A stretch of DNA of 64,000 bases. Source: Spirochaetes bacterium ADurb.BinA120. Lineage in GTDB: Bacteria > Spirochaetota > UBA4802 > UBA5368. Positions within the stretch are counted from its first letter, which is position 1, and each line of letters opens with the position of its first letter. Positions 1-64,000 of the stretch are shown piece after piece. The stretch is taken from NCBI GenBank assembly GCA_002069125.1, contig MVZN01000002.1, positions 1 through 64,000 of the forward strand. Direction: 5' to 3'. A program made the translations under genes and the position numbers. A model generated the notes under the pieces. The model ran no database searches and was not told where the DNA came from. It saw nothing but the letters and a program-made list of their open reading frames with translations.

Positions 1-3000
1 GCCGGATCCGGTGCGGAATAGCGGCCGTTTCCCGCGGATCTCCACCTCGTACCAGTGCGCGCTGTCGGAGAGCGTGTCTGGGTCGCTCGCGTACATATCG
101 TTCACCCACAGCTTTCCCGTGCCGTCGCTCACCACTATGACCTCCATATAGGAGACGCGCTTCAGATCGGGGTTGCCCTCCGACAGGGTTTTATTGATAC
201 CTCCCGCCCCGTCCCGCAGGTTGAATACAAGCTCCCGCCATATCCCGGTGACATCGTTTGCACACGTATATTCATAGTAATCGTTCTCGCTTGACCCTAT
301 CCTGACGCGGAGCGTGTCGGCGGGATTCGATGACCGCGCGTTGATCCACATATTGAATTTTTTATAGAACCTCAGGTCCATCTGCTTTGAGAACCTGCGC
401 GTAACCGAACCGTTCCCCGCCAGGTTATACTCGATCTGCAACGCGGTTTCAATTTCGGACCGCAGTTCCCTGTCGCTGCGGTCCCCGTGCAGGGACTGGT
501 AGATGTCGCTGCGCAGAAAGGCGAAGGCGTTCTGCCTGTATTCGGGATCGTTCTGGGTGTCAACCATGGTAATCTTGAAACGGCTCGGATCCTCCTCGGG
601 GACTCCATCGATCTTTACGTTCCTCCAACGGGAGGAGACGAACCTTAGGCTGTCGATATATATCTTTCCCGTGGCCGACCCCGAGGACAGCACGAAGAGC
701 CGGACGGCCTCCACCTGTTTTAGCACCTCGAGCTGGTCCTGTGTAAGGCTGTTCCGCGAGAGATAAACCCTGGCCATCCGCCAGTCTCCGCTTCCGACCT
801 CTACCTGGATTGGACCTCCCTGGGCGGCGGCGCCCGGCAGTCGGACATAGCTCTCATATCGGTCGAGCACTCCATTGCCGTTAAGATCCTCAGTATTCAA
901 AACCCCGTCCCCCAGGGTGGAATCGCCCAGCCGCGGCCCCGAGCCGATCCAGGTTTCGTAGCCGCCCGCCGGATTGAACCTGTAACCCCGGTCCTCCTGG
1001 ATGCCGGCCGAGGGGTCGAAATCGAGAAATCCGTTGTGGTTGAGGTCTTCTGTGCCTAAAAGCCCGTCCCCGTCCGAGTCCTCGTCTATCCTCCCCATGT
1101 CGATATAAAGCTCTACCCGGCCCGAAAGCGCCTCTCCGCGATACCATATCTCCATGTATTGCAGGCCCGAGAAATCCACCGCCTCCGAGGAGAGCCTGCG
1201 GGTCACTATGGGGGCATGGGTCTCGGCGCCGGCAAATTCGAACTCCATAACGAGCGAGCGCTGCGATTCGAGCTCGCGTACGGAGTTATCGACGTGCCCG
1301 GTGGCGATGTTATATGGCCCCGGCTTTCTGTCATAAGGGATTGCGTACGGGGTGAATCCGGCGCCCTTGAGGGAGCCCGCGTTCGATGGATCGCGGTAAT
1401 ACTTGTAGTACAGGCGGCCTCGCCTGTTCTGTGGAGTGGAATCGGGCATGGAGGAGAGGATCCAATCCCTGTCGGAGAGGGAGATGCCGGTAATCTCCTC
1501 GGACGACTCCATGTCGTCTATAAGCCCCTTTCCGAAGGTGTTTATGTTTTTGTAGCTCCGCGCGTATTCCGCGTAGGCCCTTATGTCAAACGGGACCGAA
1601 TCTATGGACACCCCCGGAACGGCGTTCAGCATGTCCTTTATTCTTCCTTCGGACAAGGCGAGAGAGGCATCGCCCTCGAACACCATGGTCTGCGAGGGCT
1701 CGCTACCTACAACCGGTATCACCTCGCCACCGGCCGAACGGGTGAACAGGAATGTCCCGCCGATGCCTAACTCGCGGCTTAGCCTGTAGTCGGACCTCAG
1801 CCCCCCGATGAACGACTGGGACTCCGCGGCAAACGGCATATATTCATATTTAATCTCGATGTTGGTTTCCGATCCTATCAGCGGATTATTGGGATTGGAA
1901 AAGCTCAGATATCCCGATGTATGGTCGATCGTGTAGAGCGATCTTGCGATCTCCCGCCCGTCGATTTTAATCCGCACGCTGTCCGGTATTATATTGAAGT
2001 GCTTAAGCTGAAAACTCCTCGCCTCCCTGTAATAATCCACACGCATGTCGTATACCGTACGGTCCGCCGCCAGGACCGATTGGTTCTCGGCGTACACCAG
2101 GGATTTAATGGTATTGGGAGGGCCGGGCAGCACCTGTTTGAACGGCTCCCTCAGGTGGAAACTCACCGTACCCCTCGAATAGTCGACCGTGTATTTTCCG
2201 AGCTTTTCAGTCTCCCCCCTGGTGAGGAGCTGGTTGTTCCCGAAAAACCGCAGCCTGAAGTTTTCCTGAAGCACCTGCCTCTGGCCGATGTAGTAGACCG
2301 ATCTGATCTCGTAAACGTCGAAATTCCGTTTTCCGTCATTGTTCCGGTCGTCTCCGGCATCCTCCTGGATGGCGTATCCGTATTTCAGGAACACGAATAT
2401 TTTCCCGGCAAATTGCCCGCCGGGATGTTTCGGGTCTCCCGGAACGAGCGCCGCAGGGTCAGAGGTGCCGGCACCGCCCCCTATGGTATAGACGGCGAAG
2501 ATGCGCGAATTATGCGGGATCGGCCTCAGGAGGCTTATCGTTCCCGTGCTGAAGTTTATCGTATAGTCGGAGCCCGAGACCATGCGGGTGTAGCCTCCGC
2601 CGTCGATTGAAAGCTCTATCGCGTTCAGGTTGTTCAGGGGGTTCTGGTCGTCCAGGTAGAGATCGAAGCCGTAAGGATCGATATTAACAGGATATGGCAG
2701 GTAGGACTGGGGATCCCCCGGCGGGTTCGAGGTCATGGCGACCGTTGCGAATGGGTCGCCCGGCGGGGCCGAAAGATTGTCGTAGCGCCGATAAGGCTCC
2801 AGTTGGAAATATGTCCCGCGAACATACTGGTACTCCTTAAGGGTGATGTTCCCCGCGGAAGAGTTCCCGCGGAAGTATTCGACCTCCGTCTCGCCCCGCG
2901 TGACGCTCCCGAAGGCCTTCAGTTGGAAATTCCCCTTGCGAAGGCTTACGTCCATTCCCATCCCCTTGGTATCGGTGTCGTCGTAAACCGCGTACTTGGA

Positions 3001-3630
3001 GTTGTTCATCTTGATGTCTATCTGGCCGGCGTTAATCTCCCGTATCACCTCGTCATCACGGACAGCCCGGTACTGCATCCGGTAGACATTGTCGGGCCTG
3101 TCGCTGTCGTGGTCCACATACACCGTAAAGCGTTGGCCGATGCGGCCCTCCACGTGCAACTGCGTTTCGTGTTCCGGGCTGTAGCCGCTCGCAATTACAC
3201 GCGAGACCGGCCGGTCCTGGTCAAACTGCTTATAACGCGAACTCGTAAACCTCGACTTCCCGTAATTGAGATTGAGCTTCGACGATCCGTAGGAGTTGAT
3301 ATCCACCTCGTCCTGTTCCTCTATCCGGAATTCGTCGTAACGGCCGTCCTCCGTGAGAACCCGGTAACGGGGCGCGATGATGTATTTCTCCCAGTCGCCT
3401 TTTCTATAGACCAGAGGCTCCACTTCCGGCTCCCCTGCCTCAACGGGAGGCGCGGTCGGCTCCACATATATACGGGCGGGCTCTGTTTTCTCGTGGGACT
3501 CTATGTATCTCTGAAGTGAATCGCGGAAGCCCGCATTCCTATCGGTCTCCTGGGAGAGCGCGGCGGTTATCAGGTAGAGGGAGGCCCCCGCGGCGACGAC
3601 CTTGAAATAGAGAGAAAGCCGCGGAAACAT
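1..3630 (-). CDS. Very large exported SprA-like outer-membrane/cell-surface protein (3' end beyond window)
   Basis: The reading frame is open from the ATG at 3630 to the left edge, 1210 codons without a stop. It begins with a signal peptide (residues 1-26, basic start then a VVAAGASLYLITAAL core). Residues ~120-250 show a pattern typical of the SprA N-terminal repeats: an EGRIGQRFTVYV segment, then DDEVIREINAGQID, a metal- or ligand-neutral beta-rich stretch and RGTYFQLEPYRRY. Two Asp-rich loops with TEDLNxNGxLD cores lie near residues 850-875 and 900-923, also typical of SprA. SprA is the very large outer-membrane translocon of type IX secretion in Bacteroidota and relatives. Assignment is from remembered motif order, so a distant beta-rich relative is possible. 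An in-frame stop sits a few codons upstream, so 3630 is the first usable ATG; no clear ribosome site precedes it. It follows the M23 peptidase gene on the same strand after 86 nt. Confidence 0.6.
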   Translation of the reverse strand, partial: MFPRLSLYFKVVAAGASLYLITAALSQETDRNAGFRDSLQRYIESHEKTEPARIYVEPTAPPVEAGEPEVEPLVYRKGDWEKYIIAPRYRVLTEDGRYDEFRIEEQDEVDINSYGSSKLNLNYGKSRFTSSRYKQFDQDRPVSRVIASGYSPEHETQLHVEGRIGQRFTVYVDHDSDRPDNVYRMQYRAVRDDEVIREINAGQIDIKMNNSKYAVYDDTDTKGMGMDVSLRKGNFQLKAFGSVTRGETEVEYFRGNSSAGNITLKEYQYVRGTYFQLEPYRRYDNLSAPPGDPFATVAMTSNPPGDPQSYLPYPVNIDPYGFDLYLDDQNPLNNLNAIELSIDGGGYTRMVSGSDYTINFSTGTISLLRPIPHNSRIFAVYTIGGGAGTSDPAALVPGDPKHPGGQFAGKIFVFLKYGYAIQEDAGDDRNNDGKRNFDVYEIRSVYYIGQRQVLQENFRLRFFGNNQLLTRGETEKLGKYTVDYSRGTVSFHLREPFKQVLPGPPNTIKSLVYAENQSVLAADRTVYDMRVDYYREARSFQLKHFNIIPDSVRIKIDGREIARSLYTIDHTSGYLSFSNPNNPLIGSETNIEIKYEYMPFAAESQSFIGGLRSDYRLSRELGIGGTFLFTRSAGGEVIPVVGSEPSQTMVFEGDASLALSEGRIKDMLNAVPGVSIDSVPFDIRAYAEYARSYKNINTFGKGLIDDMESSEEITGISLSDRDWILSSMPDSTPQNRRGRLYYKYYRDPSNAGSLKGAGFTPYAIPYDRKPGPYNIATGHVDNSVRELESQRSLVMEFEFAGAETHAPIVTRRLSSEAVDFSGLQYMEIWYRGEALSGRVELYIDMGRIDEDSDGDGLLGTEDLNHNGFLDFDPSAGIQEDRGYRFNPAGGYETWIGSGPRLGDSTLGDGVLNTEDLNGNGVLDRYESYVRLPGAAAQGGPIQVEVGSGDWRMARVYLSRNSLTQDQLEVLKQVEAVRLFVLSSGSATGKIYIDSLRFVSSRWRNVKIDGVPEEDPSRFKITMVDTQNDPEYRQNAFAFLRSDIYQSLHGDRSDRELRSEIETALQIEYNLAGNGSVTRRFSKQMDLRFYKKFNMWINARSSNPADTLRVRIGSSENDYYEYTCANDVTGIWRELVFNLRDGAGGINKTLSEGNPDLKRVSYMEVIVVSDGTGKLWVNDMYASDPDTLSDSAHWYEVEIRGKRPLFRTGSG

Positions 3631-3716
3631 GGGCGTGGTTTCGGTGTATCACCAGTAGTTTAGGGTATGCCTTCTCCACGCCCGTCGGAACGGAACGTCT
3701 GGGCGCGCCCGAGGCA

Positions 3717-4715
3717 CTACCAGATCCTGCTCATATACGGATAAGGATTTATCGCCACGGTGCCGAGGCGGATTTCATAATGGCAGTGGTTTCCGGTCGC
3801 GGACCCTGTCTGGCCGACGTAGGCCACTACCTGTCCTTTGCGTACGTTCTCGCCGACTCCGACCGCTATGCGCGAACAGTGGCCATAGATCGTCTCGAAA
3901 CCGTACTTGTGACGCACCCGCACCATGTAGCCATAGCCGCCGCTCCAGCCGGACGAAACGACGACTCCGGGCGCGGTCACACGTATCTCCGCTCCGTAAG
4001 ACGCGGCGATATCGATCCCCGTATGGAAGTCGCGGCCGAAACCGAACGGCGACCTGCGCCACCCGAAAAGGGAGGTTATGTGACCCTGGGCGGGAACGAT
4101 CGACGGGGTGTCGTTTATCACCTTGCTGCGGATGTCCACGAAGTTCTTGACGGTCTTGATGGTGTTCGTGGTGCACACCAGGTTTTTCTGAAGCTCTCTC
4201 AGCGTTTCGATCTCCTCCGGAAGGAGGGGTTTCACGCTCTTGTCCTCGGCGATGGACTGGTATTCTCCGGTTTCGAGCTTCCATATTTTATCGAGGTTTC
4301 CGTTGTCACCGGCGGCGAGCTCATAGAGCTCTTCGATGTCCGGGCGCATCTCGTCCATTAGGTCCGCGATGTTGTTGGTGAGCTTCTCGAAGCGCAGAAG
4401 GCTCGATTTCACGTCCCTGTAGTTCATCATCAACCGCGCCTCCTCGCGCTTAGAGCTCGCGTTCTTGATGATGGCGTAAGACGATGTAACCACGACCACG
4501 AGGAAGAGCAGCACGAAGAACGATATGGTGAACTTGGAGATCTGGAAATTGAATATCCTTTTCTCGTTATGGGGGATGAACATCACCGTCATCCTCTCGT
4601 GGCCCTTCTCGCGAAAGCCGTCCCACCATCTGTCGTACTTCTTTTTCCAGATATGATATCTCTCGGAAAAACGCATTTTAAAGCTGTTATGGTATTGCCG
4701 TATCCTGAATTTCAT
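3717..4715 (-). CDS. M23 (LytM-type) peptidase, membrane anchored
   Basis: This 332-residue protein has a cytoplasmic basic start, one transmembrane helix at about residues 62-84, a helical linker, and a C-terminal LytM domain from about residue 212. The zinc-site signatures are both present: HTGID (HxxxD, near residue 231) and HCHYE (HxH, near residue 310), so an active metalloendopeptidase cutting peptidoglycan cross-bridges is expected, although some membrane-anchored homologues act as activators of other hydrolases. The domain faces the periplasm. It is transcribed away from the YkgJ-like gene and ahead of the SprA-like gene. A sigma70-like promoter is proposed at 4766-4792. Confidence 0.9.
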   Translation of the reverse strand: MKFRIRQYHNSFKMRFSERYHIWKKKYDRWWDGFREKGHERMTVMFIPHNEKRIFNFQISKFTISFFVLLFLVVVVTSSYAIIKNASSKREEARLMMNYRDVKSSLLRFEKLTNNIADLMDEMRPDIEELYELAAGDNGNLDKIWKLETGEYQSIAEDKSVKPLLPEEIETLRELQKNLVCTTNTIKTVKNFVDIRSKVINDTPSIVPAQGHITSLFGWRRSPFGFGRDFHTGIDIAASYGAEIRVTAPGVVVSSGWSGGYGYMVRVRHKYGFETIYGHCSRIAVGVGENVRKGQVVAYVGQTGSATGNHCHYEIRLGTVAINPYPYMSRIW

Positions 4716-4765
4716 CCAACCTTCCCAGTAATGACCTTCCGGCCCGGGCCGGGTGTAGCGAGGGA

Positions 4766-4792
4766 ATGTTACATTTTAACAAAAAATGTCAA
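4766..4792 (-). promoter_or_regulatory. Candidate sigma70 promoter for the M23 peptidase gene
   Basis: Reading the minus strand, TTGACA (complement of 4787-4792) and TAACAT (complement of 4766-4771) are separated by 15 nt, ending about 50 nt before the ATG at 4715. The -35 box is perfect, but the spacing is short and the -10 is imperfect. Confidence 0.42.
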
Positions 4793-4981
4793 TATTTCGG
4801 AACCCCTCCGCATTATACAGATTATCGAGAGGCTAAAGCCTAAATGCAACTACTTTTTCCGGCCATCCGGGAAGGGTCTCTGTGCCCCTGGCGGGGTCGA
4901 AAGAATATTACTTGCAAGGCCCACACGGCCGGCCGATTCTATCTTCATACAAGGGCTAAAGACCCGGCGATGGAGTGTCCA

Positions 4982-5623
4982 ATGGATGACGACCTTTTCA
5001 GCATGTTCGAGAAGCGCATAGACGAGGCCTTCGAACAATACGATTCCTACTTCCCGCTGCTCCACTACGCCCTTTACGCTCCGCTCCAGGGCATACTGGC
5101 CGAGGCCGGGGGAGGGATATCCTGTAAAAAGGGCTGCTCCCGGTGCTGTTCCCGAATCGTCGTCGCCAGCCGCCTGGAGGCGCTCGCTCTCATCGACTAC
5201 ATATACGCATTTACCGATTTCGATAGAGAGGGGGCAAACGTCCAGATCGCCGAGCACGCGGCGCTTCTTCGCGGCTTTCTCGACGAACGAAGCGGTGCAG
5301 GCGACGGGGACGCCGTGTGGTTCGAAAAGAACATCCCCTGTCCCTTTCTGCGCGGCGATATCTGCTCGGTCTACGAGGGAAGGCCCCTGTCGTGCAGACT
5401 ATATCACTCCCTGGACGACCCCGAACTCTGCGCCAGGCCGGTCCGCGGCGTTGCCGAGCTTCCGCTCCTCTCCGATGCCGAGAAGCTGTTTCGAATTCTG
5501 GCCCGGAAGATCTCCGCCAGGATCGATCCATCGCTCGAGGTCAACGGCGTGCTTACCATAATGATGGACGAATTTATCGAGAGCGGCGCTTTCAAAAAAG
5601 AAGATCCATCGCCCGGGCAATAG
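4982..5623 (+). CDS. YkgJ-family cysteine-cluster protein
   Basis: The 213-residue product has the cysteine clusters of the YkgJ/CxxCxxCC family: CKKGCSRCC in the N-terminal third and CPFLRGDIC followed by SCRLYHS in the middle. The family is thought to bind zinc or an Fe-S cluster; its reaction is unknown. I chose the ATG at 4982 because GGAG lies 6 nt ahead of it; a longer frame begins at 4844 but adds an unlikely, low-complexity start, and an ATG at 4970 has no site. The 3' end overlaps the convergent radA gene by 32 nt. Confidence 0.8.
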   Translation: MDDDLFSMFEKRIDEAFEQYDSYFPLLHYALYAPLQGILAEAGGGISCKKGCSRCCSRIVVASRLEALALIDYIYAFTDFDREGANVQIAEHAALLRGFLDERSGAGDGDAVWFEKNIPCPFLRGDICSVYEGRPLSCRLYHSLDDPELCARPVRGVAELPLLSDAEKLFRILARKISARIDPSLEVNGVLTIMMDEFIESGAFKKEDPSPGQ

Positions 5624-6920
5624 TCTCCGCCTCGACGACCTCGCCGGCAAAACCGGCCCGGCGCGCCTCGTCCATCTCGCCCTTTGGAACGACGATGCGG
5701 GCGAAGCCCGAACGCGCGAACTCCTGAAACCTCCGCCCCGACTGCGAGACATGGCGCACCTCGCCGGACAGCGCGATCTCGCCGACAAAGCCGGTGGAGG
5801 GCGGGATCTCCCTTCCCTTGAGGCTCGAGGCTATCGACATGGCCACCGCCAGGTCCGAGGCCGTTTCTGTTATACGAAATCCTCCCGCGACGTTTATGAA
5901 AACGTCGAACGTGCCCAGCTTTAAAAGCCCGTGTTTCTCCAGCACGGCGACAAGCAGTATTAGCCTGTTCTGGTCGAATCCGTCGGCCATCCTGCGCGGG
6001 TTCGAGAAGCTCGAAAAACTGACCAGCGACTGCACCTCGAAGAGTATGATGCGGCTTCCCTCGAGCGAAGCCGAGACGGCGTTGCCGGGCGACGACGAGA
6101 GATATGGATTGAGGAAAAGGCTGTTTTTGTCCTTCACCTCCACAAGACCCCTCTCCTCCATGCGGAAGAGGCCTATCTCGTTAACCGACCCGTACCGGTT
6201 CTTGAACGCCCGCAACACCCTGTAGTCCCTGGAGAAATCACCCTCGAAATACAGCACCGTGTCCACAAGGTGCTCCAGGAGCTTGGGGCCTGCTATGGCC
6301 CCGTCCTTTGTGATGTGGCCGATAAGAAGAACTGGAATCCCCGTCCGTTTTGCCATGTCCACCAGGCGTGATGTCGCCTCACGGATCTGACTTACCGATC
6401 CGGCGTATCCCGGCACCTCGGAAAAATAGAGCGTCTGAACCGAATCGACCACCACGCAATCGGGGCGCTCCGTCTCGGCGGTGGCGATGATCTCCTCAAC
6501 CGAAGTGACGGTGGAAACCGAGATCCGGGAAAAGTCCGCGCCGAGGCGCTCGGCGCGGCGGCGTATCTGCGGGGGCGATTCCTCGCCCGAAAAGTAGAAT
6601 GATCGGAAGGAGTTGGCCACCTGTAGGGCAAGGGTGGATTTGCCTATGCCGGGGTCACCCCCTATGAGGATGACCGAGCCGGGAACGATCCCCCCGCCGG
6701 TCACCATGTCGAACTCCGCGATGCCTGTCGCGACGCGGTCGAAGCCGTCCTCGCCGATCTCAGAAAGGGCCACGGGCCGCGCGGCGGGGCCCTTTTCGCC
6801 CTGCGCCGGGCGCGCCGTCGCTATCGTGTTCCATTCGCCGCACGCCGGGCAGCGGCCCGCCCACTTGTGCGTTGGGGCTCCGCAGGCCGAGCAGACGAAG
6901 GGGCTGGGTTTGCGCGCCAT
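5592..6920 (-). CDS. radA: DNA repair protein RadA (Sms)
   Basis: At 442 residues the length is normal for RadA. It carries an N-terminal C4 zinc finger (Cys10, Cys13, Cys24, Cys27), a Walker A motif GGDPGIGKST at 87-96, the RadA-specific KNRYG motif near residue 243, and a C-terminal Lon-protease-like domain. RadA is a RecA-like ATPase that drives branch migration of recombination intermediates. Its start codon overlaps the stop of the upstream mlaD-like gene as TAATG, so the two are probably translationally coupled. The 3' end overlaps the convergent YkgJ-like gene. Confidence 0.96.
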   Translation of the reverse strand: MARKPSPFVCSACGAPTHKWAGRCPACGEWNTIATARPAQGEKGPAARPVALSEIGEDGFDRVATGIAEFDMVTGGGIVPGSVILIGGDPGIGKSTLALQVANSFRSFYFSGEESPPQIRRRAERLGADFSRISVSTVTSVEEIIATAETERPDCVVVDSVQTLYFSEVPGYAGSVSQIREATSRLVDMAKRTGIPVLLIGHITKDGAIAGPKLLEHLVDTVLYFEGDFSRDYRVLRAFKNRYGSVNEIGLFRMEERGLVEVKDKNSLFLNPYLSSSPGNAVSASLEGSRIILFEVQSLVSFSSFSNPRRMADGFDQNRLILLVAVLEKHGLLKLGTFDVFINVAGGFRITETASDLAVAMSIASSLKGREIPPSTGFVGEIALSGEVRHVSQSGRRFQEFARSGFARIVVPKGEMDEARRAGFAGEVVEAETIARAMDLLF

Positions 6921-7795
6921 TACTGCTTCGGCCTGAACAAAAGCTTGGACGGGTCCATCTTCAGCGTATAGAAGAGGTCCCTGGCCAGAATCGAGGCGTC
7001 TCGGATGTTGTTGTAGACCTCCTCGTCGGTAAGCAGTTTCCCCAGCGTCCCCCTGCCGTTCTCGAGACGAAACACCACCTTGTTTAGCTGGCTCGATACC
7101 TCGGAGAGGTTTTTAAGCGTGATGTTGATGTCCTCCTTGTTGGACTCGGAGATTTGCGCCAGGTTTTTCGTGAGCAGGTTGAGCTGGTCCACCAGTATTT
7201 TGCTCTGGACCGATAGGGTCGCGATGGTCCCGCGGCTCACAGCAACGGTCTGGCGCACGTCGTAACGGTTCTCCTCGACCATCTTGTTGAGGTTGGCGAC
7301 GAAGGCGTTGGAGTTCTGGAATATCTCGGCCAGGATTTGCCCTCCGCTTTTATCCTGCATAAAGCCCTGGAAGGTAAGCATCATCTGGTCGAAGCTGGGC
7401 GGATCGATGCCGTACACCCTGTCGCCGTCCTTTAGGTAATCGTCCATGTCGTGCGAGGGCGGAACAAAGACGTTGATGTACTTCTCGCCTATGATGCCGG
7501 TGGTAAAGATCGCGAACTGGGTGGGGCGGATGAGCCGGAACTTCCTGTCGATCCATACGGTCACCTCGGTTTTTTCCGAAGATTGCCTTATGGCCTCCAC
7601 CTGGCCTATCCGGATGCCGCCGGCGATCTTTACCGGCGCCCCCTCGCGCAGGTCGTTCAGAAAGCCGTAGTACACCCTGAGGCGGTAACCGCTCTGTGCG
7701 ATATTGATCTTCGCGAGGATGCCCACGAGAAGCAGAAACAGGGTAAAACTCACCGTGATGACAAGCCCGACCCGTATCTCATTCGTCATCTTCAT
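6920..7795 (-). CDS. MCE/MlaD-family lipid transport protein
   Basis: The 291-residue product has one N-terminal transmembrane helix (residues 9-28) and an MCE domain (about 34-115) with the VKIAGGIRIGQVEAI stretch, followed by an alpha-helical region that in this family forms a periplasmic tube or hexamer. MCE proteins move phospholipids between inner and outer membrane with an MlaE permease and MlaF ATPase; neither is next to it here. The ATG at 7795 is preceded by GGAGG at 6 nt, so I prefer it to an in-frame start at 7846. The gene ends in a TAATG overlap with radA, an arrangement that need not mean shared function. Confidence 0.88.
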   Translation of the reverse strand: MKMTNEIRVGLVITVSFTLFLLLVGILAKINIAQSGYRLRVYYGFLNDLREGAPVKIAGGIRIGQVEAIRQSSEKTEVTVWIDRKFRLIRPTQFAIFTTGIIGEKYINVFVPPSHDMDDYLKDGDRVYGIDPPSFDQMMLTFQGFMQDKSGGQILAEIFQNSNAFVANLNKMVEENRYDVRQTVAVSRGTIATLSVQSKILVDQLNLLTKNLAQISESNKEDINITLKNLSEVSSQLNKVVFRLENGRGTLGKLLTDEEVYNNIRDASILARDLFYTLKMDPSKLLFRPKQ

Positions 7796-7933
7796 AGCGC
7801 GCCTCCAGAGTCCCGCTGGTTTTCGGGCGCCCCGGCGTCCGCCCATTCAACGCATACAGCGGTACCGATAAAAAATCAACCACAGTACGATAAAAACCGC
7901 CGGAATCGAACATGGCCGGCGCCGTCACGGCGC

Positions 7934-7962
7934 TTGTTTTTTCCCCACGTCCGCGCTATATT
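7934..7962 (+). promoter_or_regulatory. Candidate sigma70 promoter for copA
   Basis: TTGTTT (7934-7939) and TATATT (7957-7962) are separated by 17 nt and end 26 nt ahead of the copA ATG. No clear CueR- or CsoR-type dyad is visible between the boxes. Confidence 0.55.
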
Positions 7963-7988
7963 GTTAAATCGACCCGGGGGAAGGCGCC

Positions 7989-10211
7989 ATGGAAGAAAAG
8001 AAAACGATAGACCTTCATATAGGCGGGATGAGCTGCGTTATGTGCTCGCGCACGGTGGAGAGCGCCTTAAGCGGGGTGGAAGGCGTAGACGGCGTATCGG
8101 TAAACCATTCCACGGGGATTGCCCGCGTAAACGCCGCCGACTATGCGCAAATCCGGCTGATGGAAAAGGCCATAAAGGAGGCTGGATACGAGTTCCTGGG
8201 CACGGACGCCGACGATGACCGAAAGCGCGAAGAGGAATGGCGCGAGCGCGACCTCGCCTCCAAGCGCAGGCGCTTCGTCCTCGGGCTCGCCTCGGGCTTC
8301 GTTTTAATGGGCATGATGTATGCGCCCGCCCTGCGACAGCTTCCGCTCTCGTGGATACAACTTATTTTGGCCACGCCGCTCTTTCTATATGTGAGCGCCC
8401 CCATCTTCTCGGCGGCGTGGCACGCCCTGCGAGCGCGAAACCTCACCATGGACGTAATGTACTCCATGGGCATCGGAGCGGCTTACGGCGCAAGCCTGCT
8501 CGGAACCCTGGGGGTTCTCCCGCACGATTTCATGTTCTACGAAACCGCGCTCATGCTCGCCGGGTTTCTCATGCTGGGGCGCTACCTCGAGGGGCGCGCG
8601 CGGGGGCGCACCTCCGACACCATTAAAAAGCTTATGGCCCTAAACCCCGACACGGCCATACTGGTGCGCGACGGGATCGAAACCGAGGTGCCGCTCGAGA
8701 GCGTAGCCCCGGGCGACACTCTCCTCGTGCGACCGGGAGAACGCATCCCCGTCGACGGAGAGGTGCTTTCCGGAGAAAGCTCCGTTGACGAGTCCATGCT
8801 GACGGGCGAATCCATTCCGGCCCTGCGAATGCCGGGCGACACGGTGACCGGGGGCACCCTCAATCTGAACAGCGTGCTCCGCGTTCGCGCCGTTCGCACC
8901 GGAAGCGAAACCGTCGTTGCCGGCATCATCCGCATGGTGAAGGAGGCCCAGGGCTCGCGCATGCCGGTACAGCGCATTGCCGACAGGGTCGTGGGATGGT
9001 TTATTCCGGCCATTCTTTCCATCGCCGTTCTGTCATTTGCGGGATGGTATTTTATGGCCGGCGAATCGCTCCTCTTCGCCTTTACCACCCTTGTGTCGAT
9101 ACTTGTCATCGCCTGCCCGTGCGCCCTCGGGCTCGCCACCCCTACGGCGGTCACTGTCGGCATTGGCCGTGGGGCCGAGCTCGGTATTCTGATACGCGAG
9201 GGAGAGGCCCTCGAAACCGCCGCGCGAGTGAACAGAGTGCTTCTCGACAAAACCGGCACCATCACACAGGGCCGGCCGGCCGTTTCCGATCTGCATTCGT
9301 TCGAATATGATGAAACACAGCTCCTCGAAATCCTTGCCGGCGTCGAAAAGGATTCGATTCATCCCCTCGCCTCGGCCATCGTCGCAGAGGCGAAACGCCG
9401 CGGGGTCGCCCCGAGGGCCGTTACCTCCTTCGATACGCACGCCGGTCGTGGAGTGAGCGCCGAACTCGACGGACTGCGCGCCCTGGTGGGAAGCGTCCAC
9501 TTCCTCGCCGAAAACGGGACAAGGATCGGTGAAACCGAGAAAGCTGCCATGCAAGCCCTCGAGGATGCCGGCAGAACCATTGTAGCGTGCGCGCTCGGAG
9601 GCCGTCTGATAGGCGCCGTCGGAATCTCGGACTCCCCGCGCGAGGACGCACCGGCTGCGGTGGAGGAGCTTGGCCGGATGGGGATTCGGGTCGGCATGAT
9701 CACGGGCGACAATCCTCGCACGGCCGCCGCCGTCGCGCGCGAGGTCGGAATAGACGAGGTGGTGGCGGGAGTCCTGCCGGAAGGCAAGGCCGCCGAGGTC
9801 AACAGGCTTAGGGCAGAAGGGCGGATTGTAGCCTTTGTTGGAGACGGCATCAACGACGCCCCCGCACTCGCCGCGGCCGATGTGGGAATAGCCGCCGGAG
9901 GGGGCACCGATATCGCTGTTGAAAGCGGCCGCATAGTTCTCATGCAGGAGCGCCTGCTTGGCGTTCCTGCCGCGCTCGAGCTAAGCCGCGCCGTAATGCG
10001 GCGTATCCGGCAGAACATCTTCTGGGCCTTCGCCTACAATATCCTGCTCGTGCCGGTCGCCGCCGGGCTTCTCCATCCGCTCTGGGGAATCACCTTCAAG
10101 CCGGAACTTGCGGGACTCGCCATGGCCGCAAGCTCCGTGACCGTCGTGAGCTTTTCCCTGCTCCTAAAGCGCTTCGTTCCAACCGCCTTTCGTCGGTTAA
10201 AAAACCCTTGA
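7989..10211 (+). CDS. copA: Copper-exporting P1B-type ATPase CopA
   Basis: The 740-residue protein begins with one heavy-metal-associated domain (GGMSCVMC near residue 14). Then come eight expected transmembrane helices, the TGES actuator motif, the CPC metal site ([12 protein letters not shown], near residue 374), the DKTGT phosphorylation site (near 419), the HP motif of the nucleotide domain (SIHPLA) and [10 protein letters not shown] (near 617). Helix 7 has FAYN and helix 8 has MAASS, which indicate the Cu(I) group rather than zinc or cadmium. It exports copper from the cytoplasm. The ribosome site GGGGGAAGG precedes the ATG. The following VOC/tetR genes may have their own promoter overlapping the copA stop codon. 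Confidence 0.95.
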
Positions 10212-10236
10212 CATCCCGCATGAATGGCGTTCATTT
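10208..10236 (+). promoter_or_regulatory. Candidate promoter with embedded palindromic operator ahead of the VOC/tetR genes
   Basis: TTGACA at 10208-10213 overlaps the copA stop codon. A 15-bp imperfect palindrome, ATGAATGGCGTTCAT (10220-10234, five-base arms), lies where a spacer and -10 would be; the -10 itself (TCATTT at 17 nt) is poor. TGAAT/ATTCA-type dyads are common among operators of TetR-family regulators, and a tetR gene is second in the unit. Confidence 0.4.
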
Positions 10237-10269
10237 TATTAACACTTGCTATTCGATAGGGGGCTCTAC

Positions 10270-10647
10270 ATGAAATGGAACCATCTCGGAATCAAGACGG
10301 CAAACCTCGAAAAATCACTGGAATTTTACCGCGACATCCTCGGCCTAAAGATAGTAGATGAGGTTGACATACTGGGTAAGAAGTTCTACTTTGTCGGAAA
10401 CGACGATTTCAGCATCGAGATCGAACCCGGCAACCCGGGCGACACTCAGGCCAACATGAGCGTCCAGACTGGGATGTACCACTTCAGCCTTACCGTGGAC
10501 GACATCAAGGGCCTTGTGGCCATGCTGAAAGAGAGGGGGGTGGCCGTAGCCTTCGATCCTCTCCAGCCCAGGCCCGACCGATGGACATCGTTCATCCAGG
10601 GCCCGGACGGCGAATTCATCCAATTGATAGAATATGTAAATAAATAA
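10270..10647 (+). CDS. VOC (glyoxalase/dioxygenase superfamily) protein
   Basis: The 125-residue single-domain protein shows the beta-alpha-beta-beta-beta modules of the vicinal oxygen chelate fold: MKWNHLGIKTANLEKSLEFY at the start with the first metal-type His (His5), a conserved FYRDILGLK helix end, and YHFSLTVDDI opening the second module, ending with DPDGEFIQLIE-like residues (GPDGEFIQLIE). The fold covers lyases, dioxygenases and resistance proteins, so the substrate cannot be named. GGGGG precedes the ATG at 10270. It stands between copA and a tetR gene and may be the regulator's target. Confidence 0.85.
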   Translation: MKWNHLGIKTANLEKSLEFYRDILGLKIVDEVDILGKKFYFVGNDDFSIEIEPGNPGDTQANMSVQTGMYHFSLTVDDIKGLVAMLKERGVAVAFDPLQPRPDRWTSFIQGPDGEFIQLIEYVNK

Positions 10648-10696
10648 AGAGCGCGGGGAGCGGCTGCCTCAGGCCCCCCGCCAAGGCTGTTTCATC

Positions 10697-11374
10697 ATGG
10701 GCATCAAAGAACGCAAAGTCCGCGAAAAAGAGGAGCGCCGGGCCGCCATCCTCGACGCGGCTCGCACGCTCCTGTTCAAAGAGGGGATATCATCCACCTC
10801 GGTTCACCAGATCGCCAAACTCACCGAGCTGTCGGTGGGCACCATCTACCTCTACTTCTCGAGCAAGGAGGAGATATTCGCGACGCTCCAGGAGGAGGGC
10901 CTAAACATTCTGTACTCCAAGGTCGAGGAAGCCGGCCATGGAAACGGACACGCCGGGGAGCGGCTGGCCAGAATGGCACAGGCCTATCTCGATTTCTCGC
11001 AGGATCACAAAAAATATTTCGATATCTTCAACTACTTCATCTCCTCGTCCGACGTCATATTTCCCCCCAATCTAAAAAGCAGGATCGACAAGCACGGCAA
11101 CCGCATTCTGGTGATGGTCGAGGGGGCGATAAAGCAGGGAATAACCGACGGCGATTTCCACGAGGTGAACGTCAAGAACTCGGCACTCTATTTCTGGGGC
11201 TCGCTGCATGGCATGTTACAGCTTCGAAAGCTCAAGAACACCATGTACCGGCATGAGAATTTCGAGGAGCTTTACCGCTACGCCGCCGACCATTTCATCC
11301 GCGGCCTTTCGGTCCCGGCCGCGCCCCGCGGTCGGGCTACGGCCGGGAAATCCGTGGTCCGCGCGGCGAACTAA
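10697..11374 (+). CDS. TetR/AcrR-family transcriptional regulator
   Basis: The 225-residue product has an N-terminal helix-turn-helix (about residues 36-57, IAKLTELSVGTIYLYF) followed by an all-helical ligand domain of usual length. It lies 49 nt after the VOC gene on the same strand, so the two probably share a transcript; the palindrome at 10220-10234 is the natural candidate operator. The ligand cannot be told from sequence. The gene ends 3 nt from the end of the convergent TSUP gene. Confidence 0.9.
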   Translation: MGIKERKVREKEERRAAILDAARTLLFKEGISSTSVHQIAKLTELSVGTIYLYFSSKEEIFATLQEEGLNILYSKVEEAGHGNGHAGERLARMAQAYLDFSQDHKKYFDIFNYFISSSDVIFPPNLKSRIDKHGNRILVMVEGAIKQGITDGDFHEVNVKNSALYFWGSLHGMLQLRKLKNTMYRHENFEELYRYAADHFIRGLSVPAAPRGRATAGKSVVRAAN

Positions 11375-11377
11375 CCG

Positions 11378-11734
11378 TCAGTCCAGGATCATCCTGACCG
11401 CAAGCAGAAGAAGCACCACGCCGAACACCTTGCGCAAAACGCCGGCGTCTATGTGCACCACCACCCTGGCCCCCAGCATGCCGCCGACGATAAACCCCGC
11501 CGCGATGAGCGCCGCCACAGGAATGTCGACATGGCCGCTTTTATAATATACGTAAGCGGCGAGAAGGCCTATCGGCGGGACCATGGCGGCAAGTGATGTC
11601 CCCTGCGCCAGATGCTGGTCGAAGCCGAGCATGAATACCAGGGCCGGTATGATGACCACGCCCCCGCCTATTCCCATAAAACCGCTCGCCAGGCCCGCTA
11701 TGGCGCCGATAAAAACAGCGATCAACCATGTCAT
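11378..11734 (-). CDS. Half-size TSUP (TauE/SafE-type) membrane protein
   Basis: The 118-residue product consists of one repeat of the TSUP fold: four hydrophobic segments, the first with the family signature GFMGIGGGVVIIPALV. Full-length TSUP exporters have two such repeats in about 250 residues, so this one should work as a dimer, if functional. Family members move sulfite, sulfonates and other organic anions. The ATG at 11734 follows a GGAG-rich site; an earlier start at 11821 lies inside ruvB. It begins 8 nt after the ruvB stop, so it is cotranscribed with ruvB. Confidence 0.82.
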   Translation of the reverse strand: MTWLIAVFIGAIAGLASGFMGIGGGVVIIPALVFMLGFDQHLAQGTSLAAMVPPIGLLAAYVYYKSGHVDIPVAALIAAGFIVGGMLGARVVVHIDAGVLRKVFGVVLLLLAVRMILD

Positions 11735-11741
11735 AACGTCC

Positions 11742-12791
11742 TCACTCCTCCTCTTCCGGAAACAGCCCCGCCTCTGCCGCCTCGCCTCGGGCATCCGTGT
11801 ACTTTTTTCCGAGATGCTCATACGCTCCCCGCGTGGCCACCCTGCCGCGCGGCGTGCGATTTAGAAGCCCGCTTTGCACCAGAAACGGCTCGTAAAAATC
11901 CTCCAGGGTGTCTATCTCCTCGCCCACGGATATGGCGATGGTCTTTACGCCCACCGGGCCGCCGTCGTACTTGTCGATTATGGCGGAGAGAATTTTTCGG
12001 TCCATCTCATCGAGGCCCAAAACGTCGATATCCAGCCGGTCCAGCGCGAAGCGCGTAATCTCCAGGTCGATCGAGGGGCGCTTTTCAACCACGGCGAAAT
12101 CCGCCACGCGCTTGAGGAGCCTGTTCACGATTCGAGGCGTGCGGCGCGAGCGGCGGGCAAGCTCCGCCGCGGCCTCCTCGCTTATGGGGGTGCCGAGTAT
12201 GCGCGCCGAGCGGTCGGCTATATTTTTAAGATCGTCAATTTCGTAATAGTCGAGCCGGAGCGGAATGCCGAAACGGTCCCGCAGGGCCGAGGTTAGAAGC
12301 CCGGTGCGCGTCGTGGCGCCGACCAGGGTAAAAGGGGACAGGTTGATCTTTATGGTCTTCGCCCCCACCCCCTGCCCTATGATGATATCGAGCGAGCGGT
12401 CTTCCATGGCGGGATACAGGATCTCCTCGATGGCGGGCGAAAGGCGGTGTATCTCGTCGAGAAAGAGGACGTCGTTCTCCTCGAGCCCGGTGAGTATGGA
12501 CGCGAGGTCGCCGGCCTTGTCGATTACCGGCGCGGATGTGGCCCTAAGGTTGACCCCCAGTTCCTTCGCGATGATGAACGCGAGCGTCGTCTTGCCCAGG
12601 CCCGGGGGGCCCGCCAGGAGCACGTGGTCGAGCGGGTTTTTGCGCATTTTCGCGGACTGGATGAACACACGCAGATTGTCGACGATCTTCCGCTGTCCCA
12701 CAAACTCGTCGAGGTTCGAGGGCCTTAGCGATTGCTCCTCCCTGTCCTCGGAGAGCCTGTCCGCGTTCACGAGGCGTGAGAGATTTTCCAT
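11742..12791 (-). CDS. ruvB: Holliday junction branch migration helicase RuvB
   Basis: The length (349 residues) is typical. Walker [10 protein letters not shown] is at 61-69, Walker B LDEIH at 111-115, and the C-terminal winged-helix domain ends with the usual [15 protein letters not shown] stretch. RuvB is the hexameric AAA+ motor that drives RuvA-bound Holliday junctions. RuvA and RuvC are not in this window. It sits between the PTS IIA-like gene (7 nt upstream) and the TSUP gene. Confidence 0.97.
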
Positions 12792-12798
12792 TCCGGCG

Positions 12799-13269
12799 CT
12801 ACTTCTTGGCGGCTTCGTACTTTTTTATCGTTTTGAGCACTGTGTCGGCTGTCTTCTGCAGAATGAGTTCATCGCGGATCGCGTCGTTGTTCATGATTCG
12901 AGCGATGTTGGCGAGAGTCTTGATGTGCTGGGTAAGTTTGTTTTTCGCAACGAGAAGGAGTATCGATATCTTTACAGGCTGATTGTCGATGGCGTCGAAG
13001 TCGATGCCGTTCTCGCAGAGCGCAAGGACTATTATGATGTCCTCCACCCTGTCGGAGGTGCAGTGCGGAATGGCCACCCCCTTCCCTATGCCTGTGCTCA
13101 TGGACTTCTCGCGCTCGAAGAGCGCCTTTTTGACCGCCTCGCGGTCTTCGTCCTTTACGTCCCTATTTTTTACGGCCAGATCCAGCATCTCCTGGATGAG
13201 GTCCCAGCGCGTTTTAGACTGCGAGCCTATGATGATATTGCTCTTCTTGAGATATTCGGATAGAATCAT
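12799..13269 (-). CDS. PTS IIA (PtsN/fructose-type) phosphotransfer domain protein
   Basis: The 156-residue protein is a single PTS EIIA type 2 domain with the phospho-acceptor histidine in [12 protein letters not shown] (His69). No IIB, IIC, HPr or EI gene is nearby, so a regulatory PtsN-like role is more likely than sugar uptake. No Shine-Dalgarno sequence is visible before the ATG at 13269; a TACAAT lies only about 10 nt upstream, which leaves open a leaderless message or another start. It is the first gene of the unit leading into ruvB. Confidence 0.85.
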
Positions 13270-13464
13270 GGTTTGGTATTGTAGCCCGTACGGGTCCCGT
13301 GTATCGATCGCCGCGAATTTCCGGTTCTCCCGGAAGGAAAAGCTTCAGCGCCGCCGGCGGGGCGGCCACACTTCATGGTAAAGTAAACCGCAGCGAGCGT
13401 TTTTAGTCAAGATATATATTTTCGTCGGCATCATGCTCGCCTGGGGGCATGGCCCGTCATTACG

Positions 13465-13989
13465 CTATGCGTCCTTGAGCTGCTGCGCATATAGCCGCCG
13501 CACTCCGTGGAAAAAATCCAGGTATTCCCGCGACCGGTAATCGGGATAGGTCCAGTCCCAGGGCTCGTAACGACGGGCGACAAACCTGTATTCGTTTTCG
13601 AGATAGACGCCGTCTCTTAAGTAGGCGCGATGAAAATATTCCTTGCAGGAAGCCAGATATACGTTCGAGAGGGTGAGATATCCGGGATCTATGTTGATCG
13701 CCCGCTTGCCCTTCTCTGAAATCCTTTTCTCCAGCCTGTTGGCGAAGAGCTTTATAGCGACTATGTCCTCCCGCCTCACCAGTTTTCTAAACGACAGGAA
13801 TATTCTGAAAAGCTCCCGCCCCATACCGCCGTAGTACTCGGTATGCGCAAAGGGAATCTTGGCCGTCTTGAAATCTATATCCCCGTACTTTTTTACAAGC
13901 GCGACCTCCGCCGACAGGGCAAGCTCGCCAGAGGCGGTAATGATGCCGGCAAAAAGCTTGGCCTTTTTAGGTATTATCGGTTCGGCCAC
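13465..13989 (-). CDS. DUF4416 family protein
   Basis: The 174-residue product matches the DUF4416 family as I know it, including the HTEYYGGMG, NIDPGYLTLSNVYLAS and FLxxVR-like parts. Some databases call members GTP-binding proteins, but no P-loop is visible. The function is unknown. The start is GTG at 13989, preceded closely by a G-rich site, and lies inside the 3' end of the upstream pseudouridine synthase gene (23-nt overlap), implying coupled translation. Confidence 0.82.
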   Translation of the reverse strand: MAEPIIPKKAKLFAGIITASGELALSAEVALVKKYGDIDFKTAKIPFAHTEYYGGMGRELFRIFLSFRKLVRREDIVAIKLFANRLEKRISEKGKRAINIDPGYLTLSNVYLASCKEYFHRAYLRDGVYLENEYRFVARRYEPWDWTYPDYRSREYLDFFHGVRRLYAQQLKDA

Positions 13990-14926
13990 GCCGGCCCCCC
14001 TTTTCCGCGATGAATTCCCTGAAGTCCGACGGGACCGGCGCCTTTACGAGGAGTTCCCGCCGAAGCAGCGGGTGGAAAAACCTGAGCGAACGGGAATGCA
14101 GCGCCGAACGGGGCAATTCGAGTTCAGAGAGTAGTTCCCCGGTCAGGCCCTCGCGCAAGAAACGGCCGAAAAGCCTCTCGTCGCGGCCGTAGAGTTTGTC
14201 GCCGACTATAGGCAGGCCCGCATGGCGCAGGTGCACGCGAATCTGATGCAGCCTTCCGGTTTCGGGAAAGGCCCGCATAAGGGTGTAATCCCCGAAGGAG
14301 AAAAGCGCCCTGAAGCGGGTCAACGCGCGTTCCCCTCCGGACGCCGAGGCCACTCGTTTCTTTCTGATTTCGCCCGCCGGATCGTCGCGTATCGGAACGT
14401 TTATTTCGAACTCGCGGTTCGCCGGCGCGCCGTGCACTATGGCGATATAGCTTTTTTTCACATTTCCAAAATCGCGCTGTATTTGCGACGCCACGTCCCC
14501 CCTCTTCGCGAGCAATATCACCCCCGAGGTCTCCCGGTCGAGCCTGTGCGCGGGGAAAAGGGCCGCCCCGCCGCGCGCCTGGAGTATGCGCACCAGGGTA
14601 TTGTTGAAATACCTCCCCGCAGGATGCACCGGAAGGTTCCCCGGCTTATCGATGCACACCAGATGCTCGTCCTCGTACAGCACCGAAAACCTGTCGTCCA
14701 CTTCGGGCTCGGCGAAACCCCGGCCGTCGAAGCGCACGATATCACCGCCGCGCACCCTGCGGCCGGGACTCTCAACTCTTTCGTGGTTAAGGTAGACTCT
14801 GCCCCGCTCAATCTCCCTCTGCCAGGCCGTTCGGCTGAGATAAGTAAAGCGCCCGGCCAGATACACGTCGAGCCGCTCGCGTTCGTGCTCCCGCGGAACC
14901 GCTGTCTCGTTAATTCGCTCGTCCAT
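13967..14926 (-). CDS. RluA-family pseudouridine synthase
   Basis: The 319-residue enzyme has an N-terminal S4 RNA-binding domain (about residues 15-70) and the catalytic domain with HRLDRETSG, in which Asp130 is the nucleophile. It isomerises uridine to pseudouridine in rRNA or tRNA; which site cannot be told. The ATG at 14926 follows a GGGGGG site; the earlier frame start at 14980 lacks one. The gene overlaps the DUF4416 gene at its 3' end. Confidence 0.92.
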   Translation of the reverse strand: MDERINETAVPREHERERLDVYLAGRFTYLSRTAWQREIERGRVYLNHERVESPGRRVRGGDIVRFDGRGFAEPEVDDRFSVLYEDEHLVCIDKPGNLPVHPAGRYFNNTLVRILQARGGAALFPAHRLDRETSGVILLAKRGDVASQIQRDFGNVKKSYIAIVHGAPANREFEINVPIRDDPAGEIRKKRVASASGGERALTRFRALFSFGDYTLMRAFPETGRLHQIRVHLRHAGLPIVGDKLYGRDERLFGRFLREGLTGELLSELELPRSALHSRSLRFFHPLLRRELLVKAPVPSDFREFIAEKGGRRGRTDNT

Positions 14927-15054
14927 CGTCAGCCCCCCGCAGCGCGCAGTATCACCGCGCAGGCGCCCCTCCGCAATCAATTTTTGCGAATTTGCCTTGC
15001 CAGGGCCGCTGCCCTATGATAGACTACGGCATACTTTCCGTTAGGAGGGATCTC

Positions 15055-15606
15055 ATGTACGCAATTATCGCCGCCGGTGTGTTTGTCGTGCTCATCCTCT
15101 GGGCCATAGTCACCTACAACCGTTTCGTCGCTCTTCGCAACATGCTCCGGGAGGCCTGGAGCGGGATCGATGTCCAGCTAAAGCGGCGCTATGACCTCAT
15201 ACCAAACCTGATGGAGACCGTAAAGGGTTATGCCGCCCACGAAAAATCCCTCATGGAGGAAATCTCCTCTCTCAGGAGCCGCTGTATGAGCGCCGACGGC
15301 CCGAACGCCAAGGCCGAGTCGGAGAACGCACTTTCCATGGGGCTTCGAAAACTGATAGCCGTGGCCGAGGCCTATCCGCAGCTGCGCGCCAGCGATAACT
15401 TCGCGGAGCTGCAAAAAACCCTTTCCGAAATAGAGGACCAGATACAGCTCTCCCGCCGCTACTACAACGGAACGACCCGAGATTTCAATATCCTCCTGGA
15501 ATCTTTTCCGAGCTCCGTTATCGGGAAAATGTTCTCCATGAAGCCTGCCGCCTTTTTCGAAGTTGAATCGTCTGTCGAACGAGATGCGCCCAAAGTCAGT
15601 TTCTAA
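15055..15606 (+). CDS. LemA family protein
   Basis: The 183-residue product has one N-terminal transmembrane helix (residues 2-21), then the LemA core: AWSGIDVQLKRRYDLIPNL and later RRYYNGTTRDFN. An excellent ribosome site (AGGAGGG) precedes the ATG at 15055, so I reject an earlier start. LemA proteins are membrane-anchored helical proteins of unclear role. It is followed after 15 nt by a DUF2207 gene, a very common pairing. Confidence 0.92.
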   Translation: MYAIIAAGVFVVLILWAIVTYNRFVALRNMLREAWSGIDVQLKRRYDLIPNLMETVKGYAAHEKSLMEEISSLRSRCMSADGPNAKAESENALSMGLRKLIAVAEAYPQLRASDNFAELQKTLSEIEDQIQLSRRYYNGTTRDFNILLESFPSSVIGKMFSMKPAAFFEVESSVERDAPKVSF

Positions 15607-15621
15607 AGCGGAGGAATTGCC

Positions 15622-17553
15622 ATGGATGGAAGGAAAATGGCTGCTTCGATTCTTGCGATACTGCTGTTTCTAACAGGAACGGGGATCGCGACCCTCGCCG
15701 ACGAACGCATACTCCGCTTCGACAGCACCATCGGGGTGTGCGAGGACGGAAGCCTCAGGGTAACCGAGGTCATCACCGTGCGGAGCGAGGGCGACCAAAT
15801 AAAGCGCGGCATTTACCGCGACTTCCCAACCCATTATAAAGGCGACTGGGGATTCAACATCTCGGTTCCATTTACGGTCATCGAAGTATTGCGGAACGGG
15901 AGGCCCGACGCCTATCATATCGAGGACATAGAAATAGGAAAACGCGTCTACATCGGCGATAAAGACGCGTATCTCAATCCCGATATTTATACCTACTCGC
16001 TGACCTATACGACCAATTTCCAACTCGGCTTTACCGGGGAGTATGCCGAGCTTTACTGGAATGTGACCGGCAATGACTGGGCGTTCCCAATCGACTCCGC
16101 TTCCGCTAGGGTGCTTTTGCCACCTGGCGCAGAAGGCAGGGTCATTTCATACGAGGCCTATACGGGCCCCAAAGGCGGGAAGGGCTCCGACTACACGGCC
16201 CTTCTCGATTCATCCGGTGCGCCAAGCTTCGCGTCCTCGAAAATACTCAATCCCGGCGAGGGCCTCACTATCGCAGTGCGCTGGCCCGCCGGTATCATCT
16301 CCACGCCTGAAGCCGGCCGTATGCGGGAGCGCTTCATTCGCGACAACCTGGGGGCGCTGTCGGGCATGGCCGGCGTACTCCTCGTATTGCTGTATTATTT
16401 TATCGTATGGGTGATCGCCGGGCGCGACCCTCGCAGGGGAGTGATCATTCCGCTTTACGATTCCCCAGAAAACCTCTCCCCCGCCGCCCTGCGATTCATC
16501 GACCGTATGGGCTATGACGACCGGGCTTTCGCAGCCGCGATCGTGGGGATGGCGGTGCGCGGCCACTGCACGATCGCGGAAAAGGGCGGTGTTTACACCG
16601 TTCGCGCGACCGGGAAGGACCAGGACGATCTGGCGCCCGAGGAAAAAAAGCTGGTTCAAAAGCTGTTCGTCAAAAAAAACAGCATTACCCTGAAGAACGA
16701 CAACCATTCCACAATTTCAACCGCCATCAAGGCAGTGCGCCGCAGTCTCGTTTTGAATTACGAGAAAAAATATTTCATCAGCAACATGGGCTACTTCGTG
16801 CCCGGACTTGTCATTTCACTGCTTTTCATTATCGCGGCGTTCGTTCTGGGCGTAATGGAGTCCCCGGAGACGGCCATGCTGATCTGGCTGACGTTTTGGA
16901 GCGCGGGGGTCGCTTTTCTTCTCTGGAAGGTTATTACCGCCTGGCGCGGGGCCCTCGGCATGAAAAACGGTTTCGGAAAGCTGTTCGCCTCCGGCGGCGC
17001 TGTGTTTCTAACGCTTTTCTCCCTGCCCTTTGTGGGCGCGGAAATCGCCGTCCTGTTTTTTTATCTCCAGATGGGAAGCCCGTGGCTGCTTCTCTCCACA
17101 GTGTCCATCATGCTCCTCAATCTTCTTTTTTATCAGCTCCTCAAGGCGCCCACCCGCTCCGGGCGCTCGCTTATGGACAGGATAGAGGGGTTCAGGCTGT
17201 TCCTCCGCGTCACTGAACGCGACAGGCTCAACGCCGTCATGCCTCCCGAAAAAACGCCCGAGACCTTCGAGCGCTTCCTTCCATACGCAATAGCGCTCGG
17301 CGTTGAGAACCGCTGGGCCGAATACTTTTCGGACACGCTCTCCGACTCGACAAAGGCCGGAACCTATTCCCCGAACTGGTACAGGGGGCCCTCCCTTGCG
17401 AGTATGGGCATGAGCGGCTTGGCGAGCTCTTTCGGAAGATCTTTCAGCGGCGCCATCTCCTCGTCCGCCAACGCCCCGGGCTCGGGCTCCGGTGGCGGAG
17501 GCGGAGGCTCCTCCGGCGGTGGAGGAGGAGGCGGCGGAGGCGGAGGCTGGTAG
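15622..17553 (+). CDS. DUF2207 domain membrane protein with glycine-rich tail
   Basis: The 643-residue protein starts with a signal peptide, followed by an extracytoplasmic DUF2207 domain (DERILRFDSTIGVCEDGSL onwards), a transmembrane helix near residues 250-270, a cytoplasmic domain, two or three more membrane segments near 390-500 and a final segment ending in an uninterrupted run of glycine broken by serines and closed by Trp. Such Gly-rich tails are usual for DUF2207 and TPM-domain proteins paired with LemA. The molecular function is unknown. The gene ends 6 nt before the end of the convergent MFS gene. Confidence 0.88.
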   Translation: MDGRKMAASILAILLFLTGTGIATLADERILRFDSTIGVCEDGSLRVTEVITVRSEGDQIKRGIYRDFPTHYKGDWGFNISVPFTVIEVLRNGRPDAYHIEDIEIGKRVYIGDKDAYLNPDIYTYSLTYTTNFQLGFTGEYAELYWNVTGNDWAFPIDSASARVLLPPGAEGRVISYEAYTGPKGGKGSDYTALLDSSGAPSFASSKILNPGEGLTIAVRWPAGIISTPEAGRMRERFIRDNLGALSGMAGVLLVLLYYFIVWVIAGRDPRRGVIIPLYDSPENLSPAALRFIDRMGYDDRAFAAAIVGMAVRGHCTIAEKGGVYTVRATGKDQDDLAPEEKKLVQKLFVKKNSITLKNDNHSTISTAIKAVRRSLVLNYEKKYFISNMGYFVPGLVISLLFIIAAFVLGVMESPETAMLIWLTFWSAGVAFLLWKVITAWRGALGMKNGFGKLFASGGAVFLTLFSLPFVGAEIAVLFFYLQMGSPWLLLSTVSIMLLNLLFYQLLKAPTRSGRSLMDRIEGFRLFLRVTERDRLNAVMPPEKTPETFERFLPYAIALGVENRWAEYFSDTLSDSTKAGTYSPNWYRGPSLASMGMSGLASSFGRSFSGAISSSANAPGSGSGGGGGGSSGGGGGGGGGGGW

Positions 17554-17559
17554 CCGCCT

Positions 17560-18798
17560 CTAACGGGTCTTCTTTTCCGGAGCCCCGATGAGCGCGAGTA
17601 TGACGACCGCCAGGGCCACCATGCCTCCGGCTATGGCGAAGGGCGCCAGATATGTCCCACTGGCGTCCTTAAGCCAACCGCCCACCCAGGGGCCGGCAAA
17701 TCCGGCAAACCCCCATGCCGTAAATAGCAACCCATAGTTTGACCCCTGGGCGGTGGGCCCGAAATACTGAAGACAGGTCGCCGGGAATAGGGTGAACATG
17801 GAGCCGTAATTCCAGCCGATAAGCGCGGCCACGGCCCACAGCGCCCAGTATATCCCACCCGAAGGAAAGAGGAGAAGCATTGCCGCCGCCTGCACGGCGA
17901 ACACGATGATAAAGCTCACGCGCGTACCGATTTTATCCGCAAGCTGCCCGATCAATACCCGCGAGGCCGCGTTCATGATGGCGAGCCAGCTCGCCGCCCC
18001 CGCCGCGGTCATGGGCTCGAGACCGCAGTCGATTCCATGGCCGGCAATATGACCGATCACCATTAGACCGGCGAAGGAACCGCAGAAATACGCAAGGTAC
18101 AATAGCCAGAACTGGGGCGTACGGTAAGTCTCCCCGTGGGTGAAGTCGCGGTGACCGACACCCGCCCGGCCGCCCCCTGTGGTCGGCGGCGACCAGCCCT
18201 CGGGTCTCCATCCCTCCGGCGGGTTCTTGAGGCACAGCGATGCGGCTACAGCCATGATGAACATCACGATCCCGGCATAGATAAAGACATATCGCCAGCC
18301 AAGCTTCTGTATGATATAGGTCGCAAGCGGCGCCATTATAAATGATCCAAGGCCTAGGCCCACCACCGAGAAGCCCGTGGCGAGCGCCCGTCGGTCGGGC
18401 CACCACTTGGGCGCGTTCGCGATGGGCGGCAGATAGATGAGGCCCCCGCCGAAACCGGCGATTACGCCGTAGGTGATGTAGAGGTGCCACTTTTCGGTGA
18501 TAAATCCCGACACGGTGAACCCGATGCCGAGGATTACCGCTCCGACAAGCACGACAATGCGCGGGCCGAACCTGTCCGACAGCCTTCCGGCCGGGAAGGT
18601 CATAAGCCCGAAGATGAGGCAGGCGATGGCGAAGGCGAGGGCGATATCGGCCCTGCTCCATCCAAATTCGGCGTTGAGTGGGCGGATAAAAACGCTCCAG
18701 GCGTAGAGAAGCGCTCCACAGGTGGTGCTCCCCAGTACGCCTCCAATAAGTGGTATAACGCGCGGGAAGGGGCGCGGCACGGCATTCGAATGGCTCAT
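17560..18798 (-). CDS. OFA-type MFS transporter
   Basis: The 412-residue product has 12 hydrophobic segments and the signature [12 protein letters not shown] after segment 2, a form of the MFS loop motif, with [20 protein letters not shown] typical of the oxalate/formate antiporter (OFA) family. OFA members move organic acids, but few substrates are proven. Two ATGs lie close together (18810 and 18798); the second has GGAG 6 nt upstream, so I use it. Confidence 0.88.
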
Positions 18799-19174
18799 AC
18801 GTGTCTCCATGGATCTGGTTTTTATTTTTTTAATTGCACGACACGGCCGCCCGGATGCCCCAAACGAAGGCCCGTGGGCGCGGCCTTGGGACGCCCGGAA
18901 GACGGCCCTTCCCGGAGAAAACCGCGACCGCGCGCGCCTCCAGGAGGGAAATTATGCCTGTCGACGGAAACGAAATCGACAGTCAACAATACACAGATTA
19001 TATTGTAATACAAACTGGAATGAACTCGCACGCCGGCCGTCTTTTGTCAAGCATTGTTTGACCCGAATGACCACCCGCGCGCCTGTAACGACGGACCAGG
19101 CCGAAGTGGAGCCCCGAAACATGAAGGCGGGCGCCCCTCAAGAAGCGCCCGCCGAACGGAGGATTTGTATCCGC
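18799..19174. other. Intergenic region between the MFS and bacterioferritin genes
   Basis: I see no credible gene here. The left half upstream of the MFS gene contains short AT-rich stretches suitable for its promoter (no clear box pair). The right end holds the hairpin at 19126-19153, listed separately. Confidence 0.5.
19126..19153 (-). terminator. Hairpin downstream of bacterioferritin gene
   Basis: GGCGGGCGC (19126-19134) and GCGCCCGCC (19145-19153) form a perfect 9-bp stem with a 10-nt loop, 21 nt after the bfr stop. The following T-tract is weak, so termination may not be efficient. Confidence 0.6.
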
Positions 19175-19711
19175 CTATGCCCCTCCGCCGATAACGAACC
19201 CCTTGCTCGCCGGGCCGGTAGAGGCCGAGGTGCCCGCTATCTTCGCAAGGTACGCGGGGCCGAGGCGTTTCAGGTGGTCGTTTACATTGTCGAAATAATT
19301 CAGGTGCTTCTGTTCCTCGTCAATAATGGTCTCGAAGAGCTTTGCCGTGATGCTGTCTCCGTTTTCCATGCAGATGCGCAGAAACTGGTTGTACGCCTCT
19401 ATGGCGTCCTCCTCCGCCTTGGAGTCCGCGGGGTATATCTTCTCCACGGGCTGGCCCTTCTCCACCGGGCCCGACATATCGCTTGTGGGCTCGCCCCCCA
19501 GCTCCTTTATACGCTCCGCGAAATCCTCCGCATGGCGCATCTCATCGATGGCGATGAGCTTGATGTTCTTGGCCAGATCTCCATAGTCCATGTTATCCAG
19601 GTTATAATGCTGGTTCATGTACTGGTATATCGCCTGAAGCTCCATCGCCCTGGCCTGGTTCAATACCTCGACCACCTTCTTCTTCCGCTCCTCTCTTGAA
19701 GCCTGTGCCAT
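19175..19711 (-). CDS. bfr: Bacterioferritin
   Basis: The 178-residue product has all the residues of the di-iron ferroxidase site: Glu24, Glu57, His60, Glu100, Glu133 and His136, each shifted by six from E. coli Bfr. Met58 corresponds to the haem ligand Met52 of E. coli, although this residue also occurs in non-haem homologues. It stores iron and detoxifies peroxide or oxygen. A glycine-rich tail is at the C terminus. GGAGG precedes the ATG at 19711. The perR gene lies upstream on the same strand, 391 nt away, which suggests peroxide or iron control. Confidence 0.92.
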   Translation of the reverse strand: MAQASREERKKKVVEVLNQARAMELQAIYQYMNQHYNLDNMDYGDLAKNIKLIAIDEMRHAEDFAERIKELGGEPTSDMSGPVEKGQPVEKIYPADSKAEEDAIEAYNQFLRICMENGDSITAKLFETIIDEEQKHLNYFDNVNDHLKRLGPAYLAKIAGTSASTGPASKGFVIGGGA

Positions 19712-20102
19712 GTAATACCTCCATTTTATTCATTGTGATTGTACGGGCCTCCGGCGCCGTTTTCCCCGTAACATCGGCGGAGCCCGCCGGGACGCTCCGG
19801 CCGGTCGCAACCGGCCGGGCTTCGCTATCGGTACGTCCTGCCACCCAGTGAAGAAATATCCGTTTACTCCGGCGCGATACTCCTCGCTGGCAAGAAACAT
19901 ACAATGTATGCCGTAGCAAGGGAAGCAATAATTTTTACAGGCCCCGGGAATATCGTTCGAGGACCTTCTTCGGATTCCCCTTCCGGCCGTCCACTCGCCG
20001 CACCTTCATTAGCTCCTCCGGCCGGCGGCTCTTTTCTGTACGCGCTTCAACCGTCCGCGGAAACCTTTGAAGATCCTAACGGCCCGCCTTAAAATATATA
20101 AA
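19712..20102. other. Intergenic region between perR and bfr
   Basis: No gene is supported here. It holds two dyads: CATACAATGTATG (19898-19910, 5-bp arms around AAT), and a perfect 9-bp hairpin CCGGCCGGT/ACCGGCCGG with a 4-nt loop (19797-19818). The hairpin could stop perR transcription or shape the bfr leader; a TACAAT lies about 27 nt ahead of the bfr ATG but lacks a matching -35. Confidence 0.5.
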
Positions 20103-20489
20103 TCACCCCCCGCACTTTTCGCAGATACCGAAGAACTCTATGCGGTGGCTTCGCACCTCGAAGTTGCACCCGCGGCCGGCCCGGCGGTTCAATGTCTCGT
20201 CGAATGGCATCTCGACATCGGAAATCGCGCCGCAGCGTTCGCAGATGAAATGATAATGAGGCCTTACATCCGCGTCGAAACGGTCGAAGGTGCTTCCAAA
20301 ATCGATTTTTCGGACAAGGCCCTGATTGATGAGTATGCCGAGGTTGCGGTACACTGTCCCCATGCTCAGGTTCTTGAATTCCTTTTTTAGCCGCTCATAG
20401 ATCCAGTCGGCGGACGGGTGCGATTTCGTCGCCCTCAGCAATTCGAGTATTTTCTCCCGCTGCCTGCTCCTTTTATGCCGAATTTCCAT
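20103..20489 (-). CDS. perR: PerR-type peroxide-sensing repressor (Fur family)
   Basis: The 128-residue protein has the Fur-family winged helix (about residues 10-62) and dimerisation domain. The five regulatory metal ligands of B. subtilis PerR (His37, Asp85, His91, His93, Asp104) line up with a constant shift of 13: His24, Asp72, His78, His80, Asp91. Asp rather than Glu at two of these positions separates PerR from Fur. The structural zinc site Cys83-Cys86 and Cys123-Cys126 is present. PerR is inactivated by histidine oxidation when Fe-bound and meets peroxide. bfr is downstream on the same strand, and an operator candidate lies 75 nt upstream. Confidence 0.88.
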   Translation of the reverse strand: MEIRHKRSRQREKILELLRATKSHPSADWIYERLKKEFKNLSMGTVYRNLGILINQGLVRKIDFGSTFDRFDADVRPHYHFICERCGAISDVEMPFDETLNRRAGRGCNFEVRSHRIEFFGICEKCGG

Positions 20490-20549
20490 AGAGATCCCGT
20501 CGCCCCCGATTCCTAAAACCGCATCGCCTATCGTATAAGGATTTTAAAA

Positions 20550-20588
20550 ATTATAATCGGAATGATTACTAAAAATCATCATATAATT
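20550..20588 (-). promoter_or_regulatory. Candidate perR promoter and PerR-type operator
   Basis: On the minus strand a perfect TATAAT (complement of 20550-20555) sits about 60 nt ahead of perR. Just upstream is an 18-bp dyad with arms ATGATT (20562-20567) and AATCAT (20574-20579), inside a run of AT-rich sequence, as expected for Fur/PerR sites. The match to the PerR consensus is only partial. It also lies in the leader of uvrD. Confidence 0.5.
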
Positions 20589-20824
20589 CGATTGTCAATA
20601 AGAATTCCGTCGATTTCCATGAACGGGTATGCGGCCTTTTTCGGATGGCTTTTATCCCATGCCTCAAGGAGGGGAGCGCCTTCCTTTCCCTCGTTGTGGA
20701 GTCATGTATTCCGCGCATATCGACTGCCATTCAAGTTGGATGAATGGAAGCATATTAAAAATTGCTTGCCCCGTGGCCTCATGGCGGCGAATAGTACCTT
20801 ACCCCTGCGTTACCGGAAGGAAGC

Positions 20825-23050
<2,226 letters not shown>

Positions 23051-23165
23051 TCCGGGAATAGTACTTGACATTTCGTCCGAAATGGAGCACATTCTATACG
23101 GTTTTTACGAGGCTGTTTACGCCCAGGCGCCTGGATCCGCCAAAATCATCCATCAGGAGAGCGCG

Positions 23166-23531
23166 ATGACTACCGCACACAAGGTCACGTTTGAGTATAT
23201 TGAGGAGATCCCCATCCTAATAATCGAGGGTGATGTGACATCGGAAGCGGACGCGGAGATTATGCGGGTGTTCGGCAAACTCAGGGACAAGTATCATCCC
23301 AAGCATCTCATCATCAACTTCGAAAAAACCAGCTACATCAATTCCGCCGGCATAGCGACGCTTATCAACATCATCCAGAACATCAATGAGGTCGGTGGAA
23401 AGGTAAGCTTTGTGGGTCTCACCGGGCATTTCCAGAAGGTCATGGATATCGTCGGCATATCCGACTTCGTAAACAGCTTCGGCTCGGATTACGAGGCCAT
23501 CGCTGAGATCAAGGCGCCGAAACAATCATAA
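23166..23531 (+). CDS. STAS-domain anti-sigma factor antagonist
   Basis: The 121-residue product is one STAS domain. The phosphorylatable serine lies in INSAGIATL (Ser60), typical of SpoIIAA/RsbV-like antagonists that free a sigma factor or other partner when dephosphorylated. No anti-sigma kinase or phosphatase gene is next to it, so it is an orphan here. The ATG at 23166 has AGGAG 6 nt upstream; an earlier TTG frame extends into uvrD and is unlikely. The end overlaps the AOR gene by 6 nt. Confidence 0.9.
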   Translation: MTTAHKVTFEYIEEIPILIIEGDVTSEADAEIMRVFGKLRDKYHPKHLIINFEKTSYINSAGIATLINIIQNINEVGGKVSFVGLTGHFQKVMDIVGISDFVNSFGSDYEAIAEIKAPKQS

Positions 23532-25439
23532 TCCGTCGAGGCCGAGCTTGCGAAGGGTCTTGGCCGTCGGGCGCCCCGACGCGTCCCAGCCCCTCAGTCG
23601 ATAATACTTCGGGAGCATTTTACCCATCGGAACGACCGATTCCTTCTTGCCGGGTATAAGGCGCTCGTCGGTAAAGCGCTTAGGCAGCCTGTCCTGCTCC
23701 GCCCCTATGCCCTCGCGCAGATTGAACATCCTCTCCAGCGTATAACCGCGCTCCCCCACCCTGAAATATTTACCGAAATCCATTTTCATTCCGGTCGCGT
23801 ATTCTATGGCCCTGGTGTGCGGCAGCATGGGCAGATGTAACTTCATTATTGCGGGGAATTTAAGCAGCATGTCTATGAGCGCCCAGGAATGGGTGAGAAT
23901 CCAGGTGATAATCGAGGAAAGCAGCCTGCTGCCCGGCACCCTGTAGGCAATGGCCGGTACGAATGTCCATGAGGTGAACAGGCAGTTGCCGCCTGCGCTG
24001 ATGGCGGCCAGCAGGTTCTGGTCAAGGACGACCCATCCGGGTTTAGAGCGGTAATGAAACGGGTCGAGCGTAACCGGCCCCGTCGCCTCGAAGTAGATGA
24101 GATAACCCCCATCCAGATGGCAGGCCCCCCGGCTCGCCGTGGCGTAACCCAGTCCGTGGCCAACGGCCCCGCGCGGCTCGTATGCCGCCATCTCCAGGCC
24201 CTTAACGTGCGGCGCGAATTCCTCGCCTCCGTATTTGGCGGCGAGAAAGCGCACCCCCTCGGCCAGATCCGCGCCTATGCCCTCGCGATAGGCGATGCTT
24301 CGAAGCACCTCCGAAATGTTATCCTTCTTCCCAAACTCTATTCCGTTTTTCCACAATCCCCTCTCGTTCAACTCGGCGGCGAATCCCATTATCGCCCCCG
24401 TGCTTATGGAATCCATGCCGAGAAGGTCAAGCTCGTAGTTCCAGCGGAAAATCGCCTCCATGTCGTTTATAAGCATGTTCGAGCCCAGCAGGCAGAGGAT
24501 CTCGTACTCCGGCCCCTTTACCTCGCGCCCGTCCACGAGGACGACCCGTCCGCACCGGATGGGGCAGGAGAGGCAGCCCGTGTTTTTGACCAGGAATTCC
24601 TCGGCCAGGCGCTCGCCGCCGATCAGAGCGGCGTCCCTGTAGCTCCCCGCGCTGAAATTTCTGGTCGGCAACGTATTACGGACGGAAAGCGCCGTGAGGA
24701 AACCCGCGGTGCCGTAACGGGGCGCCGCCTCGCCTGTGGCGGGATGCTCCTTTAGCATCCTGGTCCATTTTTTAACCAGGTCCCTGTATTCGGCGGGGCG
24801 GTCCAGCTCCATCTTCGCGTTTCCTACCGCCACCATGCCTTTGAGATTTTTGGACCCCATAACCGCGCCCATGCCCGTTCGACCGTGAAGCCTTTCCTGC
24901 GAAACGATCGCCGCGTACTTTACTAGGTTCTCCCCGGCGGGACCTATTACGATCGTGCCGCCCTTTCCATGGAGTTCCATAAGCTCGTGCTGGGTCCTCT
25001 CGGTGTCCATGCCCCACAGGCCGGAGGCGTCCCTTATCTGGACCCCGCTCTCTTCGACAAGCAGGTATACCGGTTTCGACGCGCGGCCACGGACGAGCAG
25101 GCCGTCGAGCCCGCATCGCTTGAGGTATATGCCGAAATTGCCGCCGCTGTTGGAATGGCCGATAGCGCCGGTCAGCGGGCTTTTGGCGGAGATGTCGAAC
25201 CTGCTGGTGCATGGCCCCCCCGTACCGGTAAGAGGCGCTGTCATCACGACAAGCACGTTTTCGGGAGACATCGGATCGACTCCCGGAGGCAGGACGTCCC
25301 AGAGGATCCTGGTGGAAAGAAATCTGCCCCCCAGGAACCGTTCTCTGTCCTCATCCGATACAAGATATTCCGAAACCCGCCCGGTCCCCAGATCCACCTG
25401 TAGAAGCCTGCCCGTATACCCTCTGTACCTGCTTGCCAT
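23526..25439 (-). CDS. Aldehyde ferredoxin oxidoreductase (tungsten-type)
   Basis: The 637-residue protein is a full-length AOR. N-terminal domain features are visible (GGRFLSTRILWD, TGTGGPCTSRFDISAKSPLTG, GRTGMGAVMGSKNLKG), and the Fe4S4 ligands follow as CLSCPIRC (near residue 291) with a fourth Cys near GGNCLF. AORs use a tungsto-bispyranopterin to oxidise aldehydes to acids with ferredoxin as acceptor, usually in anaerobes. No pterin-synthesis gene is nearby. The ATG at 25439 has GGAG 6 nt upstream, preferred to 25451. Confidence 0.93.
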   Translation of the reverse strand: MASRYRGYTGRLLQVDLGTGRVSEYLVSDEDRERFLGGRFLSTRILWDVLPPGVDPMSPENVLVVMTAPLTGTGGPCTSRFDISAKSPLTGAIGHSNSGGNFGIYLKRCGLDGLLVRGRASKPVYLLVEESGVQIRDASGLWGMDTERTQHELMELHGKGGTIVIGPAGENLVKYAAIVSQERLHGRTGMGAVMGSKNLKGMVAVGNAKMELDRPAEYRDLVKKWTRMLKEHPATGEAAPRYGTAGFLTALSVRNTLPTRNFSAGSYRDAALIGGERLAEEFLVKNTGCLSCPIRCGRVVLVDGREVKGPEYEILCLLGSNMLINDMEAIFRWNYELDLLGMDSISTGAIMGFAAELNERGLWKNGIEFGKKDNISEVLRSIAYREGIGADLAEGVRFLAAKYGGEEFAPHVKGLEMAAYEPRGAVGHGLGYATASRGACHLDGGYLIYFEATGPVTLDPFHYRSKPGWVVLDQNLLAAISAGGNCLFTSWTFVPAIAYRVPGSRLLSSIITWILTHSWALIDMLLKFPAIMKLHLPMLPHTRAIEYATGMKMDFGKYFRVGERGYTLERMFNLREGIGAEQDRLPKRFTDERLIPGKKESVVPMGKMLPKYYRLRGWDASGRPTAKTLRKLGLDGL

Positions 25440-25616
25440 ACCACGCTCCATGGTTTATCCAATGTGAAATTCCTTAAATGATCGGCTTTCGACCGGTGAT
25501 ATAGCCCCACCGGAAAGCGCCGGCGAGCGGTATTTCCATCACCCAAGCCAATATCTACCACTCATCATGCGAAGAGAGGGAATAATCCTCTCCGTTTAAT
25601 AAAAACTTCAGTGCAA

Positions 25617-27596
25617 TCATGTTTCGTCGGATTTTCCTCCAGCGGCGGGAAGCGCCTGGAACAGGCGCTTCATCTCCGGAACCGAATATGCGATCGAGCA
25701 CTCCGGGAGGGATTTGATGAAAAACCGCCCGTAGCCCTTGCCGAGAATGCGGGAATCGAGAACCGCCACCACCCCCCTGTCCGTTTTACCGCGGATGAGC
25801 CTGCCGAACCCCTGCTTGAATTTGAGAACGGCAGCGGGAACCTGAAAAGAGTAAAACGGGTTCCCTCCCCGCTCCTCGATACGCTCCATTCTGGCCTGTA
25901 CGGGCGGCCGGTCCGGCACGGCAAAGGGAAGTCGCATCATTATCACCCCCCGAAGGAGGTCACCCGGAAGGTCTATTCCCTGCCAGAAGGAATGGGTCCC
26001 CATTAGAACGGCATTGCCGGCCTCCAGATAGCGCTCCAGTACCTCGGATGCCGGATATTCCCCCTGCGCGAAGACGGGATGATCGATCATCCCGGCCAGG
26101 CTCTCGCGAACGATCTCGAGCATGCGATAGGAGGTAAAGAGCATCAGACAGTTGCCGTTCAGATGTTCGATGATCTGCGCCGCGATCCGCGCGGCGTCGC
26201 CGGCGAAGGAATCCCCATCGGGTCCCCCCTCTTCACGATTGAGCAGAAGCACCGCCTGTTTCTTGAAATCGAAAGGGGAGCGCAGGAGAAGCGAGCGGTG
26301 CTCCCGCGATCCCAACCTGCCGGCGATATACGAAAAATCCCCGTTTACCGCGAGGGTGGCCGATACGTACACCACGCTCTCATATTGGGCCAGCACCTCC
26401 CTCTCCATGATTTCGGCGATATCGATCGGCTGCCCCTTAACCGTAACCTCTCCCAGGAGCTCCGTCTCGCCCCGCTCCAGCCAGTACACCCAGTCACTGT
26501 CCTCGCAGGCGATGGCCGATGAAAGCGCCTGCACCGCCGAAAAGAGCCTCGAGCGCGCGATCTCGAATTCGGCGCGGGACTCGTCGTCATCCATCTGCTC
26601 ATATATATCGTCGAGGAGGGCATAAAAACCCCGGTACGCGGTCATCATCTCCGCTCCGATGCCGAGAGGCTCTTTCAGCCTGTGCGAAAGTCTCCCGGCA
26701 GGCAGAAGATCGCGCAGCGATTCAAAAAACCTCTGAAGCTCCGCGAACAGGGCCTCGTGCCCCCCAAGCGCCTTCTTTCTCAAGGATTCGCGCCCTATCC
26801 TCGAGAGTATGGTCTTCCTGCGCCCCCTGCGGTGGAAACGCTCCGCGATCTCCATCATGTCGGAGAAGCTGACCGAAAAACCAAGCTGTTCGGAGGCGAC
26901 GTCCTCGATGGAATGGGCCTCGTCGAAGACCACCACGTCTGCGGCGGGTAGATATGTCCTGCCGGAATTTACGTTCGTGAAAAAAAGATAGTGATTTAGG
27001 ATCAACACGTCGGCCTGCTGCCAGCGTCTTCGCGCGAGCTGAAAGGCGCAATGTGAGGCGAAGGCGCAGGTGGACATGTCGCAGGCCTCGCTCTCCCGCG
27101 AGACGCGCGACCAGAGCGACTGCGGCATCCTGGTGTCGAACCTGCTAAGCGGCCCTCCCCGATCAAAAAGTCCCCTGAGCTCCTCGAGCCAGTGAAGCTC
27201 GACCCTGTGGAACTCGCCCCGCTCCAGGAGTGACTCGAAACGGCGGCGGCATGGGTAATTGGCGCTCCCCATGCAGAGCTCGTACCTGAATTCCCTTCCG
27301 ACAAGCCTTTTTATTATTTCGCGCGCAACGGGGATGTCCTTTTCCAGAAGCTGTTTCTGGAGCGCCCGGGTCTCGGTGCTCACCCAGAGGCGCTTGCCGT
27401 TTTCCAGGCAATGGCTTATGGCCGGCACTAAATAGGCCAGGGTCTTGCCGACTCCCGTCCCGGCCTCCACAAAACAGCCCTCGCCATCGCACAGGGCCTC
27501 CAGTATGAAATCGGCCATGCGCGTCTGCTCTTCGCGCGGCTCGAAACGCCCGTTCAGGGAGGACAGTATGCCGTTTTCGCCGAACACCTCTATCAT
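25617..27596 (-). CDS. DinG/XPD-like Fe-S helicase
   Basis: The 659-residue superfamily 2 helicase starts with motif I EAGTGVGKT (near residue 45), has DEAH (near 215) and ends with helicase motifs such as TSFWQGIDLPG-like HSFWQGIDLPG. Four cysteines in the Fe-S domain are visible (CMGSANYPC and CDMSTCAFASHC), implying a [4Fe-4S] cluster as in DinG and XPD. The role is probably processing of R-loops, forks or damaged DNA. No clear ribosome site precedes the ATG at 27596. A perfect 14-bp palindrome is found 27 nt upstream. Confidence 0.9.
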   Translation of the reverse strand: MIEVFGENGILSSLNGRFEPREEQTRMADFILEALCDGEGCFVEAGTGVGKTLAYLVPAISHCLENGKRLWVSTETRALQKQLLEKDIPVAREIIKRLVGREFRYELCMGSANYPCRRRFESLLERGEFHRVELHWLEELRGLFDRGGPLSRFDTRMPQSLWSRVSRESEACDMSTCAFASHCAFQLARRRWQQADVLILNHYLFFTNVNSGRTYLPAADVVVFDEAHSIEDVASEQLGFSVSFSDMMEIAERFHRRGRRKTILSRIGRESLRKKALGGHEALFAELQRFFESLRDLLPAGRLSHRLKEPLGIGAEMMTAYRGFYALLDDIYEQMDDDESRAEFEIARSRLFSAVQALSSAIACEDSDWVYWLERGETELLGEVTVKGQPIDIAEIMEREVLAQYESVVYVSATLAVNGDFSYIAGRLGSREHRSLLLRSPFDFKKQAVLLLNREEGGPDGDSFAGDAARIAAQIIEHLNGNCLMLFTSYRMLEIVRESLAGMIDHPVFAQGEYPASEVLERYLEAGNAVLMGTHSFWQGIDLPGDLLRGVIMMRLPFAVPDRPPVQARMERIEERGGNPFYSFQVPAAVLKFKQGFGRLIRGKTDRGVVAVLDSRILGKGYGRFFIKSLPECSIAYSVPEMKRLFQALPAAGGKSDET

Positions 27597-27623
27597 GGTG
27601 TGTCACCGGGCCGGTCTGGTGAA

Positions 27624-27637
27624 ATGAGCGCGCTCAT
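27624..27637. promoter_or_regulatory. Perfect palindrome upstream of the DinG-like helicase gene
   Basis: ATGAGCGCGCTCAT is a perfect 14-bp palindrome starting 28 nt ahead of the helicase ATG, a suitable place for a repressor. No known LexA box is matched. It could also be part of the terminator hairpin next to it. Confidence 0.4.
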
Positions 27638-27660
27638 GCCGGGCCGAAGGCTGGCCCGGC
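27638..27660 (-). terminator. Hairpin after the zinc-ribbon/DUF4389 gene
   Basis: GCCGGGCC (27638-27645) and GGCCCGGC (27653-27660) make a perfect 8-bp stem with a 7-nt loop, 38 nt after the stop of the minus-strand gene. No U-run follows directly, so factor-independent stopping is doubtful. Confidence 0.45.
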
Positions 27661-27698
27661 GCGCCTTAATACGCAAGAACAATTTTCCGGATACGGGG

Positions 27699-29681
27699 CT
27701 ATTCGAAGCGGAATGAGGGGTAGCGATCCACAAGTCCGATCATGAACGCGTTGACGTTGACCCAATGATTGAAGTAGCGCGCCATGAAGTCGAAAAGCAC
27801 GTTTGGCCATTTCTTGAAGATCAGGACTGAAACCAGGCCCGCGAAAAAGATGAGAAGCGCCCCGAGCGAGAGCAGGAAGAGCAGCACGAGGTGCGGGAGC
27901 AGCGCAAGGAAGATCCCCAGCCCGGTCAGGCGGAGGAAGGCGATAAAACGCGAATAACGGACAGGGTATGTCACCGCAAGCTGCAGCGCGTAGTCTATGT
28001 TCTTCCTTCCGACAAAGCCCGGCATCTCCTCTACCACATCAAACGCGCAGGCGGCAAGCGAAACCGCCCCCCTCAGGGTGTTTTCCTGCATTTCAAGAAA
28101 ATCCTCCTCGGGATAGCCCCTGAAGAGCACCAGGAGGGTGTTCACGAATCCAAGAATCGCCGATACCGCCCAATACAGCAGGTTTACCAGAAATCTGGGC
28201 AAGAGGCCTATCGCGTACAGCCCCAGAAGCCTCAGGGCCGCGCCGACTCTGGAGTAGGACAGGGAATAATCGATGGAGAAATTTATGACACCGCCCGGGA
28301 CCGTGTCGGCCGCCGCCGCGCCCTCCTTTTCCAGGTCCGCCCGGTAACGGGAGAACTCCTGCCGGGTCTCCAGGTCCAGATAATCCTCGGAGGCCGCCTC
28401 GAGCGCGGGTGCCGGCGCCCTTTCTGGGCCCGGGGCGAAGAGCTCATCGTCAAATTCTTCCTTTTGCAGCTTTTCGAGGTCGATCTCCGGAAGGCTCTCC
28501 TCTTCGAACTCGTCGATAATTCTCAAATCTCTCTCACCGGCCAGATCGTCCACGCTTAGCGATGGATCGATCTCGTGGAGATTGAGCTTGATATCCTCCT
28601 CGCCGGGCAGCGCCTCGTCCATGGCGTGCGCGCCAGTGGTCGCGTGGGATTCGCCGGCGCCAAGCTCATCGATGCTAAGACCGGTATCCTCGAGCGTTAG
28701 GCGCTCGTCATCATCGATATCCACGCCTTTTTTCAACTCCTCCACTTCGTCCAGGGTGATGTCCAGCGTGTCGAGATCGATGGTGGTGTCGAATTCGTCC
28801 TCCAACTGTCGCGCCTGGGCCGGGCGCTTCGACACGGGCTCGAGTTCATCCAGCTCTTCCAGAATGAACTCGTCCCCCGTGGAAAGATCGGCGCCGGATG
28901 GCCCGGGGCGTCCGCCCTCGTCGAGCTCTATATCGAGTGAATCCAGATCGATCGTCAGGCTCTCATCAATGTCGTCTGAATCCTTCGAGAACACCTCGTC
29001 GGATTTAATCTCGCTTTCCATCGATAATTCGTCGGAGAAATCCACAAGCTCATCATGCGGCCCATCCCTCCGGGCGGGCGCGGACTTGCGGTGCGGCGGT
29101 TCGTCCTCGAGCATGATGGAATCGAAATCGATCTCATCCTCCGCGCCGCCATCCGTCCCTTTCCCCGCCGGTTTATGGCCGGTCTCCGGTTCGTCGGCGA
29201 ACACCATGTCGTCGAACTCGCCGGCGGGTTCCTTCATCTCCGCCTCGAGGCTCTCCCCGAAATCCTCGAGCTTTAGGGCCTCGTCCTCCAGCGACTCATG
29301 CTCCACGCCTGGAGCGGGTTCTTCGGACAATAGGCTTTCCACGGAATCGAGGCCGAAATCGTCGGTGCTCAACTCGTCCTTCATCTGCGGACCGGAGTCG
29401 AGCGAGGCGGAATCGAAGTCATCCAGCGCCGCCAATTTATCGCCGGATGGAAGCGGCTTGCCATGCCCTCCCGCCGCGTCGTATCCCCCGGGAAGGTCGG
29501 GCAAGGAATCGAAATCGCCGGCGGGCGCGCGCTCCGCCGCGGCGGCAGTTCGCGCCTTGAGCCTGTTGTCGATGATCACGTTAGTCCCGCACTTCGGGCA
29601 CGAGAAACCGAATTTCTTATTGGTTATCTTGCCGTCGTCCACCGCGTAGGCGGCGTCGCAATGCGTGCACCGTACTATCAT
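27699..29681 (-). CDS. Zinc-ribbon, acidic-repeat, tandem DUF4389-like membrane protein
   Basis: The 660-residue protein has three parts. Residues 1-40 form a four-cysteine zinc ribbon (Cys5, Cys8, Cys28, Cys31) of the MJ0042 type. Residues ~45-455 are disordered and strongly acidic, with recurring short motifs such as IDLDSLDIELDE (near 243) and IDLDTLDITLDE (near 299). Residues ~470-660 contain two hydrophobic units; the second ends with KKWPNVLFDFMARYFNHW and VDRYPSFRF, typical of the lipid-associated DUF4389 domain, and the first is an older-looking copy. The acidic part may contact a partner in the cytoplasm. The function is unknown. It lies 15 nt after the DUF4234 gene. Confidence 0.75.
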   Translation of the reverse strand: MIVRCTHCDAAYAVDDGKITNKKFGFSCPKCGTNVIIDNRLKARTAAAAERAPAGDFDSLPDLPGGYDAAGGHGKPLPSGDKLAALDDFDSASLDSGPQMKDELSTDDFGLDSVESLLSEEPAPGVEHESLEDEALKLEDFGESLEAEMKEPAGEFDDMVFADEPETGHKPAGKGTDGGAEDEIDFDSIMLEDEPPHRKSAPARRDGPHDELVDFSDELSMESEIKSDEVFSKDSDDIDESLTIDLDSLDIELDEGGRPGPSGADLSTGDEFILEELDELEPVSKRPAQARQLEDEFDTTIDLDTLDITLDEVEELKKGVDIDDDERLTLEDTGLSIDELGAGESHATTGAHAMDEALPGEEDIKLNLHEIDPSLSVDDLAGERDLRIIDEFEEESLPEIDLEKLQKEEFDDELFAPGPERAPAPALEAASEDYLDLETRQEFSRYRADLEKEGAAAADTVPGGVINFSIDYSLSYSRVGAALRLLGLYAIGLLPRFLVNLLYWAVSAILGFVNTLLVLFRGYPEEDFLEMQENTLRGAVSLAACAFDVVEEMPGFVGRKNIDYALQLAVTYPVRYSRFIAFLRLTGLGIFLALLPHLVLLFLLSLGALLIFFAGLVSVLIFKKWPNVLFDFMARYFNHWVNVNAFMIGLVDRYPSFRFE

Positions 29682-29696
29682 CGCGCTCTCCTGACC

Positions 29697-30005
29697 TTAT
29701 CTCCCCGGATAGTATCGCTCATTGACATTTTGCTGAACAACCAGAAACGATATGGGAAGAAACAGTATCATATACCATTTCAGGTCCCTTCCATTGAGCT
29801 CCTCCGATTTCTGCATGTACCTCATGTTGATGTACACGCTCCACAGGCCGAATGTGAAAAACACGAGAAGTATATTGGACACCGGCTTGTCGTCGAATAT
29901 ACGGCTCATCCTGGCAAGCCACCAGAAGTAGTACAGGCCCAAGGTAAGCGCCATCAGGAGGAACAGAACAATAAGGTTGTTTTCCGGGACGTTCTCGACC
30001 TTCAT
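29697..30005 (-). CDS. DUF4234-like small membrane protein
   Basis: The 102-residue product has three hydrophobic segments, and LTLGLYYFWWLARM closely resembles the opening of DUF4234. The function is unknown. It is immediately upstream of the zinc-ribbon/DUF4389 gene on the same strand, so the two are likely cotranscribed. Confidence 0.72.
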   Translation of the reverse strand: MKVENVPENNLIVLFLLMALTLGLYYFWWLARMSRIFDDKPVSNILLVFFTFGLWSVYINMRYMQKSEELNGRDLKWYMILFLPISFLVVQQNVNERYYPGR

Positions 30006-30451
30006 GCGCGCCTCTGATCTCTTATTTCCGCCGTCGGTTCCCGGCGGAGCGTCTTATATGGTCCGCGTCACCGGCTTCGGCCCGCCCATTTCCCGTCGCG
30101 TACTATGGAAAGCGAGGCTCTGCCGAGTTGGCGGCATCCATGGTACTAACTTATGGAATCAAATCAAAAACTTCAATAAATAATTGGCGGAGGCGCCATT
30201 CCGGAGGAGTCAAACTATATCCTCATCCGCCATCGCGTCAAAATGCGCGCCCGCGAGAGCTCTTACGCCGACTCTATTTTATTAACGGAATAATCCTCCA
30301 TTTTACTTACTTTTTTTTCGGCCTGGCCATTGGCCGGCGCTAGTGCGCCGCGCCGCCCATTCCGCCGTAAAAAGTTCTTGTAATTTTAATCAATTTTTCG
30401 GTCATTATAAGCCTTGACCATCCAGCGGCCCCGACGGAGTAAAATACGACA
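30006..30451. other. Divergent intergenic region, no gene seen
   Basis: This 446-nt gap between the DUF4234 gene and the large membrane protein gene is AT-rich in its middle and right parts. It must carry two promoters, but I find no convincing -35/-10 pair; a TTGACC at 30411 has only a distant TAAAAT. Small inverted repeats such as CGGCGC/GCGCCG (30335-30350) are too short to interpret. Confidence 0.4.
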
Positions 30452-33400
30452 ATGAGCCTGTTAAAGGAATTCAGCTATTCCGATATATTTCAACGGCGTC
30501 TGATATACTATAATCTTTCCGCCACGATTTTTCTCGTCACATTTATATTCTCGGATATCTCGCTCGCGTTCAACCACTACGCGCCGTATGAATCAACCTT
30601 CAGAATCGTGTTTCTCGCCGTTCTCGCCGGCCTCACCCTGGGAAATCTGGCCGGCCGATCGCTCTTTTCGAAGTCCGGCCGTTACCGGCTCATATATATG
30701 CTGTCCGACCTCGCCTTCACCGTCGGATGCGCACTCTTCCTGGCCAGAAAGCACCTCGCCTCCGGCGTGGGGGAGCCCCTTCTCGATCTCTTCTTCAGCC
30801 ACCGGTTTGCGCTTTACACAGCGGTCCTTCTTATTTCGTTTTTTACCGGGATGAAAGGCGTCTATTTCCTCAAAATTGCCTGCGGGGATTTCATCGATGA
30901 CCACAGGAGCCTCCTGGGATTTTTCATGATAATCCTCGCCGCCGTTGCCGCGGGAATGGCGCACGCATTTTTATCCTTTCATGTCCCAAGGGCCTATTAT
31001 GCCGCGTTCGTTCCGGTGATGCTGATACTTCCGACCCTTTTTCTCATACGGCTCCCCTATTTCCCGCAGACGATGTACGCACAGGAATACAAGGAACATC
31101 ATCACGAAACCGGAAACGCCGCGAGAAAAAGGGAGGATATAGCCTTCGCTTATCTGGGTTTTTCCTACATTCTTCTCTACCTTTTTTTCGGCTATCAGAC
31201 CATTACAAGGGTCCTCGGCGATTTCATTCATGTTCAGCTTCTTTATATATTCGCCTGCGCCGCGGCGCTTATGGCCGGCTTTGCCCTGGCCCGCCTGCTG
31301 AAAAAACCATATCTTCCATTGTACACGGAGGTGCTCTATCCCCCCGCGTTCGTTTTGTTCTTCGTCGCGGTTTACGCAACAGGAGGCGGCCTCGGCACCA
31401 TGGCCACAGTCTCCCTTTTCATCCCCGTAGCCGGCGTATTCGGCTTCTCGATGTATCATATGCTGCGGGAGATAATCGAAACATACGATCACGCGAAACG
31501 CTTTGCGATAATAGATTTCTCGCTCCTTATACTTCCCGCTCCAATCCTGGCCGCTCTCAACCTGTTCGATTTTACCAATCTGTGGTTTTTCATCCTTCTA
31601 TACGCGGTCTTCCTTATGAACACGGCCCTTCCGGTCATAAACCTCGCGCAGTCCGAAAGAAGACCCCTGGTAAAGACCCTGTATCTCGCGGGCGCGGTAG
31701 CGCTGATTCCTATAATGCTCTTTGTGCACATCAACTTCGACATCGCCCTGAACGGAAGGCTTTATGTAAGTCATATCAGCGGCTACGCCGACATCGCCTC
31801 CGAGGACGCACCTTCCCGCCCCGGCGCCGGCGAAGAATCCGTCCGTTTCAACGGGCGCGACATATTCTCCTCCCGCGACGATACCGTGAAAAACCTCTGG
31901 CGGGCCCTCGTCCCTTTGGCCCTTTTCGCAAAGACGCCGGAAGACGGCGGGAGCCGGATACTTTTTATAGACGGCAACCAGCGCTTCTATCGAAACCCCG
32001 CCATCGCCTACTTTCCCGGCGCCGTTTGCCTCGACTACATCCCGCCCCGCGCCGTCGACTTCAGGGAGCCGCCGTTTACCGGCAGGGATTTTTACTTCGT
32101 GGAGCACGGAGAGATCCTCCGCTACCTGAAATCCATGGAATCCCCCGCCAATATGATCGTCGACATACCCAATCTCTATGATCTGGCGTGCAACCGCTTC
32201 AGGTTCACCGAGGAGTATTACGCTATAGCCGGCCGCTCCATTTCGCGGGACGGATTATTCGTCCAGGTCCTCAACCTTTCTCGCGTCGATTCACACACCC
32301 TCTCCTCGGCGCTGTCCGGGCTGAAGGGGCAATTCGGCCATTTCGCGGGATTTCTTTTCTCCGACCATCTCGTCCTTCTCTGCGCCAGGACCGCATCGGC
32401 CCTCGAGCTCACCCGTGAGGGCTTCGAGAGGATGAGCGCCCTTTTCGGAAGCAGGCCCGATCTGGCCGGACTTTTTATCAACGAGTATCAGCCCCTTGCG
32501 CACCTTCTCTTTACCGACATAGACGACATGCTGGCCTCGTTGAAGGATTCGGGGACCAATCCCTGGCCTTGCCCGGAGAAGGGTTCGGGTTTCTCGTTAG
32601 ACGCGAATCTGGAAAACGTCTATCTGTCCGACAATCTCAGAATAGGGACGCTTATCCCGGATGGGCTTCAGTCCACGTACTTCCGTGCCGGCATACTGGC
32701 AGGCCTGCGGGCCAGAGGACAGGCCTTCTCCATGATGAAAAAGGCCTCCCTCATGGAGGTCCGGGGCGAATTCGACGGGGAAACCGCCATCCTCGCGCAG
32801 CTCGGAAGGATGGGCGACTACCAGCCCGACCTGAGGGCATACATCACCTCACTCCTGGCGTTCAAGGAGCGGCATTATTTCGCCGAGGCTGTCCGGCTGG
32901 AAAAGGGGCGCGGCTGGAACGACGCCGGCACCCTTTACAGGGCGATAATCAACATCAACCCGGACAATTTCGAGGCGAACTACCGGCTCGGCATGCTGTC
33001 GATAACCGTTCAGAACCTCGATGACGCGTTTGTTTATCTTCAGAAGGCCATGTCGCTCAAGCGCGATGATACAAAGGTGCTCTATCAGATGGGTGTGCTT
33101 TTATTCGCGATGGGCCGTCCAAGGGAGGCGCTGGAGTATTTTACCCGCGCCATGGAGCTCAGGGAAAGCACCGCCGGCATATTCCACTACACCGGCCTCT
33201 GTTATGAAAAGCTCGGCAGGACCCAGGAGGCCAAAACCTATTACGAGAAGGCCCTGCTCGCCGATCCGAACGACTGCGCCATCCAGTCGAGCCTTAAAAG
33301 GATCGAAACGGCGATCGAGGAGGAAAAAAGCCGCTGGAAAACCCCCGATCCGCGCAACCAGTTCGAAGTCGAACAGGGCGAGAGCATACCGCTTCCCATC

Positions 33401-33466
33401 AACCAATCAGCCAGGGACGTCAGGCTGGACGATAAGGAAGCGGAGTCCGCCGAGGAACGTCCCTAA
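30452..33466 (+). CDS. Polytopic membrane protein fused to a degenerate spermidine-synthase-like domain and TPRs
   Basis: The 1004-residue protein has about ten to twelve hydrophobic segments (residues ~20-430), resembling the membrane part of fused MFS/spermidine-synthase proteins. Next comes a cytoplasmic Rossmann-like region (~500-660): RILFIDGNQRFYRNPAIAYF occupies the place of the usual glycine-rich SAM loop, and DIPNLYDLACNRFRFTEEY and LFVQVLNL match the following synthase elements. Residues ~815-950 hold three or four TPRs. The glycine loop appears lost, so polyamine or methyl-type catalysis is unlikely. A scaffold or sensor role is my inference. It ends in a 4-nt overlap with the convergent 3D-domain gene. 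Confidence 0.75.
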   Translation: MSLLKEFSYSDIFQRRLIYYNLSATIFLVTFIFSDISLAFNHYAPYESTFRIVFLAVLAGLTLGNLAGRSLFSKSGRYRLIYMLSDLAFTVGCALFLARKHLASGVGEPLLDLFFSHRFALYTAVLLISFFTGMKGVYFLKIACGDFIDDHRSLLGFFMIILAAVAAGMAHAFLSFHVPRAYYAAFVPVMLILPTLFLIRLPYFPQTMYAQEYKEHHHETGNAARKREDIAFAYLGFSYILLYLFFGYQTITRVLGDFIHVQLLYIFACAAALMAGFALARLLKKPYLPLYTEVLYPPAFVLFFVAVYATGGGLGTMATVSLFIPVAGVFGFSMYHMLREIIETYDHAKRFAIIDFSLLILPAPILAALNLFDFTNLWFFILLYAVFLMNTALPVINLAQSERRPLVKTLYLAGAVALIPIMLFVHINFDIALNGRLYVSHISGYADIASEDAPSRPGAGEESVRFNGRDIFSSRDDTVKNLWRALVPLALFAKTPEDGGSRILFIDGNQRFYRNPAIAYFPGAVCLDYIPPRAVDFREPPFTGRDFYFVEHGEILRYLKSMESPANMIVDIPNLYDLACNRFRFTEEYYAIAGRSISRDGLFVQVLNLSRVDSHTLSSALSGLKGQFGHFAGFLFSDHLVLLCARTASALELTREGFERMSALFGSRPDLAGLFINEYQPLAHLLFTDIDDMLASLKDSGTNPWPCPEKGSGFSLDANLENVYLSDNLRIGTLIPDGLQSTYFRAGILAGLRARGQAFSMMKKASLMEVRGEFDGETAILAQLGRMGDYQPDLRAYITSLLAFKERHYFAEAVRLEKGRGWNDAGTLYRAIININPDNFEANYRLGMLSITVQNLDDAFVYLQKAMSLKRDDTKVLYQMGVLLFAMGRPREALEYFTRAMELRESTAGIFHYTGLCYEKLGRTQEAKTYYEKALLADPNDCAIQSSLKRIETAIEEEKSRWKTPDPRNQFEVEQGESIPLPINQSARDVRLDDKEAESAEERP

Positions 33467-34011
33467 GGTCCTGCCGAATCGCCGAATTTTTTCTTGAGAG
33501 CCATTACCACAAGCGACGGTGAGTTCGGCACATGCACCGTGACGGGACACCCCGTCCTTCTTCCGAAATCAATGCATTCGCCATGAGTGGGCATGGCGAG
33601 ATCCAGCCGCCCCCCTTTTATGGCTCCGCCCCGATCGAGCGCCACGTATAGTACGCCGTCGTACTCGATTATGGAACCGAAGGGTATATACGATGTATCC
33701 ACCGCGGCCGGGCGCACCCCCTCGCGCAACAGTGCTCTTATGGACAAGCCGCCGACCGCCAGACGGTCGCTCCAGTCCCGGGAAACCACGCCGTCCTCGC
33801 CCTGGACATGCGCCGTGTTACAGCATGGGCCGGGGCAATAAGCCGTTATCTCGCATATCAGGCCAAGGCTCCTGCCGTTCCGAAAATTTCTTGCGGAAAG
33901 CTGCCTCTCGATGAACGATTCCTTCTTGACCATTGCCTCGGAAAGAACGAACGCTGCAAGAATCGTCACGCAGAATGCGATGCCGCCGAAAACAAAAACC
34001 TTTCTGATCAT
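33463..34011 (-). CDS. 3D-domain (double-psi beta-barrel) exported protein
   Basis: The 182-residue product has an N-terminal membrane anchor or signal segment (VFVFGGIAFCVTILAAFV) and a C-terminal 3D domain, seen from VDTSYIPFGS through the aspartates of LDRGGAIKGGRLDL to THGECIDFGRR. In other bacteria this fold belongs to MltA/RpfB-like peptidoglycan enzymes and lytic transglycosylase-associated proteins. Paired cysteines (CPGPCC) lie just before it. I use the ATG at 34011, which has a GGGG-rich site; an ATG at 34029 lacks one. Confidence 0.82.
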   Translation of the reverse strand: MIRKVFVFGGIAFCVTILAAFVLSEAMVKKESFIERQLSARNFRNGRSLGLICEITAYCPGPCCNTAHVQGEDGVVSRDWSDRLAVGGLSIRALLREGVRPAAVDTSYIPFGSIIEYDGVLYVALDRGGAIKGGRLDLAMPTHGECIDFGRRTGCPVTVHVPNSPSLVVMALKKKFGDSAGP

Positions 34012-34107
34012 GAACCATTCCCCATGCACTTAAAATAGCCCCCCGCAAAGGGGCTCTCAGAAAAAAAAGCGGTACCGTCTCTTTTTTAATGTGACATAAA
34101 ATAGATA

Positions 34108-34136
34108 TTGACAATTCCCGCCGATTTATATAGAAT
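34108..34136 (+). promoter_or_regulatory. Sigma70-type promoter for the SpiroCoCo gene
   Basis: TTGACA (34108-34113) and TAGAAT (34131-34136) are separated by exactly 17 nt, and the -10 ends 64 nt ahead of the ATG at 34201. Confidence 0.72.
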
Positions 34137-34200
34137 AGTCAGTTGGAATACCGTCCATGGGGCCAGGATATTTGAAGACTACGCCCGGAGAGTATAAAAG

Positions 34201-36627
34201 ATGACGTGGAACATCGTGACGCTCCTGTCGTGCCTGCTGATAATTTTGGCGTTCCGCCGTCTCGACCGATCTAACCTTAAAATGATCAAGCTGAAACGGT
34301 TCTCGTCCAAAATCTTCAACGATTTCAGAAAACTGGCCGACACCGAAAGCCGGCGCTTCAATGACGCCACCATCGAGATGGACCTTATAGTCAAGAAGGC
34401 CTCCGGGCTCTCCGTATCGCTCAGGGAATCGGTCGCGGAGATCGAGAGCAGAATCAAGGGGCTCGACATCGAGAAGTCGAGCCTTAAAAAAGTCGAGGAC
34501 GATCTGAAAATCGTATCCCAGGCCGCCCGCGAGGTGAACAAACAGATCGAGTTTATAGCCGCCTCCAGGGCCGGTTTCGGCGACATGGCCAAGAAGATCG
34601 GCACGCTCGCCGAAGGGCTCGCCCGCACCGAACGCGAGAGCGCGCTCATCATCCAGGGCTTCAACGACAGGGTCCGCGAGCGTTCGAGGGAGATGGGCGA
34701 GGAGCTCGCCGCCCAGATCACGAGGCTCAAGGAGTCATTCAGGGATAACGAGGCCGCGCTCCTCGGTTCGGCACAGGAGAAGGTGGAGCTTCTCACCAGG
34801 ACATTCTCCGATTCGCTCGCCCGCATGGAGCAGGGGATTACCAACACGGGCGAGGCAATTCTCGACAACATCAAATCGAGGATTGACGCCGTGGGCCATA
34901 CCGTCGATCTCCTCGAAAACCGCGTCGATTCCGCGGAGCGAAGGGTGTTCACCGAAATCAACGCAAAGATTGGCAATATCGAAAAGGGAATGGAAAACTT
35001 CGAGCTTTCCCTCCAGGAGACCCGCGGCCAGTCCCTTGCTGAAACGCGTTCGGAAATCGCCGATATCAATTCCAAGGTCAACGCACTCAAGGCCACCCTT
35101 TCGGACCTCGAAAACAGCGTATTCGCCGACATAAAGGACAAGTCCGCCGACATTAAAAATGAAATAACGGAGGCTGTCGCCGATTTTAACCGCAGCAGGG
35201 ACTCCATGCTCGAGAAGGTGGAATCCGACATTGACAAGGTGTACGGAAAACTGAGGACCGTTGAAAACACGATCGACGACTCCAAATCCAAGCTTATCGC
35301 CTCGTTTGCCGACGAGGTCCAGAAGATACGCACCGAAATCGACAATCTGAGCATCCATTCCATCGCCAAAAAGGACGAGATCGTCAAGGCGGCACGCAAG
35401 GAGGCGGAGGACACCATCGCCAAAATGGAGGACTTCGACGAAAAATACGCCGAAATGGAAAACCGCCTCTCCGAAACGGCCGAAGAGAAGATGTCCTCCC
35501 TGGTCTCCGAATACCACGGTGTGGAACAGCGCTTCAACTCGCTCTCCGAAAAGCTTTCGGCCATGGAGGACCGCTTCAACGATTCCCTGGACTCGCAGAT
35601 GCAGCGCGTTAAAACGGATTTTCAGCAGATGGAGCAGCGCCTCGTCGACATGCGCAAGGAGATAACCCGGTACGAGGAAAGCCGGCAGATCTTCACCAAG
35701 AGCGATGAGATGATGCGCAAGGTGGAAGACGCTGTGCAGAACTTCGGGAACATGCTTAAGGACGCCCGGGAGGAGGCGCGCGGCATCCAGAAGTTCATGG
35801 ACGATATTGAAAAGATAAAGGATCTGCGAAAAACCGTCGAGAAGGAGCTAAAGGCGTTCGAGGGACGCAAGGCGAGGCTCGCCAATTACGAAAACGAGCT
35901 GGCCGGAATCATCGGCCTGACGGACATGGTAACGCAGAAGATGGAGTCCCTCGAGGACAAGATCTCGAAAATAGACGTCGTGAACGCCCGCATCGAAACT
36001 CTCGGTCAGAGTTACGCGGGGCTCGAGGCGAGGATCGCGGAGCTGCGCGAATACGAGGACACTATAGCGAAAAACCTCGACTCGTCCCACAAGGCCGACA
36101 TGCTGATAAAGTCAATCGAATCGAGGATTGGCTCCTTTCAGGCCGTTGTCGAGCGTTCGGACAAGCGCATCCAGAAGCTCACCCAGTACCTCACCTCCAT
36201 CGAGGAGAACACGCTTGTTCTTAAATCGCGGGAGCAGGAGATTCGCGACGTCAAGGACAAGTTCGGCGAGCTCGAGGGGCTCACCGCCCACATCGAGAAG
36301 CGCATAGACCAGATCCACGCCATGTTCCAGAAGATGGAATCGATGCGCTCGGAAATCGACAGTACCGACTCCCGGCTAAAGGACATGTTCAGCCAGACAG
36401 ACCGCAAGATGAGGCAGTTTGCGGATTTCCTTCAGGCGGTCGAGAACAACAATCCCATCGCCCGGCAGATGAAGGGCGACCTTCCCCAGGTGAAAAATCT
36501 AAACGAAGGCGTGATTAAGACGGTGCGGGAGCTTTCGAGCAGGGGATGGAATTCCACGGACATCGCCAAAAAACTCATGATCGACGAGAACTCGGTCCGC
36601 CTGATAATCAACACCGCCTCCGTTTGA
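34201..36627 (+). CDS. SpiroCoCo-type coiled-coil protein
   Basis: The 808-residue protein has one N-terminal transmembrane segment (about residues 3-18) and then nearly unbroken charged heptads to about residue 770, consistent with a very long coiled coil. The last ~35 residues (LSSRGWNSTDIAKKLMIDEN then SVRLIIN) look like a small helix-turn-helix. Homologues are known mainly from spirochaetes; a role in cell shape or in cytoskeletal filaments has been supposed but is not settled. The ATG follows GGAGAG at a slightly long spacing. A long open frame on the opposite strand is a composition artefact. It has its own strong promoter and ends at the stop of the convergent lipoprotein gene. Confidence 0.85.
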   Translation: MTWNIVTLLSCLLIILAFRRLDRSNLKMIKLKRFSSKIFNDFRKLADTESRRFNDATIEMDLIVKKASGLSVSLRESVAEIESRIKGLDIEKSSLKKVEDDLKIVSQAAREVNKQIEFIAASRAGFGDMAKKIGTLAEGLARTERESALIIQGFNDRVRERSREMGEELAAQITRLKESFRDNEAALLGSAQEKVELLTRTFSDSLARMEQGITNTGEAILDNIKSRIDAVGHTVDLLENRVDSAERRVFTEINAKIGNIEKGMENFELSLQETRGQSLAETRSEIADINSKVNALKATLSDLENSVFADIKDKSADIKNEITEAVADFNRSRDSMLEKVESDIDKVYGKLRTVENTIDDSKSKLIASFADEVQKIRTEIDNLSIHSIAKKDEIVKAARKEAEDTIAKMEDFDEKYAEMENRLSETAEEKMSSLVSEYHGVEQRFNSLSEKLSAMEDRFNDSLDSQMQRVKTDFQQMEQRLVDMRKEITRYEESRQIFTKSDEMMRKVEDAVQNFGNMLKDAREEARGIQKFMDDIEKIKDLRKTVEKELKAFEGRKARLANYENELAGIIGLTDMVTQKMESLEDKISKIDVVNARIETLGQSYAGLEARIAELREYEDTIAKNLDSSHKADMLIKSIESRIGSFQAVVERSDKRIQKLTQYLTSIEENTLVLKSREQEIRDVKDKFGELEGLTAHIEKRIDQIHAMFQKMESMRSEIDSTDSRLKDMFSQTDRKMRQFADFLQAVENNNPIARQMKGDLPQVKNLNEGVIKTVRELSSRGWNSTDIAKKLMIDENSVRLIINTASV

Positions 36628-37164
36628 TCAGCGCGAACCGGTTTTTTCGATTATCTTCTCCCGCACCTCTTTCATTATCTCTTCGTCCGAGAGCGTTTTG
36701 CGGAGTATAACCCTGTAGCGCACGTCGAACTGTGTGGGGTACACGTCCTTTGCCGGGAACTGAAAGCTCCAGCGCTGAATGTCCTCCACGATGAGCTTGT
36801 CTATTTCCACAAGATACGTAAGCTTCTTCGGCCTTACCTTCATAAGCCTTCCGGAGTCAGGGTAGAGCCATACCGCGATTACGCCGTCCCGCTCCTCGTC
36901 GATCTTGTCGAATTTCTTTAGCTCCTCGGTCATATACCTGTCGCCGCCCGAGTCCTCATTTCGCCTGATTCTGTCCGCGTAATTCATCTGCGAGAGCAGA
37001 TAACGGTCGGACATCATCAGAACGCGGAAGAGCTCCTTCGCTTCGGGATCGACGGAAAGGTATTCGTCGATTCGTTCCTTCATAGGATCCTTCACTTCCG
37101 CCGTTTTGCAGGAAATTATCATAATCGAAGCGAGAAAAAGCACGAAAACAAGTAAACTTCTCAC
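36628..37164 (-). CDS. Lipoprotein of unknown function
   Basis: The 178-residue product has a lipoprotein signal with lipobox IISC (Cys19). The rest is mixed alpha/beta with RWSFQFPAKDVYPTQFDVRY near the C terminus. I do not recognise a family. The gene meets the SpiroCoCo gene end to end with no gap. Confidence 0.75.
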   Translation of the reverse strand: MRSLLVFVLFLASIMIISCKTAEVKDPMKERIDEYLSVDPEAKELFRVLMMSDRYLLSQMNYADRIRRNEDSGGDRYMTEELKKFDKIDEERDGVIAVWLYPDSGRLMKVRPKKLTYLVEIDKLIVEDIQRWSFQFPAKDVYPTQFDVRYRVILRKTLSDEEIMKEVREKIIEKTGSR

Positions 37165-37307
37165 CTTTGTAACCTCTCAGTCATGGATTGGCGCGCGTCG
37201 CTTCCCGGTTATGATACCCGCCCCTGCTCGGTAAGCAAGAATTTTTCATCCTGTATCCCGGCATAAAAGTATTGCCGCTTTCGAGAAAGCCTGTGTAATA
37301 AGTCCCC

Positions 37308-37946
37308 ATGGAAAAGGCGCTGGCGGACATCCTATCCTCGCTCACCGGGGCAAATGACGCTTTGCTCTACCTGCTGCTTTTTCTGAGCGCGTTCATCGAA
37401 AACGTCTTCCCCCCGGCGCCGGGCGACACGGTAACCGCCTTCGGGGCTTTTCTGGTCGGTACCGGCAGGCTCGATTATTTCCTTGTATATCTGGCCACGA
37501 CCCTCGGAAGCGTATTTGGATTCGTCTGTCTCGTTATGATCGGGCGTGTGCTCGGAAGGGAATTTTTCATCGGTAGGGACTACCGTCACCTCCCGGCCAG
37601 GCGAATCGTGAAGGCGGAAACCTGGTTCAGGCGCTACGGCTATCCCGTCGTCCTCGCCAACAGATTTCTCCCCGGCGTCCGCTCCGTCATCTCCCTGGCC
37701 TCCGGCATCGCCCGCCTCTCCCTCTGGAAGGTGTTGTTGTGCGCGTCCATCAGCGCCTCCGTCTGGAACCTCATCTGGATCCACACCGGGTACATGCTGG
37801 GTGACAACTGGGATCTCGTCAAGGACCGCATGGGGTCCATACTTCGCAATTACAATACGGTTGTGCTTGCGCTCATGGCCGCGGCGATAGCCGCATACCT
37901 CATAATCCGGCGCGTGGCCAAAAACAGGCGGGATTCCGCCGACTGA
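37308..37946 (+). CDS. DedA-family (SNARE-associated) membrane protein
   Basis: The 212-residue protein has the DedA core: ENVFPPAPGDTVTAFGAFL, a re-entrant hydrophobic stretch, FRRYGYPVVLANRFLPGVRS with its conserved Arg, and IASGIARLS-like residues. DedA proteins flip or recycle lipid carriers such as undecaprenyl phosphate or phospholipids. It ends 4 nt before the end of convergent guaB. Confidence 0.9.
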   Translation: MEKALADILSSLTGANDALLYLLLFLSAFIENVFPPAPGDTVTAFGAFLVGTGRLDYFLVYLATTLGSVFGFVCLVMIGRVLGREFFIGRDYRHLPARRIVKAETWFRRYGYPVVLANRFLPGVRSVISLASGIARLSLWKVLLCASISASVWNLIWIHTGYMLGDNWDLVKDRMGSILRNYNTVVLALMAAAIAAYLIIRRVAKNRRDSAD

Positions 37947-37950
37947 GGCT

Positions 37951-39447
37951 TTACATATATTTGGGCTCCTTGTAGGAATACATATCGTGCACACCGCCCT
38001 CTATCTGAGCGGATATCGAGCGGCGCTCGAATCGCAGCTCCCCGGAATGGAGCATCTCGTGTAACGTCCTGACGCTTTGCGCCCCCATGTCCTGAAGCGA
38101 GTGCTTGAGCCCCTGAATCAGATACGGTACGTAATCGAACAGGGAGCCCTTGTCTACTACCGCGCCGGAAACCCCCTGGGCCACCATTATTTTGGCGTCA
38201 TCCGCGAAATAGCGCTTTCCTCCGCCCTTTTCCATCGCCTCGAGCGAGGCCATTCCGCGATAACGCTTGAGGCGTATTCCGTTCTCGTAAAAGTACTCTC
38301 CGGGGGCCTCTTCGGTGGCCGCGAACATCGAGCCCATCATGGCGGCCGACGCGCCGAGCGAGAGCGCTTTGGCGATATGCCCGGTGACCGAAATGCCGCC
38401 GTCGGCGATGACGGGAACACCGTGGCGACGCGCGAAACGGGCGCAGCGGTACACCGCGGTCGCCTGCGCCCTCCCCACCGCCATGGTTGTCTGTGTGGTG
38501 CAGATGGACCCCGGCCCCATCCCTATGCGCAGGCCGTCGGCCCCCGCCTGTATAAGGTTTTCACATTGCTCCTCGGTCACGGCATTGCCGCCGATAACCT
38601 CGAGCGACGGATATTTCTTCTTTATGTATTTTATCATCTCTATCTGGTAGAGCGAATTCCCCTGGGCCGCGTCTATTACCACCACGTTCAATCCAGCCTG
38701 TACCAGCCTGTCCAGGCGCTCCCTGGACTCGTCCTTCGTCGAGATCGCGGCGCCCACCATCAACTGCTTCTGATCGTCCTTGGAGGCGTAAGGGTATTCC
38801 CGGTTCTTCAGCAGGTCGTTCCTGCACATAAACGCGACAAGGCAGCCCTTTTCATCGACTATCGGAAGCTTGCCCTTTTTCGATTTTTTTAAGATCTCGT
38901 TGGCCTGAATGAGCGATATGCCCTTCTTCGCCGTCATGAGGTCCGTGGTCATCACCTCGCCGAGCTTTCGGCCGCGGTCGGTCTCGAAATCGATGTCGCG
39001 GTTCGTCACAACCCCCACCAGCCTCGAATAGAGCTTTCCGTCCTCCGTAATCGGTATCCCCGAAAAACCATACTTCTCCTTAATGTCGTCGATATCCGCG
39101 ATGGTGTTTGAAGGCGAGAGCACAATGGGATCCGTAATGAAGCCGTTCTCGAAACGCTTGACCTTTCTTACGTGTTCAACCTGCTCCTCTATCGTGTTGT
39201 TGTAATGGATAAAGCCTATCCCTCCAAGGAGGGCCATCCCTATGGCCATTCGGTATTCCGTAACCGTATCCATGGGGCTCGATGTAATCGGCCTTTTAAG
39301 CACGATATTTCGCGTCAGGTTGGCTTCGAGTTCGACGTCGTCGGGCGCGAAATCGATATATCCGGGGAGGATGATGAAGTCATTATAGGTCAGGCCGTGG
39401 TCTGAACAGAAAAGGTCATCGGCCGGAAAACCGTCTTTCATCGCCAT
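37951..39447 (-). CDS. guaB: Inosine-5'-monophosphate dehydrogenase
   Basis: The 498-residue enzyme shows the TIM barrel interrupted by two CBS domains (about residues 95-230). The catalytic loop [11 protein letters not shown] (Cys near residue 312) and the later flap with GMASLEAM are visible. It oxidises IMP to XMP with NAD+, the first step to GMP. An AGGAG site precedes the ATG at 39447. Confidence 0.96.
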
Positions 39448-39803
39448 GGAATTCTCCTTTGTCGTACTTGAGGGGGGCGCGGCTCTTGTCCTCTAAGGTA
39501 TCATGGAATCCGCCGATTTCAACATTTAAGCGGCCGGCAAACCGGTTTTCCAGCGCGATTACACCGCGATGGTAAGAAATCCGCAAACTCCGCTCTACGA
39601 CGATTCCGTTGTTTTTGTTGATTAGCGTTTCTCACCGCTTTTTGTCAAGTAAAACAACGCGCCCGCGCCAACCAGGCCGGGGCCTTTGCGGCCTTTCATT
39701 AAACAATAAATACTTGCCTAAAACTTTTCGGAGCCACACATTTGAAAAACCGCCGGCGTCGTCGAAAGGGCTTTCGCACGCCGGTTTACGCGAGGTAGAG
39801 GTC
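39448..39803. other. Divergent intergenic region guaB / znuA-like
   Basis: This 356-nt region should hold promoters for guaB and the metal importer. I see no clear Zur/Fur dyad. An AAAACAAC (39650s) faces GTTGTTTT about 40 nt earlier, but the spacing is too wide for an operator. The stretch TTAAACAATAAATACTTGCC is AT-rich and could carry the importer promoter. Confidence 0.4.
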
Positions 39804-40691
39804 ATGAAATTCGCTCCATTGCCGGCAAACTGCGCCCGGGCCGTCTTTATCTCCATCCTGGTACTGTTCGCGCACTTATCGTGCGGGCGGGACGAAGGCC
39901 CCTCTGTTTCGGGAACTCGTATAGCGGTATCGATTTACCCTGTCGGTGATATCGCCCGCACCATTGCGGGCGGCCGAATGAGGATATTCTGCGCGGTTCC
40001 GCGGGGGGCCAATCCCCATACCTTCGAGCCGCTTCCCTCCGTCGCGAAAAGTCTGCAGAATTCGCGCTTGTTCATAGGCCTGCACCCGGAATTCGACGGA
40101 TGGGTGGAGAAATATCTTAAAGAAGGGACGAAGATTTCGTATCTCTTGAACCGGGGCTACCGAGGAAATCCGCATATATGGCTTTCCATCGAAGGCGGCC
40201 GGGGGATAGCCCGCCATATCGCCGGAAGGCTGTCCACGCTCGACCCTGATGGCGCGCGTATTTATCGCGAAAACCTTTCATCGTTCGAAAAACAACTGAC
40301 CGAACTCGACGCCCGCATACGGAACATGTTTCGCGGCCTTCCTGACAGGAAGCTCATACAGTGGCATCCGTCATGGGACCTGTTCGCCTCCGAATACGGC
40401 CTCGAGATCGTCGATACGATAGAAAAGGGGCACGGCCGCGAACCGACGCTTGGCGAATTCAACCGCCTCGTTCAAGCCGCCCGGGAGCGCAAAGTTGGGG
40501 TAATCGTCATAGACCTCAAGGTGCAGAGCAAAGCGGCTACGGCCCTCGCCAGGGAGTCCGGCGCGGCGCTTCTTCGTCTCGACGCGATCGGTGACCGCGA
40601 CGACCCGGCCGCGAACAGTTACATCCCACTGATGGAAAACAACGCTCGCCTACTCGCACGGGCGCTCTCCGAAGGGCGCAGCGCCAGATGA
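39804..40691 (+). CDS. ZnuA-like metal-binding lipoprotein
   Basis: The 295-residue cluster A-I solute-binding protein has a lipobox (LSC, Cys27). The expected metal ligands are visible: His72 in NPHTFEP, His124 in NPHIWLS, His188 in WHPSWD and Asp237 in VIDLKVQS. The order matches zinc or manganese binding proteins, but no long His-rich loop is present. It delivers metal to the adjacent permease. The ATG at 39804 is preferred to a frame start at 39609, which lacks a ribosome site. The ABC ATPase follows after 15 nt. Confidence 0.88.
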   Translation: MKFAPLPANCARAVFISILVLFAHLSCGRDEGPSVSGTRIAVSIYPVGDIARTIAGGRMRIFCAVPRGANPHTFEPLPSVAKSLQNSRLFIGLHPEFDGWVEKYLKEGTKISYLLNRGYRGNPHIWLSIEGGRGIARHIAGRLSTLDPDGARIYRENLSSFEKQLTELDARIRNMFRGLPDRKLIQWHPSWDLFASEYGLEIVDTIEKGHGREPTLGEFNRLVQAARERKVGVIVIDLKVQSKAATALARESGAALLRLDAIGDRDDPAANSYIPLMENNARLLARALSEGRSAR

Positions 40692-40706
40692 GATCCGGAG
40701 GGAAGA

Positions 40707-41504
40707 ATGAAAGGGACTGACGACGCCGCAATTAACGGCACCCCCCTCTCCTTGGAGGGTATTTGGGTTCGTTTCGGCACGATGGTCGTACTCGAGGACA
40801 TATACCTCTCCGTAAAGCATGGGGAGATCCTCTCCATAGTGGGTCCCAACGGCAGCGGGAAGAGCACCCTGCTTCGCACGGCCATGGGATTCACCCGGCC
40901 CTCTGCGGGAGCGGTCCGCCTTTTTGGCCATGCCCCGGCGGACATCCGCCGCCAGGGACTTGTCGGCTACCTGCCCCAGGGCTCTTCATATAACGCTCAC
41001 TTCCCCTTAAGCGCATTGGACGTGGTCGCCATGTCCCGCTACGCGAGGGTATCCGTATTCGAACGGCTTTCCGATGCGGACCGCCGGGCGATCGACCGCG
41101 CGCTCGAGCTCGTCGACATGCGCGAAAAACGATCTCATCGCTTCGGCGACCTTTCCGGCGGCGAACGCCAGCGTGTGCTCATCGCCAGGGCGCTCGCGCT
41201 CAATCCACGAATGCTTATTCTCGATGAGCCCTCGACCGGCCTCGACGCGGTGGCGCAGGACAATTTCTACCGGATGCTCGTTGACCTGCGCGACACGGAG
41301 GGCATGACCGTCATCATCGTATCCCACGATATAGGCAGCGTATCCGGCATCGTGGACAGGGTCGCCTGTCTCAAGCAGCGCATTCACTTTCACGGTAAAC
41401 CGTCGGACGGCATACCTGCCGGAGCGCTTGAAAAGGTGTTCGGACGCAATGTGTATTTTCTTCACCACGACCAGAACTGTGAAACCTGCAGGAGGTCGCA
41501 ATGA
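40707..41504 (+). CDS. ZnuC-like metal ABC transporter ATPase
   Basis: The 265-residue ATPase has Walker A GPNGSGKST (46-54), the signature LSGGERQRV and Walker B MLILDEPSTGLD. The C terminus carries His and Cys residues (FLHHDQNCETCRRSQ), unusual for such ATPases and perhaps able to bind metal. It drives import through the downstream permease, whose start overlaps its stop by 4 nt. Confidence 0.92.
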   Translation: MKGTDDAAINGTPLSLEGIWVRFGTMVVLEDIYLSVKHGEILSIVGPNGSGKSTLLRTAMGFTRPSAGAVRLFGHAPADIRRQGLVGYLPQGSSYNAHFPLSALDVVAMSRYARVSVFERLSDADRRAIDRALELVDMREKRSHRFGDLSGGERQRVLIARALALNPRMLILDEPSTGLDAVAQDNFYRMLVDLRDTEGMTVIIVSHDIGSVSGIVDRVACLKQRIHFHGKPSDGIPAGALEKVFGRNVYFLHHDQNCETCRRSQ

Positions 41505-42313
41505 CGGAACTTTTGGAAATGGCCTTCTTCCGAAACGCCTTTCTCATGTGCGTTCTTCTGGGCGTACTTTTCGGCGCGCTTTCCTTTTTCGTCGTAATGC
41601 GCGGCCTTTCCTTCATGGGGGCGGGCATTGCGCACACCGCCTTCGCGGGTGTGGCCATAGGGCTGCTTTTGGGGATAAACCCCTTCTATACCTCGCTGGC
41701 CTTCTGCGTCGGTTCCGCACTCGTTATAGGACGTATCGTAAAGCTCGGCCGCATAGGTTATGACGCCGGCATCGGCATATACTTCGCGTTCTCGATGGCC
41801 CTTGGGGCGCTTTTAATAGCGATGCGCAAGGACTACAGCTTCGACCTAATGGGATACTTGTTCGGCAATATCCTCGGAATAAGCGATTTCGACCGCATCA
41901 TAGTAATGATTGCGCTTCTCGTATTTATTCCGTTTATTGCGCTTTTCATGCAACGCATCCTGTTCGCCTCGTTCGACGAGGACGTTGCGGCTGTCAGCGG
42001 CGTGCCGGTCGGTTCTCTGGAGAACATCATGCTCGTCTTTCTTGCCGCGATCATAGTCGTAAGCATCAAGATCGTGGGGATCATTCTCGTTTCGGCGCTC
42101 ATAGTTCTTCCCGCCAGCTTCGGGCTCCTCATCTCGGGCAATTTCAGGCTTGTCCTCGCCGGAGGGACCGCCTTCGCGGTTACGATAATGCTTGGCGGGC
42201 TCTTCCTTTCCTACTGGCTGGATACCCCGACGGGGGCGACCATGGTGGTCGGGGGGACGATTGTGTACTTCGCCTCAGTGGCGATATCGAGGCTTAGGCG
42301 AAACAAACGCTGA
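41501..42313 (+). CDS. ZnuB-like metal ABC transporter permease
   Basis: The 270-residue ABC-3 family permease has eight or nine hydrophobic segments and the conserved DEDVAAVSGVP stretch of the cytoplasmic coupling region. It is the membrane channel for zinc or manganese. The ATGA overlap with the ATPase gene shows translational coupling. Confidence 0.92.
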   Translation: MTELLEMAFFRNAFLMCVLLGVLFGALSFFVVMRGLSFMGAGIAHTAFAGVAIGLLLGINPFYTSLAFCVGSALVIGRIVKLGRIGYDAGIGIYFAFSMALGALLIAMRKDYSFDLMGYLFGNILGISDFDRIIVMIALLVFIPFIALFMQRILFASFDEDVAAVSGVPVGSLENIMLVFLAAIIVVSIKIVGIILVSALIVLPASFGLLISGNFRLVLAGGTAFAVTIMLGGLFLSYWLDTPTGATMVVGGTIVYFASVAISRLRRNKR

Positions 42314-42337
42314 AGGGCGCAAGGGGCGATTTCGAAG

Positions 42338-43132
42338 TCAGCTCATCCCCGTATACGCCGAGCGGTCGTAGTCAAAGGCCTCGTCGAGCTCGGCCCCGCC
42401 GTGCGCGACCGATACCAGCACGAGATAGCGCGGCCGTCCCTTTTCGGACCGCACGCCCCGGGCCGTATCGACGGCCGCGTCCGAAAAGTCCAGGTCGAGC
42501 CCGTAGATGTTGCGGAAACAGAGCTGATACGACCAGGGAAGCGAGGCTTTATACAGGCCGGTGTCCCTGCTGTTAAGCGCAAGAACGCAGTGCGCCGGAG
42601 CGAGCGCCGCCACCGTAAACGGAGCCCAGCCGTTCCAGTTGGCGGGATACGCCCCCAGCACCGACTCCGCTGTCGCGGGAAACGCCATGCCGGTGATGTT
42701 GTCGTAATCGTAGAGCAGGAGCTGGCTTCGAGGGGCGACTGAATGCAGCCGCTTGAGGTGGTCCTTTTTAATCGACGAATAGCTGTTCTTTCCGGGGTCC
42801 TTCGCGTGCGCGTCGAGAAGGGCCGCGCCCTGGACCGCCTGGCCGTCGTGATAGCTGATACGGAAAAGTATCGCCGCGGAGCAGAGCTCGCTTTCCGGCT
42901 CCCCGGAGAGCATGAGCGGCCTCATCGCCATCTTCACCTGACTCCCGGGGGTCTTCATCTGCCTGTCTGCCAAGGCCGCCGACATGTCCATGATGAGCGA
43001 GCGCGTTATGCCTGCGTCCTCCCAGAGCACGGGGTACGCGTTTTTTACGATCCGGAAAAAGATATCTTCGAGCTCGTAAACCAGGCTTTTCATGGTATCC
43101 GCGCCTTCCCTGATTCTATTAATCGTTTTCAT
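42338..43132 (-). CDS. Hypothetical protein
   Basis: I do not recognise this 264-residue protein. The N-terminal part is helical and charged; the middle and C-terminal parts alternate short hydrophobic beta-like stretches, with NWNGWAPFTVAAL and FDYDRSAYTG. No signal peptide or membrane segment is seen. An in-frame ATG at 43093 is also possible. A perfect TATAAT (complement of 43288-43293) lies 155 nt upstream. It sits downstream of the kinase terminator, so it is probably transcribed alone. Confidence 0.65.
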   Translation of the reverse strand: MKTINRIREGADTMKSLVYELEDIFFRIVKNAYPVLWEDAGITRSLIMDMSAALADRQMKTPGSQVKMAMRPLMLSGEPESELCSAAILFRISYHDGQAVQGAALLDAHAKDPGKNSYSSIKKDHLKRLHSVAPRSQLLLYDYDNITGMAFPATAESVLGAYPANWNGWAPFTVAALAPAHCVLALNSRDTGLYKASLPWSYQLCFRNIYGLDLDFSDAAVDTARGVRSEKGRPRYLVLVSVAHGGAELDEAFDYDRSAYTGMS

Positions 43133-43320
43133 GGGCCGTCCCTGAACCCTCGATCTTCACCCTGTCCGGTGAGCGTTATAAAAGAGCCCCTTCCCGCCTT
43201 GCGTGTCGCGTCCAGCGCGCCGTCGGAACCCCGCGCGGCATCCGGCCTAACGGCGCGTCTCTTGAACGATGTTTGAGACAATAGTGTATTATACAACGGT
43301 GGTCAATCATAAATTACAGC

Positions 43321-43348
43321 TACGCCCGGACGGAGCCGTCCGGGCGTA
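43321..43348 (-). terminator. Strong hairpin after the FGGY kinase gene
   Basis: TACGCCCGGACGG (43321-43333) and CCGTCCGGGCGTA (43336-43348) form a perfect 13-bp stem 24 nt past the kinase stop. The T-tract on the minus strand is poor (GCTGTAATTT), but the stem is very stable. Confidence 0.65.
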
Positions 43349-43371
43349 AGATCGGCGCGGGAGCGATATCG

Positions 43372-44955
43372 TCATCTCTCCGGCGGGTATCCGGTTATCT
43401 GTCGTATGTCCTCGTAGAGGGGCTTCAGGCGGTCGTATAGCTTCAGGTAGACCTTTTCGAACAAATCGCGATAGATGTCCCTGTTTTTCGGAACGGGCTC
43501 GAAGACCTTTCCGATGCGCGTCATGGCCTTAACGGCGGAGGCAAAATCCGGATACATGCCAAGACCCACGGCGGCGTCGATAGCGGCGCCCAGCGCCGAC
43601 GTCTCGTAGGTATGGGGGCGCTCCGCCGGCATGTCGAAGATGTCGGCCGTAAGCTGCATCGGGACGTCGCTCTGTGAGCCCCCGCCCGAAACGCGGACCC
43701 TTTCGATTTTTACGCCGTTACGCTTTTCTGTGCGCATCGCCCCTTCCTTCAACGCGTAGGCAAGCCCCTCGAGGATGGAGCGGTAAATGTGCGCCCGGGT
43801 GTGCACATCGCCGAAACCTATCACCGCGCCCTTCGCCTCGGGGCCCGGTATTTTCACACCCGGTGACCAGTATGGCTGGAGCATCAGCCCCATGGAGCCA
43901 GGAGGAATGTCCGCCACCAGTTCGTCGAAGAGCCGCTCGGGGCTCATCTTTCTCTTTTTCGCGATGATCTCCTCCCGCATACCGAACTCACGTTTGAACC
44001 AGCTGACCATCCAGAATCCGCGATATATCATCACCTCCGTGTTATAGGCCCCAGGTACCGCGCTGGGGTATGGCGGCATGAAGGGCACTATCTCCACGTA
44101 TTTCGTGTTGGTGGTCTCCACCGTGGCGGTGGTTCCGTATGAGAGGCAGGCGATCTGCGGGCTCAAACAGCCCGAGCCCAGGACCTCGCAGGCCTTGTCC
44201 GCGGCGGCCGCGATGAGCGGGAGCCCGGCGGGAATCCCGGTTTCGGACGAGGCCTTCCTGCTGATGTAACCCAGCATCTCCGACGGCCTTACCAGGGCCG
44301 GGAGCACTGCGGGATCCATTGGAAACATCTTCCATTTCATGTCCGAGGGCTTCGCCCAGGTCTGGGTTTTATAATCGAAGGGCACAAACCCGACCGTGCA
44401 GCCCGTGGAATCTATGTACTCACCCACGAGCCTATGGGTCAGAAAGCCCGAGAGGAACAGGAACTTGTATGTCTTCTCCCATATCTCCGGCTGGTTTTCC
44501 CTTATCCAGTTGGACTCGCTTTCCGTAATTGTGTACTCCACCGCCTCGAGGAGTTTCAGCGCACGGAGCGCTGCCTTAAGCACCGGGTTTGGCCAGTTGC
44601 CTTTGCTCGCGCGCCTCTGGTCGAGCCAGACGATGGCGGGCCTGAGCGGCTTGCCGTTCCTGTCGACGTTTATCATCGTGTCGCGCTGGGTTGTCATGGT
44701 GACGCCCCGGATGGAGTCCTTTTTGATTCTGGTCGACGCGAGGAGCTTTTTACACGTCTGGCAAAGGGTCTTCCAGTAGTAGTCGGGGTCCTGCTCGGCC
44801 CATCCGGGCCGCTCCGAATAATACGGCTCTATTGGGGTCTTTACAATGTCATGCAGATTGCCCTCGGGATCGATGAGAATGGCGCGGATCGACTGTGTGC
44901 CGACATCGATCGCAAGGATGTGTTCGTTCGTTTTAGCGCCGCCTCTTGCTTTCAT
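43372..44955 (-). CDS. FGGY-family carbohydrate kinase
   Basis: The 527-residue kinase shows the FGGY phosphate-binding start AIDVGTQSIRAI, the TTQRDTMI and WLDQRRA substrate regions, the catalytic aspartate in AAADKACEVLGSG and the ATP-site RVSGGGSQSD. It phosphorylates a sugar or polyol; xylulokinase-like members are nearest in pattern, but the substrate cannot be fixed. GGAGG 6 nt before 44955 decides the start. It is divergent from the PyrK-like gene, with a dyad between. Confidence 0.9.
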   Translation of the reverse strand: MKARGGAKTNEHILAIDVGTQSIRAILIDPEGNLHDIVKTPIEPYYSERPGWAEQDPDYYWKTLCQTCKKLLASTRIKKDSIRGVTMTTQRDTMINVDRNGKPLRPAIVWLDQRRASKGNWPNPVLKAALRALKLLEAVEYTITESESNWIRENQPEIWEKTYKFLFLSGFLTHRLVGEYIDSTGCTVGFVPFDYKTQTWAKPSDMKWKMFPMDPAVLPALVRPSEMLGYISRKASSETGIPAGLPLIAAAADKACEVLGSGCLSPQIACLSYGTTATVETTNTKYVEIVPFMPPYPSAVPGAYNTEVMIYRGFWMVSWFKREFGMREEIIAKKRKMSPERLFDELVADIPPGSMGLMLQPYWSPGVKIPGPEAKGAVIGFGDVHTRAHIYRSILEGLAYALKEGAMRTEKRNGVKIERVRVSGGGSQSDVPMQLTADIFDMPAERPHTYETSALGAAIDAAVGLGMYPDFASAVKAMTRIGKVFEPVPKNRDIYRDLFEKVYLKLYDRLKPLYEDIRQITGYPPER

Positions 44956-45032
44956 GAGGTCCCTCCAGGTCCCAATATGCCTCGTATCATACGAAACGCG
45001 CTTGTATAAGTCACTAACTTTTTCTCGAATCG

Positions 45033-45054
45033 GGTGATGGCGAATCCCATCACC
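45033..45054. promoter_or_regulatory. Candidate operator between FGGY kinase and PyrK-like genes
   Basis: GGTGATGG (45033-45040) and CCATCACC (45047-45054) are perfect 8-bp arms around 6 nt. In a divergent intergenic region they look like a regulator site, about 80 nt from the kinase start, next to the -35 of a possible PyrK-like promoter. Confidence 0.5.
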
Positions 45055-45076
45055 TTTCGCATGAAAGGAAAAATAA

Positions 45077-45104
45077 TTTACCCGGGACGCTATATTTGTA
45101 TTGT
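45077..45104 (+). promoter_or_regulatory. Weak candidate promoter of the PyrK-like gene
   Basis: TTTACC (45077-45082) and TATTGT (45099-45104) have a 16-nt spacer; the pair is imperfect. Confidence 0.3.
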
Positions 45105-45161
45105 ATTCGGCCGCAAACGATACGATTCTTGACGGGCATTTCATAAGAGGACGGCTCGCAC

Positions 45162-45932
45162 ATGGCTCGACTGATCGACAATCCCCTAACCGTTGCGAAG
45201 GACCATATTCTTCTAAGACTGCGTTTCGATGACGCCCCCGCTCCCTCGCCCGGGCAGTTCATCAATATAAGAACCGCTGCGTTTACCGATCCCCTTGTAC
45301 GCAGGCCGTTTTCGATTTTCGATTACTGGGAAGGGACTTTCGAAATAGTTGTAAGGCTTATCGGCAGGGGAACACGGCTTCTCGGCGAAATGCGCGCCGG
45401 GGCGGAGGTGGACGCCCTCGGGCCGCTTGGAAATGGGTTCACCCTTATCGAGGGCGGGCGAGCGCTCCTTGTCGGCGGCGGTGTCGGCAACGCCCCTCTT
45501 TTTTACCTGGCCCGCGAGCTGGAGCGCCGCGGGACCGTTACGGATTACGTTTACGGCGCGCGTTCTACCGACCTCATCTACCAGAGGGAGCGCTTCGCCT
45601 CCACCGTAAGTAGATTCCACCTGTCAACCGACGACGGCTCGGAGGGCAGGCGCGGCTATTGCACCGAGATCGGACGCGAGCTCCTTAAGCGCGGCGTCTA
45701 TGACCGAATATACGTCTGTGGACCCACACCGATGATGGAAGGCATGGTCCGAATCGCCTCCGAAAGCCCCGCCCCGGTAGAGGTGTCCATGGAGAATTAT
45801 TTCGGATGCGGCATCGGGCTGTGTTCGGGCTGTACGGTCGAGACCCCTTCCGGCCTTAGACGCGCCTGCGTGGACGGGCCGGTGATGGACGGCCGCGAGA
45901 TACTGTGGGATTCCGTTTCCGGCGGGCGGTAA
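45162..45932 (+). CDS. PyrK-type dihydroorotate dehydrogenase electron transfer subunit
   Basis: The 256-residue protein has FAD-binding RPFS (48-51), NAD-binding GGGVGN (105-110) and a C-terminal [2Fe-2S] site (Cys216, Cys221, Cys224, Cys236). This is the PyrK arrangement, passing electrons from dihydroorotate dehydrogenase to NAD+. No pyrD gene is adjacent, so another flavoprotein partner remains possible. It ends 3 nt from a convergent gene. Confidence 0.88.
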   Translation: MARLIDNPLTVAKDHILLRLRFDDAPAPSPGQFINIRTAAFTDPLVRRPFSIFDYWEGTFEIVVRLIGRGTRLLGEMRAGAEVDALGPLGNGFTLIEGGRALLVGGGVGNAPLFYLARELERRGTVTDYVYGARSTDLIYQRERFASTVSRFHLSTDDGSEGRRGYCTEIGRELLKRGVYDRIYVCGPTPMMEGMVRIASESPAPVEVSMENYFGCGIGLCSGCTVETPSGLRRACVDGPVMDGREILWDSVSGGR

Positions 45933-45935
45933 TGA

Positions 45936-46442
45936 TCAGCGGGAGTTGATCTTTTCCCGCAGCGGTTCGCCGGTCACCATATCCACCCCGTATAGAACCA
46001 CATGATCGATGAGCGGCACAATCGCCGAACCCGCGCTGGCGATAAAAATGCGTGAAAGGTATCCCCGCCGCCCGTTTATCTCCATGACGGCCCGGGGGCG
46101 GTTCTTTTCAAGCACTATGCTTATAAGCCTGTCGCGAAAGGAGCGGATCGCCATTCTATAATGGCTCCCCTCGCGGACCTTCTCGATATCGAAACCGTAG
46201 GCTCGTCTTTTCTCGATATAGTTGAGCTCCTCACGCCGCCCTCCCAGCTCCCTCATGATCCAGTAGGCGTCGACCGGACGCGCGCCGTTAAGCGCTTTTC
46301 CTTCGATCACGTTCGCGTCGTAAACTACGATATTGCTGTTGACGCTCCTCTCGATGATAAACAGCCGCCGGCCGGGGGGCTCGGCCCCATGAGCCGGAAG
46401 GCATAATACAAGCGCAAGTGCGAACGCCGCGCATCGCATCAT
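45936..46442 (-). CDS. DUF4833 family exported protein
   Basis: The 168-residue product has an N-terminal signal peptide (about 20 residues, LALVLCLPAHGA) and fits DUF4833: LFIIERSVNSNIVVYDAN, the PVDAYWIMRE motif and NYIEKRRAYGF. The function is unknown, with an expected periplasmic place. A GGAGA site precedes the ATG. It lies 32 nt after the isochorismatase-like gene. Confidence 0.82.
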   Translation of the reverse strand: MMRCAAFALALVLCLPAHGAEPPGRRLFIIERSVNSNIVVYDANVIEGKALNGARPVDAYWIMRELGGRREELNYIEKRRAYGFDIEKVREGSHYRMAIRSFRDRLISIVLEKNRPRAVMEINGRRGYLSRIFIASAGSAIVPLIDHVVLYGVDMVTGEPLREKINSR

Positions 46443-46473
46443 TGTCGGTTCTCCGTGTTCGGCGATTCGCGCT

Positions 46474-47037
46474 TCACTTGAAAAGCGGCGAAAGCCTCCT
46501 AAATTGTTCGGTACCGTACCGCTCGATAAACATGAAAGCTATCGTTTCGGTCGGATATATCACCGCGCCCGCGTCCCGCAGGGCGACAATGGCCATCTTC
46601 CACTCGTGTTTTCTGCGCGAGCAGGCCGCGTCCGAAGCCACGATTACGTGATACCCCTCCCCGAGGAGACTCTGGGCCGTGGTCAACACGCAGATGTGCG
46701 TCTCGATTCCGCACAGGATGACGGTCCTCCTTCCGATTTCGGCTATTCGCTCCCTTATGGGCTCATCGAGCATGCAGTTAAAACAGGTCTTGTCGAAGGC
46801 CTCGATGCCAGCCAGATGCTCCCTGATGTCGGGTATGGTCCGCCCCAATCCCTTTGAATACTGCTCGGTAAGGACGACCGGAATGGAAAACGCGTTCGCC
46901 GTCTCGAGGAGTATGCCTATGTTCCGCACGACATTCCGCCGGATGTCATACTCCATCGCGTTGAACAGCCGCTCCTGTACGTCGATCACCATAAGACACG
47001 CGGATTCCTTTTCAAGCAAAAAATCATCTTGCCCCAT
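46474..47037 (-). CDS. Isochorismatase-fold cysteine hydrolase
   Basis: The 187-residue enzyme keeps the catalytic triad of the family: Asp19 in MVIDVQE, Lys83 in FDKTCF and Cys116 in GIETHICVL. It hydrolyses a C-N or similar bond in a small molecule not identifiable here. An upstream TTG is possible, but ATG at 47037 has GGGGG ahead of it. It follows pbp1a after 17 nt. Confidence 0.88.
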   Translation of the reverse strand: MGQDDFLLEKESACLMVIDVQERLFNAMEYDIRRNVVRNIGILLETANAFSIPVVLTEQYSKGLGRTIPDIREHLAGIEAFDKTCFNCMLDEPIRERIAEIGRRTVILCGIETHICVLTTAQSLLGEGYHVIVASDAACSRRKHEWKMAIVALRDAGAVIYPTETIAFMFIERYGTEQFRRLSPLFK

Positions 47038-47054
47038 GGTCAAATCCCCCAGGC

Positions 47055-49592
47055 TCAGTTGAGCAGGTCGTTTCCGACCTTATCCAGAATGCGATCGCTG
47101 CCCTTTTTCTTCCGGATGTTCTTCATTATGGACTGCTTCTGCCCCCCGGCAATATTCTCCCTCGGACCTTTCTGGAGCACTCTGGCCTCATTCGCGGAGC
47201 CCCGGCACATGTCGCACTCCTCGTCCGGCTCGGTCCCCGGAATGAAGACCTCGTTTAGCCTGTTCCTGCAGCTCGACGAGGGAACAAGGCCGGAAACCGC
47301 GCATACCTCCCGCTCCGAAAGCGCCGCGTACTGCGGAAAGTTATAGGCGTCGTCGTTCCGAAGCGCCTCCCGCATGTAATTGCCCCATGCGGGAGCCACC
47401 ACGGCACCGCCCGCCTGGCCTATGCCGAGCGAAAGCCCGAGCTTGTCGTAACCCATCCAGATACAGGTGGTAAGCGAAGGGCTGAATCCGCAAAACCACG
47501 CGTCCTTCCAGTTGTTGGTGGTCCCGGTTTTCCCGCCGGCCATCCTTCCTATCGAAGCCGCCGAGCCCGTGCCGGAGGAGATAACCGACTGCAGGAGGCT
47601 TATCATAATCTGGGCCGTCGATGGCTGAATTATCTGAATGGAGCCGTCCGCCTCGCGTTTTTTGATGAGTGCCGCAATCTCCTCTTCGTTATTTTCTAGG
47701 ATTTTGCCCTTCCGGTCCCGCACGCTTCTTATACTGAAGGGGACGACGTCCCTGCCGCCGTTGGCCAGAATCGCATACGCCCTGGCCAGCTCGAAGGGCG
47801 ATACCTCGAAGGAGCCCAGCGCGATGGAGAAGTTGCGCGGGATCCTGCGCTTCGTGTCGTCCGGGCCGAGCTTCAGCAGTTTTCCATAAAACCGCATTAC
47901 GTACTCTATGCCGAGCGCGTCGGCGATGCGTATGCTGATCACGTTGATTGACAGCGACAGCGCCTTGCGCAGCCTTAAAAGACCGTAGTACTCGCCCTCG
48001 TAATTTTCGGGCACCCAGTCGCCGCCCTCTGTGTCCAGATACACCAGCGGCGAGTCGAGGATAGCGGTGGCGGGGGAGAACTTTTTGGACTCCATGGCCG
48101 CGGCGTACAGAAGCGGCTTGATTGCGGAACCCGGCTGGCGCATAGACTGCATTGCGCGATTGAGCTGGTTTACACTGGTAAATTCGCTCCCCCCGACCAG
48201 GGCCTCGATATAACCCGTACGGTGGTCAATGGAGATGAGACAGCCCTCCACCTTCTGGTAATCCTTGTCGTCGGCGTAGCCCTCGCGGTAAAGCTGGATC
48301 GTCCGCCCAAGGGCATCCCCACCGGTCAGGATTGTGACAATCTCGAGCTCGTCTATGACCCGCTCTTTTAGCGCGTCATTTACCTTCTTCACCTCGAGCG
48401 AACCTGTCCTGGCGAACGGATCGAGGCCGAACATTAGTGAGAACATTTCCGCCAGATGACCGTAGTTTTCCGTTATCTGGTCCTCTTGCTTAAACGCGAG
48501 GCTGCCCGAAATCGCCGTCTGCCTCCTCAGGGCGGGAGGAAGAACCCTCTGGGCCGCAAGCTGCTTGTTGAGGTCCATGGTGGTGTAGACCAGAAGCCCC
48601 TCCTCGTACACCTTCTCTTCGCCGTATTTCTTCACCAGCATCCTGCGAACGTACTCCGTGAACCATGGCGCCTTGTCGACGCGCGATGACCAGGTGGTCA
48701 TGGTCGGCGGCAGCTCGTTGATGTAGTAAAGATAATCCGGCCAGAAATCCAGGTAGGCCTTTTCGGCCTGGGGGATGGTGATATAGCCGGATTCCACCAT
48801 TTTGGCCAATACGATCTTGTGCCGCTCCAGGGCCCGTTCGGGATAACGTATCGGTGAAAGATTATTGGGCGAGGACGGCAGAGTGGCAAGTAGGGCGCAC
48901 TCCGCAAGGCCCAGCTCCCATACGTTCTTGTTGAAATAGAATTGCGATGCGGACTGAACGCCATAGGCCCCATGCCCCAGGAATATCTGGTTAAGGTACA
49001 GGGCCATGATCTCGTCTTTGGTGTAGAATATCTCCATCATTACGGCGATGAAGGCCTCTTTGAGCTTGCGGTAGATGCTGCGCTCACCTGAGGTAAGGAG
49101 TATCTTCGAGAGCTGCTGGGTGATTGTGCTACCGCCCTGCCGGATCCTTCCGGAGAAAATGTTGATGAAGAACGCCCGGGCTATCCCCTTGGGGTTTATA
49201 CCGAAGTGTTCGTAATACTCATTGTCCTCGATCGCGACAAACGCATGGACGAGGTCTTTCGGTATTTTCGCGAGCGGCACCACTTCGCGCTTTTGCCGGA
49301 AGAGCTCGGCCGCAAGCACCCCGTTCTTGTCGTAAATTTTTGTCGGAACCTTGGGCTCGAAATTCGCGATAGCCCGGACCCTGAAAAAATCCACCACGAG
49401 GATAATGATAAAGGCGCAAAGTACGCCGGCGGCGAGCCCGACCACGACGGCCCTGGGATTGCGGAAGCGGGACATCAGACCCCCCGCGAGGTCGGCGGCC
49501 CAACGCGCTATTCCCGGGAGCCGCGAAGGCCCCCTCCCGCCAGAAAGCGGGGCCCTCATCCTTGGAGAGTATCCACCATATCGCCTTACCAT
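47055..49592 (-). CDS. Class A penicillin-binding protein (PBP1A type)
   Basis: The 845-residue protein has a cytoplasmic start, a transmembrane helix near residues 50-70, a GT51 transglycosylase domain (EDNEYYEHFG with the catalytic Glu near 121, then GGSTITQQ) and a penicillin-binding transpeptidase domain with GSAIKPL (Ser near 490), SLSIN and KTGTTNNW. The C terminus carries four cysteines (SSSCRNR and CDMC). It makes and cross-links glycan strands. LpoB/COG3014 lipoproteins at 58.7-60.7 kb could act with it. The start among the first ATGs is uncertain. Confidence 0.93.
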   Translation of the reverse strand: MVRRYGGYSPRMRAPLSGGRGPSRLPGIARWAADLAGGLMSRFRNPRAVVVGLAAGVLCAFIIILVVDFFRVRAIANFEPKVPTKIYDKNGVLAAELFRQKREVVPLAKIPKDLVHAFVAIEDNEYYEHFGINPKGIARAFFINIFSGRIRQGGSTITQQLSKILLTSGERSIYRKLKEAFIAVMMEIFYTKDEIMALYLNQIFLGHGAYGVQSASQFYFNKNVWELGLAECALLATLPSSPNNLSPIRYPERALERHKIVLAKMVESGYITIPQAEKAYLDFWPDYLYYINELPPTMTTWSSRVDKAPWFTEYVRRMLVKKYGEEKVYEEGLLVYTTMDLNKQLAAQRVLPPALRRQTAISGSLAFKQEDQITENYGHLAEMFSLMFGLDPFARTGSLEVKKVNDALKERVIDELEIVTILTGGDALGRTIQLYREGYADDKDYQKVEGCLISIDHRTGYIEALVGGSEFTSVNQLNRAMQSMRQPGSAIKPLLYAAAMESKKFSPATAILDSPLVYLDTEGGDWVPENYEGEYYGLLRLRKALSLSINVISIRIADALGIEYVMRFYGKLLKLGPDDTKRRIPRNFSIALGSFEVSPFELARAYAILANGGRDVVPFSIRSVRDRKGKILENNEEEIAALIKKREADGSIQIIQPSTAQIMISLLQSVISSGTGSAASIGRMAGGKTGTTNNWKDAWFCGFSPSLTTCIWMGYDKLGLSLGIGQAGGAVVAPAWGNYMREALRNDDAYNFPQYAALSEREVCAVSGLVPSSSCRNRLNEVFIPGTEPDEECDMCRGSANEARVLQKGPRENIAGGQKQSIMKNIRKKKGSDRILDKVGNDLLN

Positions 49593-49813
49593 CTACCCAA
49601 CCCCTGCCGTCTCCCGATAAGCCATTTCGAAGCACACAACAGCCGGGAGCCGTTATTTACAAGGAAAAAAACAGCCCAATGGATCCGGCGTAAAACACCG
49701 ATCGGATCAATTTAAGAAACGGCAATAACTGAACCCTATTCCATCCGGAAATGGATAAAAGAATTTTATTTAAAATTAAAAAAATTATAAATGAATAGCA
49801 AAACGCCGAATAT

Positions 49814-49843
49814 TTGTCATATTATATAATAAATGCCTATAAA
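49814..49843 (+). promoter_or_regulatory. Candidate flaB promoter
   Basis: TTGTCA (49814-49819) and TATAAA (49838-49843) are 18 nt apart, leaving a leader of about 200 nt. The -10 overlaps the first copy of the direct repeat at 49836-49847. No FliA-type site with correct -35 was found. Confidence 0.5.
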
Positions 49844-49867
49844 CATCTGTAAACACCTATGAACATC
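49836..49867 (+). repeat. 12-bp direct repeat ahead of flaB
   Basis: CCTATAAACATC (49836-49847) and CCTATGAACATC (49856-49867) differ at one base and are spaced by 20 bp, about two helical turns, as expected for tandem binding by one protein. Confidence 0.55.
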
Positions 49868-50049
49868 CTCCAATTAAAATTTTCTTATGACGAATTTCTG
49901 GATGATCACTATGAGTAGTAGAGAAAGGCGATAGCCGGGGATAGCCCGGGCATAGGCCGTGGGGCAAGGCGTAAGATACCCTGTTATTGCCTTAACTCTA
50001 TCCATAGCCGCTATCAGGGACGATAGCTGAACATTCAAGGAGGAAGGAT

Positions 50050-50898
50050 ATGATCATAAACCACAACGTGAGCGCGATTTTCGCCCACCGCACGCTCAAA
50101 TTTCACGACTGGAGCATTACACAGGACATCGAAAAGCTTTCGTCCGGAATGCGCATAAACAAGGCCGGCGACGACGCCTCCGGACTCGCGGTGTCCGAAA
50201 AGATGCGCTCTCAGATAAGCGGGCTTCGCCAGGCCGAGCGGAATACCGAGGACGGCATGTCGATGATCCAGACCGCCGAGGGCTATCTGCAGCAGACGCA
50301 CGACATCCTTCAGCGCATAAGGGTGCTCGCGGTCCAGTCGGCCAACGGAATTTACACCCCCGAAGACCGTCAGCAGATCCAGGTGGAGATCTCGGAGCTC
50401 GTCGACGAAATCGACCGTATCTCCTCGCAGGCGGAATTTAACAAGATGAAGCTCCTCACCGGGGCGTTCGCAAGGCTCCATCCGACCGCATCGATGTGGT
50501 TTCACATGGGCCCGAACATGCATCAGCGCGAGCGGGTGTTCATAGAGACCATGACCACGGCGGCGCTTGGGCTCCGCAACCCCACCGTGCTTACCTTCAT
50601 CTCGATCTCTACGCCCGGAAAGGCCAACGCCGTCATCGGCATAGCCGACGAGGCTCTTCGCATAATCTCCAAGCAGCGAGCCGACCTGGGCGCCTACTAC
50701 AATCGCCTGGAGCACGCGGCCAAGGGTCTCATGAACGCCTACGAGAACGTACAGGCGTCGGAAAGCCGTATACGCGACACCGACATGGCCGAACAGATGT
50801 CCTCGTTCGTACGATATCAGATCCTTACGCAGGCGGCTACGGCAATGCTCGCGCAGGCGAACACAAAGTCACAGACCGTTCTGCAGCTGTTACGTTAA
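50050..50898 (+). CDS. flaB: Core flagellin FlaB
   Basis: The 282-residue product contains the conserved flagellin N-terminal ([20 protein letters not shown], then [20 protein letters not shown]) and C-terminal ([18 protein letters not shown], ending [16 protein letters not shown]) helices, with a short middle carrying MWFHMGPN. This is the spirochaete FlaB form, which builds the periplasmic filament core. There is no signal peptide, as expected for export by the flagellar apparatus. AAGGAGGAAGG precedes the ATG. Confidence 0.97.
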
Positions 50899-50926
50899 GT
50901 CCCGAGCCAGCATCGCAGTATCATTC

Positions 50927-50956
50927 AAAAAGCCGGGCTCTCCCACCCGGCTTTTT
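50927..50956 (+). terminator. Bidirectional terminator after flaB
   Basis: AAAAAGCCGGG (50927-50937) and CCCGGCTTTTT (50946-50956) form a perfect hairpin with an 8-nt loop and a T-run, 29 nt after the flaB stop. It can also serve the convergent hydrolase gene. Confidence 0.88.
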
Positions 50957-51014
50957 CCATTAACCTCATTCTAATGATTTTCGGGGTTACACCCCCTTCA
51001 AGCGCCCGACCCCG

Positions 51015-52034
51015 TTATTTTTTTCGCTTCCCGGCCTTGCGAACGGGCTTCCCGGTCTTTTTTGCGGCCGCCTTTTTCTTCTTCGGCCCCGATGCCTTTT
51101 TTACGGCCGTCTTCCTCGTTTTCTTTGCGGCCGGCTTTTTTGCCTTAGGGGCGGCTTTCGCCCCCGCCGCGGCCCCTTTCGGCCTTCTTCCAAGACGGGC
51201 GGTGATCCAAGCCGCCAGCACATCGAGCACCTTTTTTCTTTCGGCGGCCGTTTCGTTCATGGTTTCATGGAACAAGCCGGGAAAGATATGGAGGGTCTTG
51301 TCCTTTGCCGTAGAGTCGGCGTAAACCCTCTCGCTGCCGCGATAATCCACCATCCTGTCCTCGCCGCCATGAATGACGAGCAGGGGGGTCCTAAGCTCAC
51401 GCGCCCGCCGCAGACACTCCTCCTCGGCGGCCGTAAATTCGGCGTACCAGCGGGAGCTCACTCTATCGTGTACAAGGGGATCGTTGATGTAGGCGTCGAC
51501 GACCTTCCTGTCGTGCGACAATTCCGCCGGATCAAGCCCGTTCGACATTGCGAGCTTGGGGATGTAACGGGAGAAGAAAAGCCCCATTTTTTTCTTCCAA
51601 CCCGGAACCGCGACCGACGGAATGAGCCCGGCCGAGGACAGCACCAATGCCCCGAGGTCCGCCGGATGGGTAAGAGCGTACTTAATCGCGATAAGCCCCC
51701 CGAGGCTGTGCCCCAGAAGCACAACGGGCATATCGCCATGTTCGTCCTTGATCTGGTTTACGAAGATCTTGAGGTCCTGAATATATTCCATGAAGGACGC
51801 GACGTGCCCCCGGTTCCCGCCTGAACGGCCGTGTCCTCTGTGGTCCAGGGCGTAGAAGCTAACGCCGGCCCCCTCCATTCGGCCGATAAGGTTCTCATAT
51901 CGCCCCGAGTGTTCGCCAAGGCCATGGGAGATGACTACAATCCCCTTTGACCTGTCCGCAAGCCAGGTCTGAAAATAGATCTCTATCCCCCCCTTGCCGA
52001 TGAAGGTTCCCGTCGCGTGCTTGTAGCCCTTCAT
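51015..52034 (-). CDS. Alpha/beta hydrolase (monoacylglycerol-lipase-like) with lysine-rich tail
   Basis: The 339-residue enzyme is of the S33/monoglyceride-lipase group: oxyanion HGLGEHSGRY, nucleophile Ser110 in LGHSLGG, acid Asp in HGGEDRMVD and His in GLFHETMNE. It should cleave esters of lipids or similar. The last 60 residues (280-339) are unusual: about 21 Lys with Arg, Ala and Pro in AKK-type repeats, like a histone H1 tail, and may bind DNA, RNA or anionic membranes. A GGAGGG site sets the ATG at 52034. Confidence 0.88.
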   Translation of the reverse strand: MKGYKHATGTFIGKGGIEIYFQTWLADRSKGIVVISHGLGEHSGRYENLIGRMEGAGVSFYALDHRGHGRSGGNRGHVASFMEYIQDLKIFVNQIKDEHGDMPVVLLGHSLGGLIAIKYALTHPADLGALVLSSAGLIPSVAVPGWKKKMGLFFSRYIPKLAMSNGLDPAELSHDRKVVDAYINDPLVHDRVSSRWYAEFTAAEEECLRRARELRTPLLVIHGGEDRMVDYRGSERVYADSTAKDKTLHIFPGLFHETMNETAAERKKVLDVLAAWITARLGRRPKGAAAGAKAAPKAKKPAAKKTRKTAVKKASGPKKKKAAAKKTGKPVRKAGKRKK

Positions 52035-52213
52035 TCTCCTATCCCTCCGAAATTTTATCTTCGCGCAGCGCTTTCCGCCAGGCTTCATTCACCATGAGCG
52101 TCCGATCGCGCTCACGCTATGGATGCGGGCCTTAACGAATTTAACTACAGCACAGCTCCATAAAAAATCAAACACTTTACGCAAACGCTGTTAGGATCGC
52201 GGGCCCGTTTTTT

Positions 52214-54211
52214 TCATTTCTCCGGGTTGAGCAGCCCGGCCAGGGCCTCCACCCTGTCCGGCTGACCGAAGGCCACCAGGATGTCCCCCGCGAGAATACG
52301 GGTGTCCCCGTCCGGATTCGAAATTATCGACGCGCCCCTTCGAACGGCGACCACGGCCACCTCGTATGACCGGCGCATGTTGATCTCGGCAAGGCTCTTT
52401 CCAGCGAACGCGGAGGCCCCCGATACCTTTAGCGCGGCCACATCCTCACCCGCCAGATAGCACGAAAGGTCGCCGCACGAGCGCGCGCCATCCCGCATAT
52501 CGCGCAAAAGCTCGTACCCGCCCGAGCGAATCTCTCCGACAAAGCGCCGTATCTCATCGAGGGGCACCAGATACTTCCTCAAAACCCGCGTAAAGATCTC
52601 GACCGAGGTTTCGAACTCCTCGGGGATTACCTCGTTCGCCCCCAGCCTGAAAAGCGGCTGGACCTCCTGCACATAACGCGTACGCGCTATTATATATATG
52701 TCCTGGTTCGCCTTGCGCGCCACTGCGGTCACCTGCCGCGTCGCCGCCGGATCGGCAATCGCGATTACGATGACGCGCGCGGCGGTGATGCCCGCATGCG
52801 CCAGCACGGCCTCCTGGTCGGCGTTTCCAAAAATTATATGCTCGCCGTTCCTCTGCTCTCTGCGGACCGTGTCCGGGTTCATTTCTATGATGATATAAGG
52901 AATTCCCGCTATGGAGGCTGCGCGGGCTACGTTCCTGCCGTTGATTCCGTATCCCACGATGATGATATGGCTCTTCCCCTCTTCGAACGTAGAGGGAAAT
53001 TCTATCCCCGAGAGGCTGAACAACCCGGCGCGCAGTTTGTCCGGAAGGGGCAATCTCCCGATAAAGCCCGTTACGCGATTCGACGCCCCCATGAGAAACG
53101 GAGCCAGTATCATGCTTATAACCGTAACGGCGAGAAAAAACTGGCTGGTCTCGTCCGAAAGCAGGCCCGAAGAGGAGCCCGCCCTTATCAGCACGAAGGA
53201 GAACTCGCCTATGTTTGAAATCGCGAAACCTGTCATTATTCCGGTTGAAAGAGGCAGGCCTATCAGCGTGCAGGCCGCCAGGATGATGATTATCTTCAGA
53301 ATCACAACGCCAAGCGCGAGCGAGCCGATGCTGAACGGGTGCTGGAGAAAGTAATTCACATCCAGCAGCATCCCGACGGAGATGAAGAAAAAACCCGTAA
53401 AGACGTCCCGAAACGGCAGGATGGAGCCAAGCGCCTGGTGGCTGTATTCGGACTCCGATATGATAAGTCCCGCGAGAAACGCGCCGAGCGCGAGAGACAG
53501 GTCCACCCTGCTGGTCAGCCAGGCGATCGCGCCGCAGAGGCCGAGAACGCTCAGCAGGAAAAGCTCGCGGCTTCTGGTTCGCGTCACCTGGTACAGGACC
53601 TGGGGAACGAGCCACCGTGCCCCCAGAAGCACGAGGACTATTATGGCCGACGTCTTCAGGAAGAATACGCCCAGATGCGAGCCCGCATTCCCCTCGATTC
53701 CCATAAGCAGCGGAATGGAAAGCACCATCGGCACCGACATGATATCCTGGAATAGCGAGATCGCGAGCGACGAGACCCCGGCCGGGCCGTCGATCTCCCC
53801 CCGTTCCTCCAGCAACCTCATGGCTATCGCGGTGGAGCTCATTGAAATTATAAATCCCGCAAACAGGGATTCGGCGCCGCTTATTCCCGCGCAAACGGCC
53901 GCAAAATATACCGTAGCTGTGGTTATAAGAACCTGAAGAGATCCCCCCAGCAGGACCGTACGGCGGGCCCTCAACAGCTTCTTGAGCGAGAATTCCAGGC
54001 CTATGGTGAAAAGCAGAAGAACGACGCCGATATCCGCAATGGCCTCGACCTCTTTTGAAACATTGATCAGGCCAAGCCCGCTGGGCCCGGCCAGAACGCC
54101 GACGAGAAGCAGGCCGACTATGGTCGGAATTTTTAGACGGATGCACACGAAAAGTGACACGACGGCCAGTGCGAAGACAACGACCATGTTTGACAGCAGC
54201 GGCTCGCTCAT
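52214..54211 (-). CDS. CPA2 (Kef-type) monovalent cation/proton antiporter with TrkA domains
   Basis: The 665-residue product has an antiporter domain of about 12 helices, an intact TrkA-N domain (IIIVGYGINGRNVARAA, complete GxGxxG) and a TrkA-C domain at the C terminus. It exchanges potassium or sodium for protons under nucleotide control. The start at 54211 avoids an unlikely N-terminal extension. It is transcribed away from the second CPA2 gene. Confidence 0.92.
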   Translation of the reverse strand: MSEPLLSNMVVVFALAVVSLFVCIRLKIPTIVGLLLVGVLAGPSGLGLINVSKEVEAIADIGVVLLLFTIGLEFSLKKLLRARRTVLLGGSLQVLITTATVYFAAVCAGISGAESLFAGFIISMSSTAIAMRLLEERGEIDGPAGVSSLAISLFQDIMSVPMVLSIPLLMGIEGNAGSHLGVFFLKTSAIIVLVLLGARWLVPQVLYQVTRTRSRELFLLSVLGLCGAIAWLTSRVDLSLALGAFLAGLIISESEYSHQALGSILPFRDVFTGFFFISVGMLLDVNYFLQHPFSIGSLALGVVILKIIIILAACTLIGLPLSTGIMTGFAISNIGEFSFVLIRAGSSSGLLSDETSQFFLAVTVISMILAPFLMGASNRVTGFIGRLPLPDKLRAGLFSLSGIEFPSTFEEGKSHIIIVGYGINGRNVARAASIAGIPYIIIEMNPDTVRREQRNGEHIIFGNADQEAVLAHAGITAARVIVIAIADPAATRQVTAVARKANQDIYIIARTRYVQEVQPLFRLGANEVIPEEFETSVEIFTRVLRKYLVPLDEIRRFVGEIRSGGYELLRDMRDGARSCGDLSCYLAGEDVAALKVSGASAFAGKSLAEINMRRSYEVAVVAVRRGASIISNPDGDTRILAGDILVAFGQPDRVEALAGLLNPEK

Positions 54212-54579
54212 CCGGTCAGCTCTCCGGGTCCAAGGGGGATGACGACAGGTAAACACACAGCGGGATTGTTGACAATACTTTTACTTTAGACCTGGACAGG
54301 CAAAGCCCAAAATTAGGGCTTCCAGGGGGCCTACAAACGCTTATCATAAACACGAATTTTTCCGATTTAAAATTATGGGGTCTGGGGGGCGGGGCTCCAT
54401 TTTTTAGGATTCTGTATGCCCCCCAAAACTCGAACCATGATACGCGGCCATCAAGCATTATTAAAAGATAAGTTTTGACATACCCGAAACGATGGAATTC
54501 GGCATCAGTATATATAACGCAAGGAAAACCGTCTTTTTAAAAAAGCATGCTCCCCAATCTAACGACAGGAATGGCCCCG
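54212..54579. other. Divergent intergenic region between two antiporter genes
   Basis: This 368-nt region is AT-rich near 54460-54540 and G/C-rich near 54380-54420, with GGGGGC/GCCCCC arms wide apart. A TTGACA (54475) lacks a -10 at suitable distance. No gene or clear operator is supported. Confidence 0.4.
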
Positions 54580-56421
54580 ATGAAACAAGTGACCGGCAAG
54601 CGGAAATATCTTATCACCATTGCGGTTGTGTCCTTCATGTTTACCGCGAATATTCTCCTGGCCTCCGACGGCGAAGCGGGCGGAGGCATAACCGGCAGCG
54701 TAGGGATTGCGATCCTCGCGGCGATGGTCATGGGTTTTCTAAGCCATATCCTCAAACAGCCGCTCCTGCTCGCCTATATCGCCGCGGGCGTTGTGATAGG
54801 CCCGAAGATCGGCCTGGGATTTGTGGCCAGCGAACGCGATATCGAGACGATCTCGCGCATTGGACTCATACTCCTCCTCTTCCTCATAGGGCTCGATATC
54901 GACATCAAGAAGCTCCGTGAATCGGGAGCCTCCCTCGTTGCCACCGGCCTGTCCCAATTCGTTCTGTGCGTCGCCATGGGGCTCGGATTCTTCTCCCTCC
55001 TGGGATACAGCGCAGGCCAGGGGCGTTACGATCTCCTTTACCTGTCGGTGTGCTGCGCCATAAGCAGCACCGCTATCGTCGTCAAGCTGCTCTACGGCAA
55101 GTTCGAGCTCGACACCCTGGCGGGGCGCATCACCCTGGGCATTCTGGTGTTCCAGGACATATGGGCGATCATCGTGCTCGGGATACAGCCGAACCTCGCC
55201 AACCCCGAAATACTCGCGATACTTCTCTCATTCGCCAAGGGAGGCCTTCTGGTCGCAGCAAGCCTGGCGGTAAGCAAATACATCCTGCCCCTCGTTTTCC
55301 GTTCGATAGCGAAGATTCCGGAACTTGTGCTCGTCTCCTCTCTCGGCTGGTGTTTTCTGGTGTGCGGCGCCGCGGATGGCATGGGGCTTTCCCTGGAGAT
55401 GGGCGCGCTCATCGCGGGCGTCGCCATATCGACCTTCCCCTACAACCTCGATGTCATCGCCAAGGTCGTGAACATCCGCGACTTCTTCGTCACCCTCTTC
55501 TTCGTCGCTCTCGGCATGCAGATCCCCAATCCCCTGGGCGAACCGTCGCTGCTCGCCATGGCGGGGATCGCCTCTCTCTTCCTCATCGCATCGCGCTTCC
55601 TGGCCATTTTCCCGGTGCTCTATTTTCTGAAAAACGGCAACCGGGTGAGCATGCTCACCTCAATCAATCTTTCACAGATCAGCGAGTTCGCACTGGTCAT
55701 CGCCGCCCTGGGTTTTTCGTCCGGGCACATTGGCCCCGACATCCTGTCCATCGTCATTTTTATCTTCGTAATAACCTCGGTCGTCTCGACTTATATGATA
55801 AATTACAGCGACTCCATTCAGAAGTTTCTCAATCCGTCGCTCAAGATGATCGGGTTCAAGGACCTCCCCCTCTCGAAAGACGAAGATACGGTAACAGTCG
55901 GGAAGGAGATCGCGATCCTCGGATTTCATCGCACGGCGAGCTCGCTGGTGCGCGAGATCATGGACCTCGACGAAGGAAACGCCTCCGGATTGCGCGACAA
56001 ACTGGTGGTAATCGATTTCAATCCGGAGGTCCACGGCCGTCTCCAGTCTCTCGGCATCAAGGCCATCTACGGGGACATCGGCCACATGGACACCCTTCAT
56101 TTCGCGGGCATACACGACGCCAAGGTGGTGGTTTCCACCATACCGGACACCATCCTTGTGGGCACGGACAACCTGCGAATGATACGCGGGATTCGCGGCA
56201 TGTGCCCGCACGCCAAAATCATCGTCACCGCCGAAAGCCCCTCCCGGGCCCTGAAGATGTACGCCGAGGGCGCCGACTACGTGGCGCTCCCCAGGGTGCT
56301 TACAGCGCGGCACCTGGTCAGTATCATCGATGACATGGCTCGGGGGGATGAGAAAAGGCTCGTTGATTTAAAAAGCGGGGAGTTGGGGATGCTCAAAACG
56401 CGCGACGAGATAATCAGTTAA
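54580..56421 (+). CDS. CPA2 antiporter with degenerate TrkA-N domain
   Basis: The 613-residue protein has a leader-like segment, about 12 membrane helices, then a TrkA-N-like domain whose nucleotide loop reads EIAILGFHRTASSLVRE, with the GxGxxG glycines largely missing. No TrkA-C domain follows. It probably still antiports cations, but NAD(H) gating is doubtful. AGGA lies 9 nt before the ATG at 54580. It is divergent from a paralogue. Confidence 0.85.
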   Translation: MKQVTGKRKYLITIAVVSFMFTANILLASDGEAGGGITGSVGIAILAAMVMGFLSHILKQPLLLAYIAAGVVIGPKIGLGFVASERDIETISRIGLILLLFLIGLDIDIKKLRESGASLVATGLSQFVLCVAMGLGFFSLLGYSAGQGRYDLLYLSVCCAISSTAIVVKLLYGKFELDTLAGRITLGILVFQDIWAIIVLGIQPNLANPEILAILLSFAKGGLLVAASLAVSKYILPLVFRSIAKIPELVLVSSLGWCFLVCGAADGMGLSLEMGALIAGVAISTFPYNLDVIAKVVNIRDFFVTLFFVALGMQIPNPLGEPSLLAMAGIASLFLIASRFLAIFPVLYFLKNGNRVSMLTSINLSQISEFALVIAALGFSSGHIGPDILSIVIFIFVITSVVSTYMINYSDSIQKFLNPSLKMIGFKDLPLSKDEDTVTVGKEIAILGFHRTASSLVREIMDLDEGNASGLRDKLVVIDFNPEVHGRLQSLGIKAIYGDIGHMDTLHFAGIHDAKVVVSTIPDTILVGTDNLRMIRGIRGMCPHAKIIVTAESPSRALKMYAEGADYVALPRVLTARHLVSIIDDMARGDEKRLVDLKSGELGMLKTRDEIIS

Positions 56422-56464
56422 GACAGTCGCCCCCGGCGGATGCTTGCCAAATAGCGGTACGCTA

Positions 56465-58363
56465 TTATTTCGCGCCGTTTTTAAGCACTTTGGAAATCTC
56501 CTTTATCAGCACATCGAGCTTGAAGGGCTTGGGTAGATACAGGTCGACGACATTCCGATAGGCCTTTAGGTCCTTTATCATCCAGCCCGACAGAAGGACT
56601 GTCACCGCGTTTTCGTCCAGCTCCTTCACCCGCGTGAGAAGCTCTATCCCGGTTATACCCTTCGTGCCGTAATCGCTTATCACCATGTTGGCCTTTCCCT
56701 TTCTGAACTCGGCGAGGGCCTCCTCGCCGCTCTCGAAAACGCTGACCCGGTTGCCCATGGAATCGAAGAGCTCGAACAATATCTCCTTGAGAGCCTTCTC
56801 GTCCTCTACAATTATGATATCCCTGTCGCGCACCCGATATTCAGCCGGCTCGGCCTCTTTTCTACCCTTGCCGGCGACCATGGCGGAGGGGAGAACGGCC
56901 CTTATGGAATAGGACGTCGCCGATTCCTCCTCTATGATCTTTATATTGAGCCGTTCAACGACCCGCCTTATGTCGATGGCGGAGAAGATGATCGTCCCCA
57001 GCGATTCGCGCTCGGCTTCGCGCACGGGCTCCGGCTCGCTCCCCTCCTTTTTTACCATCACCGTAAGCGCGGGAGTCTCCTCGTCCTTCAGCATCACGTT
57101 AATTGTGCCGCCGCGGCGCAGATGCGACGCGGCCTTGAATATCATCGAGATCAGGATCTCCCTGAGCAGGCGCGTGTCGGTCTTCACATTTACCAGACAG
57201 AAATACCGGCGCTCGACCTTTATATGCCGCCGCCTCTCCTTGATCTCCACCTTGAAATGTATATTAGCGAACTCGATGGCGTCCTCTATAATGTCGATGA
57301 GATCCTCGGATTCGTTCTCCCGCAGGGAGTCTCCCTCGTCCATGAAGTCCTGGATTCGGCGAACCTGCCGAACCCCCTGGCCGGCAGTCTTTTCTATAAC
57401 CTTAAGCCCCTCCAGCACGGTGTCCTTCTCCGTCACCTGGAGCAGAAGCTGGGTTCGGCTGAGAATTATATTGATGATATTGTTGAAGGAGTGAAGAAGC
57501 CCCTTGGTCAGGTCGCCGATGATCTGCACCCTGTTCATCATGCTCATTCTCGACTCGAGGGACTTGATCCTGGTGATATCCTCAAGAATCGTCTCTACAG
57601 CGAAGATTTCCCTGTTTATCATCAGGGGATAGATGATGGCGTTGGCCCATTTCTCTTCCCTGGATTTCGAGAGCACCCGTATCTCCCCGAGCCGCCTGAA
57701 AGCTGCGCGGCCGTCAAAGACGTCCGAGACCGCCTTTCGCAGCCGCTCGAAATCGTACAGGGCCACCGAGCGAAAGAGCAGGTTCCTGTTCGTCTGTAGG
57801 TCGGCAAGGGAATGCCCGAAAAAGGCCTCAACCGACGCGCTTCCGCCGACTATGGAGCCCTTGCGATCGAAGCGTACTATCGGGAAAGGGGCGAAATCGA
57901 ATATGCCGGAATTCGCCATCGGCTCGTCGTCGCTCGTCATTATCGCGGCGTTTCTTCCGAACGCGACGATACGGTCGTCGGAAACCGGCTTTAGAAAAGC
58001 GAGTATCGAAACGACGCTCTCCGCGCGAAACATGGGGAAAAGATGGATCTCCATGGCGATCCGCCGGTCATCGGGCGTCCGCATAACCGCGAAACATCTG
58101 CGGTCCGCCCCCCTTATCGCCCTGGTGTACGCGAGTGCAATGCTCTTGCGGTATTCGGGCGAAAAAGGATGGGAGAGGTCTATGCTCATCGAGCCGCCGG
58201 CGTCGTCGAAAAAACTGGAAAAACGGCCGTTGGCGTAAATGATGTCGCCGTCGAGCCCGATCACGCAGACCGGGTGATTCAGGGAATCGAAGACTTCGAA
58301 GGAAGTGTCGGCGGAGAGGGCAGTCCCCGCATCCTTCCCGGGATATGTATCACGCTCGTTCAT
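56465..58363 (-). CDS. PAS hybrid histidine kinase with degenerate ATPase domain and receiver
   Basis: The 632-residue protein has two PAS domains (about 20-130 and 150-270), a dimerisation helix with phospho-accepting type GLLHSFNNIINII (His near 282), an ATPase-like domain and a C-terminal receiver (Asp in VISDYGTKG, Lys in LPKPF). The ATPase domain lacks a convincing N box and glycine-rich G1/G2 boxes: REILISMIFKAASHL stands where the N box should be. It may act by receiving phosphate or as a pseudokinase. No membrane segment is seen. No partner gene adjoins. Confidence 0.85.
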   Translation of the reverse strand: MNERDTYPGKDAGTALSADTSFEVFDSLNHPVCVIGLDGDIIYANGRFSSFFDDAGGSMSIDLSHPFSPEYRKSIALAYTRAIRGADRRCFAVMRTPDDRRIAMEIHLFPMFRAESVVSILAFLKPVSDDRIVAFGRNAAIMTSDDEPMANSGIFDFAPFPIVRFDRKGSIVGGSASVEAFFGHSLADLQTNRNLLFRSVALYDFERLRKAVSDVFDGRAAFRRLGEIRVLSKSREEKWANAIIYPLMINREIFAVETILEDITRIKSLESRMSMMNRVQIIGDLTKGLLHSFNNIINIILSRTQLLLQVTEKDTVLEGLKVIEKTAGQGVRQVRRIQDFMDEGDSLRENESEDLIDIIEDAIEFANIHFKVEIKERRRHIKVERRYFCLVNVKTDTRLLREILISMIFKAASHLRRGGTINVMLKDEETPALTVMVKKEGSEPEPVREAERESLGTIIFSAIDIRRVVERLNIKIIEEESATSYSIRAVLPSAMVAGKGRKEAEPAEYRVRDRDIIIVEDEKALKEILFELFDSMGNRVSVFESGEEALAEFRKGKANMVISDYGTKGITGIELLTRVKELDENAVTVLLSGWMIKDLKAYRNVVDLYLPKPFKLDVLIKEISKVLKNGAK

Positions 58364-58625
58364 CAGCCATGTGCCGGATATGGCGGCGTTTTCCGGTCCC
58401 TCGGACCTCTACATGGATATACCGGCGGGGGCCATTCACAATGTAAACCATTAATTATCTTTTTTTCGCCATTCGGCCGATCTCCACAATTCCCGTTCCT
58501 ACCGCCTGCGCCAACAATCCACCCCGGCCGGTTACCGGTTAATGGCAGTCAGTGGGATGAGGCGCGCATTATGGTTTTACGCCCTTTCCTTCCGCTCCGG
58601 GGTTTTTCCTCCTTGGCCTTTATCG
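58364..58625. other. Intergenic stretch, nothing recognised
   Basis: Part of the 315-nt gap between the hybrid kinase and the COG3014-like lipoprotein genes. I see only the candidate kinase promoter region in its AT-rich left third and no gene. Confidence 0.35.
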
Positions 58626-58658
58626 AAAAAACCCGCGGATCGAATCCGCGGGTTTTTT
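58626..58658 (-). terminator. Bidirectional terminator after the COG3014 gene
   Basis: AAAAAACCCGCGGAT (58626-58640) and ATCCGCGGGTTTTTT (58644-58658) form a perfect 15-bp stem with a 3-nt loop, ending in A/T runs on both strands, 20 nt after the gene's stop. It is a strong factor-independent terminator. Confidence 0.9.
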
Positions 58659-58678
58659 ATAACGGTTGCTTTTCGGAT

Positions 58679-60082
58679 TTAGAAGAGCGTCCGATAGTTA
58701 TAGAATGTTCTTTCGCCCTTTGTGATCTGTATCGTGCTTTCCACGGGCGGGCTCACCTGGTTTCCCGCCGCGTCCCTGAATTTCACAACCACTTTGTGGT
58801 TTCCGGGCCGCAGAAACAGCCGCGCGAGCTGCAGATTGGCCGGTAATGTATGCCAGCACCTCAGATCGGGCTTTATCTGCGTTACGAGCCCCGCCCCGAC
58901 GCCCGCGCCGACCAGCGTTCCTATAAGCCCGGCATAACCGCCGGCCTGCTTGGACTGTTCGGCCAGTTTCTTGGCCATTATGCCCGCCGCGACAGCCGTG
59001 GCGGCCTTGACAGCAATGCCGGCCGCGACCTTCATATACAGACGGGCGTAATCGTCCTCCAGGTTTTTTACCGCCGTTGACTCAATATCCTCCAGCATTA
59101 CGGTTCTCGCCATATCCACACCATCGACATTGACCACCACATGATCGATTTTATTCGAACGCTTCTGGAATTTGGGTATCGGGTTTTCGGCCACACGCAG
59201 CGCCACGAGGACCCCGGCTATGGTTACCCCCTCCTTCATCGGTATGCCGTTCAACGACACCCGTATACCGGACTCCATTGCCTTGTCGGAGAGGAGCGGG
59301 CCCCGCGAAAGCTTAATGGCGCCCTGCCCCGCCTGGAATATCATGACCAGCTCGCCGGCATCGGCCGGTATGTTGTCCTGCTTTCCGAACCTTCCTATCC
59401 ATTTATTGTAATCCTCGGCGTCCTTCAGCCTGCTGGAAAGCCGCTGCAGATCGCGATAAACCATTGCAAGCCTCGGATCGAGTTCGTATATCTGCTTGTA
59501 TTCGATATACGCGAACTCGCGATCGTTGAAGTCGTTGTCCCTGTCGGCGCTGATCTCGAAGGCGATTGCGGTAAGGTATTTGGCCATGAGGTTTTGCTTG
59601 TAGGCCTTCCCGCTGGTAACGTTGATGTCGCGCAGCAGGTCGTTCACCTTCTTGAACTCCACCCTGGCCGAGTCAGCGTCCTTGAGCATAAGGAAGTTTA
59701 TCCCCAGATACATGTGTATCAGCACGCGCTCGAAATCCTCACCGCGATAATTGGTTACTGTCTCGTTCAGGAACAGCGAGGCGGCCTCCTTGCTGACGCT
59801 AAGCGCGATCCGCTCCGCGAGCTTTCCCGCCTCGAGAAGGACCTTGTTGCTGTTCGGGTAATCGCCTGCGGCATGAAGCATCAGGCCCGCCTCCATCATG
59901 AACAGAAGCTGGTCCTTGCCCGATTTATTTACCGCGGGAAGGAGCTTGCGCGCCGCTTCCTTGTATTGGCCGTAGTAGAACATCTTCTCCGAATCCTTCA
60001 TCACCTGGACATAACTGCCGGCGCATCCAAAGGAAAACGCGAGAAGGGTCGCTAAAGCGGCCGCACCTATCCTGATTTTCAT
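58679..60082 (-). CDS. COG3014-type lipoprotein with TPR-like repeats
   Basis: The 467-residue product is a lipoprotein (lipobox SFGC, Cys20) with helical repeats in residues ~30-220, a beta-rich middle and an alanine/glycine-rich helical stretch near residues 350-400, possibly a membrane-active segment. The arrangement next to an LpoB-like lipoprotein matches the COG3014/LpoB pair known from diderms, whose exact task is not settled. A GGGGAGG site precedes the ATG. Confidence 0.8.
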   Translation of the reverse strand: MKIRIGAAALATLLAFSFGCAGSYVQVMKDSEKMFYYGQYKEAARKLLPAVNKSGKDQLLFMMEAGLMLHAAGDYPNSNKVLLEAGKLAERIALSVSKEAASLFLNETVTNYRGEDFERVLIHMYLGINFLMLKDADSARVEFKKVNDLLRDINVTSGKAYKQNLMAKYLTAIAFEISADRDNDFNDREFAYIEYKQIYELDPRLAMVYRDLQRLSSRLKDAEDYNKWIGRFGKQDNIPADAGELVMIFQAGQGAIKLSRGPLLSDKAMESGIRVSLNGIPMKEGVTIAGVLVALRVAENPIPKFQKRSNKIDHVVVNVDGVDMARTVMLEDIESTAVKNLEDDYARLYMKVAAGIAVKAATAVAAGIMAKKLAEQSKQAGGYAGLIGTLVGAGVGAGLVTQIKPDLRCWHTLPANLQLARLFLRPGNHKVVVKFRDAAGNQVSPPVESTIQITKGERTFYNYRTLF

Positions 60083-60101
60083 GACCTCCCCCCGATAGTG
60101 A

Positions 60102-60671
60102 TTAGAACGATATCTTCGTTTTTGCGCTCGCCTTTAAGAATTCCTGCCTGTCCTGCCACTCTACGACGTTTGTCCTCAGATCTATGAGCTGCATGGTGAC
60201 CACCAGGTACTGGAGCGATTTTCCGCCAACGGTTCGTACGTTGTCGCGTATATCACCCGTCATATAGAAGTTGGGCGATTTAAGCATTCCGACCGGGATG
60301 GCCGCGTCCGGATCTATCATTCCGGTCATTCCGCGCTCCATCTCCGCCATGGCGTCGGCGGTCAGCGACTGGTCGATGAACCTGATGCGCTTCTTGATCA
60401 GATTGGTCGATATTTCATCGGTGATCATTTTCGTATCGATATGCTCGGAGGTCTTGTTGCGGAAATTTCTCACCTCGATGAAAGCGGGTTTCTTGTATTC
60501 ATCCTTGAGGAATGTGTACATGGAGCCGACCATGGTGTTCACGGTCATTTTGATCTCCTTGGGGCCCCACTCGCGCGAACCCTTGTCCTCTTTGGCGTCC
60601 CTGTACTGTGTGCCGCCGCAGGCGGTCATCATGAACATCAGCGCCACGCCAAGAACCGCGTATTTTTTCAT
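60102..60671 (-). CDS. LpoB-type penicillin-binding protein activator
   Basis: The 189-residue lipoprotein (lipobox MTAC, Cys18) has the LpoB fold signature: VRNFRNKTSEHID, a central helix with LIKKRIRFIDQS and YLVVTMQLIDLRTNVVEW near the end. LpoB activates class A penicillin-binding proteins from the outer membrane, which suits PBP1A at 47-49.6 kb. An AAGGAG site lies 10 nt before the ATG. Confidence 0.85.
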   Translation of the reverse strand: MKKYAVLGVALMFMMTACGGTQYRDAKEDKGSREWGPKEIKMTVNTMVGSMYTFLKDEYKKPAFIEVRNFRNKTSEHIDTKMITDEISTNLIKKRIRFIDQSLTADAMAEMERGMTGMIDPDAAIPVGMLKSPNFYMTGDIRDNVRTVGGKSLQYLVVTMQLIDLRTNVVEWQDRQEFLKASAKTKISF

Positions 60672-60841
60672 ACCCGTACGCTCCTTATAGAGATTTTTGT
60701 TCCACCCGGGCCGGGGGACGCTGCGTACGCCCGCACGTCGTCATGCATATACGGCGTAACGCTCGTTTTCGAGGGCTTGCGATGCCTCCGCCTTAACCCC
60801 CATCTTATACACCCGGAATCCACGTGGTGTAAAGTAATAAT

Positions 60842-61855
60842 TTAATATTTTTTTTCCTTTGAGACAAGTTCGAGAACCCGGTGTACGGCCTCGTTCGTCT
60901 CCTCGTTCTCGATCTCCGCGATAAAACTCATGCGCTTCAGGCTGTATGAGTAAAGCGGATCGTAGTATCCCTCCAGAAGGAGCCGGGCGAATTCCTCGAG
61001 CCGGCCGCTCTCGTAGAGCCGCACGAGCTCCCGGGCCATACGAATGCCCGTGCGCTTTTCGAGCGATCGCAGGATCCCCCTAATGAGCTCTGGGTCCGTG
61101 TCTCGCGGATATTCGTCGAGAATGTTCCGGACGCGCCGCTCGATCGAGGCGCGCACCAGAATACATGGGGCGTGCGCCATGCGCTCCATGAGGCGCGTTG
61201 GAAGATGAATGTCCCCTATTTTCCGCGATTCCCCCTCGATGAGAACATAATTAAGGCCGCGGACGGCGTCCACCCTCTCCACGAGAAGGCTTTCGAACAT
61301 CTTCTGCGTGGTGGGCGAGAGCCCAAGGGCCCCGAACAGGGAGCTGCGATGCCCGGCCATGGCCTCGAGGTCTATGGAATTGTCGATCTTCCGGAGGATC
61401 CGGGTTTTCCCGGCGCCGGTCAGCCCGTGCAGAACGAAGAGATCGGGCGCCAAGTCGAGCCTGTCTATTCGCTCTCGGACAGATCGCCTGTATTCCCTGT
61501 ACCCCCCCTTCAGCTTGTACACCCTCAGCCCGAGCGAGTCGAGCAATGACACAAGAGCACTCGAACGCATCCCTCCCCGAAAACAGGCTATGACCACATC
61601 CCTCTCTTTTATGCGTGAGATCTCCTCGATCATGCCCGAAAGCCTGCTTCCGGCTATCTCGGCCCCCTTTAAAATTGCGGCCTCTTCGCCGTGCGTCCTG
61701 TACAGGGTCCCCACGAGCGCGCGTTCGCCGTCATCGAAAATCGGCATATTGATCGATCCGGGGATATGGTCCGCGCGATATTCCGCAGGCGCCCGCACAT
61801 CTACGAACACGGGGGCGGAAAGGGCAAGCGCCTCCTCGTAAGATATCTCCCGCAT
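60842..61855 (-). CDS. mnmH: tRNA 2-selenouridine synthase MnmH (SelU)
   Basis: The 337-residue enzyme has an N-terminal rhodanese domain (Cys91 in IACFRGGMRS) and a P-loop domain (GLTGAGKT at 144-151), as in MnmH. It replaces sulfur by selenium in the wobble 2-thiouridine of certain tRNAs, via a geranylated intermediate and selenophosphate. SelD is not in the window. Its ATG is 1 nt after the stop of the NUDIX-like gene. Confidence 0.93.
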   Translation of the reverse strand: MREISYEEALALSAPVFVDVRAPAEYRADHIPGSINMPIFDDGERALVGTLYRTHGEEAAILKGAEIAGSRLSGMIEEISRIKERDVVIACFRGGMRSSALVSLLDSLGLRVYKLKGGYREYRRSVRERIDRLDLAPDLFVLHGLTGAGKTRILRKIDNSIDLEAMAGHRSSLFGALGLSPTTQKMFESLLVERVDAVRGLNYVLIEGESRKIGDIHLPTRLMERMAHAPCILVRASIERRVRNILDEYPRDTDPELIRGILRSLEKRTGIRMARELVRLYESGRLEEFARLLLEGYYDPLYSYSLKRMSFIAEIENEETNEAVHRVLELVSKEKKY

Positions 61856-61856
61856 G

Positions 61857-62543
61857 TCAGCCCCCGGGGGAGGGCATCCCCACCGAAACCCGCCCTAAGG
61901 CCACAAGCTCATCCATGGCCCGCAACAAAACCTCCATGTATGGAGCCATCGAGGGGACAAAGAGAAGCGGGTGAAAATCGGGCCTTCCGACCACGCGACG
62001 CACGCTGGCGCGCCCGTCGAAGCCTTCGATTCCGAAGGAGAAGTCCTCCCTTAAAAGCCTTTTGAGGTTTTTTAGCGGAACCGCGTAAATACCGGTTACC
62101 TCCCCGTCGGCGAACCGGTAGGCCGAAAGCGGGCGCTCGTCGCGCAGAAGATACACGCGCTGAAATTCACGGTGAAAGAGTCCCTGCGTGCGTTCCTCAT
62201 AACGGTAATACCCAAGGTCGGAAAGCGATTCGTCGGGAGGCGAAACGCCTATCTCCTCCGACGATTCCTTTTGGATCTTGCCTTCGACCTGCCCGTAGAG
62301 CACGTGTCCCCCCACCGTTATATCCAGGCAGTCGGGATACTGTTCCTTGTGCCGCGCCCGTTGCTGGAACAGCGCCTCTGTCGTTCCGGACCCCGCGCGC
62401 ACAATCCACAGGTGCACGCCCTCGTGCGCCACTCCTTCGCGGTGGGCCCTTCCGCGCGCCACCATCCTGCCGGTCGGCCTGGCCGTTTCCCAGTCCCACT
62501 CCTCCAGGAGCTCGTCCCTCTCCGCATGTGTCTCCGGAAGCAT
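61857..62543 (-). CDS. NUDIX-like hydrolase with altered box
   Basis: The 228-residue product resembles the IDI-type NUDIX group (LWIVRAGSGTTEALFQQRA, then the box). In the NUDIX box the run GGHVLYGQVEGKIQKE, then SSEEIGV has Gly for the first Glu, Lys for Arg and Ser for the hydrophobic residue, while the two catalytic Glu of EExGV remain. Activity on a diphosphate is possible but doubtful. AGGAGGGAT just ahead of the ATG at 62543 decides the start against 62684. Confidence 0.72.
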   Translation of the reverse strand: MLPETHAERDELLEEWDWETARPTGRMVARGRAHREGVAHEGVHLWIVRAGSGTTEALFQQRARHKEQYPDCLDITVGGHVLYGQVEGKIQKESSEEIGVSPPDESLSDLGYYRYEERTQGLFHREFQRVYLLRDERPLSAYRFADGEVTGIYAVPLKNLKRLLREDFSFGIEGFDGRASVRRVVGRPDFHPLLFVPSMAPYMEVLLRAMDELVALGRVSVGMPSPGG

Positions 62544-62732
62544 ATCCCTCCTGTCGGCCCATTCCGCCCCGAGGTCCGCCCGCGCCTCGGGGCGAATACC
62601 GTTAAAAGCCTGCCCCGGCAGGCATTCTGGGGCAACAAACCATCGCTTCGCAACGAAAAAACAGTGCTGAACAAAGCGGCCCATTCTTCCGAGAATAATA
62701 ATAGAGTTGTTGCCAAACCCGGAATGATCGCT

Positions 62733-62759
62733 CTTTCCCCCGCTGTAGGCGGGGGAAAG
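62733..62759. repeat. Hairpin in the divergent region
   Basis: CTTTCCCCCGC (62733-62743) and GCGGGGGAAAG (62749-62759) form a perfect 11-bp stem with a 5-nt loop. It looks like a small dispersed hairpin element or a regulator site, not a terminator, as the flanking genes diverge. The rest of the 324-nt gap contains a second hairpin GCGGGA/TCCCGC (62835-62850) just ahead of the next gene and no ORF of note. Confidence 0.5.
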
Positions 62760-62867
62760 GGGGCTTTCCTTTCCAGTTATGCAACAAGTCTAATATATCA
62801 GGGCCCGCGTCCCTAAGGGCGTCAATTCTACAATGCGGGAGAGATCCCGCCACGAAGATATCCGAGA

Positions 62868-63695
62868 ATGCGAAAGAACGAAATAAAGCGCCCCTTCCCC
62901 TGGGGTTTCCTATTCGTCACGCTTCTGTTGCTGGTAACGCTGTCGATCGCCGCGTCCGCTTGCTATTTTTATTTTACCTGCGCCACATCCATCCGGACCG
63001 CCGTCGAATCCACCCGAAGACACTCCGCCGAGCTCATCGAAGCGATTACCGGCGTTGCCGAATTCAGCTACGCCAGAAACAACTACGACAGACTCCGACT
63101 GCTTTTCCGGGAGAAGATAGGGGGCACAAACGGGCTGGTCGCCTTCTTCGTCCTTTCCGACGGCTCCATCAAGGCCCATTCCAGCCCCGAGGGCGAGCGG
63201 GCCGTAGCTGGAAACATCGCTGCGGACGAATTCACCTACAACCGGGACCAGATATTCCTTCCACTGTCCGGAGAAGGGAAGGGCGTTTATTTTCTCGAAT
63301 ACAACATCGTCTCCCGATCGGTCCCGTTTAACCGGCCGCAGCGAGAGTTCATCAAGAGGTTTTTGTATCCCGGCATAGGCGGCACCGGTTGGCTCGCCAC
63401 ACGCGCCGTATATTTCAAGAAAAAGCCGATAGGCACGATCAATTTCATAATTTCCAAGGATGTGCTCTACTCCATCATAACAGGAACCGCCTCCATAACC
63501 CGCACCCTCCTTGCGCTCCTGCTTGCCGCATCGGCCATCATTTCGCTGCTCGTCGCGCTGCTTGCCCGCTATAGCGCCGGGCGCGCGGGGGCGTCCACCG
63601 CAAGCGCGCATTCGGTCGCGGAATCCGGATTGCAATTCTCCGGCGCCGCGCGTCAGGCCGCCGCGATAAGGGACGCCATCCCGATCATCAAGTGA
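62868..63695 (+). CDS. Membrane sensor with extracytoplasmic domain
   Basis: The 275-residue protein has transmembrane helices at about 13-36 and 212-236 with an extracytoplasmic domain of ~175 residues between, carrying SYARNNYDRLRLLF and GLVAFFVLSDG, as in single-cache sensors. The cytoplasmic part is short (about 40 residues) and has no kinase or HAMP domain. It likely tells a partner in the same operon. The STAS gene follows after 9 nt. Confidence 0.75.
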   Translation: MRKNEIKRPFPWGFLFVTLLLLVTLSIAASACYFYFTCATSIRTAVESTRRHSAELIEAITGVAEFSYARNNYDRLRLLFREKIGGTNGLVAFFVLSDGSIKAHSSPEGERAVAGNIAADEFTYNRDQIFLPLSGEGKGVYFLEYNIVSRSVPFNRPQREFIKRFLYPGIGGTGWLATRAVYFKKKPIGTINFIISKDVLYSIITGTASITRTLLALLLAASAIISLLVALLARYSAGRAGASTASAHSVAESGLQFSGAARQAAAIRDAIPIIK

Positions 63696-63704
63696 GAGGT
63701 AGCC

Positions 63705-64000
63705 ATGCTATTGATCGAGCACAGGGATCTGGAATCGGGCGGCGCGGTGATGGTCGCGCCGCGCGGACCGCTCGACTCGGCGACCGCCCCCGCGCTGGGT
63801 AGCGCCATCGAGGGGCTGGCAAGGGAAAAGGGCGCGTTTATAATACTCGACGCAGCCGGCATCGAGCACATCAGTTCCGCCGGGATCGGCATGGTGCTCC
63901 ATATACACCGCACCCTCGCTACCGAAGGCGGCGCCCTGACGATATGCAACCTGCCCGGCGAAACGCTCTCCATATTCCGGCTCATCGGGTTCGACCGCAT
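63705..64000 (+). CDS. STAS anti-sigma factor antagonist (3' end beyond window)
   Basis: Ninety-eight codons are visible. The phosphorylatable serine is in IEHISSAGIGMVL, typical of SpoIIAA/RsbV antagonists. GAGAGG precedes the ATG. With the upstream sensor it suggests a partner-switching operon whose kinase and phosphatase may follow. Confidence 0.85.
   Translation, partial: MLLIEHRDLESGGAVMVAPRGPLDSATAPALGSAIEGLAREKGAFIILDAAGIEHISSAGIGMVLHIHRTLATEGGALTICNLPGETLSIFRLIGFDR

Follow-up and report, generated by a model that had tools for sequence, protein, structure and literature searches.

The gene that opens the window (the whole 64,000-nucleotide stretch of DNA analysed here, bases 1-64000 of contig C2) probably specifies the outer-membrane pore of a type IX-like secretion system that Spirochaetota possess natively, a diverged relative of the SprA/Sov translocons. 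The most likely interpretation is that this SprA-type pore belongs to a type IX-like system which is reduced and lies outside the FCB superphylum. The data support a spirochaetal homologue of SprA; they are not taken to show a complete type IX secretion system (T9SS). A 2016 survey found the T9SS in Bacteroidetes only (PMC4793230), and a 2024 paper considered that it may occur in other FCB phyla and that phyla beyond this group lack its genes (PMC11285876). Searches of open-licence papers gave no account of SprA or a T9SS in spirochaetes. The new element is a SprA, identified by homology and predicted fold, in a new phylum and with a partner set that is reduced or different.

Identification of the SprA-like protein

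The source genome is a 3.51-Mb assembly of 216 contigs (completeness 95.8%). The gene is a single open frame of 1210 codons that begins with ATG and runs off the start of the window, which is also the start of the contig, without a stop (Table 1). It is cut by the end of contig C2 and its missing part was located on contig C61 of the same genome (L003:13866-15932), whose last 75 bp are identical to the opening 75 bp of the window. Joining C2 and C61 gave a frame of 1898 amino acids with one stop and the C-terminal end FGLNFTLVF. We consider this join correct because three relatives, 80-88% identical, carry uninterrupted versions of the same length (1897-1903 amino acids).

An earlier note, made from the letters of this DNA, had described a SprA-like secreted protein with an N-terminal repeat pattern, a RGTYFQLEPYRRY-type stretch and two Asp-rich TEDLNxNGxLD loops. 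The open frame and these motifs were present, the latter located at residues 271, 860 and 913 (RGTYFQLEPYRRY spans residues 271-283), and NTFGKGLIDDMES was mostly kept across the SprA-like family. Self-BLAST revealed no internal repeat, leaving the repeat pattern unsupported at this level, and the protein is better described as a predicted outer-membrane barrel bearing a signal peptide than as a secreted protein.

Table 1. Coordinates of the SprA-like gene, its parts and its upstream neighbour in the window
Feature	Position	Strand	Basis
SprA-like outer-membrane translocon (predicted), residues 1-1210 of 1898	1..3630	-	profile, overlap, fold, family search
Predicted Sec signal peptide, ~residues 1-25 (MFPRLSLYFKVVAAGASLYLITAALS)	3556..3630	-	sequence; inference
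Stretch matching TIGR04189 positions 129-262, includes RGTYFQLEPYRRY at 2782-2820	2782..3189	-	profile search
Best SprA profile stretch, TIGR04189 positions 520-791, holds NTFGKGLIDDMES at 1504-1542	1435..2211	-	profile search
Asp-rich loop 1, DSDGDGLLGTEDLNHNGFLD, residues 851-870	1018..1080	-	sequence
Asp-rich loop 2, GDGVLNTEDLNGNGVLD, residues ~907-923	862..912	-	sequence
Gene for an M23 peptidase, immediate upstream neighbour of the SprA-like gene	3717..4715	-	same order in most host-order genomes

The likeness to SprA withstood two independent tests, a profile search and a fold comparison. The NCBIfam model for the T9SS outer membrane translocon Sov/SprA (TIGR04189) matched the window protein in four stretches (E = 4.6e-39, 133.5 bits), collinear with the profile (Table 1), and the full-length 1898-residue protein at 132 bits. 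Nineteen of 20 relatives were also matched (best E = 2.3e-49). The equivalog cut-off that NCBI sets for this model, 200 bits, was reached in none of the 393 sampled genomes of the phylum, the window's own included. The search with the Pfam SprA_N model (PF14349), which the earlier note had put forward as a check, gave no match to residues 1-1210 up to E = 1. PDB sequence searches, with the protein alone and with a 20-sequence profile, returned no matches, so that the case for homology to the solved SprA is built on the NCBIfam profile together with the folds.

For the fold comparison, window residues 26-1210 were modelled with AlphaFold2 from a 36-sequence alignment (mean pLDDT 78). The top four PDB matches retrieved by Foldseek were all Flavobacterium SprA (8gl8, E = 4.1e-42; 8gl6, 3.0e-41; 6h3i, 6.1e-37; 6h3j, 5.5e-26), with TM-scores by query length of 0.51-0.59 (0.59 for the match with the best E value), and the next, unrelated match followed at 3.2e-7. 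For the C-terminal half, the sequence of the closest relative, L054 (88% identical; residues 705-1898), was used, and the resulting model (pLDDT 88) contained 28 strands of at least 12 residues. Its top four matches were the same SprA structures (7.1e-27 to 1.4e-21; next match 3.7e-6). SprA was thus the sole strong fold match of both half-models, in line with the SprA reading of the earlier note, at 11-14% identity in the structural alignments of both halves. A closed full barrel would follow from combining these two separately modelled halves.

Distribution across Spirochaetota

TIGR04189 matches were detected in 76 of the 393 sampled Spirochaetota genomes, including 42 of 46 from the host order. 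A profile built from the family itself extended this to 93/393 and 44/46, respectively, making the SprA-like gene near-universal in the host order, where it is also single-copy. Outside the host order, matches were spread over many families, among them faint ones to proteins of about 1600 amino acids. In G329, G374, G255, G297, G142, G370, G376, G006, G049, G203 and G027, proteins of ~1570-1760 amino acids gave weak matches to the central part of the SprA-like profile; they may constitute a shorter, divergent SprA-like family in other spirochaete families.

The usual layout in the host order consists of the M23 peptidase gene, then the SprA-like gene, then a convergent DHH-type gene and a SpoIIE-type gene (the last two names come from reading the sequence). 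Nearly all named relatives were Spirochaetes/Spirochaetota or Leptospiraceae metagenome-assembled genomes, with a few same-family loci labelled Bacteroidetes, Hydrogenedentota, Caldithrix or uncultured bacterium. The spirochaete assignment of the contig is further supported by a flagellin gene (282 amino acids) at 50050-50898 of the window. Together, the relatives' names, the order-wide presence and this flagellin bear out the earlier proposal of a spirochaete host. Elsewhere in the window (30452-33466), a 1004-residue protein with C-terminal TPR repeats weakly matched the periplasmic flagellar collar protein FlcA.

PorV-family proteins, CTD domains and motor proteins

Barrels of ~400 amino acids belonging to the PorV family (PorV_fam, NF033709) scored above the curated cut-off in 30/45 host-order genomes. 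Phylum-wide, 50 genomes exceeded this cut-off and 46 of these were SprA-positive, compared with 47 of the 343 others. The co-occurrence of PorV and SprA gave Fisher P values of ~4e-29 across the phylum and 2e-13 outside the host order, which are indicative only because related genomes are not independent. In the window's own assembly the profile search returned no strong PorV; a divergent PorV-like barrel was present, and a strong PorV occurred in sister genomes of the same genus. PorV relatives resembling UPF0164 (PF03687) were common below the cut-off in SprA-negative genomes, and PorV alone is therefore not diagnostic.

The type IX sorting-signal domain (CTD) was likewise represented. Por_Secre_tail (PF18962) matches occurred in 18/45 host-order genomes, above the Pfam cut-off in the window's own genome, and mostly corresponded to a stand-alone protein of ~120 amino acids. 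The gene for this mini-CTD is flanked on one side by a tlyA-like gene and on the other by the gene for a PorV-like barrel; in one genus the domain lies inside a frame of ~440 amino acids, consistent with fusion to the PorV-like barrel. A profile made from the mini-CTD recovered it in most of the host order. The host-order domain also resembles FlgD_ig. In the host order, the searches recovered no large protein that clearly ends in a CTD; the other CTD-like matches inspected were internal, for example in an OmpA-tailed barrel protein. In other SprA-positive families, CTDs were found at the extreme C-terminus of proteins of 500-1200 amino acids (six examples retrieved).

Three genomes of these SprA-positive families, G012, G025 and G036, had 14-20 PF18962 matches each, and dozens of PorV-family and CTD candidates were observed in them. 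The expansion has the look of an extensive set of type IX-like cargo. Two contigs of the window's own genome end in mini-CTD genes (L136:9961-10315 on C33 and L137:17219-17644 on C52) that had an identical N-terminal part and diverged after YPVPYNP, which suggests a tandem pair that may have been collapsed in assembly. A further frame of ~880 amino acids (L140:9420-12059), with similar ones in the order, combined a PorV-like part, a middle CHU_C/FlgD_ig domain and a terminal OmpA domain; frames of this type may represent a type IX-like signal domain fused within a putative peptidoglycan-binding barrel. The PF18962 matches on G122:C38, G057:C118 and G180:C307 were set aside as probable bin contamination, given their short contigs and Bacteroidota-like genes.

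The two motor proteins were sought without a positive-control genome: GldM (TIGR03517) was not found in 45 host-order genomes, and GldL (TIGR03513) did not exceed its cut-off in 32 mostly SprA-positive genomes, matches of 16-24 bits being treated as coiled-coil noise. Of the further T9SS parts that the earlier note proposed to look for, PorV-family proteins and CTD domains were found in the genome and its order.

Alternative readings, proposed route and known systems

Could the gene have another origin or another role? It is extremely improbable that the contig, or the gene alone, entered the spirochaete bin as contamination from Bacteroidota or by a recent transfer. The reported absence of the T9SS outside the FCB phyla (PMC11285876) would favour such an origin, but we consider contamination ruled out because the gene is near-universal in the order (44/46 genomes, long contigs included), its neighbours are conserved and its named relatives are almost all Spirochaetota; the flagellin on the same contig points the same way. 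An ancient transfer of the SprA gene into the phylum is possible. Nearly excluded, too, is that a giant outer-membrane barrel of separate ancestry looks like SprA through its composition alone. The low identity in the structural alignments, the lack of a SprA_N match and the empty PDB sequence searches would suit such a protein, whereas the TIGR04189 E value would not, and nor would the fold comparisons, in which SprA led the next family by 15-35 orders of magnitude for both halves.

The function of a true homologue is a separate matter. SprA by descent may no longer act as a general exporter in the host order and may serve the mini-CTD/PorV-like barrel as one dedicated pair, or have a different role in the envelope, for instance in outer-membrane biogenesis, a scenario we regard as unlikely. 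In its favour are the lack of large CTD-tailed cargo found in the host order, the failure to find GldL and GldM in searches run without a positive control, the mini-CTD adjoining its PorV-like barrel (with the longer, fusion-consistent frame in one genus) and the placement of the SprA-like gene among housekeeping genes. Against it, a strong PorV is kept in most host-order genomes and C-terminal CTDs are numerous in other SprA-positive families of the phylum.

We return to the preferred reading, a SprA-type translocon within a type IX-like system. In Flavobacterium, SprA forms a 36-strand barrel that is capped on the outside and has a sideways opening where PorV docks; the substrate CTD binds PorV loops within the pore and motor power pulls the PorV-substrate pair out (PMC10994853). 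By analogy, the spirochaete protein would leave the cytoplasm through Sec and become a very large barrel inserted in the outer membrane, a PorV-type carrier would dock at its lateral opening, and the CTD of a periplasmic substrate would bind within the pore before the PorV-CTD pair exits sideways (PMC10994853). The most visible candidate client in the host order is the stand-alone CTD protein encoded beside the PorV-like barrel. This Flavobacterium-type route is the best-supported reading because the predicted SprA fold, PorV relatives and CTD domains occur in the same genomes. A bolder reading, less likely than not, is a native and ancient SprA-PorV-CTD system in Spirochaetota that lacks the GldLM motor and, in the host order, handles a minimal free-standing CTD protein. 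If so, translocon and carrier can work with another motor or with no dedicated one, and the T9SS translocon would predate the FCB superphylum and the gliding machinery or be separable from them. An order-wide spirochaete SprA accompanied by PorV and CTD domains, with no motor detected, would change the picture of the place and time of origin of the T9SS. It also points to a way to the cell surface in Spirochaetota that has gone unrecognised, and it offers a natural test of which T9SS parts are essential.

The closest known systems are SprA of F. johnsoniae (6h3i, 6h3j, 8gl6, 8gl8) and Sov of Porphyromonas gingivalis. Unlike these, the spirochaete protein has a Spirochaetota host and comprises 1898 residues against the 2319 positions of the SprA profile; it further departs from SprA in its sub-equivalog TIGR04189 score, its lack of a Pfam SprA_N match, its low structural-alignment identity and a GldL/GldM motor that was not found (no positive control). 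It shares with them the signal peptide, the very large predicted barrel, SprA as top structural match of both halves, the order of the profile stretches, and genomes that also encode CTD domains and a PorV partner family. The host-order PorV-family barrels resemble PorV/PorQ (NF033709) in size and score, and UPF0164 (PF03687) differs in occurring, below the PorV cut-off, also in spirochaetes without SprA. Finally, the host-order CTD resembles the Type A CTD (Por_Secre_tail, PF18962) in its YPVP/YPNP start, G-x-Y core and Lys-containing terminal strand, and differs in being a stand-alone, partly FlgD_ig-like protein of ~120 amino acids beside a PorV-like barrel.
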